The notes beneath the pieces were generated by a model, which worked only from the letters and a program-made list of their open reading frames with translations, did no database searches and was not told the DNA's origin. Positions 1-35,680 of a stretch of DNA of 35,680 bases are shown here, one piece after another. This stretch comes from a virus, in IMG/VR virus record IMGVR_UViG_3300045972_000082, positions 1 through 35,680 of that record. One strand, written 5' to 3'. The translations under genes and the position numbers were made by a program. The stretch's first letter is position 1; every line of letters starts with the position of its first letter.

Positions 1-22
1 CTGGAACTGTCACAAAAGAAAG

Positions 23-442
23 TTAAAGCAGTTCACTTTCAGTAATAATATTGTCCTGCCATTGCTTTGCAATAAATCCAATGGAAACAGTTTTCAAAAT
101 TCCCGCTTCATAAAGTTTGCGTACGTTTTGCGCTACTGGGTTTGCTTCTGCGCTTGCGAAAACTCCCTCAATAATCATTTGGTTATTTTCCTTGGTCACG
201 CTAGTTGCTTTTCCAATTGGCAAAGCCCAATAGTCGTGGCTCAATAAAATAATTGGATTGAGCATATAATTATCCGTATTTATGCCCGCCTGTAAAACAA
301 CTTCGCCGTGCCTGTCCTTGCTTTGTGTAGAAGCAATAACCTTAAAAGTTCCGTTATCCTCAACGGCTTTAATCACAATTTCCTTGTGACTTGCAAGCGC
401 TTTTTGAACGTCCCCTAATATTTTCTGCTCAATTTTCTTCAT
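23..442 (-). CDS. HK97-type prohead protease, N-terminal part; in-frame TAA, also cut by window edge
   Basis: Serine protease that would cleave the capsid scaffold during head maturation. The visible 139 residues match the first three quarters of the HK97/U35 prohead protease family: an early phrase around STQSKDRHGEVV, a candidate catalytic His at residue 69 (LLSHDYW) and a candidate catalytic Ser at residue 120 (LKTVSIGF). The ORF stops at a TAA (bases 23-25) after ITESELL, but the same frame continues to base 1 as LSFVTVP, which is the next conserved phrase of the family. The protein should therefore be longer, and the stop replaces one codon, usually Glu. It follows the portal-MuF gene by 12 bases, the normal portal-protease-capsid order. 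Family call is firm; whether the product is functional is not. Confidence 0.82.
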   Translation of the reverse strand: MKKIEQKILGDVQKALASHKEIVIKAVEDNGTFKVIASTQSKDRHGEVVLQAGINTDNYMLNPIILLSHDYWALPIGKATSVTKENNQMIIEGVFASAEANPVAQNVRKLYEAGILKTVSIGFIAKQWQDNIITESELL

Positions 443-454
443 AAGTTTAGTTAA

Positions 455-2497
455 TTATTTAATGACTGGTAACAAAGTGCAACGGCAATTGCTATGTAGT
501 GGTGGCTCTCCCACGTCGCTGTAATCCAAACTCATACTCTTATCTCCAACTGATATAATATCCCCTTGCTCAAAATAGTTGTCCTCCAAACCAATCACTT
601 TCCCGTCCATTTCCGAGCAGTATTCGCAGGTGCGCTCGTCCTCTGCGGTGTACCATTCTTTTTCGTCAACAACCCCCGTTTGTATCCACCCCTCGGTGCT
701 GGCTTGATTTGCAATGCGTATCGTTTCCGTTTGGGCAATTCGCTCTGCCCTCGTTTCCTCTGCGTATCCGAAATACTCATTCAATTTTTCCACTGTCTTG
801 TCGTATCCAATTCCGCCGGAAACACTATCCTCCAAAATTCTTTTTAAATCCTCCTTGGTTGTTTTCGTAATTCCCCCTGCCAATTTTATGTTCCATTTTT
901 TCAGCGTCTTTTCCATTGCGTCCGTAAATGTAAAATCGTTCCCAACTCCCAACTCTTTCATTGCGCTCCTTGCCTGTGCCATAAATAATTCTCGCTGTAA
1001 TGGTGTCAAAATATCAATCACTGCTTTTACTTCTTGGTCGTCGTCCGCAATATCTTCAATCCCTTTCGTTTTCTGAAACTCTCCCAAAACTTTCACTCTC
1101 ATTGCGTTAAAATACTTTTGCATTGCGCTCTTATATTTTCCTTGGTATGGCGACTGCATTTTTATCATTTCCTCCCATGCTTTTTCTCCCCTAGCAACCC
1201 TCGCTGGATTTAACTCTTTTTTTTTTAGATTTTTGCTTTCGTCCTCCTTGGCTGGCTCGGGTTTATCTTCTTCTGCTACGGCTGGCTCTGCTACGGCGGG
1301 CGCAACTTGTATTCCCCGTCCTAACTTATCGCCCCCCTCAATTTCCTCCCAACCCTCCATTTCACGTATCTCATTTGGTGTAAGCCAAAGCCCGCAAGCC
1401 TTAACATACTCGTCCACTATGGCTGTCCTGTCGTCGGGTACTGGATTATCAAACTCAAAAAATAAATTGTCGCCGTGTTCTTTGACAATCGTACTATTCA
1501 AAGCGTCCTCAATTCTTTTGAGCATTGGCTTAACTGTAAAGCGCGTAAAACTCCAAACAGCAGTATTTGCGTTTGCCAAGTTCACGTCCTCTGCTAAAAT
1601 CAAGCCCTTTGGTATTCCAAACATTCCCAAAATCTCGTCCCTATCCAATTTGCGCTGTTCAACAAAAGCCAATTCCCGTTGGCTAATTCCCGTTGGCTTG
1701 TATCGCAATCCTCCCTGCAAAAATGCCGTCTTGTTGCTGTTCTCTGTCCCTTGGTATGCTCTGTCCCATTTGGCTTGCATTCTGCGTACTTCTTCCTCTC
1801 CTACGTTGCCGTCAAATTCCAACACGCCCGAAAGTTGCGCGCCGTTTTCAAAGAATTTTTTATTCCAATTTTTAATAACTTCGTCCTCGCTAATAATATC
1901 CAAACTTGCCATAACCTCTCCAACTCCACGGAAAGGATTTGTATTGTTAAAATATTTTGGATTTGGATTTTTGCAATGTATCATTTCCTCCTCCATAACT
2001 GGCATTTCGTCGTTGCTCATTCCGTTTCTTTGATAAATGTATCCGGATATAAGTTTGTCGGCGGTCTTGCTTGGCACAATTTTTACCCAATCTGGTCGCA
2101 TAATCCACATTTCCTTTGTGATTTTTCCCGCCTTGGCTCTGAAAATAAAGGCGTTACCCTCCAACTTTTGGCTTGCTACCCACGCTTCCAAAAATTCACT
2201 CTGTGTCATTTGCGGGTTTGGTGTCCGTATAAGGTTGAGTAATTCGTGGTCTGTAACCTCCACTTTGCTCACTTCGCCTTTTTTATCTACTGTTTTTTTG
2301 TATAGTCGCAATTCTGTGTTTGAAACTTCATTTCCAATCAAAGTAATGCACCTGTAAACCCAACCCCTGTATTTGTCTAGGTAATCCTCGTTGCGTGAAA
2401 AAAGACCACCTGTAAAAATGTTCTTAATTGAGCCAATGCTCGGGAGCAACCCCTTTTCTTTTTGTCCGCCGAATAATTGCTTCACTTTTTCAAACAT
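455..2497 (-). CDS. Portal protein fused to a MuF-like head morphogenesis domain
   Basis: About 680 residues. The first ~400 look like an HK97-family portal (RGWVYRCITLIGNEVS near the start, later RDEILGMFGIPKGLI), which forms the dodecameric DNA gate of the procapsid. After a charged, Ala/Glu/Lys-rich linker the C-terminus carries a Mu gpF / SPP1 gp7-like domain: AQTETIRIANQA, then WYTAEDERTCEYC and a terminal PPLHSNCRC, the usual Cys/His ending of this domain. Portal and MuF are usually separate genes, so this is a fusion, and the combined length explains the large size. A GTG at 2512 would add five residues (MPFFY). I prefer the ATG at 2497 because no Shine-Dalgarno motif supports either start. 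The protease follows directly. Confidence 0.9.
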   Translation of the reverse strand: MFEKVKQLFGGQKEKGLLPSIGSIKNIFTGGLFSRNEDYLDKYRGWVYRCITLIGNEVSNTELRLYKKTVDKKGEVSKVEVTDHELLNLIRTPNPQMTQSEFLEAWVASQKLEGNAFIFRAKAGKITKEMWIMRPDWVKIVPSKTADKLISGYIYQRNGMSNDEMPVMEEEMIHCKNPNPKYFNNTNPFRGVGEVMASLDIISEDEVIKNWNKKFFENGAQLSGVLEFDGNVGEEEVRRMQAKWDRAYQGTENSNKTAFLQGGLRYKPTGISQRELAFVEQRKLDRDEILGMFGIPKGLILAEDVNLANANTAVWSFTRFTVKPMLKRIEDALNSTIVKEHGDNLFFEFDNPVPDDRTAIVDEYVKACGLWLTPNEIREMEGWEEIEGGDKLGRGIQVAPAVAEPAVAEEDKPEPAKEDESKNLKKKELNPARVARGEKAWEEMIKMQSPYQGKYKSAMQKYFNAMRVKVLGEFQKTKGIEDIADDDQEVKAVIDILTPLQRELFMAQARSAMKELGVGNDFTFTDAMEKTLKKWNIKLAGGITKTTKEDLKRILEDSVSGGIGYDKTVEKLNEYFGYAEETRAERIAQTETIRIANQASTEGWIQTGVVDEKEWYTAEDERTCEYCSEMDGKVIGLEDNYFEQGDIISVGDKSMSLDYSDVGEPPLHSNCRCTLLPVIK

Positions 2498-2710
2498 ATA
2501 AAAAAACGGCACTTGCGAAACAGTCCCGTAGGAATGTTGCAGTTAGCCGTGGCTAGTCAATCGTTGCTCGTAAGCATTGACTGATTTGTTTATAAATAAT
2601 TCTGCGAGGTAAACATTATAGGGTATTGGCTCCCATAATGCTTGCCCCACAAAACAATTGCTTGTTTATGCGAGGAAACAACAAAATAAAAAACGTATTT
2701 CTTATTCCAT
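2498..2710 (-). other. Non-coding leader of the portal gene
   Basis: About 210 bases without a convincing gene. Read on the minus strand it holds a 7-bp stem AGTCAAT / ATTGACT enclosing GCT-TACG-AGC (bases about 2554-2581), followed by a short TAGCC / GGCTA palindrome. It has a TATAAT box at 2615-2620 without a good -35. Four tiny start-to-stop frames (5 to 8 codons) occur, two of them overlapping as TAATG, but such short frames arise by chance. No tRNA fold and no U-tract terminator were seen. Confidence 0.4.
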
Positions 2711-2717
2711 TAACTCC

Positions 2718-2746
2718 ATTGTATCATATTTTGGCGCCCAAGTCAA
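2718..2746 (-). promoter_or_regulatory. Sigma-70-like promoter before the portal gene
   Basis: On the minus strand TTGACT (2741-2746), a 17-base spacer and TACAAT (2718-2723), with TGA directly before the -10, that is an extended -10. It overlaps the last codons and stop of the small zinc-ribbon gene at 2724. Expected start of transcription is near 2711, giving a leader of about 210 bases to the portal start. The 11-mer TGATACAATGG recurs in the intergenic region at 8675-8685. Confidence 0.6.
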
Positions 2747-2909
2747 TAGTACCCTTGTTTTCCGCGCTACCACGGGAAAAAACAACATCAAGATTTTTTA
2801 CAATGCGCTGGCATTTCCAACATTTAAAAGTAAACTCGTCAAAATACCCCATATTTATAACCTCTGTCACTTTGCTCCCGCAGTGCGGGCAGTATCCACT
2901 TTGCTTCAT
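2724..2909 (-). CDS. Small zinc-ribbon protein
   Basis: 61 residues with two CxxC pairs: CPHC at the N-terminus (YCPHCGSKV) and CWKC about 25 residues later (FKCWKCQRIV), the layout of a zinc ribbon. It sits in the 8-base-separated position directly after the large terminase gene and before the portal leader, and shares the A/T-rich leader type of its neighbours. Function unknown; small zinc ribbons beside terminase can be packaging accessory or DNA-binding proteins, but nothing here proves that. Its last codons contain the promoter of the portal gene. Confidence 0.7.
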   Translation of the reverse strand: MKQSGYCPHCGSKVTEVINMGYFDEFTFKCWKCQRIVKNLDVVFSRGSAENKGTIDLGAKI

Positions 2910-2917
2910 TTTGATTT

Positions 2918-4321
2918 TTATATAAATGATAAATCGGGTATTGCCATTGTGTTAAAAGTCAAAGCCCCTGCGTCTGCAATGTTCGGACTTCGTAATCCTC
3001 GCTGTGCCATTCTTTCCTTTGGCTCAATCTGTATTTTCTCGCTACTGTTGATTTTGTATTTTACTTCTGCCAATTCCAACCACCCGTCGTGCCTCAATAA
3101 CTTTCCCCCGTCCCGTAAAAACTCATAAAGTGACCAATAGTTTTCTGCTTTCCTGTTCAAAAATCGTATGGTATCCACCTGCGGTCTGCTCGCCCAAGCA
3201 ATTCCCTGCACTTTTAAGCCGACTTCCACGCACCTGTCTGTCAATCCTCCCCCAACTCCCGTATCGTCTATGTTGACGTAGTTTGAGCCGTCTGCAAGCA
3301 TTCCACGGACAATGGTCACGTGTCCCATTAAATCCTTGCTCTGATTTTTTTCCTGCAACCACATATAAATATCTTGCCTCTGCACAAATGTCGTTTCATC
3401 CCCACCTCGTCCAACGTCCACCGCGCCCACTTTCGTCCCCGTAATCTCGCTCGGCAATTCGTCAATAAATGCGTCCGTAATCATATTTTTCGGGAAAAGG
3501 TATCTAAATCCCTCTGCGTCCAGCGTATCCCGTGGCGGAAATAAACACTCATAAAGTTCCCGAAACATTGGCTTGCCTCTCGCCTCTGTAATAAATTCCT
3601 CTGTATATCGCCCCTCTTTGAGCGCCTGTTTATAATCAATCCAAATCTTTGGGTACGTGTCGCTCGTTTTATAAAAATGGCTGTACGGCTTTTCTGTGTA
3701 AAAAGTGTTTCCAACTTTGCAATAAAATGCGTTAATCCCTTTTCCTGCAATCATTCTGTATACTGTCGCCTCTGTGTGGTCTGCCATTAGCCCTCCCTCG
3801 TCCATAACCACAATCCTGCTCCCTTTGCCCATTGCGCTTTCAATACTCTTGCCAAACGCCCTCTGATTAACGGACAGCGTGTATATGCCTCCGCCGTTGC
3901 GTAAAATAATTCGGTCTTTGCTTTCCTCTTGGCGCAAGCGTTCCAGTTTCGTGTCGCTTTCCAGTTGGCTATAAAAAGTAATATTATCGCCAAGGTGCTG
4001 TATAAAATACCGCATAATCTCCTTTGCTTTTTCATTGCTCGGCGCAACTACTGAAACAATCTCGTCCTGCACGCAAGCAATAACCACGCAAGCAATCCCA
4101 ATCGTTTGGCTTTTCCCGTACTGTGTGCAAGTTTCAATCTGCACTCGGTTGACCGGACGGAAAACCAAAACCCAAAATATCCTCAACTGCCCCTCGGTAA
4201 TCATTTCGTCTGCGGGTTGCCCCTCAATCTGAAACATTCTCAAAATGGCGTTGCAAATTTCCCTATCTTTTTTTGACGGCGGTGGTAGTTCGTTTAATAT
4301 TTTTTGCTCTTGGTCTGACAT
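2918..4321 (-). CDS. terL: Terminase large subunit (packaging ATPase and nuclease)
   Basis: 467 residues. The ATPase half shows a Walker A-type TQYGKS (residues 66-71) and a Walker B RIVVMDEGG (D174, E175). The nuclease half, an RNase H-like fold in this family, shows VGAVDVGRGGDET (D302, D308), then NYVNIDDTGVGGG (D352, D353) and a terminal SPNIADAGALTF. The motor drives DNA into the procapsid through the portal and cuts the concatemer. The gene overlaps the end of the small subunit by 59 bases, so the two are probably translationally coupled. Length is typical of TerL. Nothing appears broken. Confidence 0.93.
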   Translation of the reverse strand: MSDQEQKILNELPPPSKKDREICNAILRMFQIEGQPADEMITEGQLRIFWVLVFRPVNRVQIETCTQYGKSQTIGIACVVIACVQDEIVSVVAPSNEKAKEIMRYFIQHLGDNITFYSQLESDTKLERLRQEESKDRIILRNGGGIYTLSVNQRAFGKSIESAMGKGSRIVVMDEGGLMADHTEATVYRMIAGKGINAFYCKVGNTFYTEKPYSHFYKTSDTYPKIWIDYKQALKEGRYTEEFITEARGKPMFRELYECLFPPRDTLDAEGFRYLFPKNMITDAFIDELPSEITGTKVGAVDVGRGGDETTFVQRQDIYMWLQEKNQSKDLMGHVTIVRGMLADGSNYVNIDDTGVGGGLTDRCVEVGLKVQGIAWASRPQVDTIRFLNRKAENYWSLYEFLRDGGKLLRHDGWLELAEVKYKINSSEKIQIEPKERMAQRGLRSPNIADAGALTFNTMAIPDLSFI

Positions 4322-4808
4322 TCTCTTTTTTGTTTAATGAAGTCAACTGCTTCAAAGTGTCCCGTATATCCTCAATCTCTTGGCTTCGCGCGTCGTCCAC
4401 TACAACTGTTTGTACTGGTCGTCCTAGTTGCCTATCCAAAATTTCCTTGCTGGCTTTAAATCGCAAGTCGCTTTTGAATTTTTTTGACATCATAGCCACA
4501 AGGTTGCGGGTTGCAATTTCCGTTGCGCTCGCCAAAACTTTTTTGGCTTGGTCTAAACTCTCCGCCCCCATAAGTTCGCTATAAGCGTCATAAGCGGGTC
4601 GCAATTGTCCTGCGTGGTAAAGTGCCATTCTCAAATTCTTCACGTGATAGCTAAGTTTTTTGTTTGGATATTTTCTCAACAACTCGTCCTGTATTTCGGT
4701 GTAGCCAAAGCCATTATAACGCATTTCAATCAGCGTCAATTCCCACCCTTTTAATTTTCCTGCGAAAATCAACCATTGCCTATTTTTGTCCTGTAAGTCG
4801 TTTTTCAT
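4263..4808 (-). CDS. terS: Probable terminase small subunit
   Basis: 181 residues directly upstream of and overlapping terL. The N-terminal part (WELTLIEMRYNGFGYTEIQDELL, then KLSYHVKNLRMAL) reads as a helix-turn-helix module, as expected for recognition of the packaging site. The middle is helical (LASATEIATRNLVAMM, KASKEILDRQLGRP) and the phrase KASKEILDRQLGRPVQ is like that of many terminase small subunits. The C-terminus is very basic (RPRAKNIKRTTTAVKKR). Called from position plus domain layout; the sequence itself is divergent. Confidence 0.7.
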   Translation of the reverse strand: MKNDLQDKNRQWLIFAGKLKGWELTLIEMRYNGFGYTEIQDELLRKYPNKKLSYHVKNLRMALYHAGQLRPAYDAYSELMGAESLDQAKKVLASATEIATRNLVAMMSKKFKSDLRFKASKEILDRQLGRPVQTVVVDDARSQEIEDIRDTLKQLTSLNKKENVRPRAKNIKRTTTAVKKR

Positions 4809-5128
4809 AAATCCAAATATAATCCCTGCAATCTGCTTATAAGTTCTGCCCTGTTTTTTGTCCCAAACTTTCCTGTCATAACGTCATTGTTCAGCGCAAT
4901 CAATTTTTCCTTTGCCTCTTTGCTTTTAAAAACTTCGCTCAAATCCATTGCCATTTGTATCCCGTCGCGCTTGTCCTTTGATTTGCGCATATAGTCCCAA
5001 ACAATCATTTGTGCCTTTTGCAGTTTATTGCTTTCTCTCACTGCCTTGTCCAAAATAATAACGTCAATCCCAAATACTTTCCCTGCTTTAGTAAATGGAG
5101 ATTTTATTTTTAATGTCGGTCTTTTCAT
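4805..5128 (-). CDS. Hypothetical protein upstream of terminase small subunit
   Basis: 107 residues, not recognised. It overlaps terS by 4 bases (ATGA) and the gene before it by 4, so it belongs to the packaging operon and its translation is probably coupled. The N-terminus is basic with Pro and Lys (MKRPTLKIKSPFTKAG), followed by a probably helical body (KLQKAQMIVWDYMRKSK, DGIQMAMDLSEVFKSKEAKEKL) and a C-terminal ELISRLQGLYLDL. There is no cysteine cluster or membrane segment. A tail or packaging chaperone-like role cannot be excluded. Confidence 0.65.
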   Translation of the reverse strand: MKRPTLKIKSPFTKAGKVFGIDVIILDKAVRESNKLQKAQMIVWDYMRKSKDKRDGIQMAMDLSEVFKSKEAKEKLIALNNDVMTGKFGTKNRAELISRLQGLYLDL

Positions 5129-5343
5129 TTTCTTTTTCGCATAATCGCTTCGGCGCGTCTGCGCGCTTGGCGGTTGCCCTTGTAATATAAATCAAATAGC
5201 GTCACTGGTTTCTCGGGTTGGTTGGTTGGCAAAATTTCGCCCCTGTCAAAATCCTCGCCCCTTTTCATTCCCGTCTGTTTTTCCATTTTTTCCATTGCCT
5301 CGTCTGTTGTGTGTGGTGGTAAAATAATCATAATTTTCTCCAA
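5125..5343 (-). CDS. Small hypothetical protein
   Basis: 72 residues, not recognised. Starts within the last codons of the glycosyltransferase gene (16-base overlap) and ends in a 4-base overlap with the next gene. It is polar and highly charged, with a basic C-terminus (GNRQARRRAEAIMRKRK). The overlaps on both sides support it as real and tie the cassette at 5328-7911 to the terminase operon. Confidence 0.6.
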   Translation of the reverse strand: MEKIMIILPPHTTDEAMEKMEKQTGMKRGEDFDRGEILPTNQPEKPVTLFDLYYKGNRQARRRAEAIMRKRK

Positions 5344-6041
5344 TTAAATCTTATTTCAAACTGGTCGTGCGCTTCACTAAAAATAACCTTAATTTTGTCC
5401 CCGTATCTTCGTATCATATATCCGCACTGTACTTTCATAAAATTCTCGTCCTTGTAATAAGCCATTGCGCCCCCGTTCTTGCTTTTCATTTTATGCTCAA
5501 ATTTGTAGTCGTACCAACAAGCAACTTTTCTGCCGGAAGCAATAAGTCGGGCGCTCATATCCCAATCATTAAAAATCTTCAATCGCGTGTCGTATCCCCC
5601 CGCTTCCATAATCTGCTTAACGTCCAAAAAAATCATTCCCCAGCAACCCACCTTTTCTTTGACTTTGTCTTTCACAAACCAATTATGCCCACTGAAACTA
5701 ACCATAAGTTGTGCATAACCTTTCTTTTTCATAATTTCCTCCCCCTCGGCAATCATTGTGGCGGTGTCCACTTTCTTCCCTGCCCTGTCTTTCAGTCCAA
5801 ATATGTCGTCGTCCGCAAAAAGCACGTACCGCTCTCCCTTGGCGTAATAATGCTTCACAATAAAGTCCATAACATAGCCAAAACCCTTATCGTTTGCGTC
5901 CATAACCACCATTTTATTGGCGCCTACTCTCCCGTTGTATTTTTCTGCGTCCTGTGGCTCAACAACAATCTCCATAGGCACGTCAAAAACTTTGTCTATG
6001 GTGTAATCCAATCTGTTTTTGCTTGGGGAAACAACAATCAT
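5328..6041 (-). CDS. GT-A fold glycosyltransferase, TET-associated (TAGT)-like
   Basis: 237 residues. N-terminal beta strand MIVVSPSKNR, then a strand ending in a metal-binding triplet, YVLFADDDIFG (D77-D79), characteristic of GT-A glycosyltransferases that bind nucleotide-sugars through Mn/Mg. The second half has CWGMIFLDVKQIMEAGGYD and FNDWDMSARLIASG (D159, D161), as in the acceptor-side acidic motif. The compact size and FADDD phrase are most like the phage TAGT family, proposed to sugar-modify hypermodified DNA bases. Its start overlaps the radical SAM gene by 4 bases (ATGA), so the two are almost certainly co-translated. GT-A assignment is fairly strong; TAGT membership and a DNA substrate are inference. 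Confidence 0.72.
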   Translation of the reverse strand: MIVVSPSKNRLDYTIDKVFDVPMEIVVEPQDAEKYNGRVGANKMVVMDANDKGFGYVMDFIVKHYYAKGERYVLFADDDIFGLKDRAGKKVDTATMIAEGEEIMKKKGYAQLMVSFSGHNWFVKDKVKEKVGCWGMIFLDVKQIMEAGGYDTRLKIFNDWDMSARLIASGRKVACWYDYKFEHKMKSKNGGAMAYYKDENFMKVQCGYMIRRYGDKIKVIFSEAHDQFEIRFNWRKL

Positions 6042-7291
6042 ATTTTTGCCTTGCGATAATTATAAAAATAAACCACGTTGCCTTTCTTGTCTTTGAGTTT
6101 TCCCTGCAACACTCCCTCAAAATATCGCTCAAATACTTTATTGTTCCACTGGCGCACAAAATATTCTTGGTAATTCATATTGCTAACCTTGCTTCGCTTT
6201 TTCCCCAAATTCATATACTGGTCAACAAAAGTCCCCAGCCTCCAACTCATTTCCGTTTCGTCTGCCTCGCCCAGCGCGTCGTCCAGTGTAATAAATCCTT
6301 TTCGCTTCGCCATATAAATCAAATGGCTCATTTGTAACTTGGCTGTTTTAAAATGCTCGTTACTCGGCAAAATCCCGCAACAACTTCCCCCGCTCCCTTT
6401 CTCTTTGTGCTTTGCGTCGCTAATAAAATGCGGTAGCCCCTCGGCTTTACAAAGGTCAATATACTGCTTTACTAAAGGTTTCAAAAAATCGTAGTTCAAT
6501 CGTAAATATCCCGCGCCCGTTCCGTTCTCTTTGTAAAACTTAAAAAGAGAATAGTTCATTGCTTGGCTGATTTTCTTGTAATTTTCCACGCTCTCCTTGC
6601 GCCCGAAACTTCTTGTTTCCACGCAATAAAATTCTGTTGTAATGCTTTGGCAACCAATCCGTTTGGCTGTCTTAATCATTTCGGGCATTGTCTTGTCCGT
6701 AACCCCAACAATAAATGGTCGCATTCTCCAAGTTGTAAGCGTCCCGCATTCCCTTGCCAATGTTTCCAGCACCTCAACTCTGCGCTGTGGTGTCGGCACT
6801 CCTTGCTCCACCAGCGCGCTTGCCTTTTTGTCCATTGTAATAATGCTCGCTTTGTAGTGCCACCTGCTTCCCGCTTTTTTAAATTCCGCCAAATATCTTG
6901 GGTCGCGTAAAACCAAATCCCCTTTACTTGAAAAACTAATCGGGTATTCAATCTCGTTGAAAAATTTTAGCAGTTCCAGCGTAGTCCCGAATTTTTCCTC
7001 CAAAGGACAAAACGGGTCTGAAAGTCCGCCCCACTGTATTGGTCGCTTGTCTTTAATCCACTGCGAATATCCAACTTTAATTTCCCCTCGGAAAATCTTT
7101 TTTACCCGTTCCACGTTGACAGTTTTTACTTTGTGCCTGTCGTAATCTTTGCTGGCGGGACCAACTCCCCGTATGTACTGCGAAAAACAATATGCGCAAC
7201 TGTGTCCGCAATTGCTTTTGTCGTCAAAAGTAATCGGCATTGAGCAATCCGCAAACTCGCTTGTAATTCTTGGGGAACTATAATAATCCAT
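6038..7291 (-). CDS. Radical SAM enzyme in putative modification cassette
   Basis: 417 residues. The cluster motif CGHSCAYC (C28, C32, C35) is the CxxxCxxC that holds a 4Fe-4S cluster and binds S-adenosylmethionine; an additional Cys16 precedes it. Downstream WGGLSDPFCPLEEKFGTTLELL and FSSKGDLVLRD resemble the barrel strands of the spore photoproduct lyase / Elp3-type radical SAM group. A later GGSCCGIL offers extra cysteines for a possible auxiliary cluster. It overlaps the ParB-like gene by 1 base (TAATG) and the glycosyltransferase by 4. The adjacent genes suggest a nucleic acid substrate, but a protein or small-molecule substrate is possible. Family certain, reaction unknown. Confidence 0.85.
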   Translation of the reverse strand: MDYYSSPRITSEFADCSMPITFDDKSNCGHSCAYCFSQYIRGVGPASKDYDRHKVKTVNVERVKKIFRGEIKVGYSQWIKDKRPIQWGGLSDPFCPLEEKFGTTLELLKFFNEIEYPISFSSKGDLVLRDPRYLAEFKKAGSRWHYKASIITMDKKASALVEQGVPTPQRRVEVLETLARECGTLTTWRMRPFIVGVTDKTMPEMIKTAKRIGCQSITTEFYCVETRSFGRKESVENYKKISQAMNYSLFKFYKENGTGAGYLRLNYDFLKPLVKQYIDLCKAEGLPHFISDAKHKEKGSGGSCCGILPSNEHFKTAKLQMSHLIYMAKRKGFITLDDALGEADETEMSWRLGTFVDQYMNLGKKRSKVSNMNYQEYFVRQWNNKVFERYFEGVLQGKLKDKKGNVVYFYNYRKAKI

Positions 7292-7911
7292 TATATTTTA
7301 AGCATTCCTACTAATTTATCTTTGTCCAATTCTCCCTGCCGTGAAGTTTTAAAAGCCGTGCGTATCAAATCGTATTCCTCAAAAGTTTCCACATAAAAAG
7401 CAATATTGTCTTTTCGGTGCATTGCGTCTGGCTCGGCAACATTAACCTGCACTTTCTCGTTGCGCTCAAAAATCTTTTTCAATTCGTCGTCGTCGTCCAA
7501 GTCGTATCCGCCGTCGCTGTTGTCCTGCATAATTTCCTTGCGGGTGGTGTACTGGTTGACTTCTTCCTCGCTAAATCCCATTGCCTCATTCTGTAATTCG
7601 TAAATCAAGTCTGCCAATTTTGTTTCGTCCCAAACTCCGCTAATTTTATTTAGCGCAAGGTTTAATATTTTTTCCTCTTTTTTGCTTAAATCCAAAACCA
7701 CACAATCGGCAACCTCCCAACCCATTTCCGTCACGGCTTTCAGTCGTTGGTGTCCGCCAATAACCGTCATATCTTTATTAACAATAATCGGCTCAACCAA
7801 GCCAAATTTGTTAATGCTTTCTTTCAGTTGCTCCATTTCCTCGGGGTACATAATCCTCGGGTTGTATTCCGCCGGATTAAGTTTCTCAATTGCAATTTGT
7901 TTTTTTTCCAT
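7291..7911 (-). CDS. ParB/sulfiredoxin-like domain protein
   Basis: 206 residues. The first ~100 form a ParB-like domain: IEKLNPAEYNPRIM, EEMEQLKESINKFGLVEPI and the hallmark IGGHQRLKAV (G52-R56), then NLALNKISGVWDETKLADLI. In many phages this domain is fused to a DNA adenine or cytosine methylase. Here the C-terminal half is short and acidic (DNSDGGYDLDDDDELKKIFERNEK) and has no methylase motifs. The enzyme that takes the methylase place appears to be the separate radical SAM protein encoded next. Possible roles are DNA targeting, nicking or nucleotide binding. It begins the three-gene coupled cassette. Confidence 0.82.
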   Translation of the reverse strand: MEKKQIAIEKLNPAEYNPRIMYPEEMEQLKESINKFGLVEPIIVNKDMTVIGGHQRLKAVTEMGWEVADCVVLDLSKKEEKILNLALNKISGVWDETKLADLIYELQNEAMGFSEEEVNQYTTRKEIMQDNSDGGYDLDDDDELKKIFERNEKVQVNVAEPDAMHRKDNIAFYVETFEEYDLIRTAFKTSRQGELDKDKLVGMLKI

Positions 7912-7915
7912 TTTT

Positions 7916-8158
7916 TTAACTTATAACGTAATTAAATCCTTTGTACTTCCAAATAATGCCGTCTGAAAAAACAACTTTCACTCCCGACTTCCAAACAAAT
8001 TCGCTAATGTGAATTACGGTTTTTTCGTTTTCCGTTCCCGCGTTCACTTTGGCGCCTATCTCAAAATACGCTGTCCGATTGCTTGCAATGATTTTGTTTT
8101 CAACTTTCTCCTGCACTGTCCCCGTAAAGAAAATTGTAACCGCCGTAATTTTTGCCAT
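7916..8158 (-). CDS. Small hypothetical protein
   Basis: 80 residues, not recognised. Predicted mostly beta (AVTIFFTGTV, RTAYFEIGAKVNAG, KTVIHISEFVWKSG, GVKVVFSDGIIWKYKGFNYVIS), with no cysteines and no membrane segment. It lies 4 bases before the ParB-like gene and 1 base after the preceding small gene, so it may be co-transcribed with the modification cassette, but nothing shows it takes part in it. The start is preceded by AAAATAAT without a Shine-Dalgarno motif, like its neighbours. Confidence 0.65.
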   Translation of the reverse strand: MAKITAVTIFFTGTVQEKVENKIIASNRTAYFEIGAKVNAGTENEKTVIHISEFVWKSGVKVVFSDGIIWKYKGFNYVIS

Positions 8159-8159
8159 A

Positions 8160-8381
8160 TTATTTTCGTTTTTTTGTCGTTGCGTTAATTATCTGTGCCT
8201 TGCTCAATACCCTCCCCCGCATTGGGCAACCAGCCGTGTCGCATATTTTTCGGCTGTTCTCTGCGTGGTGGTTTTCCAAATGCAATTTTTGTATAAACAT
8301 TTCGCTGTCCTCGTTCGTAAATGTCTTAACCTTTTTCGTGTGGACTTTTGTGCTTTTGCCTTTCTTTGTTTCGTTTGCCAT
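8160..8381 (-). CDS. Small basic Cys/His protein
   Basis: 73 residues, not recognised. Very basic ends (ETKKGKSTKVHTKKVKT, ATTKKRK) flank a core with HLENHHAENSRKICDTAGC, which could bind one metal ion through His and Cys. A nucleic-acid-binding protein is a reasonable guess from charge alone. It is spaced 1 to 4 bases from its neighbours in the same operon. An overlapping frame of 82 residues was rejected because this frame begins after the usual A/T-rich leader. Confidence 0.55.
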   Translation of the reverse strand: MANETKKGKSTKVHTKKVKTFTNEDSEMFIQKLHLENHHAENSRKICDTAGCPMRGRVLSKAQIINATTKKRK

Positions 8382-8385
8382 ATTT

Positions 8386-8607
8386 TTAATATTCCGAACG
8401 GCAACCGCTCTCGCTTGAAAGGTGTTCCGTTTCTATTATTTTTACTTTCCATTCCATAAGGTCGTCCAATTGTTTGGCATACTCTTGCGAAAGGGTGTCT
8501 ATCTTGTCCTCAATTTCGGCGAGGCGACGCACTTTGTATTTCCTCAATGTTTCCTCCCGCAACGCTTTGACCTCTGCGTTGATTTTTTTTAATTCTGCGT
8601 CTTCCAT
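8386..8607 (-). CDS. Small coiled-coil protein
   Basis: 73 residues, not recognised. Almost entirely helical and charged, with a heptad-like run (AELKKINAEVKALREETLRKY, then LAEIEDKIDTLSQEYAKQLDDLMEWKVKI), ending in a short polar tail. It is the first gene after the structured intergenic region and promoter candidate at 8637-8705, and its start follows an A-rich leader (AAAACAAAACA). Could be an oligomerising accessory protein; no specific function can be given. Confidence 0.6.
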   Translation of the reverse strand: MEDAELKKINAEVKALREETLRKYKVRRLAEIEDKIDTLSQEYAKQLDDLMEWKVKIIETEHLSSESGCRSEY

Positions 8608-8636
8608 TGTTTTGTTTTTTAAAAGTTAATTTACTT

Positions 8637-8705
8637 ATATCCCGTTGGCAAGGGCAAGTCCCTTGCTTTTGAGCCCATTGTATCAGAGGGCGGACAACGG
8701 GGTAT
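8637..8705 (-). other. Structured intergenic element (three-way junction candidate)
   Basis: Between the VRR-NUC gene and the next gene, about 100 bases without coding sequence. An outer inverted repeat ATATCCCGTTG (8637-8647) / CAACGGGGTAT (8695-8705) has one mismatch (T8640 against G8702). It encloses a perfect 7-bp hairpin GCAAGGG (8648-8654) / CCCTTGC (8660-8666) and a weaker GCCC / GGGC hairpin around the -10 box. No U-tract follows on the minus strand, so it is not an ordinary terminator. Read-through RNA could fold into the whole junction, while RNA started at the internal promoter has only the inner hairpin. Confidence 0.45.
8677..8685 (-). promoter_or_regulatory. Extended -10 promoter candidate
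   Basis: TGATACAAT on the minus strand, i.e. TGN directly before a TACAAT -10, with no good -35 at 16-18 bases. The longer string TGATACAATGG is shared with the portal promoter at 2716-2726. Transcription from here would begin near 8670 and almost immediately enter the 7-bp hairpin at 8648-8666. Confidence 0.4.
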
Positions 8706-8712
8706 AAAAAAA

Positions 8713-9051
8713 CTAATAAATAAATTGCGTCATAAAATTAGTCAAAGACCTCGCCAAAATATATCTGCCCCCGCTTTTTTCAACCATTCGCTGAAACTCT
8801 GCCTGTTTGGGGCTTTGCTTGCCTGTCGCATTTTTAACTTCAATCCCATAAAATATTCCCCTGCGAATAGCAAATATATCACTTGACCCAACCTTGCCAT
8901 ACCGAATGAAGCGTTGTCGTCCTTTGTAGACGCTCCGCACACACCCCGTATTGTTACGCCAAGCGAAAACACCAAGCAAATCCAACGCATTTAATATTTG
9001 CGCTTGAATTTCGTGTTCACTTGCCCTGTCTGCGTCTTTCAAGGTCGGCAT
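8713..9051 (-). CDS. VRR-NUC domain nuclease
   Basis: 112 residues, the size of a stand-alone phage VRR-NUC protein. Seen motifs: SEHEIQAQILNALDLLGVFAWRNN at the start, GSSDIFAI with the metal-binding Asp, and GIEVKNATGKQSPKQAEFQ, the E-x-K core of the PD-(D/E)xK fold, followed by GGRYILARS. Such proteins cut branched or structured DNA, probably resolving recombination or replication intermediates. It lies 1 base after a NUMOD3/HNH-like gene. Family assignment strong; exact substrate inferred. Confidence 0.88.
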   Translation of the reverse strand: MPTLKDADRASEHEIQAQILNALDLLGVFAWRNNTGCVRSVYKGRQRFIRYGKVGSSDIFAIRRGIFYGIEVKNATGKQSPKQAEFQRMVEKSGGRYILARSLTNFMTQFIY

Positions 9052-9360
9052 TTATTTTTTTTCAAGGGTCAAATTACGCATTGCCTTGTCATATTTTGCG
9101 TGGCAATCTCGGCACAATCTCTGCCACCATTCCTTTCCTAATTTGTATTGGTGGTCTTTGTTGCTCCACTCGTATATTTTCTTGTCGGTGCGCTTGCAAT
9201 GCTCACAGTATTTCGGCTTCCCATATTTAGTTTTAATTCTGACGTGTATCGCTTCCAATTTAATCTCATTCAGTGGTCGCAGTGCAACTTGAACGCCCTG
9301 CATTCTGTTGCTCATTTTCAATTTGGTTTCGGCTGACCTCGTGTATTTTCCGCTTGGCAT
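9052..9360 (-). CDS. HNH-like protein with NUMOD3-type N-terminus
   Basis: 102 residues. The start, YTRSAETKLKMSNRMQG, resembles the NUMOD3 DNA-binding motif of homing endonucleases. The C-terminal half contains YCEHCKRTDKKIYEWSNKDH and later LCRDCHAKYDKAM: two CxxC pairs flanking a NKDH centre, as in degenerate HNH or zinc-finger modules of phage proteins. It could be a free-standing homing endonuclease or a DNA-binding protein derived from one. The gene is packed tightly between 9362 and 9051 with 1-base gaps, which is unlike a recent insertion. Confidence 0.6.
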   Translation of the reverse strand: MPSGKYTRSAETKLKMSNRMQGVQVALRPLNEIKLEAIHVRIKTKYGKPKYCEHCKRTDKKIYEWSNKDHQYKLGKEWWQRLCRDCHAKYDKAMRNLTLEKK

Positions 9361-9361
9361 A

Positions 9362-9643
9362 TTATTGTCCTCTTGCTTTATTAAGTTTTTTATTTATAGC
9401 AATCATTTTAGGGTCATTTTTAACTCGCTCTGCATAAATCCTCCCGTAAACTTCCTTAATCAAAACTTCCGCCTCAATCGGTTTCAGTCCATTTATCAAT
9501 ATCTGCGCGTCGCTTGTTTTCTTTTTCTTGTCATAATAAATGGACAAAATAAAAACGCCGTCCGAGGTGGAAACAGCGTTCTTGGTATTAGCCAAAATCT
9601 TTTTTGAAACTTGCCCGTGCAATTCTTTGTTTGTAATTGACAT
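9362..9643 (-). CDS. Hypothetical protein
   Basis: 93 residues, not recognised. Mixed alpha/beta with a lysine-rich central turn (VFILSIYYDKKKKTSDAQILINGL) and a helical C-terminus (AEVLIKEVYGRIYAERVKNDPKMIAINKKLNKARGQ). No cysteine and no membrane segment. A promoter candidate overlaps the end of the gene before it (9668-9696), so this may be the first gene of a subtranscript that includes the nucleases at 9052 and 8713. Confidence 0.6.
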   Translation of the reverse strand: MSITNKELHGQVSKKILANTKNAVSTSDGVFILSIYYDKKKKTSDAQILINGLKPIEAEVLIKEVYGRIYAERVKNDPKMIAINKKLNKARGQ

Positions 9644-9652
9644 AAAGTTTTT

Positions 9653-10015
9653 CTATTTAGTACCTCCATTGTAGCGCATTTTCTCAAAAATGTCAATAGT
9701 GATTAGTCCTTTGTTTGAGCGAAAACTTATCTCCACGTACTTGTCGGTGTAGTGCAATGTCGCTCTATCCAATTTTCCTCTTTCTTCAAGTATTTCAGTT
9801 TTCTCGTTGGCGAAATAAGCCACCGCCAGTAAATCCCTTTCCAATTTTTCCATTTTCTCTAATGTCCGTCTGTGCTTTTTGAAAAACTCGTCCCGCTTTT
9901 GCACTGCCTTGGAAACTTTTGCGCAAATAACTTCAAATGATGTTTTTTTCTTTACCTTAAAATTTTTCCCCAAGGCGTGATAATGTGTAAAGTTTTTAGT
10001 TTTTTCTAATTTCAT
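9653..10015 (-). CDS. Hypothetical helical protein
   Basis: 120 residues from the ATG at 10015; a longer frame upstream exists, but this ATG has the usual AAAAATAAT leader and the extension overlaps a clear zinc-ribbon gene. The middle is strongly helical and charged (VSKAVQKRDEFFKKHRRTLEKMEKLERDLLAVAYF), probably a coiled coil, and the C-terminus is beta-like (YVEISFRSNKGLITIDIFEK). Not recognised. It sits between a zinc-ribbon protein and a hypothetical gene in the early operon. Confidence 0.6.
   Translation of the reverse strand: MKLEKTKNFTHYHALGKNFKVKKKTSFEVICAKVSKAVQKRDEFFKKHRRTLEKMEKLERDLLAVAYFANEKTEILEERGKLDRATLHYTDKYVEISFRSNKGLITIDIFEKMRYNGGTK
9668..9696 (-). promoter_or_regulatory. 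Sigma-70-like promoter inside gene end
   Basis: TTGACA (9691-9696), a 17-base spacer and TACAAT (9668-9673) on the minus strand, followed by GGAGG. It lies in the last codons of the gene ending at 9653, so the match must be weighed against coding constraint (IDIFEKMRYNGG). The TACAATGGAG string is shared with the portal promoter. Confidence 0.5.
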
Positions 10016-10016
10016 A

Positions 10017-10223
10017 TTATTTTTTGTTCGCGTCAAATCCGCAAGCGAAACAAATTCCACTCGCAACCGACATTGAGTAATTTTCAGCACCACACTTCGG
10101 GCAACGCATAAGCCCAATAGTTCTGTCACCCTCTTTTGGTCGGTAGCCGTAACCCTTTGTCCCCTCCCACCTCACATCGTCTGCGTCATTTTGCGGGCTT
10201 GTTTCAATAATTATCATTTTCAT
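10017..10223 (-). CDS. Small zinc-ribbon protein
   Basis: 68 residues. A C-terminal zinc ribbon is clear: RCPKCGAENYSM then ICFACGFDA, two CxxC pairs 15 residues apart. The N-terminal half (SPQNDADDVRWEGTKGYGYRPKEGDRT) is polar and may be disordered. Similar small ribbons occur in many phage early regions, often as DNA- or RNA-polymerase-interacting proteins, but no role can be fixed here. The ATG at 10223 follows AAAACAAAATAAA; a second ATG two codons later is also possible. Confidence 0.65.
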   Translation of the reverse strand: MKMIIIETSPQNDADDVRWEGTKGYGYRPKEGDRTIGLMRCPKCGAENYSMSVASGICFACGFDANKK

Positions 10224-10246
10224 TTTATTTTGTTTTTTAAATTAAA

Positions 10247-10384
10247 TTAGTCTGCGTCTTTAATTGTTTTTAACATTCCCAGCGCCTCTGCAACTTTTTT
10301 GTCTGCGTCGCTACTCGTAATGTCGTCGTCAATGCTTAATTGTAAAAGCGCAATGGACGCTTCAATAATTTGTCTTTCTGTCAT
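10247..10384 (-). CDS. Micro-protein, 45 residues
   Basis: Short acidic helical protein (MTERQIIEASIALLQLSI, then SSDADKKVAEALGMLKTIKDAD). Not recognised. It starts after the same A/T-rich leader as its neighbours (TTAATTAAAAAACACT), fills an otherwise empty 170-base gap between two genes, and uses the frame without internal stops from start to TAA. This is context-based evidence only. Confidence 0.5.
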   Translation of the reverse strand: MTERQIIEASIALLQLSIDDDITSSDADKKVAEALGMLKTIKDAD

Positions 10385-10392
10385 AGTGTTTT

Positions 10393-10677
10393 TTAATTAA
10401 ATAATAATTTAGCTAGTTCCCATTTTTCTCCCCACTTTTCCCGTATGCTTTTGTCCCCGTGTGCAAGGTCGTGGCATTTTTCGCAAAGCAAAATAATGTT
10501 GTCGTGGTGGTGCAAGTTTGGGTGGTTGGGTTTTTCTGACCGGAAGAAAATGTGGTGGCGTGATAGCAACGTATCGGTTTCATTTCGCTTGCACCGCTCG
10601 CAAAAATAATATCCCCAATAAACCCAAAACCAATCCAAATATCCGTCGTACCCGCTCGTGTCTATTTTTTTCCCCAC
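10393..10677 (-). CDS. HNH endonuclease
   Basis: 94 residues. A full HNH motif can be read: FCERCKRNET (first CxxC), LLSRHHIFFRS with the catalytic His pair, HHHDNIILLCEKCHDLAHGD with the central Asn, second CxxC and terminal His. The N-terminus is aromatic (YDGYLDWFWVYWGYYF). Phage HNH proteins of this size can be nicking enzymes assisting packaging or free homing enzymes. It is far from terminase here (about 6 kb), lying in the early region beside a zinc-ribbon gene it overlaps by 16 bases. Confidence 0.85.
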   Translation of the reverse strand: MGKKIDTSGYDGYLDWFWVYWGYYFCERCKRNETDTLLSRHHIFFRSEKPNHPNLHHHDNIILLCEKCHDLAHGDKSIREKWGEKWELAKLLFN

Positions 10678-11294
10678 GCCAGTATTTTATTCGGGTGGTT
10701 TAAATCACATTCCTCCACGCAAACCATTGGTGGAAACTTCGGGCTAAACTGCACCAACTTCTTTTTTTTCTCAAATACCGCCGTCGTAATCGTCCCAATA
10801 ATTTCCCAATGCTCGTCACTTTGCCAAACCACTTTTTTTATTGCCACATATCCCGCGTACCGCTCTTTGTGTTTTTCGTAATTTTGCTCGTTAATTCTCA
10901 ACCCCTTAAAACGCTCTGTGCAACAGTTTTTAATATCCAGCCTTAATCCTTTGTGTTCAAAATCTCCTTTGTCCCCGTGTCCCCTGTAAACTATTTTCAC
11001 AAATGGCTTGCCCATAAATTTATGAAAAGCGCACTCGGCGCAATTTGCTGATATGCCCTCTGCCAAACTGTTTTTGTTTGTGTCCACCAACGGCTTATGT
11101 ATTCCCGTTTCTTTGTTTGAATTTTCCAACTCAATGGCTTTGGCTGTGCAATATTCAATCTCGTGCGGGTCTAGTGAAATAAAAATCCTATTGGCGCAAA
11201 ATTTGCACCTTGCTCGCTCCGCAATCCAGTCCGCCTGTGGCACAAGTCTGTCGCAATAAACACAAACAATTGGAATATCTTTGTAATCGCTCAT
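10662..11294 (-). CDS. Zinc-ribbon-containing hypothetical protein
   Basis: 210 residues, not recognised as a known enzyme. The N-terminus has CVYC and CKFC pairs (IVCVYCDRLVPQADW, RARCKFCANRIF), a zinc ribbon. The centre has CAECAFHKF and KNCCTERF, which may form a second metal site. The C-terminal half is mixed alpha/beta. It overlaps the HNH gene (16 bases) and the preceding gene by 4, so the three are coupled. It could be a DNA-binding partner of the HNH protein; that is inference from position only. Confidence 0.65.
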   Translation of the reverse strand: MSDYKDIPIVCVYCDRLVPQADWIAERARCKFCANRIFISLDPHEIEYCTAKAIELENSNKETGIHKPLVDTNKNSLAEGISANCAECAFHKFMGKPFVKIVYRGHGDKGDFEHKGLRLDIKNCCTERFKGLRINEQNYEKHKERYAGYVAIKKVVWQSDEHWEIIGTITTAVFEKKKKLVQFSPKFPPMVCVEECDLNHPNKILAWGKK

Positions 11295-11614
11295 AGCATT
11301 TTTTCGGTTTCCGCCAATCGCTCACTAATTACTTTTTCCGCAAAGCCGTCGTACATAATCAAATCATTCAGCGCCTTAAAAATATCCTGCGCCTCCAAAA
11401 TCTGTGGCATATAAGTTGCGTCGTATGCCCCTCGTGGGTGCTGGCTTGTTTTATTAAACCACCCCATACGCTCGCAATACGCTTGCATTCCTTGCGTCCC
11501 AAATTGTTTGTCAAAGTCCCTAATAAATTTTAAATCGTCCTTGTTGTGAAAAATATCAAACCTCTTTACTGGTTGCTGTGGTTTTTCGTCCTCATTGTTG
11601 TATTGGTTTTGCAT
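11291..11614 (-). CDS. Hypothetical protein
   Basis: 107 residues, not recognised. Polar N-terminus rich in Asn, Glu and Gln (MQNQYNNEDEKPQQPVKRF), then a helical body with several aromatics (KFIRDFDKQFGTQGMQAYCERMGWFNKTS; YMPQILEAQDIFKALNDLIMYDGF). It overlaps the preceding gene by 23 bases and the next by 4. Position between the replication initiator and zinc-ribbon/HNH genes suggests an early DNA-metabolism accessory. Confidence 0.6.
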   Translation of the reverse strand: MQNQYNNEDEKPQQPVKRFDIFHNKDDLKFIRDFDKQFGTQGMQAYCERMGWFNKTSQHPRGAYDATYMPQILEAQDIFKALNDLIMYDGFAEKVISERLAETEKML

Positions 11615-12026
11615 AATTTTGTTGTTTTAGTTTTAAACTTTCCAATAAATCCTTGGTTGCTTTCTCCCCTTTGTATTCCGCGCTCGCCATAAATCGCTCC
11701 AAGCCAATAATAAGTTGCCCCAATCCTTTCTCGGAAACAGTCGCGGGGTCAAATTTTTTATCCCCAAGCAATTTCATTTCCTCGCCGTCAATCAAAACTG
11801 TTGGTACTCCAAAGTTTTTGTACTGTGGCACTCGCTCCTGCGGGTACTGGTTGTTGAAGTCCGCTATGCTCAAAATTTGCGCTATGCTGGACGCTGATAT
11901 TATAGCGTCGCCCAATTTAAATTTTTCTTTTCCGCTCCCCGTAATCTCAAATATAGCGTCGTGGGTGCGCCGTGAAATAAAACGTCGGCTCTTGTCGTGG
12001 AAAATAATTACGTATTCGTGGCTCAT
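11592..12026 (-). CDS. Hypothetical protein downstream of replication initiator
   Basis: 144 residues, not recognised. N-terminus mixed (EYVIIFHDKSRRFISRRTHDAIFEI), centre with KLGDAIISASSIAQILSIADF, C-terminus helical and charged (GLGQLIIGLERFMASAEYKGEKATKDLLESLKLKQQ). It begins in a 4-base overlap (ATGA) with the end of the replication initiator gene, the position where many phages carry a helicase loader. No Walker A or AAA+ motif is present, so it is not a DnaC-type loader. Confidence 0.6.
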   Translation of the reverse strand: MSHEYVIIFHDKSRRFISRRTHDAIFEITGSGKEKFKLGDAIISASSIAQILSIADFNNQYPQERVPQYKNFGVPTVLIDGEEMKLLGDKKFDPATVSEKGLGQLIIGLERFMASAEYKGEKATKDLLESLKLKQQNYAKPIQQ

Positions 12027-12781
12027 TGTGGTAAATCAATTAAGGAATTAGTTTTCTTTTGGTCTATGTACGCCTTTATGTACCCCAAATTGTCCTCCAA
12101 TTGTAACGGCGTAATACTCTTGCCTTTGGCGTACGGGTCGGAATTGAGTTTTGGCAGGACGTTTTCCACCACCGCCCTAATCTGTGGTACGCTCCATTTT
12201 TTCAACAAACGCTCACAAGCACTGCGCTGTGTAGTATTCGCAAACATTTTCTGATAACTCGGGTTTACAATCTCAAAAATCTTAATAACCAATCCAATGT
12301 CTTTATTCTCCGCAACGCTTGGCGTTGCTAAATCTTTATTTATTGCTTTCTTTTCTTTAGTTGTTTTAGTTTCTTTTTGATATAGTGGTGCGGGGATAGT
12401 GCGCGGGTCGTGCGCCTGTGGTGCGGGGATAGTGCGTTCTTCGGTGCGCGTGTAGTTACAAAAGTCTTGATATTTAGCATAGTTAAGCACTTTTATCCTC
12501 ATTCCTCTCGTGCTTTTCGTGGTGCGTATCATTGCACTTTTCTTAAAATAACTAGTCGCGCGCTTGACTTGGTCTATTGAAATGCCCTTGCCAATTGCCT
12601 TAAACTCGTGCGTCCAATTAAAATATCCCTCGCCCCGCTCCAATCTTTTCCCGTCCTGCCAATTCACTTTCTCCAAAATATAAATCCAAATCTTCAACCA
12701 TTCCGAGGGCTTGTCCTGCCACAACTCGCTTTCCAATAATACCCTAGCAATCACAAAATATCCGCTCTTTTTTTGTTCCAT
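12023..12781 (-). CDS. Phage replisome organizer / replication initiator
   Basis: 252 residues from the ATG at 12781. The N-terminal ~100 residues (GYFVIARVLLESELWQDKPSEW, LKIWIYILEKVNWQ, KGISIDQVKRATSYFKKSAMI) match the winged-helix domain of phage replisome organizers, which bind the origin. A polar linker with a repeated RTIPAP follows, encoded by perfect DNA direct repeats (12385-12436). The C-terminal part (AENKDIGLVIKIFEIVNPSYQKMF, ERLLKKWSVPQIRAVVENVLPKL) could recruit helicase. The open frame extends to 13006, but that segment crosses an 18-bp inverted repeat and a promoter and runs into the next gene, so the downstream start is preferred. No polymerase or helicase is encoded, so host enzymes are probably recruited. 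Confidence 0.78.
   Translation of the reverse strand: MEQKKSGYFVIARVLLESELWQDKPSEWLKIWIYILEKVNWQDGKRLERGEGYFNWTHEFKAIGKGISIDQVKRATSYFKKSAMIRTTKSTRGMRIKVLNYAKYQDFCNYTRTEERTIPAPQAHDPRTIPAPLYQKETKTTKEKKAINKDLATPSVAENKDIGLVIKIFEIVNPSYQKMFANTTQRSACERLLKKWSVPQIRAVVENVLPKLNSDPYAKGKSITPLQLEDNLGYIKAYIDQKKTNSLIDLPQ
12385..12436 (-). repeat. Iteron-like direct repeats inside initiator gene; origin candidate
   Basis: Two perfect 19-base copies of GTGGTGCGGGGATAGTGCG (plus-strand reading) at 12385-12403 and 12418-12436, 33 bases apart start to start, with degenerate related pieces (TGTGCGCC, GGTGCGCGTG) beside them. They lie in the linker part of the initiator gene and are flanked at 12330-12385 by an AT-rich tract. 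This is the lambda O arrangement: iterons plus AT-rich unwinding region within the initiator gene. Confidence 0.55.
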
Positions 12782-12795
12782 ATTTTTGTTGTTTT

Positions 12796-12855
12796 TACAG
12801 AATAAGGCACTCTCCAACTTGAATGAAAAAGAGTGCCTTATTCTGTATTCAAGTT
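12796..12855 (-). repeat. Interleaved inverted repeats (18 bp and 9 bp), pseudoknot-capable leader
   Basis: A perfect 18-bp inverted repeat TACAGAATAAGGCACTCT (12796-12813) / AGAGTGCCTTATTCTGTA (12830-12847), loop 16 bases. The loop contains AACTTGAAT (12816-12824), which is complementary to ATTCAAGTT (12847-12855) immediately outside the stem. The two pairings interlock as A-B-A'-B', so RNA could form an H-type pseudoknot. Neither strand has a U-tract after it, so it is not an intrinsic terminator. It lies 15 bases before the initiator start codon. Confidence 0.85.
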
Positions 12856-12868
12856 TATTTGTATTGAT

Positions 12869-12897
12869 ATTATGCGCCTTTTCCGTATTTTTGTAAA
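12869..12897 (-). promoter_or_regulatory. Promoter candidate for the replication initiator
   Basis: TTTACA (12892-12897), 17-base spacer, CATAAT (12869-12874) on the minus strand, one mismatch per hexamer from consensus. Expected start near 12861 places the whole pseudoknot-capable element at the 5' end of the initiator mRNA. Confidence 0.45.
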
Positions 12898-12929
12898 GCC
12901 TCTTAAAAGTGGGCAATCTGTGGGTAAAA

Positions 12930-13394
12930 TTACGGCTCGTATCTGTCTGCGTCCATTGCGCTGTCAATGCTAGGGAAAGGCACGTGGACGCCCGTGCGCT
13001 CCCCAATAATTCGGTTTACAAGGTCGTAAATTGCATTGATGTCTGCCTCCTTGTCCAATTCCTTAGTGCTTTTCTTTTGGAGGTATGCCAACTGGCAGGG
13101 TCGCCATAAATAGTCTTTAACTGTCTGCCCTGTCCACGCTATTTCCAACTCGGGTCGTATGGTTTTTTTCATATCAAATCCCGCGTCGTTGAGCGCCTCT
13201 GCCAGCATTGTAAACCAAAGGTGCAAAGCCCTGTTTTGCTTGTCCGTGCGTAGGTGTCCTATATGCGTAACCCCAAGCACCTCAAATCCTTGCATATCCG
13301 CGTACGCTCGCACCGCCTCTTTGCCCTGTGCAATCGTTTCGCATTCGGCGGTGTATTTTACGTTTAGTAAAAATGTTCGTTTTTTTAGTGGCAT
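12930..13394 (-). CDS. NinB-like recombination protein
   Basis: 154 residues. The phrase GHLRTDKQNRALHLWFTMLAEALNDAG, then KTIRPELEIAWTGQTVKDYLWRPCQ, KKSTKELD and the terminal HVPFPSIDS follow the layout of a widespread phage family usually labelled NinB-like or recombination-associated: a first part of about 50 residues, then an Orf/NinB-type single-strand DNA-binding helical domain. Its likely role is mediating recombination with the phage annealing protein and host RecBCD-type machinery. It ends 33 bases before the initiator promoter and overlaps the preceding gene by 10 bases. Confidence 0.65.
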   Translation of the reverse strand: MPLKKRTFLLNVKYTAECETIAQGKEAVRAYADMQGFEVLGVTHIGHLRTDKQNRALHLWFTMLAEALNDAGFDMKKTIRPELEIAWTGQTVKDYLWRPCQLAYLQKKSTKELDKEADINAIYDLVNRIIGERTGVHVPFPSIDSAMDADRYEP

Positions 13395-13603
13395 TTTTTT
13401 ATCTCTAGTTTTTTCTCAATTATTTCCAATACCCTTTTGGCTTGCTCCGCCGGAACGTCTGAAACTTCCAGCGCGTCAATAAATAGGTGCATTGCTTTGG
13501 AAACTGCCAACATTCCTTTCAATCTTTCAATCCCTTTGCCCAATAAATAGCCAAAGTAAAACACTAAAAATAAAACTCCCGTCAATAATAGTTTGTCGTA
13601 CAT
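13385..13603 (-). CDS. Small single-pass membrane protein
   Basis: 72 residues. Residues 5-22 (LLLTGVLFLVFYFGYLLG) form one clear membrane helix directly at the N-terminus, followed by a basic GKGIERLKG and a helical cytoplasmic part (SKAMHLFIDALEVSDVPAEQAKRVLEIIEKKLEIKK). Probably an N-out or signal-anchor membrane protein with a charged tail. Not recognised. It overlaps the NinB-like gene, so it is expressed early, which argues against a lysis role. Confidence 0.6.
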   Translation of the reverse strand: MYDKLLLTGVLFLVFYFGYLLGKGIERLKGMLAVSKAMHLFIDALEVSDVPAEQAKRVLEIIEKKLEIKKCH

Positions 13604-13604
13604 A

Positions 13605-14051
13605 TTATTTTTTCGTTAATTTTTGGCTTATTTTGATATACCCGTCCCTGTGTTTGGTCGTTTGGTGTTTGTTTATCTCGGCAAGTTCTGCGTCTGTCAC
13701 ACCCCGCTTCTTGATATACAATTTGACTTTGGAGGTTGAAACTTTTAAACCAAGTCCGCTCATTCTTTCAGCCCCTAAAATTTCCAATAGTGCTTTTGCG
13801 TCGTACTCCGTAACCTCGGTGGGGTCAACTTTTTTAATAACCCAATCCCCGCTTTCAATTTCCCGCAAATCCAAATCGCTCATAATCTCGCCCCCGCGCT
13901 GTTTTACTTTTTCCTCAAATTTTGCGGTGTAGTCTTTCAACCTGCGTATCCAAGCCATAACCTCCCCAAACTGTTCGGGCGTGGTCAACCGGAAACGCAC
14001 CTGCTCCAATTCACTAAACACATTTTCTGCTTTTTCAATTGCTTTGCTCAT
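13605..14051 (-). CDS. Hypothetical early protein with coiled-coil N-terminus
   Basis: 148 residues, not firmly recognised. N-terminal half helical (AIEKAENVFSELEQVRFRL, EVMAWIRRLKDYTAKFEEKVKQRGGEI), then a beta-like segment (GDWVIKKVDPTEVTEYDAKALLEILG) and a basic C-terminus. The layout recalls small phage proteins placed next to recombinases (Gam-like nuclease inhibitors start with long helices), but the match is not good enough to name it. One base separates it from the next gene. Confidence 0.6.
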   Translation of the reverse strand: MSKAIEKAENVFSELEQVRFRLTTPEQFGEVMAWIRRLKDYTAKFEEKVKQRGGEIMSDLDLREIESGDWVIKKVDPTEVTEYDAKALLEILGAERMSGLGLKVSTSKVKLYIKKRGVTDAELAEINKHQTTKHRDGYIKISQKLTKK

Positions 14052-14055
14052 AAAT

Positions 14056-14622
14056 TTACCAAGAAGCGTGATAATAAATATCGCCGTGGTCGCCCTCGGC
14101 TAATACCGCTTCAATTATTTTTTTAGTTTCCTCAACGTCCTGCAAATACCACTCATTGTAGTCCGTACTTCCAAAGAAAAATCCGCTTTCTGTTGGCAAC
14201 AACGCCTTGGCTGTTGTATCGTCCTCAATGTATTTCCCGTCCTCCATAATATCCACCCATTCTCCGCCCACATTTTTTTGCCCGTTCTTAATTTTTCCTT
14301 TTACAAGTTTTGATTTTTCCAAAACAATAGTACAAATACCCAAAAGTTTTTGCAATTGTTCAAAGGAAACAAGGTAATCCCCGTCGCCCTCGCTGTCTGT
14401 CGCCACGTTGTCAATAAACCATTTATGGATAGCGTTTGCCTTGCGCCAATATCCAACGCTCTCAATTATTTCCGAAACTCGCTCGGACTTAATTTTATTT
14501 TTCACCGGAAACAACGCTTTGTCTTGGGTCGCTGGCATAACTACCTGCACCATTTCGCTCGGCTCTTTTGCATATTGGTTTCCCACCCAAGTTTTTTTCG
14601 TCAAATACATATCTAGTCCCAT
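14056..14622 (-). CDS. Phage protein of the MGLDMYL type, unknown function
   Basis: 188 residues beginning MGLDMYLTKKTWVG, a start seen in many phage and prophage hypothetical proteins of about this size. Further features are a WRKANAIHKWFIDN segment, a Leu-rich FEQLQKLLGICTIVLEKSKLV and a C-terminal GFFFGSTDYNEWYLQDVEETKKIIEAVLAE with an aromatic ending (DIYYHASW). No catalytic motif is known to me. Family recognition is from memory of the N-terminal phrase. Confidence 0.72.
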   Translation of the reverse strand: MGLDMYLTKKTWVGNQYAKEPSEMVQVVMPATQDKALFPVKNKIKSERVSEIIESVGYWRKANAIHKWFIDNVATDSEGDGDYLVSFEQLQKLLGICTIVLEKSKLVKGKIKNGQKNVGGEWVDIMEDGKYIEDDTTAKALLPTESGFFFGSTDYNEWYLQDVEETKKIIEAVLAEGDHGDIYYHASW

Positions 14623-14678
14623 ATTTTTGCGGGCGGGGCTGGTTTCCCAACCCTCTCGCCCAAGTTAATAATTTATTT

Positions 14679-15008
14679 TTATGCTTCTTTTGTAGTCCTG
14701 TTTAAAACAGAATAACGTATTCTCACAGCATTTACTGACCTGTTCATTTCCTTTGCAACTCGCTTCGGCTTAAACTTTTTCATTAAATCAATCAGTTGCA
14801 AGTCCTCTGCCTCATTCCACATTTTGTTTAATCGTGAGTTGCTTTTGCTCGTTTTGTATGCTCGCTTAACTCTCGGCAAAAGGTCGCCCATAAAAAGCGT
14901 TTCCAAGTCCTTGTAATCTTTCACAATCAACGCCTTGTTGTTGTTGAAAAATACGTAGCCGTTGTCCATTTTGTGTATCGTGACTTCAATCACGTTTGCG
15001 TTTTTCAT
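14679..15008 (-). CDS. SANT/Myb-like helix-turn-helix protein
   Basis: 109 residues. The C-terminal half LNKMWNEAEDLQLIDLMKKFKPKRVAKEMNRSVNAVRIRYSVL has the W-x(n)-L-x(n)-A-x-x-M-N-R-S-x-x-A-V-R-x-R pattern of SANT/Myb-like or Trip-type DNA-binding domains that phages often carry. The N-terminal half is beta-like (IEVTIHKMDNGYVFFNNNKALIV). It probably binds DNA, as a regulator or accessory factor. It precedes the MGLDMYL-type gene by 56 bases and follows the recombination gene. Confidence 0.65.
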   Translation of the reverse strand: MKNANVIEVTIHKMDNGYVFFNNNKALIVKDYKDLETLFMGDLLPRVKRAYKTSKSNSRLNKMWNEAEDLQLIDLMKKFKPKRVAKEMNRSVNAVRIRYSVLNRTTKEA

Positions 15009-15039
15009 AATTCTTGTTGTTTAAAAGTAAAATTATTGT

Positions 15040-15810
15040 TTAATATTTATCCTCAACCTCGTCGGGGTATTCAATCTCGGCTTCGCGTACGCCTCCCATT
15101 GGGGCAGTTTCAAGCAATTTTGCAATTGCCACGCTTGCCTGTTTGACGTTAATACTCTCCAAATCGTGTCCCGTCTGCTTCTTAAACCACTCGTGGTCTA
15201 CTCCAATCCTCCCCAACTCTTTCTCAATCAGCCAAATTTGCTTGTCGCTGGCTTTTGGCACTGCGTATTGGGTCTTTGCTCCACTAGCTGGGTAAGTCCT
15301 CGGCGTGGTGGCTTTTTGGAGTTCTGCGGGTGTCATATCGTCCAAATCTTGCGTAAAAATATCGCTCAACCCCGTGGTACGGATAACCGCGTCCACAAAT
15401 GCTCGCTTCTGCGCCATTTTCATTGTCTTGTTTGGGTCGCTGGCATTTCGCGCTAGTGTGTCCGCTCCGCCTCCTTGCCCTCGGAAGTTTCCTTTTGCGT
15501 CCTTTAAAATACACTTGTAAGCAATTAGCCCCTCAACTCCTTTCATAAGTTCCATAACGTCCTTGTCCACCTCAAAAGTAGCGGTCAATTTAAAAATGGT
15601 CGCCAATTTTTCTGCGCCTCCTTTTCCCAAACATTTTTTCCTCAAAATAATGTTGTAGTCTGCTCCTGCAACCAAAACACTTTCCAACTGCTCTTTCAAA
15701 TACTTTCGGTCTGCGAGCATTGTGTCCACGTTTTCTTTAAACTCTGCGGAAGTAACGCCCGTTTCCGTTTCAACTTTTGCCACGTCTTTTTTTGTTGTTT
15801 CCTCGTTCAT
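15040..15810 (-). CDS. Candidate single-strand annealing / recombination protein
   Basis: 256 residues. The core KCLGKGGAEKLATIFKLTATFEVDKD, CILKDAKGNFRGQGGG, then NKTMKMAQKRAFVDAVIRTTGLSDIFTQDLDD is the signature of a phage family found next to recombination genes. I believe it is related to Rad52/ERF-type annealing proteins but cannot prove this by eye. The C-terminal KASDKQIWLIEKELGRIG, KQASVAIAKLLE is the small helical tail that many phage annealing and recombination proteins carry. With the NinB-like and VRR-NUC proteins it would make a recombination set. The gene follows the small HTH protein by 1 base under the 16067 promoter. Confidence 0.6.
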   Translation of the reverse strand: MNEETTKKDVAKVETETGVTSAEFKENVDTMLADRKYLKEQLESVLVAGADYNIILRKKCLGKGGAEKLATIFKLTATFEVDKDVMELMKGVEGLIAYKCILKDAKGNFRGQGGGADTLARNASDPNKTMKMAQKRAFVDAVIRTTGLSDIFTQDLDDMTPAELQKATTPRTYPASGAKTQYAVPKASDKQIWLIEKELGRIGVDHEWFKKQTGHDLESINVKQASVAIAKLLETAPMGGVREAEIEYPDEVEDKY

Positions 15811-15811
15811 A

Positions 15812-16030
15812 TTATTTTATGTCTTGTAAGTTAATTACGCCCTTGTACTTCTTTTTAAATGCCTCCAAATACTTTGCCCCTTGCTGTCTGCTAAAATCAA
15901 ACACCAAACCAATCTGCGTCGGCGTTGGGTAAACTCCCCGCTTGCCTGTTTGCTTGGCTGTGAGTTCCGCCATTGTTTTAATGTAGTGGAAAACTCGCTC
16001 CCTTGTGCCAATTTTTAAAATTTCAATCAT
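15812..16030 (-). CDS. Small helix-turn-helix-like early protein
   Basis: 72 residues, mostly helical and basic. RVFHYIKTMAELTAKQTGKRG, then PTPTQIGLVFDFSRQQGAKYLEAFKKKYKG reads as a winged-helix or helix-turn-helix with the recognition helix SRQQGAKYLEAF. It is the first gene behind the consensus promoter at 16067-16095 and, unusually for this genome, has a full Shine-Dalgarno sequence (AAAGGAGG, 6-7 bases before ATG). A regulator or recombination partner is plausible. Confidence 0.65.
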   Translation of the reverse strand: MIEILKIGTRERVFHYIKTMAELTAKQTGKRGVYPTPTQIGLVFDFSRQQGAKYLEAFKKKYKGVINLQDIK

Positions 16031-16033
16031 AAT

Positions 16034-16041
16034 TCGCCTCC
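16034..16041 (-). promoter_or_regulatory. Strong Shine-Dalgarno site
   Basis: AAGGAGGC on the minus strand just before the start of the gene at 16030. Most other genes of the window have only an A/T-rich leader; comparable sites occur at the two zinc-ribbon genes at 24301 and 24465. Confidence 0.6.
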
Positions 16042-16066
16042 TTTCTTTTTAATTATTTACTTCCGT

Positions 16067-16095
16067 ATTATACTCTGTTAGTTGCGTTTTGTCAA
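16067..16095 (-). promoter_or_regulatory. Consensus sigma-70 promoter P2
   Basis: Exact TTGACA (16090-16095), 17-base spacer, exact TATAAT (16067-16072). The spacer AAACGCAACTAACAGAG is almost the same as that of promoter P1 at 18505-18533, with three differences over the whole 29 bases. It starts right after the stop codon of the 3D-domain gene. Confidence 0.88.
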
Positions 16096-16098
16096 CCA

Positions 16099-16695
16099 TT
16101 ACAAAACCCTATATTTAACTGACGCTTTGTAGTTGTCTTTTCGCTCCCACTTGAAAATGTCCAGTCGCTCGCTCTCCGTCCCGCAATCTTTTGTGTATCG
16201 GCTGTTCATTCTATCCTCAACTGTAAATGTTCCACGTGAAACAATTTCAATTTTTGTCCCAAGCGGTAAACAATTACTGGCAACTGCGCCCTCGTAAACT
16301 CTGTGACCGGAAGCCATTGTATATGGGTCGCCGTCTGTCTGCGCTTCCTCTGCGTTGTAGGTTGTAGCAATCGCTCCCACCAAGGACGGGGTAGCCAATT
16401 GCTCGGCGTTCCCCATTTCCTCAATCGTGCCCAAATCCTCAATGGTCTTTGCGTGTGCAGTCGCCGTAACCACCGCACCGCTAAAATTTGCTTTCCAGTC
16501 CTCGTGTTCGCTCATAATTTGCAATGCTTCTTGGTAGTTGTGCCAAAGGTCTTGGAATTTAATCGTGTTAATTGTATATGTAACTCCGATAAGTAAACCC
16601 AAAAACAATCCCACACAAATCCCTTTCATATTCTCGCTCTTTCGTATTTTTTTTATCGCTGTTTGTTCTACTTCAATTTTTTTCAATACGCTCAT
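16099..16695 (-). CDS. Membrane-anchored 3D-domain protein (cell-wall lytic candidate)
   Basis: 198 residues from the ATG at 16695 (a GTG at 16713 is possible, but the A-rich leader favours the ATG). A basic N-terminus leads into one membrane helix (GICVGLFLGLLIGVTYTI), a helical stalk, then a C-terminal 3D domain: TMASGHRVYEGAVASNCLPLGTKIEI, TVEDRMNSRY and RLDIFKW, with the acidic residues typical of this double-psi barrel. 3D domains are named for three Asp residues and occur in lytic transglycosylases and resuscitation-type proteins. The predicted topology puts the domain outside the membrane. It is in the early, not the lysis, region. Confidence 0.75.
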   Translation of the reverse strand: MSVLKKIEVEQTAIKKIRKSENMKGICVGLFLGLLIGVTYTINTIKFQDLWHNYQEALQIMSEHEDWKANFSGAVVTATAHAKTIEDLGTIEEMGNAEQLATPSLVGAIATTYNAEEAQTDGDPYTMASGHRVYEGAVASNCLPLGTKIEIVSRGTFTVEDRMNSRYTKDCGTESERLDIFKWERKDNYKASVKYRVL

Positions 16696-16731
16696 TTTTT
16701 TGTTGTTGTTCACCCAACAACTTTTAAATTA

Positions 16732-17043
16732 TTATTTTTCAATTTGTGATTGCAAACTGTCTAGCAATTCCTGCGTGACAAATGCAATCTTTTCTTTCGG
16801 CAATTTTTTATCAAACATTTGCTGGAACGCCTCGTCTTTTAAAACAATCAAATTACCGTTGTGTGGCTCAATCAACATCACTCCCCGCTCCAAATATTTT
16901 TCTTTGCACTTGTCGCAAACGTGCGTAGGGTCAATTGTAAAGCGTTCTAAACTGTCTTTAATCCTCCTGTCCATAAGTATCGTGCCATTTTCCTTTCGGC
17001 AAATCGGACACAACCCCATAGACACATAACTTTTTTCGCTCAT
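16732..17043 (-). CDS. Zinc-binding hypothetical protein
   Basis: 103 residues. LCPICRKENGT and, about 30 residues on, HVCDKCKEKYLERG provide two CxxC pairs, a zinc-ribbon or treble-clef arrangement. The C-terminal half (GNLIVLKDEAFQQMFDKKLPKEKIAFVTQELLDSLQSQIEK) is helical. Its start overlaps the preceding micro-gene by 4 bases (ATGA). Function unknown; a DNA- or polymerase-binding adaptor is a guess. Confidence 0.65.
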   Translation of the reverse strand: MSEKSYVSMGLCPICRKENGTILMDRRIKDSLERFTIDPTHVCDKCKEKYLERGVMLIEPHNGNLIVLKDEAFQQMFDKKLPKEKIAFVTQELLDSLQSQIEK

Positions 17044-17198
17044 ACGTTTTTGTCGTTTAAATTTTTATAATAAAACTCGTCACTATTCAATAACAAATAC
17101 TCTGCTTCTTCCATATCAATTAGGTTATCAATCCCCACCTCGTCCCCGTTGTATGCTTCCATAAATTCTCTTATCTCGTCTTGCGTAGGAACTATCAT
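17040..17198 (-). CDS. Micro-protein, 52 residues, acidic
   Basis: Starts and ends in 4-base ATGA overlaps with its neighbours, which strongly supports translation. Acidic helical protein (DEIREFMEAYNGDEVGIDNLIDMEEAEYLLLNSDEF) ending KNLNDKNV. Not recognised. The junction AAAACGTATGA at its end is repeated at the end of the previous gene. Confidence 0.6.
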   Translation of the reverse strand: MIVPTQDEIREFMEAYNGDEVGIDNLIDMEEAEYLLLNSDEFYYKNLNDKNV

Positions 17199-17335
17199 AC
17201 GTTTTTTGTTTTCTTAATTGTTAATTCCCAACTAATTGTATGCCCCTCGCCGTCGCCCGTTGTCCCCGAAGTAAACCCGTCTTTAATCCTCCCCGCAATG
17301 TAATATAAATCCTCGTCTGTAATTTCAATAATCAT
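17195..17335 (-). CDS. Micro-protein, 46 residues
   Basis: MIIEITDEDLYYIAGRIKDG, a Gly/Thr turn (FTSGTTGDGEGHT) and a strand ISWELTIKKTKNV. Not recognised. ATGA overlaps on both sides link it to the AbrB-like gene before it and the acidic micro-gene after it. Confidence 0.58.
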   Translation of the reverse strand: MIIEITDEDLYYIAGRIKDGFTSGTTGDGEGHTISWELTIKKTKNV

Positions 17336-17478
17336 ATTTTTGTTATTATTATAAAATTATTTCCCGTTGCAATTTTTAATGCTTGCCCCTTTTTCAGTTT
17401 CAAATTCTTTACAATTTCGGCGGGGATAACAATTGCTAAACTGCGTTTCCCCACCACCGTAATTCTTCTTATTTCCAT
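17332..17478 (-). CDS. AbrB/MazE-type swapped-hairpin protein
   Basis: 48 residues: RRITVVGKRSLAIVIPAEIVKNLKLKKGQALKIATGNNFIIITKI. The pattern K-R/S-LAIVIPAEIV-x-L-x-L-K-K-G-x-x-L is that of SpoVT/AbrB swapped-hairpin DNA-binding domains. No toxin gene stands beside it, so a phage transcription regulator is more likely than an antitoxin. It is in the first early operon, overlapping the next gene by 4 bases. Confidence 0.75.
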   Translation of the reverse strand: MEIRRITVVGKRSLAIVIPAEIVKNLKLKKGQALKIATGNNFIIITKI

Positions 17479-17489
17479 ATGCTTAATCG

Positions 17490-17768
17490 TTAGTCAATAC
17501 AAGTTGAATATGCCTCTTGGTCTTGCTCCAAAATGAAATATCGTATGCGGTCAAAGTCGCTTATTTTTATGCTTTGGTCGCCGTCCTCGTACTTGTTGCT
17601 TGTCGTGTAAACCCAATCAATCAAATATGCAATCAGTTCCGTCGTTTCAACTTGCTCCCCCGAAAATCTGTTTACCGCTATGCAATTTTTGGTCGTGTTA
17701 TCTATGCTCTCGTAATCAATCCCAACCCTGTTGAAAGTATTGATTACTGAATTTTTAATTGGTTTCAT
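17490..17768 (-). CDS. Hypothetical protein
   Basis: 92 residues, not recognised. NSVINTFNRVGIDYESIDNTTKNCIAVNRFSG suggests a small alpha/beta fold, followed by ETTELIAYLIDWVYTTSNKYEDG and an acidic C-terminus (DFDRIRYFILEQDQEAYSTCID). No motifs. Starts after the A-rich leader typical of this genome (TTTAAAAAACAACATT) and is transcribed from P1. Confidence 0.6.
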   Translation of the reverse strand: MKPIKNSVINTFNRVGIDYESIDNTTKNCIAVNRFSGEQVETTELIAYLIDWVYTTSNKYEDGDQSIKISDFDRIRYFILEQDQEAYSTCID

Positions 17769-17790
17769 AATGTTGTTTTTTAAAATTAAA

Positions 17791-18081
17791 TTACCAAGTC
17801 CTGTAAATGCTTAAATCCTCGTCGTATTCTTTCCCGTTGTCCAACACGTCCTCAATCCACCTTATCCTGTATTGCAATCTTTCTACGCAAAACCTTGTCG
17901 GATACTTGCCTACTAATTCAAACAGCACGTCATTGTCCCCTCTCTTGCTTTTAACTTCCTTGATGTATTTCGCTTTTACGCCAAATTTTTCCTTGATAAA
18001 TTCCTCAAATTCTTTCACTTTGTCCTCCCCGACAAGTGTGTTTTCCCAAACGCATACTTGTCTTTTTTGCTTCTTGTTCAT
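17791..18081 (-). CDS. Hypothetical protein
   Basis: 96 residues, not recognised. N-terminus basic (MNKKQKRQVCVW), then EDKVKEFEEFIKEKFGVKAKYIKEVKSKRGDND, VLFELVGKYPTRFCVERLQYRIRWIEDVL and an acidic C-terminus. Looks like a small alpha/beta early protein. One base separates it from the preceding micro-gene. Confidence 0.62.
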   Translation of the reverse strand: MNKKQKRQVCVWENTLVGEDKVKEFEEFIKEKFGVKAKYIKEVKSKRGDNDVLFELVGKYPTRFCVERLQYRIRWIEDVLDNGKEYDEDLSIYRTW

Positions 18082-18082
18082 A

Positions 18083-18232
18083 TTATTTTACTGGTGGCAG
18101 TTCCCGCACGAGCGCTGTGTGCAAAGCGCACAACCTCTGAAATTCTTTTTTTTGTGCGGAAGTGTTTAACCCTTTTAAAATTAAATTATCAATCGCGTTG
18201 TTTAACTTTTTTAATGTCTGTTGTTTACTCAT
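18083..18232 (-). CDS. Micro-protein, 49 residues
   Basis: Helical and basic: MSKQQTLKKLNNAIDNLILKGL, then KKEFQRLCALHTALVRELPPVK. The pattern of two helices is like small phage proteins that bind host factors, but no family is recognised. ATG follows CTCCGAAAAA; stop TAA is 1 base before the next start. Confidence 0.55.
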   Translation of the reverse strand: MSKQQTLKKLNNAIDNLILKGLNTSAQKKEFQRLCALHTALVRELPPVK

Positions 18233-18270
18233 TTTTTCGGAGGCGTTCACCCACCGCCGAATTTAATAAA

Positions 18271-18417
18271 TTATATTTTAATTAGTTCCCCTCTAAAACC
18301 GCAAGCGCACAAATCCTTTTGGTATTGGGTCAACTCCCCGTCGCCCTCAATTTTTAAATACCCATCGTATCCAATAATTTTGTAGCCCTGCTTTGTAATC
18401 TCCTTGCTGTTTTCCAT
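18271..18417 (-). CDS. Micro-protein, 48 residues, first gene after promoter P1
   Basis: MENSKEITKQGYKIIGYDGYLKIEGDG, then QKDLCACGFRGELIKI. CACG gives only one Cys pair, so a full zinc site would need a dimer. ATG lies about 80 bases after the -10 of P1, behind a G-rich leader stem. Not recognised. Its start follows the A-rich leader AAATAAACAA. Confidence 0.55.
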   Translation of the reverse strand: MENSKEITKQGYKIIGYDGYLKIEGDGELTQYQKDLCACGFRGELIKI

Positions 18418-18504
18418 TTGTTTATTTGTTAAAATTTAATTGGAGGCGGGAGGGGTTTAGTGCGCTGTGCGCTCCTTGTTTCCTCTCCCCACCTTTGTAA
18501 TTCA

Positions 18505-18533
18505 ATTATACTCCCTTGGTTGCGTTTTGTCAA
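18505..18533 (-). promoter_or_regulatory. Consensus sigma-70 promoter P1 of the early region
   Basis: Exact TTGACA (18528-18533), 17-base spacer AAACGCAACCAAGGGAG, exact TATAAT (18505-18510), minus strand. Located downstream of the lysis terminator, it opens the early operon. Its leader contains a hairpin GGTGGGGAG / CTCCCGCC (one bulge) within the first 60 bases. Confidence 0.88.
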
Positions 18534-18699
18534 CCCTTTTTATCCACTTTGGAATTTAACCTCCCATTTGGGCTTTAGATAAAGAACAAACTAAAATAAT
18601 TCTCGCAGGAGGAGTTTTTGCCCTTGCGGTGGTATAGTTGCTATATCGCAACCATTTAAGCGCCTCTGCACGCAGTTTTGGAAGCCGTTTTCTCCACCA
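18534..18699 (-). other. Gap between lysis terminator and early promoter
   Basis: About 165 bases. A TTGC / GCAA hairpin around 18625-18645 is the only local structure noticed. Reading frames are short and lack a leader of the usual type; a 95-codon frame (18556-18843) antisense in phase to the holin is judged a shadow. No tRNA fold or second promoter was seen. Confidence 0.3.
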
Positions 18700-18730
18700 T
18701 AAAAAAGAGGCGTCCAATCGTGAACGCCTT
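18700..18730 (-). terminator. Intrinsic terminator after lysis genes
   Basis: On the minus strand AGGCGT (18724-18729) and ACGCCT (18708-18713) form a 6-bp GC-rich stem with a 10-base loop, followed by C and TTTTTT (18701-18706). An alternative 5' arm further upstream, AAAAAAGAGGCG (plus 18757-18768 as CGCCTCTTTTTT), can pair with 12 bases of the same 3' arm. It closes the structural and lysis operon and separates it from early promoter P1. Confidence 0.75.
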
Positions 18731-18790
18731 AGTTTATAACTTCGTGCGTGATGTTTCGCCTCTTTTTTCCTCCCGCGCCGTATCTTGTTA

Positions 18791-18973
18791 TCAGCCAATT
18801 TTTTCTCCGAAGCGGTCAATAGTTCTAATTCCAACAAACCCAACAGAAGTCAGCGCCAAAAATTTCCCCAAGGAAATATACCAAGGTTGAGTTGGAAAAG
18901 CGGGGTCAATTAAAACTGCGCTCAATGTTCCTGTAATCATTGCCCAAAATCTGTTTGACTTTAAAAATTCCAT
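18791..18973 (-). CDS. Holin-like small membrane protein
   Basis: 60 residues. MEFLKSNRFWAMITGTLSAVLI, then YISLGKFLALTSVGFVGIRTIDRFG gives two hydrophobic segments separated by a PAFPTQPW turn, as in class II holins. It lies 7 bases after the GH25 endolysin gene. A holin would permeabilise the inner membrane and release or time the lysin. The short length fits small phage holins. Called from topology and context, not from a specific motif. Confidence 0.65.
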   Translation of the reverse strand: MEFLKSNRFWAMITGTLSAVLIDPAFPTQPWYISLGKFLALTSVGFVGIRTIDRFGEKIG

Positions 18974-18980
18974 ATTGTTT

Positions 18981-19931
18981 TTACTTAAAATTTATTAGTG
19001 ACTTAAATGCTTCTTGGAATAATTTAATAGTTCCAATTGCAGACAGTCCCACCGCTTGCTGTTCTCCAAGTTGTGCAAGTTGCTCTGCTTGTGTTTTAAG
19101 CATTGCGTCCTTTTTCGTAATCGCTTCTTGAAACTGTGAAACTCCAATAACATATTCGGCAATAGTTTTGTCCTTGCCGTCAATCGTAATCTTTGCTTTT
19201 GCCAAAGTTTCCTCAACTGCGTTTTTGTAAGCAATCAATTTTTTGCTTGCGTCAATTTGGTCTTTGGGGTCAAGGTTGTCGCCGTAGTCCACGTCCAACA
19301 CTTCCTCTAATGCGTTCAATAATTCTTTTGCCATAGGTGCTTCTGTCGTTAATTGTTTACCATACTTTTTAAATACCTCAATCGTGCCGTTGAAATAATC
19401 TTGGTCAACTGCCTCGGTTGTATATTTTTGTGCGCCCTTTGGGGAAATAGTATATTGCCATACTGCCCACGTTTTCCATTTCCCAATTCTCGGCGCGCTA
19501 CTCGGGTCTGCAATCCAAAGCCCGCAATTGTAAACGTCGCCCCAATCACTGCCGGAAACAATTGACGAATAGGAATAAAATAGCGGTGTAAATCCAACCA
19601 GTTCAATAACTCGCTTCACAAATTTATTGCAAAATCCCACTGGGTCTGCAATCTTAATCTCAAAATCAAGCGCCAACAATTCTCCCTCCGCAATATCCCC
19701 AACGCTTTTCACAAAAAACTCCGCCTCTTTTACGGGGTCAAGCCCGCGTGCAAAGTGATAATATCCAATTCCCAACCCCGCTTTTCTCGCTCCTGCCTTG
19801 TATTCTGCAAATCGTGCGTCCGCGACTGCCAGCCCCTCGGTGCATTTCATAATCGCAAATTCAATATCCTTTGGAATTTTCGTCCAATCAATTTTTAATT
19901 GATAGTGACTAACGTCAATGCCTTTTATCAT
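18981..19931 (-). CDS. GH25 muramidase endolysin
   Basis: 316 residues from the ATG at 19931 (an upstream extension of 19 codons exists, but its leader is poor). N-terminal catalytic domain of GH25 lysozymes: MIKGIDVSHYQLKIDW, FAIMKCTEG, GIGYYHFARG and LLALDFEIK with the catalytic acidic pair, later FKKYGKQLT. It hydrolyses the MurNAc-GlcNAc bond of peptidoglycan. The last ~110 residues (KELLNALEEVLDVDYGDNL ... AYKNAVEETLAKAKITIDG, QAEQLAQLGEQQAVG) form a helical tail, not a recognised wall-binding repeat. The start overlaps the small membrane ORF before it; the holin candidate follows it. Confidence 0.92.
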   Translation of the reverse strand: MIKGIDVSHYQLKIDWTKIPKDIEFAIMKCTEGLAVADARFAEYKAGARKAGLGIGYYHFARGLDPVKEAEFFVKSVGDIAEGELLALDFEIKIADPVGFCNKFVKRVIELVGFTPLFYSYSSIVSGSDWGDVYNCGLWIADPSSAPRIGKWKTWAVWQYTISPKGAQKYTTEAVDQDYFNGTIEVFKKYGKQLTTEAPMAKELLNALEEVLDVDYGDNLDPKDQIDASKKLIAYKNAVEETLAKAKITIDGKDKTIAEYVIGVSQFQEAITKKDAMLKTQAEQLAQLGEQQAVGLSAIGTIKLFQEAFKSLINFK

Positions 19932-20107
19932 ATTTTTTGTTATTAAATGAGTCCGACCTTTGTTCAATTGAAGTTTTCTTTTTTTCAATTTTTATGCTCG
20001 CAACCGCCTTGGCGACCCCAAACAATAAAATAATTGAAACTACTACAACTGCTGTAATTGTCTTTCCAATTTTACTAATAAGTTTTTTTTAAATAATTAG
20101 TTGGCAT
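19915..20107 (-). pseudogene. Small membrane protein ORF broken by, or recoded at, an A8 tract
   Basis: From the ATG at 20107 the frame MPTNYLKK runs into A8 (20083-20090), after which it stops quickly. Removal of one A from the tract (a +1 shift) gives a sensible 60-odd-residue product with a membrane helix (ITAVVVVSIILLFGVAKAV), a charged tail and a stop inside the endolysin start region (TGA at 19915-19917). No other start codon serves the long frame, which begins just after a TAA. Its location directly upstream of the endolysin suggests a lysis membrane protein. Either a real frameshift, slippage, or an assembly homopolymer error. Confidence 0.45.
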
Positions 20108-20175
20108 AAAGCCATTCAACGGGCAACCACCCTACAATTATCAGGGGAGTAACTGGAACGTGATTGCCCCGTGGG
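20095..20175 (-). other. Structured intergenic segment before lysis genes
   Basis: Between the BppU-like gene and the small membrane ORF. Minus-strand TAGCCACCC and GGGTGGTTG pair over 9 bases (three wobbles), enclosing GGGG / CCCC; ACGGGGCAA and TTGCCCGTT also can pair, overlapping the first. No U-tract. Probably an RNA processing or stability element, like the other structural-operon hairpins. Confidence 0.4.
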
Positions 20176-20178
20176 TGG

Positions 20179-20502
20179 CTACGCTATTTCAGCGTCCACC
20201 AAAATACTAAATTCGGGTAGCGTCAATATTTTGTTCGCCCCAAATGACACCTGTATTTCCGCTCGGTATGTTGTCGGCTTTGCAAATTCTGTGCCAACTA
20301 CTGTGTATTTGCAAATCCCCTCGGGTGCAGTTCCAAGCACGGCGCACGTTCCGTCAATAGTGTCTGTTGGGTCAAAAACATTCACGGCGTGCAACTTTAT
20401 TGAAGTTGCGCTAGTCAAATCCAGCGCCGTGTCGTCGTTGTTCGTGAGTTCAAAAATAATGTCATAACCCTTGTCATTCTGCTTTAGGTTTATTTGTTCC
20501 AT
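20179..20502 (-). CDS. BppU-like baseplate / virion protein
   Basis: 107 residues, all beta: MEQINLKQNDKGYDIIFELTNNDDTALDLTSATSIKL, APEGICKYTVVGTEFAKPTTYRAEIQVSFG, ILTLPEFSILVDAEI. The beginning, with a charged strand followed by D-x-A-L-D-L-T-x-A-T, is that of the BppU N-terminal domain family, which attaches receptor-binding parts to the baseplate. It is much shorter than full BppU proteins, so it is the attachment domain alone. It lies 15 bases from the 516-residue virion protein gene. Confidence 0.65.
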   Translation of the reverse strand: MEQINLKQNDKGYDIIFELTNNDDTALDLTSATSIKLHAVNVFDPTDTIDGTCAVLGTAPEGICKYTVVGTEFAKPTTYRAEIQVSFGANKILTLPEFSILVDAEIA

Positions 20503-20517
20503 ATTTTTTTTATTTAA

Positions 20518-22068
20518 TTATCTTTCCAAAACCATTGAGAATAATTCTGCGCCCGTGTTTCTTTGCAGTATCAACACTCCGAGTTTGTCCGTAGGCGTGC
20601 TTGGATTTTGCGCAACTGTCATAGCTAATTTGCGTCCAACAACAGCAGTACCCTGCGCGTATCTTATCTGCGTCCATTCGTTTAATTGTCGGGTTGAGCA
20701 GTTGAAGCGGTACATACCTTGCAATCCGTTTATATTCACGTAGGCAAATTTTCCTCCATTTGTACTTGGGTCATAAGCAAGTGAACTTCCCGTTGATAAT
20801 GTCGGACCACTTCCATAAACAATCGCGTTACTCCACGCTCCTGTTGCGCCTCCTGCAATATCCAACATATCCAAAGTTGCTACCGCGCCACCTCGGAAAG
20901 AGAAAATAAAACTATGTCGGTTGTTCCTATCTGTGTCTGGCACAATTCCGAAACTTTGAAAACCGCAAACGCCCGCGCCAACCACCGCGCCTCGTGCGCC
21001 GTACGTTGTCGTGTTCCAAGTGTCGGCACTCATAGCACCAATCGCAAAAGGTGCGTAAGTAAATACGTTTGCCGAAGCACTTGAAAAAAGCAAAATTTCA
21101 TTTGCATTTTCAATCACAAATGTTGCATTCGCTGACGGGTTTGTTGTCCAAGCCGGAACTGTAAATACTGGGCTTGCTCCGCCTGTGTGTGACGTAATTT
21201 TTCTGCGCTGTCCAACTGCTAATGGGGTTGTTGCGTCGGTCACAATTCTCACTTGGAAGTTTCTGTATTCATTCGCGCTCAAAAAGTTTGTCGCAACTGG
21301 ACCTGTTATTGATGTTGCCGAAACTGCTGTTGCAACTTGGCTTCCTAAAAATCCGTCCCCAGGATTTTTGTCACTAGGCACGTGCAATTCGTCCAATGAA
21401 ATCAATTCGCTATCCGTTCCAATCGTTGCGGGCAAGTTGGTTGTTGCAAGGTTACCGGAAAACCAGTTGGTAAGAATGTCATAATATTTCCAAACTCCCG
21501 TAGCCAGCGTTCCTGCTGATAGCATATAAACACGTCCCGAAAGAAATTCGTATCTTGCACCATTAGCAGGTGTAAAACTCAAAGGCGTGTCCAAATTTAT
21601 TGTCGGCGTTGTGCCTCCTGTGTTCCCTGTAACATAGCGTTCCTCTGTTTTTCCCGAGCCTCCCGCCACGTTGTCAATAATTCTAATCTTAAATCCTTTC
21701 CCGTCGCCACGTCCTGCTAGTTGCATAACTCCAACTGCGGAAGGCAAAGCAGTTGATAAAATAACTTTTGACGCTGTATTACCTGTGGATAACACACCCT
21801 GTGGACCAAGTGACGGTACGAGAACTGCGTCCGCTCCTGCTCCAAAAGTACCTGCGAGTGCGGGCGAGCCAATAAGCATTGCGCCGTCATTTTTCACGTG
21901 GTATCCGTTTAAAACTGTGGCAGAAGCCAACTCAAATATTTCGGGGTGTCTGTCGTCGTTGTTTCTGTGGTCATAAGCAAGCGCAACACCCGAAGCCGAA
22001 GCATTCGGCAAAATTGCAAGCGGTTTCCATTCGGGCAAATCAATAATGTCTTGGTGGTCAATACTCAT
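20518..22068 (-). CDS. Large beta-rich virion protein, probable adhesin or baseplate component
   Basis: 516 residues, Gly/Ala/Thr/Ser-rich without Cys clusters: IIDLPEWKPLAILPNAS, PALAGTFGAGADAVLVPSLGP, several repeated patterns of short strands with G-A-T-G turns (GGATGAWSNAIVYGSGPTLSTGSSLAYDPSTNGGKFAYVN). The second half suggests WD-like or propeller strands (SFGIVPDTDRNNRHSFIFSFRGG, NGLQGMYRFNCSTRQLNEW). I do not recognise a family. Position after the tail fibre and before the BppU-like gene indicates a host-contact or decoration protein. Confidence 0.62.
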   Translation of the reverse strand: MSIDHQDIIDLPEWKPLAILPNASASGVALAYDHRNNDDRHPEIFELASATVLNGYHVKNDGAMLIGSPALAGTFGAGADAVLVPSLGPQGVLSTGNTASKVILSTALPSAVGVMQLAGRGDGKGFKIRIIDNVAGGSGKTEERYVTGNTGGTTPTINLDTPLSFTPANGARYEFLSGRVYMLSAGTLATGVWKYYDILTNWFSGNLATTNLPATIGTDSELISLDELHVPSDKNPGDGFLGSQVATAVSATSITGPVATNFLSANEYRNFQVRIVTDATTPLAVGQRRKITSHTGGASPVFTVPAWTTNPSANATFVIENANEILLFSSASANVFTYAPFAIGAMSADTWNTTTYGARGAVVGAGVCGFQSFGIVPDTDRNNRHSFIFSFRGGAVATLDMLDIAGGATGAWSNAIVYGSGPTLSTGSSLAYDPSTNGGKFAYVNINGLQGMYRFNCSTRQLNEWTQIRYAQGTAVVGRKLAMTVAQNPSTPTDKLGVLILQRNTGAELFSMVLER

Positions 22069-22069
22069 A

Positions 22070-22282
22070 TTATTGTTGTGTAGATTTTAAATCGTTAATT
22101 AGTTGTGTTTTTTCCTGCAATTGAATAAACAATAGGTCAACCTCCTTTGCATTTTCAATTACTTTTTTTGCGCATTCCTCGCAAATAACGTGCGAGCAAA
22201 CAATTACATTAGGGGCGTTTACTTTCGCTTGAAGTTCTGCGACCTCTGCTTCTGCTTGCTCAATGATTTCTTTTACTGTCAT
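22070..22282 (-). CDS. Small Cys-containing helical protein
   Basis: 70 residues. Helical EIIEQAEAEVAELQAKVN, then VIVCSHVICEECAKKVIENA with CSHVICEEC (possible single metal site), then LLFIQLQEKTQLINDLK. Not recognised. It lies 1 base after the adhesin gene, within the tail-fibre cluster, and may be a fibre chaperone or a virion component. Confidence 0.58.
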   Translation of the reverse strand: MTVKEIIEQAEAEVAELQAKVNAPNVIVCSHVICEECAKKVIENAKEVDLLFIQLQEKTQLINDLKSTQQ

Positions 22283-22300
22283 ACATTTTTTATTTAAAAT

Positions 22301-22570
22301 TTAATGAATACGAGTTCTAACTGCTTGCGCCCAGTTCGCCCTGTCTATTGCATAAATCATTGCTTGTTTCGCGTCGTGTCCTCCAATGTTTGTAATTCCC
22401 GCTACTGTTGAAACTGTTGTAACTGTCGTCACTGTACCCGAAATAATCACTGCGTCCGACAATACCCTACTCACATTACTTACCCACAATGGTCTTGCAA
22501 TCGCGTCACGTAATTTTTTTAATTGCAACCCAACTGTGGCAATGTTCGCCGTCATTTGTTCAAAATACAT
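22301..22570 (-). CDS. Small virion-region hypothetical protein
   Basis: 89 residues. MYFEQMTANIATVGLQLKKLRDAIARPLWV, then a Val/Thr strand (VTTVTTVSTVAGITNIGG) and DAKQAMIYAIDRANWAQAVRTRI. The Thr/Val beta segment and C-terminal WAxxxRxRI match a family of small proteins I associate with tail genes of metagenomic phages, though it has no name known to me. It overlaps no gene and follows the fibre by 1 base. Confidence 0.62.
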   Translation of the reverse strand: MYFEQMTANIATVGLQLKKLRDAIARPLWVSNVSRVLSDAVIISGTVTTVTTVSTVAGITNIGGHDAKQAMIYAIDRANWAQAVRTRIH

Positions 22571-22571
22571 A

Positions 22572-23909
22572 TTACATTATTCTCCATTCTGACCCTGTTG
22601 AGAGCAGAGCCACGCTGGAATGTTTAAGTTGAATTATAAGCGCAGTGTCTTGGTTTATTGTTTCGCTTCCTATTGGGTCAATTATAACATCAAATCCCGA
22701 ATTATTCGCTATGTAAAAAATTGCGTTATTTCCCACGGCTGTCGGCAAAGTAATTGTGCATTGTCCCGCGTAACTCACATCAAGGAAAACAGCACCGCTT
22801 GTTTGCACTGCGTTGTAAGTTGCGCCCGCAATTGCTACTCGTGTAATCCCTCCGCCCGCGCCGTCAGCGCCTTTAATGTTCGCGACTATTGACCACGTCC
22901 CGCTCGCCTTAAAATAAACGTCGCCAGTATCCGTTTTCAAATAATAATCGCCGTCAATCCCAAGTCCGCCAGCAGGTACGGAACTGCCGTTTCTCCAAGT
23001 GTATGTTATGCCATTTGCCCCCGCGTTTCCTTGCGCTCCTGCTCCCCCTTGCGCTCCTTGGTCGCCTTGGTCGCCCTTATCTCCCTTGTCGCCTTTTATA
23101 GTAGTGAGCGCAATTAAATCAATCCAACTCGGGTCGCCAACAAATCGCCATTGAATGTACGTAGCCCCTTTTTGAATTTCAATTTGCTTTCCGTTTGAGC
23201 CGTCCGTCCCGTTGTTTCCTGTGTCCCCTTTGTCGCCTTTTCCTCCTTGTACTCCTTGCGGACCTTGTGGACCTTGTAATGCTTGCTGTAATGCAACGTA
23301 ATCAACCTGTATGGAATGTCCAGCGTATCCCGTGGTCACGTGGTATAAGCGCATTTGCACTTCCCCGCCTAAAATATATGCCCCGTCGTCAATAACGCTC
23401 AAATTGAATTGTGTAAACCCGTTTAGCCCGTTGAAAAATCCAATAGTATCCCACTGCGCGGTCACTCGGTTTAATAAATCAACAGTTACAAAATGGCTTG
23501 AAGTGTTTGTGTACGCCAAATTTAATTGCAATTTATTAAAATTTGTAATACCCGAAAAAACAACTTGCAGGTCAAACCCCGGAACGCCTGTCACTTCCTG
23601 CACTTGGTATGTTTGCCCGTCGTTGAAAGTTTTTATTGAGTTTGCGTCGCCACTAATAAACCCTCCAATAATTGTTGAAATAGTATCGGGTAAAAATGTT
23701 TGTGTTACCGGAACTTCGCCCATTGGACCTTGCGCGCCTGTGATGTCTGCTAACGCCACCAAGTCAATCCAAGTGGTATCTCCAACGTAGCGCCATTGTA
23801 TATGGGTCGTCCCCTCTTGCAGTTCAATTTCACGTCCGTCATTTCCTCCCTCGCCGTTCCCGCCTGTGAAAAGGACAGTCGTCCCCGATTTTAATTTTAT
23901 TCTAGGCAT
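22572..23909 (-). CDS. Collagen-like tail fibre
   Basis: 445 residues. Contains Gly-X-Y runs (GPQGPQGVQGGKGDKGDTG near residue 213, GDKGDKGDQGDQGAQGGAG near 275) that would form a collagen-type triple helix. Two copies of a motif, IELQEGTTHIQWRYVGD and IEIQKGATYIQWRFVGD, each followed by W-I-D-L-x-A-L, precede the runs. The C-terminal part is a beta trimerisation or receptor-binding region (GAVFLDVSYAGQCTITLP, AVLLSTGSEWRIM). This is a tail fibre or side fibre, probably trimeric. The start overlaps the 38-residue basic ORF. Confidence 0.82.
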   Translation of the reverse strand: MPRIKLKSGTTVLFTGGNGEGGNDGREIELQEGTTHIQWRYVGDTTWIDLVALADITGAQGPMGEVPVTQTFLPDTISTIIGGFISGDANSIKTFNDGQTYQVQEVTGVPGFDLQVVFSGITNFNKLQLNLAYTNTSSHFVTVDLLNRVTAQWDTIGFFNGLNGFTQFNLSVIDDGAYILGGEVQMRLYHVTTGYAGHSIQVDYVALQQALQGPQGPQGVQGGKGDKGDTGNNGTDGSNGKQIEIQKGATYIQWRFVGDPSWIDLIALTTIKGDKGDKGDQGDQGAQGGAGAQGNAGANGITYTWRNGSSVPAGGLGIDGDYYLKTDTGDVYFKASGTWSIVANIKGADGAGGGITRVAIAGATYNAVQTSGAVFLDVSYAGQCTITLPTAVGNNAIFYIANNSGFDVIIDPIGSETINQDTALIIQLKHSSVALLSTGSEWRIM

Positions 23910-24018
23910 AATTTTTTAATCTTATTTTATAAGTTTTATTTTTCAACTTAAATCGCAATGATTTTAATTTCAGTTTTATCCGTAGGTTATTCAGTTTTAA
24001 TATTGCGTCTATAATCAT
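23902..24018 (-). CDS. Basic micro-protein, 38 residues
   Basis: MIIDAILKLNNLRIKLKLK, then RFKLKNKTYKIRLKNYA. About a third Lys/Arg with alternating hydrophobic and basic residues, so it could form a beta hairpin or amphipathic strand. The ATG follows CCAAAAAAATT and the stop overlaps the collagen fibre start by 8 bases. Real but very short; a coupled leader peptide is an alternative. Confidence 0.5.
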   Translation of the reverse strand: MIIDAILKLNNLRIKLKLKSLRFKLKNKTYKIRLKNYA

Positions 24019-24120
24019 AATTTTTTTGGTAGCACTTTTGGGGAGTAGTGCGAACTCTTTTGGGAGGCGTATGGTGCTTCCCTCACTGGTGCGGTGATTG
24101 CCAATGGTGCAATCACCGCA
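24019..24120 (-). other. Hairpin at end of zinc-ribbon gene and short gap
   Basis: Perfect 11-bp inverted repeat TGCGGTGATTG (24090-24100) / CAATCACCGCA (24110-24120), loop of 9 bases containing CCAATGG. The stop codon of the gene ending at 24113 lies within it. There is no U-tract on the minus strand, so it is more likely an RNA end-protecting or processing hairpin than a terminator. The rest of the gap holds nothing recognisable. Confidence 0.6.
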
Positions 24121-24301
24121 GGACTTTCATTGGGAATATCTCCCTGTTGATTTTCACTTTCTCGGCGCAACCGGAACATTGCTCATAATTGCGCTGGTAT
24201 GTACCACTGTTGATTGAAAGTAATTGTGCCACTGTCGGGTTTACCCAAAACCCAAATTTGAAAACTGCGCCACAAATGCAAACTCTGACAACTGGTTTCA
24301 T
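24113..24301 (-). CDS. Small zinc-ribbon protein with Shine-Dalgarno
   Basis: 62 residues: MKPVVRVCICGAVFKFGFW, then NYEQCSGCAEKVKINREIF. CICG and CSGC supply a zinc site. The start overlaps the previous gene by 4 bases (ATGA) and is preceded by AAAGGAGG 4-5 bases away, a strong Shine-Dalgarno, unlike the A-rich leaders elsewhere. The longer frame (71 codons) upstream is rejected because the Shine-Dalgarno marks this start. Ends inside the 11-bp hairpin. Role unknown, in the fibre region. Confidence 0.62.
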   Translation of the reverse strand: MKPVVRVCICGAVFKFGFWVNPTVAQLLSINSGTYQRNYEQCSGCAEKVKINREIFPMKVLR

Positions 24302-24465
24302 ACCGCCTCCTTTGGCTTGCAAATGCAAGTCGGTTTTGGCTCGTCGTTAATTGAAAGAACTTGTGTGCAACGCCCGCCCTCAAAGCAACTAGCACACACC
24401 CACAAATTTCCCATTCCTGTCGCTGTTGGTACAAATTTTTTAGCAACCCATTTCGTCGGCAACAT
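24298..24465 (-). CDS. Small zinc-ribbon protein with Shine-Dalgarno
   Basis: 55 residues: MLPTKWVAKKFVPTATGMGNLWVCASCFEGGRCTQVLS, then TCICKPKEAV. CASC...C...CIC gives four or five Cys. GGGGAGG lies 6 bases before the ATG, overlapping the stop codon of the gene at 24478. It overlaps its partner at 24301 by ATGA. The pair looks like one small unit with its own translation signals; origin by insertion into the tail region is possible. Missed by ordinary gene calls because a longer shadow frame covers it. Confidence 0.58.
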   Translation of the reverse strand: MLPTKWVAKKFVPTATGMGNLWVCASCFEGGRCTQVLSINDEPKPTCICKPKEAV

Positions 24466-24477
24466 TTCGTACCTCCC

Positions 24478-25014
24478 CTAATTCTCAATTTTTTTTATCT
24501 CTCCTGCATTTTTCTTTATATTTCCTGTATTTTTGTCAATTTGATTTTTGTTTTCTGTCGCCTGTTGCTGTAAACTTTCAATCACTTTGTTCGTTACATT
24601 AAATTCCTCCGTCAAAAATTCGTATGTCATTGTCCGTATTGGGTTTACTTTAATTTGCACAATAACTTTTATATGGTATTTGTCGGGCATAAGTGTCGGT
24701 GGTACTCGCACCGAAACTATCCGCCTGTCGCACCTTGCAATATCTGTCACGTTTTCGCTTGGCGTGGTGTAAACAACTCCGTCAATAAATTGCCTAGTCA
24801 CAATCGCTGGCAAATTTGTATATCTGCAAAAGTCTGAAAAATAAACAACCATTTGCCCTGCTTCCACACTGTCCGCTAATACTGGCGCGGGATTGTTTTT
24901 AAGCACCAAAACTTTGTAAGGGTAAAAAAGCCAAAAGGCAATAAGCCCAATAAAACAAGCAATAAAAATAAGCGCCGATTTTGCCAGTAAGAATTTTATT
25001 CGTGGGTGTACCAT
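24478..25014 (-). CDS. Membrane-anchored virion-region protein with C-terminal coiled coil
   Basis: 178 residues. Basic N-terminus, then one membrane helix (LIFIACFIGLIAFWLFYPYKVLVL), a beta domain with two Cys (SDFCRYTNLPAIVTRQFIDG ... DIARCDRRIVSVRVPP) and a C-terminal coiled-coil-like stretch with a repeated pattern (QQATENKNQIDKNTGNIKKN, AGEIKKIEN). Topology suggests the beta domain is extracytoplasmic. Not recognised. It follows a putative holin-like protein by 1 base, so a role in lysis or in modifying the host surface after infection is possible. Confidence 0.6.
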   Translation of the reverse strand: MVHPRIKFLLAKSALIFIACFIGLIAFWLFYPYKVLVLKNNPAPVLADSVEAGQMVVYFSDFCRYTNLPAIVTRQFIDGVVYTTPSENVTDIARCDRRIVSVRVPPTLMPDKYHIKVIVQIKVNPIRTMTYEFLTEEFNVTNKVIESLQQQATENKNQIDKNTGNIKKNAGEIKKIEN

Positions 25015-25015
25015 A

Positions 25016-25183
25016 CTATTTTATGAAAATTGTTTTTAATAATGCCACTGCGACTGCCCCTAAAATTACCCACACCAAACCATAAACAAGTTTTTCCACC
25101 TGCTTCACGGCGTAAAGTTTGTCGGCTTCCTCTCGGTCTGCCTTTTCGTGTTCCAATATGGCTAATTTTATATCTTTATTCAT
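25016..25183 (-). CDS. Small membrane protein, XhlA/holin-accessory-like
   Basis: 55 residues. A charged helix (MNKDIKLAILEHEKADREEADKLYAVKQ) followed by one membrane helix (VEKLVYGLVWVILGAVAVALLKTIFIK). The layout, with VEKLVYGLV entering the membrane, is like XhlA-type hemolysin/holin-accessory proteins. Too short for the usual gene finder but has a normal leader (AATAAAAATG) and abuts the next gene with a 1-base gap. Function inferred only from topology. Confidence 0.6.
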   Translation of the reverse strand: MNKDIKLAILEHEKADREEADKLYAVKQVEKLVYGLVWVILGAVAVALLKTIFIK

Positions 25184-25194
25184 TTTTATTATTT

Positions 25195-25428
25195 TTATAA
25201 ATCGTCCACGTTGTCCAAATTACTTACAAAATATCTTTTTTGCTCAATCAATATTTTTTTTATTTGCTTAATAACAAACATTTCCTTTGTAACGGGGTTT
25301 GGTATTTGTTGGTGAAGTTCCGTCCCGTCGTCAACAGTGTCACTATAACCCCCGTTTGCGCAAACTGCGTCCAAAACTTGTTGGTAGTTAGTGTCCTTTA
25401 TTGGGACTTTTATATTTATAATTGCCAT
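25195..25428 (-). CDS. Small hypothetical tail-region protein
   Basis: 77 residues: MAIINIKVPIKDTNYQQVLDAVCANGGYSDTVDDG, then NPVTKEMFVIKQIKKILIEQKRYFVSNLDNVDDL. A pattern of strand-helix-helix known from small phage proteins placed after tail fibres (a first I-x-I-x-V-P, then helix ...A-V-C...Y). No family name known to me. Lies 4 bases after the second collar protein. Confidence 0.62.
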   Translation of the reverse strand: MAIINIKVPIKDTNYQQVLDAVCANGGYSDTVDDGTELHQQIPNPVTKEMFVIKQIKKILIEQKRYFVSNLDNVDDL

Positions 25429-25432
25429 AAAA

Positions 25433-26035
25433 TTATATTTTAATAATGTAATTTATTGTTAAATATGGTTGCAAATTGTTATGCCCAGCGTCACTGCCGA
25501 CTGTGGTATGCGTGTGCGCGGTAGCAATATTCACTGCGTCATAGGAATTTGCGCCACTTTGGGTTGAATTTGAGTGGTAACTTGTCCTTGTACCGGAAAC
25601 GGAGCATATCCCCGAGGCACTTTGCAATACTGTTGCAGTCCCGCCTCCGTGGAAACTAATTGCCCCCGAGCCACCTGCCGACCCGTGGTTGTGTGCTGGT
25701 AATTCCCCTGTTGTTAAAATGTGCGTCTTTTCTCCGCCAGCAGTTCCAACTACTAAAAATTCTGTTGTCCCGTCTTTCCCTACTGCAACTTTGCCACGGA
25801 AGTCTGGCACGTTAAAATGCGTGCCGTCTACGCTTCCAAATTTGCTTGCAATCGCCGTAAATAAATCTGCATAGGTTGTTCTCAAATAACTCGCTCCGTC
25901 GCATAGTAGCCACCCTGTCGGCGCTACGTCGCCACCATACATTTGTATTATACCGCTCGCACCCAAAACAGCGAAATTAGCATTCACTTCCGAGGACTTA
26001 ATTGTCGTCATTGGTACAAACGTGTTCGGTATCAT
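25433..26035 (-). CDS. Tail collar domain protein 2
   Basis: 200 residues. After an N-terminal TFVPMTTIKSSEVNANFAVLG, the collar domain is clear: PTGWLLCDGASYLRTTYADLF, VPDFRGKVAVG, then ILTTGELPAHNHGSAGGSG and a terminal DAGHNNLQPYLTINYIIK. Tail-collar proteins are short fibre tips or connectors at the phage tail end. It is a paralogue of the next gene upstream (GGEKTHILTTGELP against GGEATHILTTPEMP) and overlaps its end by 1 base. The middle His-rich segment is typical of metal-stabilised fibre tips. Confidence 0.83.
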   Translation of the reverse strand: MIPNTFVPMTTIKSSEVNANFAVLGASGIIQMYGGDVAPTGWLLCDGASYLRTTYADLFTAIASKFGSVDGTHFNVPDFRGKVAVGKDGTTEFLVVGTAGGEKTHILTTGELPAHNHGSAGGSGAISFHGGGTATVLQSASGICSVSGTRTSYHSNSTQSGANSYDAVNIATAHTHTTVGSDAGHNNLQPYLTINYIIKI

Positions 26036-26544
26036 TATGATTTCATTATGAATGCTAAATTTGTAAATGGTGGCAAATTATTGTGCGCACCTCCGCCTCC
26101 CGTGTTTTGTATATTGGCGTATCCTGTATACATTGTATTGCTTCTTGCGTTCACGTTAGAACTTCCCACGTCGTCCGTAGAAGAACCTCCACCCACGTTT
26201 TCCCACCAACTTCCGCCGTGAGCGTGTCCCAAATCTGCGTGGTTATGGGTGGGCATTTCGGGCGTGGTCAATATATGTGTCGCTTCGCCTCCAATATTCC
26301 CCACTGGGTAGCCCGCTCCTGCTCCCTGTACGTATTGCCCCACCAAATTCGGCGTGCCGTTTGCTCCGTCGCATAAATACCAACCGCTTGGAATTGACAC
26401 AATGGAATTTGCCCAAATAATTATTCCTCCGCTCGGCATTGCCTTATTGACGTTCGCAACCAAATCAGCAAAGTTTTGGTTTACTTCGCTTGCTTTTGCC
26501 ATTGTTGACGGGGAAAATGTGTATGTAATACTTGCCCAAGGCAT
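26035..26544 (-). CDS. Tail collar domain protein 1
   Basis: 169 residues. N-terminal ASITYTFSPSTMAKASEVNQNFADL, then GGIIIWANSIVSIPSGWYLCDGANGTPNLVGQYV, THILTTPEMPTHNHADLGHAHGG and a terminal GGGAHNNLPPFTNLAFIMK. Same domain and layout as the protein at 25433 but about 30 residues shorter in the region before the His-rich part. Both probably belong to a host-contact fibre complex. Confidence 0.83.
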   Translation of the reverse strand: MPWASITYTFSPSTMAKASEVNQNFADLVANVNKAMPSGGIIIWANSIVSIPSGWYLCDGANGTPNLVGQYVQGAGAGYPVGNIGGEATHILTTPEMPTHNHADLGHAHGGSWWENVGGGSSTDDVGSSNVNARSNTMYTGYANIQNTGGGGAHNNLPPFTNLAFIMKS

Positions 26545-26549
26545 ATTGT

Positions 26550-27008
26550 TTATAGGTTAAAATTTAAGTCGTCAAATTCTTTTTGTTCCTGTAATGTTTT
26601 TTCAATTTCGGCTTCTTGTTGCGCCATTATTCTTTCGTTATTTTCAATAAAATTGCTTTTCTGCAAATCCAATTTTTCGTTTTCTACGCGCTCGTCCTCT
26701 CCCCTTTTCGCTAATATCTTATCTTCGCTTGCGTTCGGGTCAACAACTGTAAAATCCGCAAAACCTTGCGGGGCGTTTTCGTCTGTCTGCCAATAGTCTT
26801 TGTGCTTGCTTAAAATATTGTCGGCTGTTTTCTGCACCTGTGTCCCAGCAACCAAAAGCAATTTGCAATTTGAGCAAACCGAAACTCGCATAATTGTTCC
26901 ATTTGAAAGTTCCAAAAAATGCTCTGCAAAATTACTGAGCAAGCGCTCTCGCCCTTTTTTCGTAAAGTCCATTATTTGCGTTCCGCAATTGCTACAATTT
27001 CCCAACAT
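26550..27008 (-). CDS. Zinc-ribbon and coiled-coil protein of the tail region
   Basis: 152 residues. Starts with NCSNCGTQIMDFTKKGRERL and has VCSNCKLLLVA about 45 residues later, a split zinc ribbon. The C-terminal half is charged and helical (EDERVENEKLDLQKSNFIENNERIMAQQEAEIEKTLQEQKEF). The gene lies between the tail-associated protein and the tail collars, unusual for a zinc ribbon, and may be a chaperone for fibre folding. Not a recognised family. Confidence 0.6.
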   Translation of the reverse strand: MLGNCSNCGTQIMDFTKKGRERLLSNFAEHFLELSNGTIMRVSVCSNCKLLLVAGTQVQKTADNILSKHKDYWQTDENAPQGFADFTVVDPNASEDKILAKRGEDERVENEKLDLQKSNFIENNERIMAQQEAEIEKTLQEQKEFDDLNFNL

Positions 27009-27009
27009 A

Positions 27010-28713
27010 TTATTGTGGTATTACCGGATTATCTATCGTTAATTTGTCCACTAAATTTCTATTGATGTCCTCAATTCTTTTGCTAATATCGGGCTGTCTG
27101 TTTGATATTTCCAATTCAACGTATTCGGGGTGGTAAGTAATTTTTTGTATCTGCAAAACTGTTCCAGCGCTGTTCGTAATATCAAAATCCCAAGCGTCCA
27201 CGTCCCATATAATAGCGTCCCATAAATTGTCCGACTTTGATGTTGCGTTGAAAATTTTGCAAGTATCCCCGACTTTAATGCTCTCAATGTCGTATCCCGT
27301 CCCGTCGTTTCCAGCGTTGTCCGTAACCCTAATAGTAATGCGTATTTCGGGACTTGCCATTTTGTTCAAAATCGTATTTGCCATAATGTCCGCCGTAGCA
27401 ACATTGGTTACGCGCTCGTCAACAATCTTTTGGGTATATCTTTTATAAGCAGAAACACTCCCCGAATTGTTATATTTTTTGTAAAAATTCTTTCCCTTAA
27501 AATAAATATAATTAACAATGTTTTCCAAGCGTTTTTCCTGCCTGTAATAACTTACGTTTCTCCCAATATGAAACTTGTGCGCTACCGCACCACTCTTTGG
27601 TTTCAAATAAATCTTGCTGTCAGCGCCCAAATAAAAATACCAATCCATAGGGCATAACTCAATGATTTTTTTTACTGCCTCCTGCACTGTCGCTGTATTG
27701 TAATCGTAAGAAACAACTGTCCCTGTTAAATCAACTGTCCCCGCTCCGTAAGTTGCTACTCCTCCTTGCGCCACAAATTTGTCCAAAATATCTTTCAATA
27801 TATTGCTCGGGTCTTGGCTAAGGTATTTTAAATTAGTAGCCCCTATGCGTGAAAATGCCACACCCTCAAATAATCTTAATTTGCCAATAACAAAAAGATT
27901 AGCGCCGTTATTCGCGGAAACATTTATTTGATAATATTTGTAAGTGTTATCATTATTTATTTCAAATTCTCGCCATTCTGCGTCGCCCCAATTTTGGTGA
28001 TTAACTTGGGTATCCAATACAGTCCAAGTTGAGCCGTCGTTGCTTCCCTCCAATGTCCACGCTTTGGGTGCTTGGTCTGCATATGCTTGGCGGTCTTGCC
28101 CTAAGCCCAAAACTGAATATTTTTTAACCATTTTTCCTGTCGTGCCCAAATAAATTCTAAGCCACCCCGTGGTCGTGCCAGTGTTAGAAGCGTAAATTTC
28201 AGTCGCCGTAAACACATTTGAAAACGCCCTATAAGCGTCATACCCCGCCAGCGTCGTCTGTGCGGAGGCAACAAAAGGGCTTGGCGCATTGTTGGCAGTC
28301 ATTATGGAAATAAGGTTAGCGCTAAATCCATTGCCATAAATCAAACTATCAATGCCTGTCCCGTCGCCCTCCAATAAGTAGCGGTTAAGTTCCCACCAAA
28401 ATCCCGACAATGAAATATCCACTGTTTCCGTCCCGCCGTCCACAATCGGCTCATAACTTGCAATAAATCCCGTGTAAATAAGCACCCCATTTATTGGCTG
28501 GTCAATATCAACACAATAAACTTTCACAATGTTGCCGTGCTTCACGTCCAAGTTTTCTCCAAAGTTTGAAACGCTCCGTGCCAGTGTAACTCTCATTTCC
28601 GACAAACTCCCGTTTATAACTGTTGAAAAAGTGGGGACAGTAATCACGTCCGCCCAAGTTTGAATGTAAACATTCGTGTCGCTGTAAATTTTATACAGGT
28701 ATTTTTTCTTCAT
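27010..28713 (-). CDS. Tail-associated (Tal/baseplate hub) protein with discoidin-like insert
   Basis: 567 residues. The first ~120 residues (RVTLARSVSNFGENLDVKHGNIVKVYC, SLSGFWWELNRYLL) and the last ~280 (LKYLSQDPSNILKDILDKFV, EAVKKIIELCPMDWYFYLG, then long beta stretches ending in IEDINRNLVDKL) are of the siphovirus Tal/gp18-like type, the central hub at the tail tip. Residues ~145-285 look like an F5/8 type C (discoidin) domain inserted between them: AYRAFSNVF, WLRIYLG, KAWTLEGSNDGSTWTVLDTQ, YYQINVSANNG, LRLFEG. That would bind carbohydrate on the host surface. Start shares 1 base with the Dit stop. Confidence 0.8.
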   Translation of the reverse strand: MKKKYLYKIYSDTNVYIQTWADVITVPTFSTVINGSLSEMRVTLARSVSNFGENLDVKHGNIVKVYCVDIDQPINGVLIYTGFIASYEPIVDGGTETVDISLSGFWWELNRYLLEGDGTGIDSLIYGNGFSANLISIMTANNAPSPFVASAQTTLAGYDAYRAFSNVFTATEIYASNTGTTTGWLRIYLGTTGKMVKKYSVLGLGQDRQAYADQAPKAWTLEGSNDGSTWTVLDTQVNHQNWGDAEWREFEINNDNTYKYYQINVSANNGANLFVIGKLRLFEGVAFSRIGATNLKYLSQDPSNILKDILDKFVAQGGVATYGAGTVDLTGTVVSYDYNTATVQEAVKKIIELCPMDWYFYLGADSKIYLKPKSGAVAHKFHIGRNVSYYRQEKRLENIVNYIYFKGKNFYKKYNNSGSVSAYKRYTQKIVDERVTNVATADIMANTILNKMASPEIRITIRVTDNAGNDGTGYDIESIKVGDTCKIFNATSKSDNLWDAIIWDVDAWDFDITNSAGTVLQIQKITYHPEYVELEISNRQPDISKRIEDINRNLVDKLTIDNPVIPQ

Positions 28714-29477
28714 TATAAATATTTTTTGTAATAGTCAATGTCCATTTTGTATGTCGCTGTTGTGCAAATAACGTCTGTCTGCCAAACATTGTTCCCAATT
28801 ATAAGCGACGGGAAAATTCCCGTGTAATCTTTTTCCACGGCGTTGAGTGTAACCTTTTTATTTTCCGTGTCAAAAACAAGCACGTCATTGACTGCAATTG
28901 TTCCCGTATATGTAATTTTGCTCCCGTTTACCAATAAACTCACAGCGCTAATTCCCGCTTGCGCTGTAAAAGTCAGTTTAAATGTCGGCTGTGGGTACGC
29001 TGTTCCTCCAATCGTTATGCTTGAAACGTAACTTGGTACGGCAGTCGTAGCTGGTATCGCAAGTGTTTGCTGGTTTGTCGCTGTAATATCCTCGCCCACT
29101 CCGCTTGGAATAATAAAAGAAACAGTAAAAGGCGCATAATTCAAGTGGAAAAACTGCCTGTTTATTTGCGTAGCGTTGGCTGTTGCCTTGTATCGGCGTG
29201 TTCCTCCTGCGTAATCAATATCCAAATTTTTTAATTCCCTGCTCATTAACTCCTTGAATGTATCAATTTTATTTTCCAAATCAGCCGGAGAACTCCCCGT
29301 GATGTTTCCCTCAATCTGTATTATTTTGCTTTGGTAATTTGTGTCTACAATAATACTGCCTCGCTCTCGCGCCAAAGAAAAACTTAAAATATCACGAGGC
29401 GCAGTTTCCTCGTGGTTTATTCCCTTTATTCCATAGGGCGAACTATTCAATCCAACATTGTCAAATGTAATGTTCAT
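28713..29477 (-). CDS. Distal tail protein (Dit)
   Basis: 254 residues. MNITFDNVGLNSSPYGIKGINH, then RDILSFSLARERGSIIVDTNYQSKIIQIEGNITGSS and LENKIDTFKELMSRE are typical of the siphovirus tail component / Dit N-terminal ring domain. The second half is beta rich (TFKLTFTAQAGISAVSLLVNGSKI, VVVFDTENKKVTLN-like), the galectin-like attachment domain. It forms a hexameric ring joining tail tube and baseplate. Located directly after the tape measure and before Tal, the canonical order. Confidence 0.85.
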   Translation of the reverse strand: MNITFDNVGLNSSPYGIKGINHEETAPRDILSFSLARERGSIIVDTNYQSKIIQIEGNITGSSPADLENKIDTFKELMSRELKNLDIDYAGGTRRYKATANATQINRQFFHLNYAPFTVSFIIPSGVGEDITATNQQTLAIPATTAVPSYVSSITIGGTAYPQPTFKLTFTAQAGISAVSLLVNGSKITYTGTIAVNDVLVFDTENKKVTLNAVEKDYTGIFPSLIIGNNVWQTDVICTTATYKMDIDYYKKYL

Positions 29478-29478
29478 A

Positions 29479-31095
29479 TTATCGTATGCCTAATGATGTT
29501 AATTCTTGTCGCCTATTTATTGCTTGTTGAATTTCCGCAATCAAACTTGCCTTGTCGCCGATAACTGCCCCGCTAAAATTAAAATTAAATATCATACTGT
29601 TGTTATTGGTGCTTCTGCCTCCTCCGTTTTTTTCAATGTTCCCACTATTCGTTGGCGTAAAAACTTCTGGACCGTGTTCGCCGACAATATAACTTTTCCC
29701 GCGCATAACAGTACCACCCGTTGCGTGGTTTTCGTTGTTCTTGCTCTCGTTTTTTTTATCGTTCCACCTATTCCAAAGGTCTACAATTTTGCCAAATGAC
29801 TCCGTGAGCCAACTAATTCCCTGCTGTATTTTGCCATAAACATTATCCCAAGCACTTGCGAATGGCGAAAATATAACTCTGAAAATACCACCCAAAACAC
29901 TTTGCAATCCTTGCCACATAATCTTTATGCCGTCCACCGCCGTTTTCCAATCTCCCGTAATTCCCATTGTTAATACCGTGACTAATCCCTTTATAATTCC
30001 TACCACCCCCGAAAATATCTGCACAAAGCCCGTGATTACGTTCGCAATAATTTTAAAAGTTGTTGTAAAAATCCAACCAATAGCAACAATCGCACCCATT
30101 AAAACTACACCAAAAAATACAGCCATAATTTTTAACTCTGGCATAATCGGCATAAGCGCATTTTTCATAGTAGTAAATGCGTCCATTGCAGTATTTTTTA
30201 TACTCATAAGCATAGGCTCAAAAGTAACTTTCAAAAACTGCCAAACAACATTTGTGTCTGAAAAAAATCCTTGTATGCCCTCCCTCATTCTCGTCCACCC
30301 CGACATTGTCACTTCGGGTATATTCATTTCTGAAAGTTTATTTGCAATGTCTGATATTTTATTAAACATTGGCACTAAGGCGTTTGTCAGCATACCTCCC
30401 ACGGCTTCTTGTGCGTCGCCGAATGCGTTTTTAAGTTGTATAACTTTTCCTGCTGGGGTGTTTCCCAGCGCCTTGTTCAATTCTCCGTAATTTTGCGAAA
30501 GTATTTTTACCATTTCACTCGCTTTCTTTTCTTCTGTGCCTGTCTGCATTATTTTCTTTTGTGTGTCGCTCAAAGTTACGCCGTATTTTGAAAGCGCGCC
30601 AACCTGCCCTGTCATTACTTTTCCTGCAAGGTTGTTAATAGTGACCATTGTTTCCTGCGAAACATTGTAGCCGTCCAACTGTACCGCCATATCTGCAATT
30701 TTTGGTGTCAAAGTTTCAATTGTTTTTGCTTGCAAACCAAAAGTAGCCAACTGTGATTGACCTGCTGTAATAACGTCGCCCTCAATAACGCCCACTCTTT
30801 GCAACGCTGTCGCTTGCCTCCCCAGCGCTTCCACGTGTTCCAGTGTATTTCCTTTGACTGTTAAAAGGTTTTTGCTTAATTTTATAGTAGCCATTTCTGC
30901 GTCGGCGTACGCTTTCATTGAAGCAATACCAAAAGCAACAGTAGCGCCTCCAACTGCGAGTAGCGCCACCCCTGCAACTTTTGCCATTTTCCCAATAGTA
31001 CCAAAAGTTTTATTGACACTATTTCCCAAGCCAGTCATTGTAGCGCTGGCGTTATCCTTTGCGTCAATTATTATCTCTAATTTTTTATCAGCCAT
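29479..31095 (-). CDS. Tail tape measure protein
   Basis: 538 residues. N-terminal KLEIIIDAKDNASATMTGLG is the usual tape measure beginning, then a helical part with TGQVGALSKYGVTLSDTQKKIM, membrane-like hydrophobic stretches (MAVFFGVVLMGAIVAIGWIF; FSGVVGIIKGLVTVLT) and a C-terminal GGTVMRGKSYIVGEHGPEVFTP motif. By the rule of about 0.15 nm per residue it predicts a tail near 80 nm. Overlaps the frameshift product of the chaperone gene by 8 bases. Confidence 0.93.
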   Translation of the reverse strand: MADKKLEIIIDAKDNASATMTGLGNSVNKTFGTIGKMAKVAGVALLAVGGATVAFGIASMKAYADAEMATIKLSKNLLTVKGNTLEHVEALGRQATALQRVGVIEGDVITAGQSQLATFGLQAKTIETLTPKIADMAVQLDGYNVSQETMVTINNLAGKVMTGQVGALSKYGVTLSDTQKKIMQTGTEEKKASEMVKILSQNYGELNKALGNTPAGKVIQLKNAFGDAQEAVGGMLTNALVPMFNKISDIANKLSEMNIPEVTMSGWTRMREGIQGFFSDTNVVWQFLKVTFEPMLMSIKNTAMDAFTTMKNALMPIMPELKIMAVFFGVVLMGAIVAIGWIFTTTFKIIANVITGFVQIFSGVVGIIKGLVTVLTMGITGDWKTAVDGIKIMWQGLQSVLGGIFRVIFSPFASAWDNVYGKIQQGISWLTESFGKIVDLWNRWNDKKNESKNNENHATGGTVMRGKSYIVGEHGPEVFTPTNSGNIEKNGGGRSTNNNSMIFNFNFSGAVIGDKASLIAEIQQAINRRQELTSLGIR

Positions 31096-31587
31096 TTTTT
31101 TGCTTTTTTACTTCTGCTCTTAAATAAAGTATAGCCGTCTGCACAAACCAAATCGGTTGTGCCTCGTATTCTTGGAAAGTCCAACCCATATACTTGCAAA
31201 TATTCACAATAGCGACTTCTTCGCACGCCTCAACCGCGCGTCCCTCGCATATATTCTTAAATTGCCACTCTATTTCGTTTTTTTTTCCTCGCTTAGCCCG
31301 TTCACAATGTCATTGGCTTTGTTCACAATCTCTTGGTAATCCTCTTGGCGTAATCCCTCCACTGCCTGTAAAATATTTTCCCTTTCTCCTGCAACCGAAG
31401 TCACAATAGTTTCAAGCATTTTGTCCTGCACTTTCATAAATACCTTGGGGTCATTGGCTTTCAACGAATTGCTCTCGCCCATTTCCGCTCCCGCTAAAAA
31501 TAATTCCTGTATTTTTTTAAATTCCCCTCCCGTAATATAATCCTTAACCTCAATTTCCACTTGTCCAACCTTTGTTTTGAAAATCAT
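31088..31587 (-). CDS. Tail assembly chaperone GT fusion by -1 frameshift
   Basis: Extended form of the gene at 31270-31587. The zero-frame stops after EEKKTK. A -1 slip on A9 (31278-31286) continues as EEKKNEIEWQFKNICEGRAV, then EVAIVNICKYMGWTFQEYEAQPIWFVQTAILYLRAEVKKQ, ending at a TGA (31088-31090) that overlaps the tape measure start. This reproduces the lambda G/GT layout: slippery run, extension of about 65 residues rich in aromatic residues, end at the tape measure. Confidence 0.82.
31270..31587 (-). CDS. Tail assembly chaperone (G-like)
   Basis: 105 residues in the zero frame. FKTKVGQVEIEVKDYITGGEFKKIQELFL with a beta N-terminus and helical rest (SVAGERENILQAVEGLRQEDYQEIVNKANDIVNGLSEE). 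It lies between the tail tube and tape measure genes and carries A9 at its end. Expected to bind the tape measure during tail assembly. Function called from position and frameshift. Confidence 0.8.
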   Translation of the reverse strand: MIFKTKVGQVEIEVKDYITGGEFKKIQELFLAGAEMGESNSLKANDPKVFMKVQDKMLETIVTSVAGERENILQAVEGLRQEDYQEIVNKANDIVNGLSEEKKTK

Positions 31588-31610
31588 TGCTTTGTTTTTT
31601 AAATAATTAC

Positions 31611-32573
31611 TTAGTAAGAAGTTTGCGTATTTGTCAGCACAATATCCAGCATTTTGCTGTCTGCCAATGAATAATGTCCCTTAAATTTAATCGTCTGTTT
31701 CACAATGTCTTTGTTTCCTCCCGAAACACTCAAATCCTGCAAGGAAACTTTTGCCAAAGTAATAACAATTGTCGGTGCGCTGGAAGCGCCAATAGTCACG
31801 CTTGGATTTGTAATTATAAGTTGCAACGCTTGCAGTGTTCCTGCTTCATAGGCAGTTTTGAAAGTTGCAAGGTCTTTGTATTCTGCTTCAATATTCCCCT
31901 CCACTTTAAATTCTTGGTTGTAAATTTCAATCGGGTCAATTGAGCCAATCGCCATTTCCTCGTTTAGTCCTTTATCTATTGAGAGTTCAATACTGCGTAC
32001 CGGAATTGCGCTTACTCCTGCAAGCCCCGCAATGTTGCTCGCTAGTTTCATTGTGGCGTGCTTGGCAACAAATTCATTTTCAGTAACATAGGCGGGAGTA
32101 TTTGAAGAAGTTGCGCCCTTTTTAGCCATAAGCGTCACTGCATATTCCACAAATTTTTCAACCTGCACATTTATTTTTAATGATTTTACCATTGCCAATG
32201 CGTAAGAAACTTGTTCCACTGCGTTTTTAATTTCAACTGTCAACGACTGGTGTATATTCGTTTGTGCCAATGTAAAAGTGTGGTTGTAGGCGGTGGTTTC
32301 TTTTACTGCGCTTGCGACTGTTCCCAGCGCTCCCAAAAGAATAAGTCCAAAAGATTTATCCCGAACTTTCCCTTTAATTTCCCCCTCTGACATTTGCTTT
32401 ACAATAACTGCGTCGGAACTGTCCGTGATTATTCCAAAACTTTCGTCATTGTTTTCGTAAGTCATGCTATCGTCAATGCTAACGTCCTCCTTGGGTATCC
32501 AAAAAGTTGGCACGGCAACTGTGCCTCTCGCGGTTTCTTTTGCAATTCCTACTTGTATTTGTCGTCCAATCAT
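31611..32573 (-). CDS. Major tail tube protein
   Basis: 320 residues. MIGRQIQVGIAKETARGTVAVPTFWIPKEDVSIDD, then QMSEGEIKGKVRDKSFGLILLGALGT, HTFTLAQTNIHQSLTVEIKN, and near the end TIKFKGHYSLADSKM. The opening G-K/R-x-I-Q-V-G-I-A-K-E-T-A-R-G-T is the usual start of a siphovirus tail tube protein family. It polymerises as hexameric rings around the tape measure. Position just before the chaperone gene fits. Confidence 0.88.
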   Translation of the reverse strand: MIGRQIQVGIAKETARGTVAVPTFWIPKEDVSIDDSMTYENNDESFGIITDSSDAVIVKQMSEGEIKGKVRDKSFGLILLGALGTVASAVKETTAYNHTFTLAQTNIHQSLTVEIKNAVEQVSYALAMVKSLKINVQVEKFVEYAVTLMAKKGATSSNTPAYVTENEFVAKHATMKLASNIAGLAGVSAIPVRSIELSIDKGLNEEMAIGSIDPIEIYNQEFKVEGNIEAEYKDLATFKTAYEAGTLQALQLIITNPSVTIGASSAPTIVITLAKVSLQDLSVSGGNKDIVKQTIKFKGHYSLADSKMLDIVLTNTQTSY

Positions 32574-32580
32574 ATAATTT

Positions 32581-32742
32581 TTACTTATTTTTAATTATTA
32601 CTTTCTCGCTTATTTGCTTTAGTTTTTTTTCTGCGTCCTCTTGACTTTCTGCTTCCACGACACGACCACTATCGGGGAAAAAATATTTGTCTTTTGTTGG
32701 CACAAGCATTTTGCGCTTGCTAAATTCCTTGTCATTATACAT
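32581..32742 (-). CDS. Micro-protein between tail terminator and tail tube genes
   Basis: 53 residues: MYNDKEFSKRKMLVPTKDKYFFPDSGRVVEAESQEDAEKKLKQISEKVIIKNK. Beta start then a charged helix, similar in layout to the small head-region protein at 34532. Leader AAAAAAAATATG without Shine-Dalgarno. Not recognised; small proteins here can be tail completion factors. Fills a 170-base gap. Confidence 0.58.
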   Translation of the reverse strand: MYNDKEFSKRKMLVPTKDKYFFPDSGRVVEAESQEDAEKKLKQISEKVIIKNK

Positions 32743-32752
32743 ATTTTTTTTA

Positions 32753-33175
32753 TTAAATAGTTTCGCTTTTATTACACTCCAATTTAATTTCCGTGTATCT
32801 CACAATCCCCGTCGGGCTGTCCCACTGTCCCCAAATTGCCGGAACTGCATTGCAGAAGTCGCATACCCCACCCAATGTAAAATCCTCGTCAAAATCTGCG
32901 ATAATCGTTTCTGAAAGGGCAATTAAAATATCCAGCGCTCCCTCTCCCGTCATACTCTGCGCCTCCTGCCACAAAACAATCCTATAAATGTATTTGCGCA
33001 AATTCTGTGTCGTAGTTTCGTAGTCGCTTTCCTCTGCGCTCGGCTCAAATGTCGCAACAGGATAGCCCCCAAAGTCCGTGCGGTGTTCTGCGTAAACCTC
33101 CTTAATCGGCAACCCCTCGCCACAATGCGCCAATAATTTTTCTTTAATTTTCGCTCTAATTGCTGTTTGGCTCAT
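32753..33175 (-). CDS. Tail terminator-like (neck) protein
   Basis: 140 residues. MSQTAIRAKIKEKLLAHCG, FGGYPVATFEPSAEESDYETT, YIYRIVLWQEAQSM, ALDILIALSETIIADFDED: the alpha/beta order of HK97/lambda gpU-like tail terminators. Two Cys (GVCDFCNAVP) near the end are unusual but may be structural. Overlaps the HK97 gp10-like gene by 4 bases. Assignment from position plus fold pattern. Confidence 0.68.
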   Translation of the reverse strand: MSQTAIRAKIKEKLLAHCGEGLPIKEVYAEHRTDFGGYPVATFEPSAEESDYETTTQNLRKYIYRIVLWQEAQSMTGEGALDILIALSETIIADFDEDFTLGGVCDFCNAVPAIWGQWDSPTGIVRYTEIKLECNKSETI

Positions 33176-33615
33176 ATTTCGTTTATTGTTTTATTGATTG
33201 CGTCCGTAAATTGTTGCTCCGCGTATTTCAAATTGCTCTCCAACGCCTTGTATAAAAATGGATTTGCCTTTGTCCCGTGCCTTGCAATGCTCCTAGCCAC
33301 CAAAAATGGCGGTATGCCGTGTCTGTTCGCCCAAGGGGTAACTGCGCTTATTGGTGGCATATGCGGGCGTGTGCCGTCGTGTACGTACAATGCGTAGTCT
33401 TGTCCGCTCTCCAAACTCCCTTTTAACGTCCCAATCTCCACTCTCCAATTCGCTTTCAGTCCTCCTTGGTCTTTGGGCGCGTTCTGCCTTGCGTCCCGTT
33501 CTATGCTTGTCAGCGTCTTTCGTATGGCTGTGTTAATGTTCCTTGTCGCAATAGTCGGGAATTTTTTCAGCGCGTCCCTCAATTTTTCAATCCCCACTAT
33601 TTTCAGCGTAATCAT
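33172..33615 (-). CDS. HK97 gp10-like neck protein
   Basis: 147 residues. KIVGIEKLRDALKKFPTIATRNINTAIRKTLTSIERDARQNAPKDQGGLKANW, ALYVHDGTRPHMPPISAVTPWANRHG and a helical C-terminus match the HK97 gp10-like family (tail completion or neck protein). Strongly recognisable from the R-D-A-R-Q-N-A-P-K-D-Q-G core. Overlaps both neighbours by 4 bases. Confidence 0.85.
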   Translation of the reverse strand: MITLKIVGIEKLRDALKKFPTIATRNINTAIRKTLTSIERDARQNAPKDQGGLKANWRVEIGTLKGSLESGQDYALYVHDGTRPHMPPISAVTPWANRHGIPPFLVARSIARHGTKANPFLYKALESNLKYAEQQFTDAINKTINEI

Positions 33616-33914
33616 AATTTTTTCTTAGTCAGCGCAATAACTTTAAAATCAAAACTACCCATTCTTTTTATTTTTATTCCGCTCGCTTCATAATGCTCTC
33701 CGTCCACAATAATCTTATCCGTAGGCACAATATCTTTGCTCGCTTCAACAAACAACTGGAAGCCCTCGCCGTACTGCAATGAATTTACCTGCCCGTACTT
33801 TTCGTCCCGTTGATTTAAAAATCCTTTACCGGAAAGAAAGTCAGCGTAAGCGGATTTTCCTGCGGTCTGCACCAATCGTTGCGTTGCGTATGATGTCGTA
33901 AAAAAACTTTGCAT
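33612..33914 (-). CDS. Head closure / head-tail joining protein
   Basis: 100 residues: a first helical part (FTTSYATQRLVQTAGKSAYADFLSG), then beta strands (FQLFVEASKDIVPTDKIIVDGEHYEASGIKIKRMGSFDFKVIALT) like the stopper or head-closure family. Located between the connector and the gp10-like gene. Fold inferred from pattern and position. Confidence 0.68.
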   Translation of the reverse strand: MQSFFTTSYATQRLVQTAGKSAYADFLSGKGFLNQRDEKYGQVNSLQYGEGFQLFVEASKDIVPTDKIIVDGEHYEASGIKIKRMGSFDFKVIALTKKKL

Positions 33915-33918
33915 ATTT

Positions 33919-34464
33919 TTAAACCGCTATTGTTAAATAATTGTCCAACACGTCTTTTTGCATTGGTGTTAGTTCGGTTAGCCACGTAACGCTTGCCACG
34001 TCAAATCTTTCATTCGCCTTTCCTTGCGCGTGCCTCTGCTCAAATTCCTTTGCAACCAATTGCGTTGCCAAAAGTGATAAATCAAATGGCACTTGTGTAA
34101 ACCCTGCCTTGTAAGTCACTCTCACGTTTTGGTGAAAGGCGGGAAACATTCCCAAAATAGTTCCAACAACTGTGTTCACAACATAATTTACTGCGGGTAT
34201 CACAACCCAATTCGGCGTTGACTGCATACTGTTGTTGTACTCCACGCTCGTAACTTCCAGCACTGGATAATGTCGCAATACCAAATTGCCGTATCCTTGC
34301 CCGTCGTGTATTTCAATAATCTCTTTTGTCCCGTCAAATTTTCTATTCGTCGCGCTCTCAATGTAAGCAGAAACGCTTAAAATCATAGCGCTCAAAAATG
34401 CGTCGTCCGTTGTGTCGTCTTTACCCAAAAAACTTTTCACGTTGGCTAATGTTGTAAGTTCCAT
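33919..34464 (-). CDS. Head-tail connector (gp6-like)
   Basis: 181 residues. MELTTLANVKSFLGKDDTTDDAFLSAMILSVSAYIESATNRKF is the classical beginning of gp6-like head-tail connectors; the rest (RVTYKAGFTQVPFDLSLLATQLVAKEFEQRH, TPMQKDVLDNYL) completes the helical adaptor. It docks under the portal ring. First gene after the hairpin at 34482-34521. Confidence 0.86.
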   Translation of the reverse strand: MELTTLANVKSFLGKDDTTDDAFLSAMILSVSAYIESATNRKFDGTKEIIEIHDGQGYGNLVLRHYPVLEVTSVEYNNSMQSTPNWVVIPAVNYVVNTVVGTILGMFPAFHQNVRVTYKAGFTQVPFDLSLLATQLVAKEFEQRHAQGKANERFDVASVTWLTELTPMQKDVLDNYLTIAV

Positions 34465-34481
34465 AAAATAATTTGTTTAAT

Positions 34482-34521
34482 ACTGTTCGGCAGGGAAACA
34501 AAGAAAACCCTAGCGAACAGT
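34482..34521 (-). other. Intergenic hairpin before connector gene
   Basis: ACTGTTCG (34482-34489) / CGAACAGT (34514-34521), 8 bp perfect, with AGGG / CCCT inside after a 2-base mismatch. No U-tract. One of several structural-operon hairpins without terminator tails. Confidence 0.6.
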
Positions 34522-34531
34522 TCAAAACCGA

Positions 34532-34723
34532 CTATTTAATCTCGGCTTCTGCTTCTGCTTTTTCTCTTGCTACTCTTTCCTTTTTTGTTTCTTCTTTTGC
34601 TTCCGCAAGGTATTCAACGCCGTATGCCTCTGCTACTTCTACTTCGCATTCCACTTCACTGCCTTTTTCAAAGACAACTCCGTTTATGGATACTGGGTTT
34701 TCAACCACAATATATTTTGCCAT
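34532..34723 (-). CDS. Small head-region protein
   Basis: 63 residues: MAKYIVVENPVSINGVVFEKGSEVECEVEVAEAYGVEYLAEAKEE then a highly charged helix (TKKERVAREKAEAEAEIK). A beta N-terminus and acidic/basic helix are typical of small proteins between capsid and connector genes in phages. Exact family not recognised with confidence. Flanked on both sides by hairpins (34482-34521, 34752-34808), so its RNA segment could be separately processed. Confidence 0.65.
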   Translation of the reverse strand: MAKYIVVENPVSINGVVFEKGSEVECEVEVAEAYGVEYLAEAKEETKKERVAREKAEAEAEIK

Positions 34724-34751
34724 TTTTTTTATTCTTTATTTAATTACTGAC

Positions 34752-34808
34752 CCCCATTAGGGGTGGCTACTGCTTAACCAGCCGAAGCCAATTGAAGCAA
34801 GTAGCCAC
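34752..34808 (-). other. Long hairpin with UUCG loop after capsid gene
   Basis: GTGGCTACTGCTT (34763-34775) / AAGCAAGTAGCCAC (34795-34808), 13 bp with one bulge; the top continues as AATTGGC / GCTGGTT with G-U pairs closed by a UUCG tetraloop (minus strand). Immediately after it, CCCC / GGGG (34752-34763) forms a second small hairpin sharing one base. No U-tract, 19 bases after the capsid stop. Likely a stabiliser or partial barrier on the abundant capsid mRNA. Confidence 0.72.
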
Positions 34809-34827
34809 ATATTGAAACTCGCAAGGT

Positions 34828-35680
34828 TTAACTTGCAGAAGTTTTCAGTGCCACGAACGCGGTAGGAATTGCTATGGTCAAGCCAATTCTTTCTGTCACA
34901 CGGAGTGCTGACATATTACTTTCAAACAAGTTGGTTGAACCAATCGTTGCTTGGTCGGAAACTGCAACTGTCATTTGTCGTCTGTCCCCAAGGTACATAT
35001 ATTTGAAGTTTCCAAATATCACGTACTTGGTTGAAAGAGCAGTTGAACTCGGCATTTTTTCCGAAAGATAAACTGGGTAACCCCAAGCGTATCCAACAAT
35101 TCCAACACCCTGCGAAGCGTCCCCCGTTGTCACTGGTGTTGCAGTGGTTGCAATGTATTGTCCGTCACTTCCTTTCAACTTCTGGACAGTTGACCAAACA
35201 GAGCGGTGCATTACGAAAACAGCACCTTGCAAAACAATCGGTTTAACACTTGCAATCATATCACGCATATAATCAGCAGTGATTTTTGCAAATGTAGTGT
35301 CGCCTGTTGCCTGTGTCAAAACAGTCACGCCAGCGTCAGCAAGCACACCCGTAAATGGAGAACCTGTTCCATTCAAACCTTGATTATCTTCCTCTCCTGC
35401 AATCGCTTCTGAAAACAATTCCACCAAAAGTGAAATAGTATCAGCGTCAGCGTCCTCCAACAGTTCGTTGGTTACTGGGGTCAAACATACAAGCGTTTTA
35501 GCAAGCAGTGTGACTTGTCCAAGAGTTGGCTGTGAAACTGTTCCAGCAACTCCTTCCCCTGGCCAGTAGACGGCAACAGAAGCGGTAATTTTCGGAAGTT
35601 TCAGCGTATCGCGTTGCATAGGAATAGTCCTAGCAAGTTTACGGATAATTCCAAATACTTCTGCAAGACGTACAACTTCT
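34828..35680 (-). CDS. Major capsid protein (HK97 fold), N-terminus outside window
   Basis: 284 residues visible, continuing to the window edge in frame (EVVRLAEVFGIIRKLARTIPM). HK97-type features: RDTLKLPKITASVAVYWPGEG, LGQVTLLAKTLVCLTPVTNELLEDAD, AGEEDNQGLNGTGSPFTGVLA, VFVMHRSVWSTVQKLKGSDGQYI, YPVYLSEKMPSSTALS and LGDRRQMTVAVSD. This is the common HK97 capsid C-terminal two thirds. The missing part would include the scaffolding delta domain removed by the prohead protease. It forms the capsid shell. No internal stop. Confidence 0.93.
   Translation of the reverse strand, partial: EVVRLAEVFGIIRKLARTIPMQRDTLKLPKITASVAVYWPGEGVAGTVSQPTLGQVTLLAKTLVCLTPVTNELLEDADADTISLLVELFSEAIAGEEDNQGLNGTGSPFTGVLADAGVTVLTQATGDTTFAKITADYMRDMIASVKPIVLQGAVFVMHRSVWSTVQKLKGSDGQYIATTATPVTTGDASQGVGIVGYAWGYPVYLSEKMPSSTALSTKYVIFGNFKYMYLGDRRQMTVAVSDQATIGSTNLFESNMSALRVTERIGLTIAIPTAFVALKTSAS

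Follow-up and report, generated by a model that had tools for sequence, protein, structure and literature searches.

A radical-SAM enzyme in the place of TET/JBP dioxygenases in a probable DNA hypermodification cassette of uncultured viruses

Three overlapping genes in the window (the whole 35,680-nucleotide viral record analysed here) encode a ParB-like protein, a radical-SAM enzyme and a TET-associated glycosyltransferase (TAGT), with the terminase genes directly downstream, as in relatives (Table 1). The ParB-like and radical-SAM genes overlap by one base and the radical-SAM and TAGT genes by four; a small ORF, read from its ATG, overlaps the TAGT stop by a further four bases, so that the overlapping run extends into the packaging genes. 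Positions, overlaps and the order of cassette and terminase genes agree with an earlier sequence-only reading of this DNA, as do the residues it had singled out: the GGHQR of the ParB-like protein, C28, C32 and C35 of the radical-SAM enzyme, and the DDD of the transferase. That reading had also remarked on the lack of a TET/JBP dioxygenase, a modified thymidylate synthase and a DNA methylase; indeed, the Pfam profiles Tet_JBP, Thymidylat_synt, Thy1 and DNA_methylase found no match anywhere in the record. Neither Rfam nor a tRNA scan gave a hit in the window.

Table 1. Genes of the cassette and of the adjoining packaging region, in order of transcription.
Feature	Positions	Strand	Remarks
ParB-like N-terminal-domain protein, 206 aa, GGHQR	7291..7911	minus	opening gene of the cassette
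Radical-SAM enzyme, 417 aa, QWGGLSDPF motif	6038..7291	minus	proposed acceptor-maker in the place of TET
TAGT (TET-associated glycosyltransferase), 237 aa, GT-A fold, DDD at 77-79	5328..6041	minus	proposed DNA-base glycosyltransferase
Small ORF, no family match	5125..5331	minus	68 aa from ATG; 72 aa from upstream TTG at 5343
Unassigned ORF, 107 aa	4805..5128	minus	4-base overlaps tie the cassette to the packaging genes
Probable small terminase subunit (TerS), 181 aa	4263..4808	minus	position directly upstream of TerL; weak phrog_2538 match, E 0.038
Large terminase subunit (TerL)	2918..4321	minus	phrog_2, E 4.8e-17

The product of the opening gene belongs to ParB_N (PF02195; 40.2 bits against a cut-off of 26.3), which bears out its description as ParB-like with an intact GGHQR, and it matches phrog_620 and phrog_498 (ParB / ParB-DNA methyltransferase; E 6e-41 and 8e-38). 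It falls short of the cut-off of the ParB/RepB/Spo0J family TIGR00180, to which chromosome and plasmid partition ParB belongs, at 33.2 bits against 58.45.

The transferase is a member of the TAGT family PF20691 (41.2 bits; cut-off 27.5) and matches phrog_842, beta-glucosyl-HMC-alpha-glucosyltransferase (E 7e-13). D77, D78 and D79 are invariant in six relatives, and the structural model (pLDDT 85) has a GT2-like GT-A fold, in line with the TAGT-like assignment made from the letters; its fold matches, TarS, RmlT and TarP, are wall-teichoic-acid and polysaccharide GT2 enzymes. Such matches speak for a reading in which the radical-SAM enzyme and the transferase act on a protein or a cell-surface glycan, in superinfection exclusion or virion decoration, with the ParB-like gene a mere neighbour, and many radical-SAM enzymes do modify peptides. 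The sequence-only reading had itself named a cell-surface glycan family as a result that would tell against a DNA substrate; taken literally the fold is of that kind, yet it does not discriminate, since the T6 TAGT, which modifies DNA, has been reported to group next to this GT2 family too (PMC13216743). The PF20691 enzyme of T2/T6, alike in its fold affinity, has a role in DNA modification that was assigned by experiment: it puts a second glucose on glucosyl-hydroxymethylcytosine (PMC13216743). With this enzyme the window TAGT shares its Pfam family, phrog_842 and a GT-A fold near GT2. T-even phages, however, build the acceptor at the nucleotide stage, and their alpha-GT adds the first glucose (PMC13216743), whereas neither a hydroxymethylase homologue (PF00303) nor a TET was found in the window.

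The middle gene encodes a member of a tight, uncharacterised family marked by the QWGGLSDPF motif. In an alignment of 35 rows, the CX3CX2C motif formed by C28, C32 and C35 is present in every row that covers this stretch, C16, C304 and C305 are invariant, and C223 is kept in 34 rows; these additional near-invariant cysteines suggest that the cofactor chemistry may be unusual. Against Radical_SAM (PF04055) the window protein scores 24.1 bits (E 4.6e-5; curated cut-off 29.5), and two relatives exceed the cut-off, with 42.4 bits in L017 and 45.9 in L006. Its AlphaFold2 model (pLDDT 89, pTM 0.90) has the partial TIM barrel of the radical-SAM superfamily and, together with the motif, upholds the identification as a radical-SAM enzyme. 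The best fold matches are viperin, NifB, TsrM and LipA (E 1e-6 to 1e-4), all covering the core only, with a TM of about 0.4. The closest curated families, PA0069 and Rv2578c (NF033668 and NF038135), are likewise matched over the radical-SAM core (residues about 26-217) and below their cut-offs (70.3 against 360 and 53.2 against 430 bits), and their models leave uncovered the C-terminal half with its invariant CC(G). Searches of PDB sequences returned nothing credible, whether the query was the single radical-SAM protein, its profile or the TAGT; in the radical-SAM protein no domain for DNA binding was recognised, and none of its sequence relatives has a known function.

Spore photoproduct lyase is a radical-SAM enzyme acting on thymine in DNA, and the sequence-only reading had taken its chemistry as an analogy. 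The likeness extends to the radical-SAM class; no spore-photoproduct-lyase model in NCBIfam was matched at E up to 1 by any of the 12 family members scanned, and the 50 top-ranking PDB fold matches of the model include no such lyase. Taken with the extra near-invariant cysteines, these results leave the analogy unsupported.

We found the radical-SAM family at about 33 non-redundant loci, nearly all on uncultured viral contigs; L041/L067, which matched the DNA pattern and have no radical-SAM gene, were left out of the counts and the tree. A ParB-like gene adjoins the radical-SAM gene in 28 of 33 loci (contigs L031, L042 and L070 have none nearby) and a glycosyltransferase does so in about 23; about 10 of the 33 have no recognised glycosyltransferase. 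Of 32 radical-SAM records, 18 contain a TAGT, whereas only about 2% of RefSeq phages carry any one of three DNA glycosyltransferases (binomial 1e-22, kinship ignored). The four-base radical-SAM/TAGT overlap is repeated in L002, L011, L014, L016, L018 and L064 and occurs in reverse order, TAGT/radical-SAM, in L049; this recurrence, together with the TAGT frequency, indicates that the arrangement is not due to chance. In L055 a single ORF (L055:811-2895) encodes a TAGT-radical-SAM fusion. In L011, L012 and L014 the cassette is likewise followed by a TerL, 46-49% identical to that of the window, and the cassette is also found with unrelated terminases.

Further genes stand near the radical-SAM gene at particular loci: Thy1 beside it in L062, a uracil-DNA-glycosylase gene after it in L048, and, at some loci, genes of the GT-B, FkbM, NTP-transferase and GT2 kinds. 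The cassettes of L016, L018, L055 and L064 come with DNA methyltransferases, and a second, B12-type radical-SAM enzyme is encoded in two loci.

The recurrent TAGT overlap, the fusion and the TET-type partners described below are unlike what a bystander would show, and we consider it very improbable that the radical-SAM protein is a repair or nucleotide-pool enzyme, resembling spore photoproduct lyase or viperin, that lies next to TAGT by chance. Viperin, the best fold match, does act on nucleotides, within NCBIfam the PA0069/Rv2578c families, themselves uncharacterised, come closest, and the uracil-DNA-glycosylase gene of L048 would suit a repair role; the core-only extent of the fold matches and the unmatched spore-photoproduct-lyase models weigh on the other side.

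Phages with the order ParB-TAGT-TET-TerS-TerL and phages with the order ParB-TAGT-radical-SAM-TerS-TerL have one and the same layout. TET/JBP-TAGT cassettes (for example those of Nonlabens phage P12024L; contigs L023, L024, L114 and L118) contain a TAGT, often with an adjacent ParB-like gene, and several lie directly upstream of the terminase genes, as the window cassette does; ParB-TAGT-TET precedes TerL in L114, L118, L113, L024 and L023. The window differs from these in having no TET/JBP dioxygenase and a radical-SAM enzyme in its place, and ParB-TAGT-radical-SAM with TET swapped out is seen in L057/L030, L027 and L049 (TerL confirmed for L057). The TAGT slot of TET cassettes can instead hold an FkbM methyltransferase or a P-loop kinase, and both have homologues at radical-SAM loci. 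An FkbM methyltransferase adjoins the radical-SAM gene in L017 and shares 35-37% identity with those of the TET loci L111 and L116; the P-loop kinases beside TET in L117, L075 and several others have homologues beside the radical-SAM gene in L062 and L065, and L033/L070 likewise has a kinase, of family PF18751. Thymidine hypermodification through a 5-hmdU DNA kinase is known from phages ViI, M6 and SP10, where a nucleotide-level hydroxymethylase supplies the hydroxymethyl group; P-loop kinases are common to these pathways and to both kinds of locus, but no equivalent of the hydroxymethylase was found in most radical-SAM records.

The two enzymes also never occurred together. TET/JBP (PF12851) was detected in none of 31 radical-SAM records and in all three positive controls, an absence that is not absolute because all these records are contigs and may be fragments; conversely, the radical-SAM family was found at none of 49 TET loci. 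The TAGTs partnered with the radical-SAM enzyme are not monophyletic (AU p=0.00023, in a tree with some long branches and unsure single placements), which implies that swaps between TET and the radical-SAM enzyme have recurred. In a smaller ParB tree, radical-SAM-linked and TET-linked groups fall largely apart.

That TET, an established DNA-base oxidase family, fills the same slot with the same partners, and that ParB adjoins the radical-SAM gene so regularly, makes a protein or glycan target quite improbable, even though some loci have GT-B, FkbM, NTP-transferase and GT2 neighbours of sorts that are frequent in glycan pathways. The common slot, the shared TAGT, FkbM and P-loop kinase partners, the mutual exclusivity and the repeated swapping argue instead that the radical-SAM enzyme most likely replaces TET as the acceptor-maker; gene linkage and the TAGT-radical-SAM fusion add support, and the earlier proposal of a hypermodification cassette with a radical-SAM enzyme supplying the acceptor gains from them. 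We consider it likely that these genes are a modular cassette for DNA hypermodification, with the radical-SAM enzyme taking over from the TET/JBP dioxygenase, and such a cassette, judged by its genes, would probably decorate the phage's own DNA with sugars. Points that count against this view are the loci lacking a recognised glycosyltransferase or a nearby ParB, the failure to recognise a DNA-binding domain or a characterised sequence relative for the radical-SAM protein, the absence of the family from isolated phages, and the separation of the two groups in the ParB tree.

In the pathway that we infer, DNA is the substrate of the radical-SAM enzyme, whose 5'-deoxyadenosyl radical would functionalise a pyrimidine, most simply at C5 or the C5 methyl group, to leave a nucleophilic handle, probably a hydroxyl, such as TET yields, possibly with no need for O2. 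TAGT would then attach a sugar to this handle, and the ParB-like protein may hold or position the enzymes on phage DNA. For the family as a whole we lean, with less confidence, towards a functional TET substitute that functionalises pyrimidines in DNA free of O2 and offers a 5-hydroxymethyl-type or new handle to TAGT, GT-B, FkbM or DNA kinases.

The DNA could also be hypermodified in another way, with the radical-SAM enzyme elaborating a base made elsewhere, for instance through a host enzyme, a DNA methyltransferase or a phage gene missing from the record, and giving it a carbon or sulfur group to which the sugar is later attached. The near-invariant C16, C223, C304 and C305 hint at an auxiliary cluster; this would be in keeping with sulfur insertion or with non-hydroxylation chemistry of another kind, and the DNA methyltransferases, the B12-type enzymes and the Thy1 of L062 are possible companions of such a step. 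We nevertheless regard this as unlikely: no first enzyme was found in the window and most relatives, whose records are possibly incomplete, and the slot and partners held in common with TET point to the first step.

To our knowledge, the enzymatic starts established for glycosylated phage bases are nucleotide-level hydroxymethylases and O2-dependent TET dioxygenases. If the replacement of TET by the radical-SAM enzyme is true, it would open a second, chemically unrelated route into post-replicative DNA hypermodification, whose first step relies on radical chemistry and might proceed under anoxia. This would also be one explanation for TAGT phages that have no known acceptor maker; TAGT occurs without an alpha- or beta-GT in 288 of 753 GT-bearing phage genomes (PMC13216743). 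Among the papers searched, none turned up that brings radical SAM together with TAGT, ParB, a glycosyltransferase or hypermodified DNA of phages, and an earlier mention of a radical-SAM enzyme in such neighbourhoods is possible, for example in Iyer et al. 2013 or Lee et al. 2021/22.

Among isolated phages (INPHARED, tblastn) the radical-SAM family was absent, and only distant PA0069-type radical-SAM proteins in another layout were found; the nearest isolate layout is that of Dulem virus 36, which has ParB, a hypothetical gene and a radical-SAM gene, with no glycosyltransferase. The genome collection yielded only two radical-SAM loci, too few for a host to be assigned: one in a Patescibacteria-labelled MAG that matches viral contig L003 and the other in another MAG.

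The three cassette genes proved to be real ORFs: ORF calling and overlap measurement confirmed both their coordinates as read from the sequence alone and their overlaps of 1 base (ParB-like and radical-SAM genes) and 4 bases (radical-SAM and TET-associated glycosyltransferase (TAGT) genes). The overlapping run extends past TAGT, through two small ORFs, to a probable small terminase (TerS) gene and the large terminase (TerL) and portal genes. An AlphaFold2 model of the radical-SAM protein (rSAM) had pLDDT 89 and pTM 0.90. We found no gene for a TET/JBP dioxygenase (TET), thymidylate synthase/hydroxymethylase, ThyX or C5-methylase in the record, which IMG/VR gives as 35,680 bases, linear; its main genes are on the minus strand. 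A short prohead-protease-like ORF ends near base 23 (23-442), a capsid-like ORF begins near the opposite end (34828-35619), and a search for a terminal repeat found none; the record therefore probably represents an almost complete genome, permuted and cut at a point between these two genes.

Cassette and packaging genes of the window
Feature	Position	Strand	Evidence
ParB-like ORF	7911-7291	minus	ParB_N above Pfam cut-off
Radical-SAM ORF	7291-6038	minus	Pfam E 4.6e-5, under cut-off; radical-SAM fold in AlphaFold2 model
TAGT ORF	6041-5328	minus	above Pfam cut-off
Probable TerS	4808-4263	minus	
TerL	4321-2918	minus	
Portal	2512-455	minus	

Protein searches and a QWGG-LS-DPF DNA pattern gathered rSAM relatives from about 33 non-redundant loci (L-numbers, almost all uncultured viral contigs). 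In 35 aligned rows, C16, C28, C32, C35, Q86-W87-G88, D92, F94, S291, C304, C305, W382 and Y408 are invariant wherever covered, and C223 is conserved in 34. The closest curated families, PA0069 and Rv2578c, reach 70 bits (cut-off 360) and 53 bits (cut-off 430), with similarity confined to the core; on sequence grounds, the rSAM proteins are a distinct radical-SAM family. The proposed analogy with spore photoproduct lyase was not supported: lyase models matched none of 12 scanned family members at E up to 1, and the lyase did not appear in the top 50 PDB fold matches of the rSAM model. Besides the cluster cysteines, the family has one cysteine ahead of the cluster motif and three more in its C-terminal half, which would fit an auxiliary Fe-S cluster. 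In L070 (4554-1961, minus strand), L033 and L045 the rSAM gene is broken in two: the third cluster cysteine marks the exact point where the first part passes into an intein-like segment, the second part opens with an intein C-terminal segment (VHN end, then CFSQY), and a free-standing 310-residue nuclease-like ORF lies between them, an arrangement like that of split inteins accompanied by a stand-alone homing endonuclease.

Counting genes that adjoin rSAM or lie no more than about 2.5 kb away on its strand, ParB is present in 28 of 33 loci, TAGT in 15 (in one of them fused to rSAM), GT-B enzymes in 9 and some glycosyltransferase in about 23 (L034, L039 and L055 assigned by hand). Layouts include ParB-rSAM-TAGT (window, L002, L011, L014, L018), ParB-rSAM-GT-B (L003, L004, L012, L015, L046), ParB-DNA methyltransferase-rSAM-TAGT-GT-B (L016), ParB-rSAM-TAGT-GT-B (L037), ParB-rSAM-FkbM (L017), ParB-kinase-rSAM-Thy1 (L062) and ParB-rSAM-B12 rSAM-TAGT (L053); L055 encodes an N-terminal TAGT and C-terminal rSAM in one 694-residue ORF. 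The cassette is conserved and modular, and it acts like a mobile unit, since it precedes terminases of differing families (window-type TerL, L004/L018 type, L015/L016 type and, in L057, GpA type).

That rSAM might supply the acceptor for TAGT gained strong comparative support from its position in the TET slot, its tailoring partners and its mutual exclusivity with TET. TET loci L114, L118, L113, L024 and L023 have the order ParB-TAGT-TET, small ORF(s), TerL; rSAM likewise follows ParB and TAGT in L057/L030, L027 and L049, and in all of these but L049 it is TerS- and TerL-like genes that come next. The TAGT slot of TET cassettes can hold an FkbM methyltransferase (L116, L111) or a P-loop kinase (L117, L075, L076, L083, L084, L089, L090, L092, L093); beside rSAM we found FkbM in L017 (35-37% identity to the TET-side proteins); L062 and L065 carry kinase homologues there, and L033/L070 a PF18751 kinase. 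Tet_JBP was detected in 0 of 31 rSAM records (three controls were positive) and rSAM in 0 of 49 TET loci, many of them near-copies of one lineage; the two are mutually exclusive in the records compared. TET- and rSAM-partnered TAGTs interleave in a tree, and constraining the latter as one group was rejected (AU p 0.00023). A quick ParB tree largely separates TET-side and rSAM-side groups, indicating unequal exchange of cassette genes.

The TET product bears a hydroxyl. Because glycosyltransferase, kinase and FkbM methyltransferase all occur with TET and also with rSAM, the simplest reading is that rSAM would leave a comparable nucleophile on a pyrimidine, with a hydroxyl, thiol or carbon branch as possible handles and DNA or nucleotide as possible substrates; and, as radical-SAM chemistry does not require O2, rSAM could play the part of TET under anaerobic conditions. 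For ParB, co-occurrence alone suggests a possible clamp or targeting function.

DNA is a plausible target, as the TAGT family PF20691 contains the T2/T6 enzyme that puts a second glucose on glucosyl-hydroxymethylcytosine in DNA (PMC13216743; PMC13390438). Fold neighbours of the window TAGT are TarS, TarP and RmlT; the same GT2 relatives are given for T6 TAGT (PMC13216743), so these matches do not favour a cell-surface role. TAGT is present in 18 of 32 rSAM records, and 111 of 5,388 RefSeq phages have at least one of three types of DNA glycosyltransferase (PMC13216743), a nominal binomial probability of 1e-22 that is overstated because relatives were counted.

Individual loci carry additional genes. 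In L053 (5404-6705) and L068 (6322-7608), rSAM is followed by another radical-SAM enzyme, of the B12-binding type, which suggests a further alkylation step. In L048 (5218-5449), the end of the rSAM gene overlaps with a gene of the uracil-DNA-glycosylase superfamily (PF03167, 43.7 bits), whose product could have the modified base or a precursor as its substrate. The MAG contig L060 (5461-7058) has the order ParB, GT-B-like, 173-residue protein, rSAM; the 173-residue protein, without a Pfam match, looks PIG-L/LmbE deacetylase-like by eye and could hint at DNA carrying an amino sugar. In L031 (3849-6322), the ORFs separating TAGT from rSAM are NTP-transferase (PF12804/PF00483), HAD-like and kinase-like, as if this phage made its own nucleotide-sugar donor. 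L021 (2561-6053) and L022 carry a UDP-galactopyranose mutase-like gene (by eye), ParB and a double-TAGT protein, then directly terminase genes, with neither rSAM nor TET in the vicinity; DNA glycosylation might here draw on a galactofuranose donor. Finally, viral contig L003 shares its cassette region with L061, which was binned to a Patescibacteria MAG (UBA2591); this hints weakly at a host.

Follow-up and report, generated by a model that had tools for sequence, protein, structure and literature searches.

A putative bistable leader RNA with interlocked helices before a DnaD-like replication initiator gene of a phage

The replication initiator genes repC of pT181 and repR of pIP501 are preceded by leader attenuators in which a terminator-like stem-loop stands just before the start codon. 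An upstream leader segment, the pre-emptor, is the first to pair with the terminator's 5' arm, which prevents the terminator, and an antisense RNA decides (PMC5703833). In this study, we analyzed a minus-strand element in a virus record of 35,680 bases, the whole of which is called the window below. Similar to pT181 and pIP501, it belongs to a replication initiator gene, has a terminator-like stem-loop before the start codon and has an upstream segment predicted to pair first. In contrast to them, its leader is short and its competitor targets the loop of the terminator in the order B-A-B'-A', with no shared arm and only a single base common to B and the terminator arm. No antisense promoter opposing the leader stands out from shuffles in 18 leaders, and pT181-type antisense-RNA control was rejected for lack of a promoter signal.

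The leader-peptide attenuator of B. subtilis vmlR is described as acting on both transcription and translation (PMC9226507). As in attenuators of that type, two exclusive RNA structures are predicted here, and in many relatives a short leader ORF overlaps the terminator; unlike them, the window has no leader ORF, and the ORFs of the relatives share no evident codon signal. The preQ1 and ZTP riboswitches are described as pseudoknots that overlap terminators (PMC11625349, PMC10085676). Helices likewise cross in the 5' leader studied here, which includes a terminator-like stem-loop; in contrast to those riboswitches, the element has no conserved aptamer core, its spacers are too short for both full helices, and it has no Rfam match. 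Among the Rfam covariance models, no family reached the gathering score for the element, and only chance hairpin matches, such as miRNAs, were seen below threshold. An HDV-like ribozyme was considered for the same P1/P2 order and rejected: such a fold needs P4 and J4/2 between B' and A', where nothing lies. We found no description of a phage leader of this kind in the open-licence literature.

In the reading order of the minus strand, the promoter is followed by B, A, B', A' and the ATG of the initiator gene, as follows.

12869..12897, minus strand: sigma-70-type promoter TTTACA-N17-CATAAT (-35 at 12897-12892, -10 at 12874-12869), matching the consensus at 10 of 12 positions.
12847..12855, minus strand: B, AACTTGAAT, 5' strand of S1, the proposed helix that forms early and competes; fully complementary to the 9-mer in the hairpin loop.
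12828..12847, minus strand: A, 5' arm of the long hairpin, TACAGAATAAGGCACTCT(TT), with an A-rich outer half; 18 perfect pairs from 12847-12830, 20 with G-U.
12816..12824, minus strand: B', 3' strand of S1, ATTCAAGTT, in the hairpin loop and flush with A'; assigned from complementarity to B and the nascent-RNA fold.
12796..12815, minus strand: A', 3' arm of the long hairpin, GGAGAGTGCCTTATTCTGTA; assigned from the inverted repeat and the fold.
12805-12797, minus strand: outer part of A', TTATTCTGT, counterpart of the U-tract of related terminators, from terminator scoring of relatives.
12782..12795, minus strand: A-rich unstructured spacer AAAACAACAAAAAT without a Shine-Dalgarno sequence, nearly identical in the relative L004.
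12023..12781, minus strand: DnaD-like helicase loader / replication initiator, 252 aa (phrog_2514, E=2.6e-11; phrog_345, E=5e-7).

A preliminary description of this DNA had reported a perfect 18-bp stem whose loop holds a 9-mer complementary to the nine bases adjoining the stem, with one base shared, and both features are present. The inverted repeat (12796-12813/12830-12847) encloses a 16-nt loop; when G-U pairs are allowed, the A:A' stem grows to 20 pairs and the loop shrinks to 12 nt. No other perfect inverted repeat of at least 14 bp with arms within 150 nt occurs in the window. On the minus strand, the loop 9-mer ATTCAAGTT (12824-12816) is complementary at all nine positions to AACTTGAAT (12855-12847), and base 12847 is common to this segment and the stem. 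The resulting B:B' helix has 9 bp, the B/A and B'/A' spacers are 0 nt, flush at both junctions, and TTC stands between A and B'. A 9-nt match between flank and loop arose in 16 of 20,000 dinucleotide shuffles of the flank, a count that ignores the flush junctions. The interlocked pairing is far from chance.

The promoter candidate noted earlier was also found, and its hexamers and 17-bp spacing are identical in L004. Most related leaders have a strong promoter in the same place, with the end of the -10 hexamer 21-67 nt upstream of the hairpin. With the predicted transcription start at about 12862, the initiator mRNA would carry the element at its 5' end, as had been proposed, and the stem ends 14 nt before the ATG (12781). 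The missing Shine-Dalgarno sequence is shared by the majority of the window genes, which often start with ...AATATG. The protein matches both phrog_2514, a DnaD-like helicase loader, and phrog_345, replication initiation O-like.

In the nearest relative, L004, whose initiator has 54% protein identity, the elements read B AACTTGCA, A TATAAAAAGTGACACCTT, B' TGCAAGTT and A' AGGGTGTCACTTTTTGTA, followed by the near-identical spacer and the ATG. Between the window and L004, hairpin A carries six double compensatory and two one-sided changes with no broken pair among 18, and helix B carries one double change with no broken pair among eight: an A-to-C change in B of L004 is compensated in B'. Both helices together thus hold seven double compensatory and two one-sided changes, with 0 of 26 pairs broken. 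Because the letters differ and the pairing is kept, selection acts on base pairing within a single strand, and this strand is read as RNA because the promoter precedes the element. The covariation in related phages that the preliminary description had proposed to look for is thereby found for L004, and the nearest relatives keep every arm paired, with none of the unpaired or missing arms it had named as evidence against the element. Distant homologues without a hairpin mostly lie directly behind another gene and have no leader of their own. Collectively, the computational evidence strongly supports both the structure and its selection.

The same architecture, in different letters, precedes homologous initiators in about 20 divergent phages. 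The DnaD-like initiators fall into about 35 distinct groups (profile scans of viral contigs; grouping by reading), and by inspection about two-thirds of these have their own promoter and a strong hairpin 0-30 nt before the initiator; in some groups, the hairpin precedes a small gene in front of the initiator instead. Across 17 leaders with a strong stem, the loop is complementary to the 5' flank (Fisher p=7e-11) and real loops beat swapped loops (p=3e-8), and no complementarity to the 3' flank was detected in the same 17 (p=0.999). When whole contigs were scanned with loops up to 50 nt and significance set at 0.1, the loop was complementary to the 5' flank in 12 of 14 initiator leaders, compared with 12 of 99 other hairpins of the same genomes (odds ratio 43.5, p=4e-8). 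The interlock therefore belongs to the initiator leader rather than to hairpins in general. Two hairpin leaders found later and examined afterwards, L083 and L120, both interlock: L083 has 11 paired nt (shuffle test p=0.003), and L120 has a 7-bp match (p=0.15 alone), to which its fold adds another 7 bp flush with A'. Another later-found locus, L092, has no leader. Together, the covariation with L004 and the recurrence in about 20 phages support the view that B:B' is real and selected.

Many relatives lengthen S1 by an outer helix C:C' beyond an A-rich internal loop (in L009, TGCCTA-AAA-CACGAATA with TATTCGTG-GGTG-TAGGCA), and many carry an extra small hairpin inside the loop. From the end of C' (or B') to the start of A', 13 of 19 leaders have 0-1 nt. 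Separately, interlocking flank/loop hairpins without a T-run stand before unrelated genes in L066 (9760-9816, plus strand) and L073 (13595-13669, plus strand). They suggest that the interlocked layout is used elsewhere too, and interlocking may not be tied to termination.

Based on folding prediction, the leader between promoter and gene has two mutually exclusive folds. For transcripts running from the start and cut off immediately before A', the prediction in most leaders is S1, with a probability of 0.75-0.99 in 15 of 19 (0.95 in the window); it is low in L008, L027 and L030, and 0.45 in L044. In such nascent RNA, the 8 nt adjoining A' pair with the flank (Fisher p=2e-8). For the complete leader RNA, the predicted fold is A:A'. 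The energies in the window are about -9 kcal/mol for S1 and about -31 kcal/mol for A:A'. With B adjoining A and B' adjoining A', one molecule should not form S1 and the full A:A' helix (18-28 bp across the leaders) at once; for the window, this follows geometrically from the zero spacers and a helix of 18-20 bp. The preliminary description had held that the layout permits an H-type pseudoknot. With L1 = -1 to 0, L3 = 0 and a second helix of 18-20 bp, the geometry should not allow that type, and folding predicts one helix replacing the other. We thus favor a bistable leader in place of a standing H-type pseudoknot.

In the relatives, a T-run lies inside the outer 3' arm of A:A' (L029 GGGTTTTTTAATT, L031 GAATTTTTTG, L036 GATTTTTTTATTTT). 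Terminators were scored with a d'Aubenton-Carafa-style d score, a value above zero counting as a pass (E. coli threshold). In 18 of 19 leaders, the sense strand outscores the reverse strand (p=2e-5); the threshold is passed by 10 of 19 in sense and by 1 of 19 in reverse. The window tail TTATTCTGT, paired with the A-rich outer 5' arm, is poor (d=-21), compared with TTTTTGT in L004 (d=+2.9). The U-tracts of L007 and L083 are poor as well, and termination is predicted by E. coli rules neither for these two nor for the window. Terminator character thus belongs to the family, and in the window it is weak. The earlier statement that neither strand has a following U-tract needs correction in that the place of the U-tract is the outer 3' arm, poor in the window and good in most relatives. 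The exclusion of a simple terminator was premature, since the outer 3' arms of the relatives hold U-tracts of intrinsic terminators.

We favor, with a probability of roughly 55%, the reading that the element is a bistable 5' leader RNA attenuating transcription of the phage replication operon. B would be transcribed first and would pair with B' as the latter emerges, forming S1. S1 would keep arm A in its loop and exclude the full A:A' hairpin. As long as S1 is intact, the polymerase would cross the U-rich outer A' and read on into the initiator gene; if S1 opened or never formed, the far more stable A:A' would act as an intrinsic terminator, and initiator synthesis would stop. The co-transcriptional competition, actual termination and the direction of control (S1 = on) are what we infer. 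By analogy with the pT181 pre-emptor, an attenuator whose terminator is pre-empted by S1 appears to be the best-supported account. In many relatives, ribosome entry on the leader ORF is a candidate trigger; the window has no such ORF. For the window itself, the putative attenuator function is moderately supported. Counting against it, the S1 of the window is weak beside A:A' and could be nothing beyond a kinetic delay, and L008, L027 and L030 have no convincing nascent S1. Given the weak terminator half, the switch in the window may be leaky, may be a pause or timing element, or may be tuned to another host.

A translational switch would work differently: ribosomes translating a leader ORF, whose start S1 would hide, would open A:A' and then restart at the initiator. 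In 12 of 17 leaders having an ATG, the first one opens a frame of 25-43 codons across the hairpin to a few bases from the initiator ATG (Fisher p=1.3e-5); in L029 and L083, the stop of this frame and the initiator ATG overlap (ATGA), and in six further leaders the stop precedes the ATG by 5-16 nt. Moreover, A:A' lowers start-codon accessibility in L009, L031, L048 and L049. Against this stand the absence of a leader ATG in the window, L004 and L044 and the nearly equal openness of the window start region in either fold (unpaired fraction 0.56 with A:A' and 0.48 with B:B'). We regard this switch as rather unlikely. Because A:A' does not clearly increase the occlusion of the start region, simple translational blocking is disfavored in the window, and start-codon occlusion as a general mechanism was rejected since accessibility differs unsystematically across the leaders. 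From the preliminary description, which had suggested translational control of the initiator, an RNA element at the mRNA 5' end that probably controls the initiator stands, and occlusion of the start codon in the window is not predicted. As side observations, L083 and L030 have a second copy of B immediately upstream of the initiator ATG, so that B' could pair with either one, and in L010 (3680-3840) the loop is complementary to the downstream Shine-Dalgarno sequence instead (TACTCCCTTC/GAAGGGAGTA). These arrangements are possible translational versions of the switch.

The remaining explanations concern the hairpin itself. It might stabilize the 5' end of the mRNA or serve as an RNase III site, protecting or processing the mRNA, with B:B' merely tucking in the 5' end. 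Hairpins of 18-40 bp at the extreme 5' end of the transcript would suit this role, which leaves the U-tract polarity, the flush B'/A' junction and the nascent S1 stability unpredicted; moreover, B should be unable to pair with the loop once the stem is fully zipped. We consider it improbable. Much the same weight falls to a partial pseudoknot, in which S1 and only the inner GC-rich part of A:A' would form with the outer arms open, stabilizing a pause or terminator hairpin or presenting a ligand or protein site. The flush B'/A' junction would permit coaxial stacking, the open outer arm would give a linker of about 10 nt, and further hairpins occur in some loops, together with an internal loop AAA/GGTG that is found repeatedly (L009, L031, L028). 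The odds are nonetheless poor, given that enforcing S1 costs 6-29 kcal/mol relative to the full hairpin (L027 not comparable) and that a conserved ligand-like core and an Rfam family at gathering score are both missing. Finally, an operator or origin in the DNA (a cruciform or initiator-binding repeats) could lie by chance between promoter and gene, and the element does adjoin a replication initiator. This is very improbable: the pairing is conserved and the arm letters are not, the element sits after the promoter and before the ATG, and its terminator-like polarity is strand-dependent. A protein-binding site in DNA, another role suggested earlier, is unlikely on the same ground, as the arm letters vary freely with pairing maintained.

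Beyond the window, the bistable attenuator might represent a widespread undescribed phage class, in which a 5' segment pairs with the loop of the initiator terminator, exclusion is topological through flush, non-overlapping helices instead of shared arms, and a leader ORF is coupled in many lineages; to us, the case for this is evenly balanced. If true, many uncultivated phages would gate their replication initiator by RNA folding, like some plasmids, and would do so through a simple arrangement whose competitor pairs with the loop of the terminator. Such a class would provide a sequence-independent signature for finding these switches, a compact part for studying how co-transcriptional folding chooses on termination, and a route to asking which signal sets phage replication.

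Searches at the nucleotide level returned little. Phage records searched by megablast with the initial 25 kb of the window gave no match, and neither did viral contigs searched with a DNA pattern of the element; this pattern barred the extra A of L004 and addressed a sequence that is unconserved anyway. Related loci sought via the upstream gene were not found, and a single scan of bacterial genomes gave just one distant Virgibacillus match, without a comparable leader. Several other features of the window were observed. A second structured leader-like RNA lies at 8625-8716 (minus strand), where TTTTTTTATACCCCGTTG...CAACGGGATATAAG closes a pair of inner hairpins and a 73-aa ORF follows after 18 nt; this RNA has no Rfam match at gathering score, and G001 (L063 1804) has the same layout with changed bases. 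A hairpin at 34474-34528 (minus strand; GTTTTGAACTGTTCGCTAGGG/CCCTGCCGAACAGTATTAAAC) stands directly before a 181-aa gene and is near-identical in G001 (L063 11899). Additionally, two perfect consensus promoters, TTGACA-17-TATAAT, occur at 16067-16095 and 18505-18533 (minus strand), and the gene at 16030 (minus strand) has a ribosome site, AAAGGAGG, that is exceptional in this genome.
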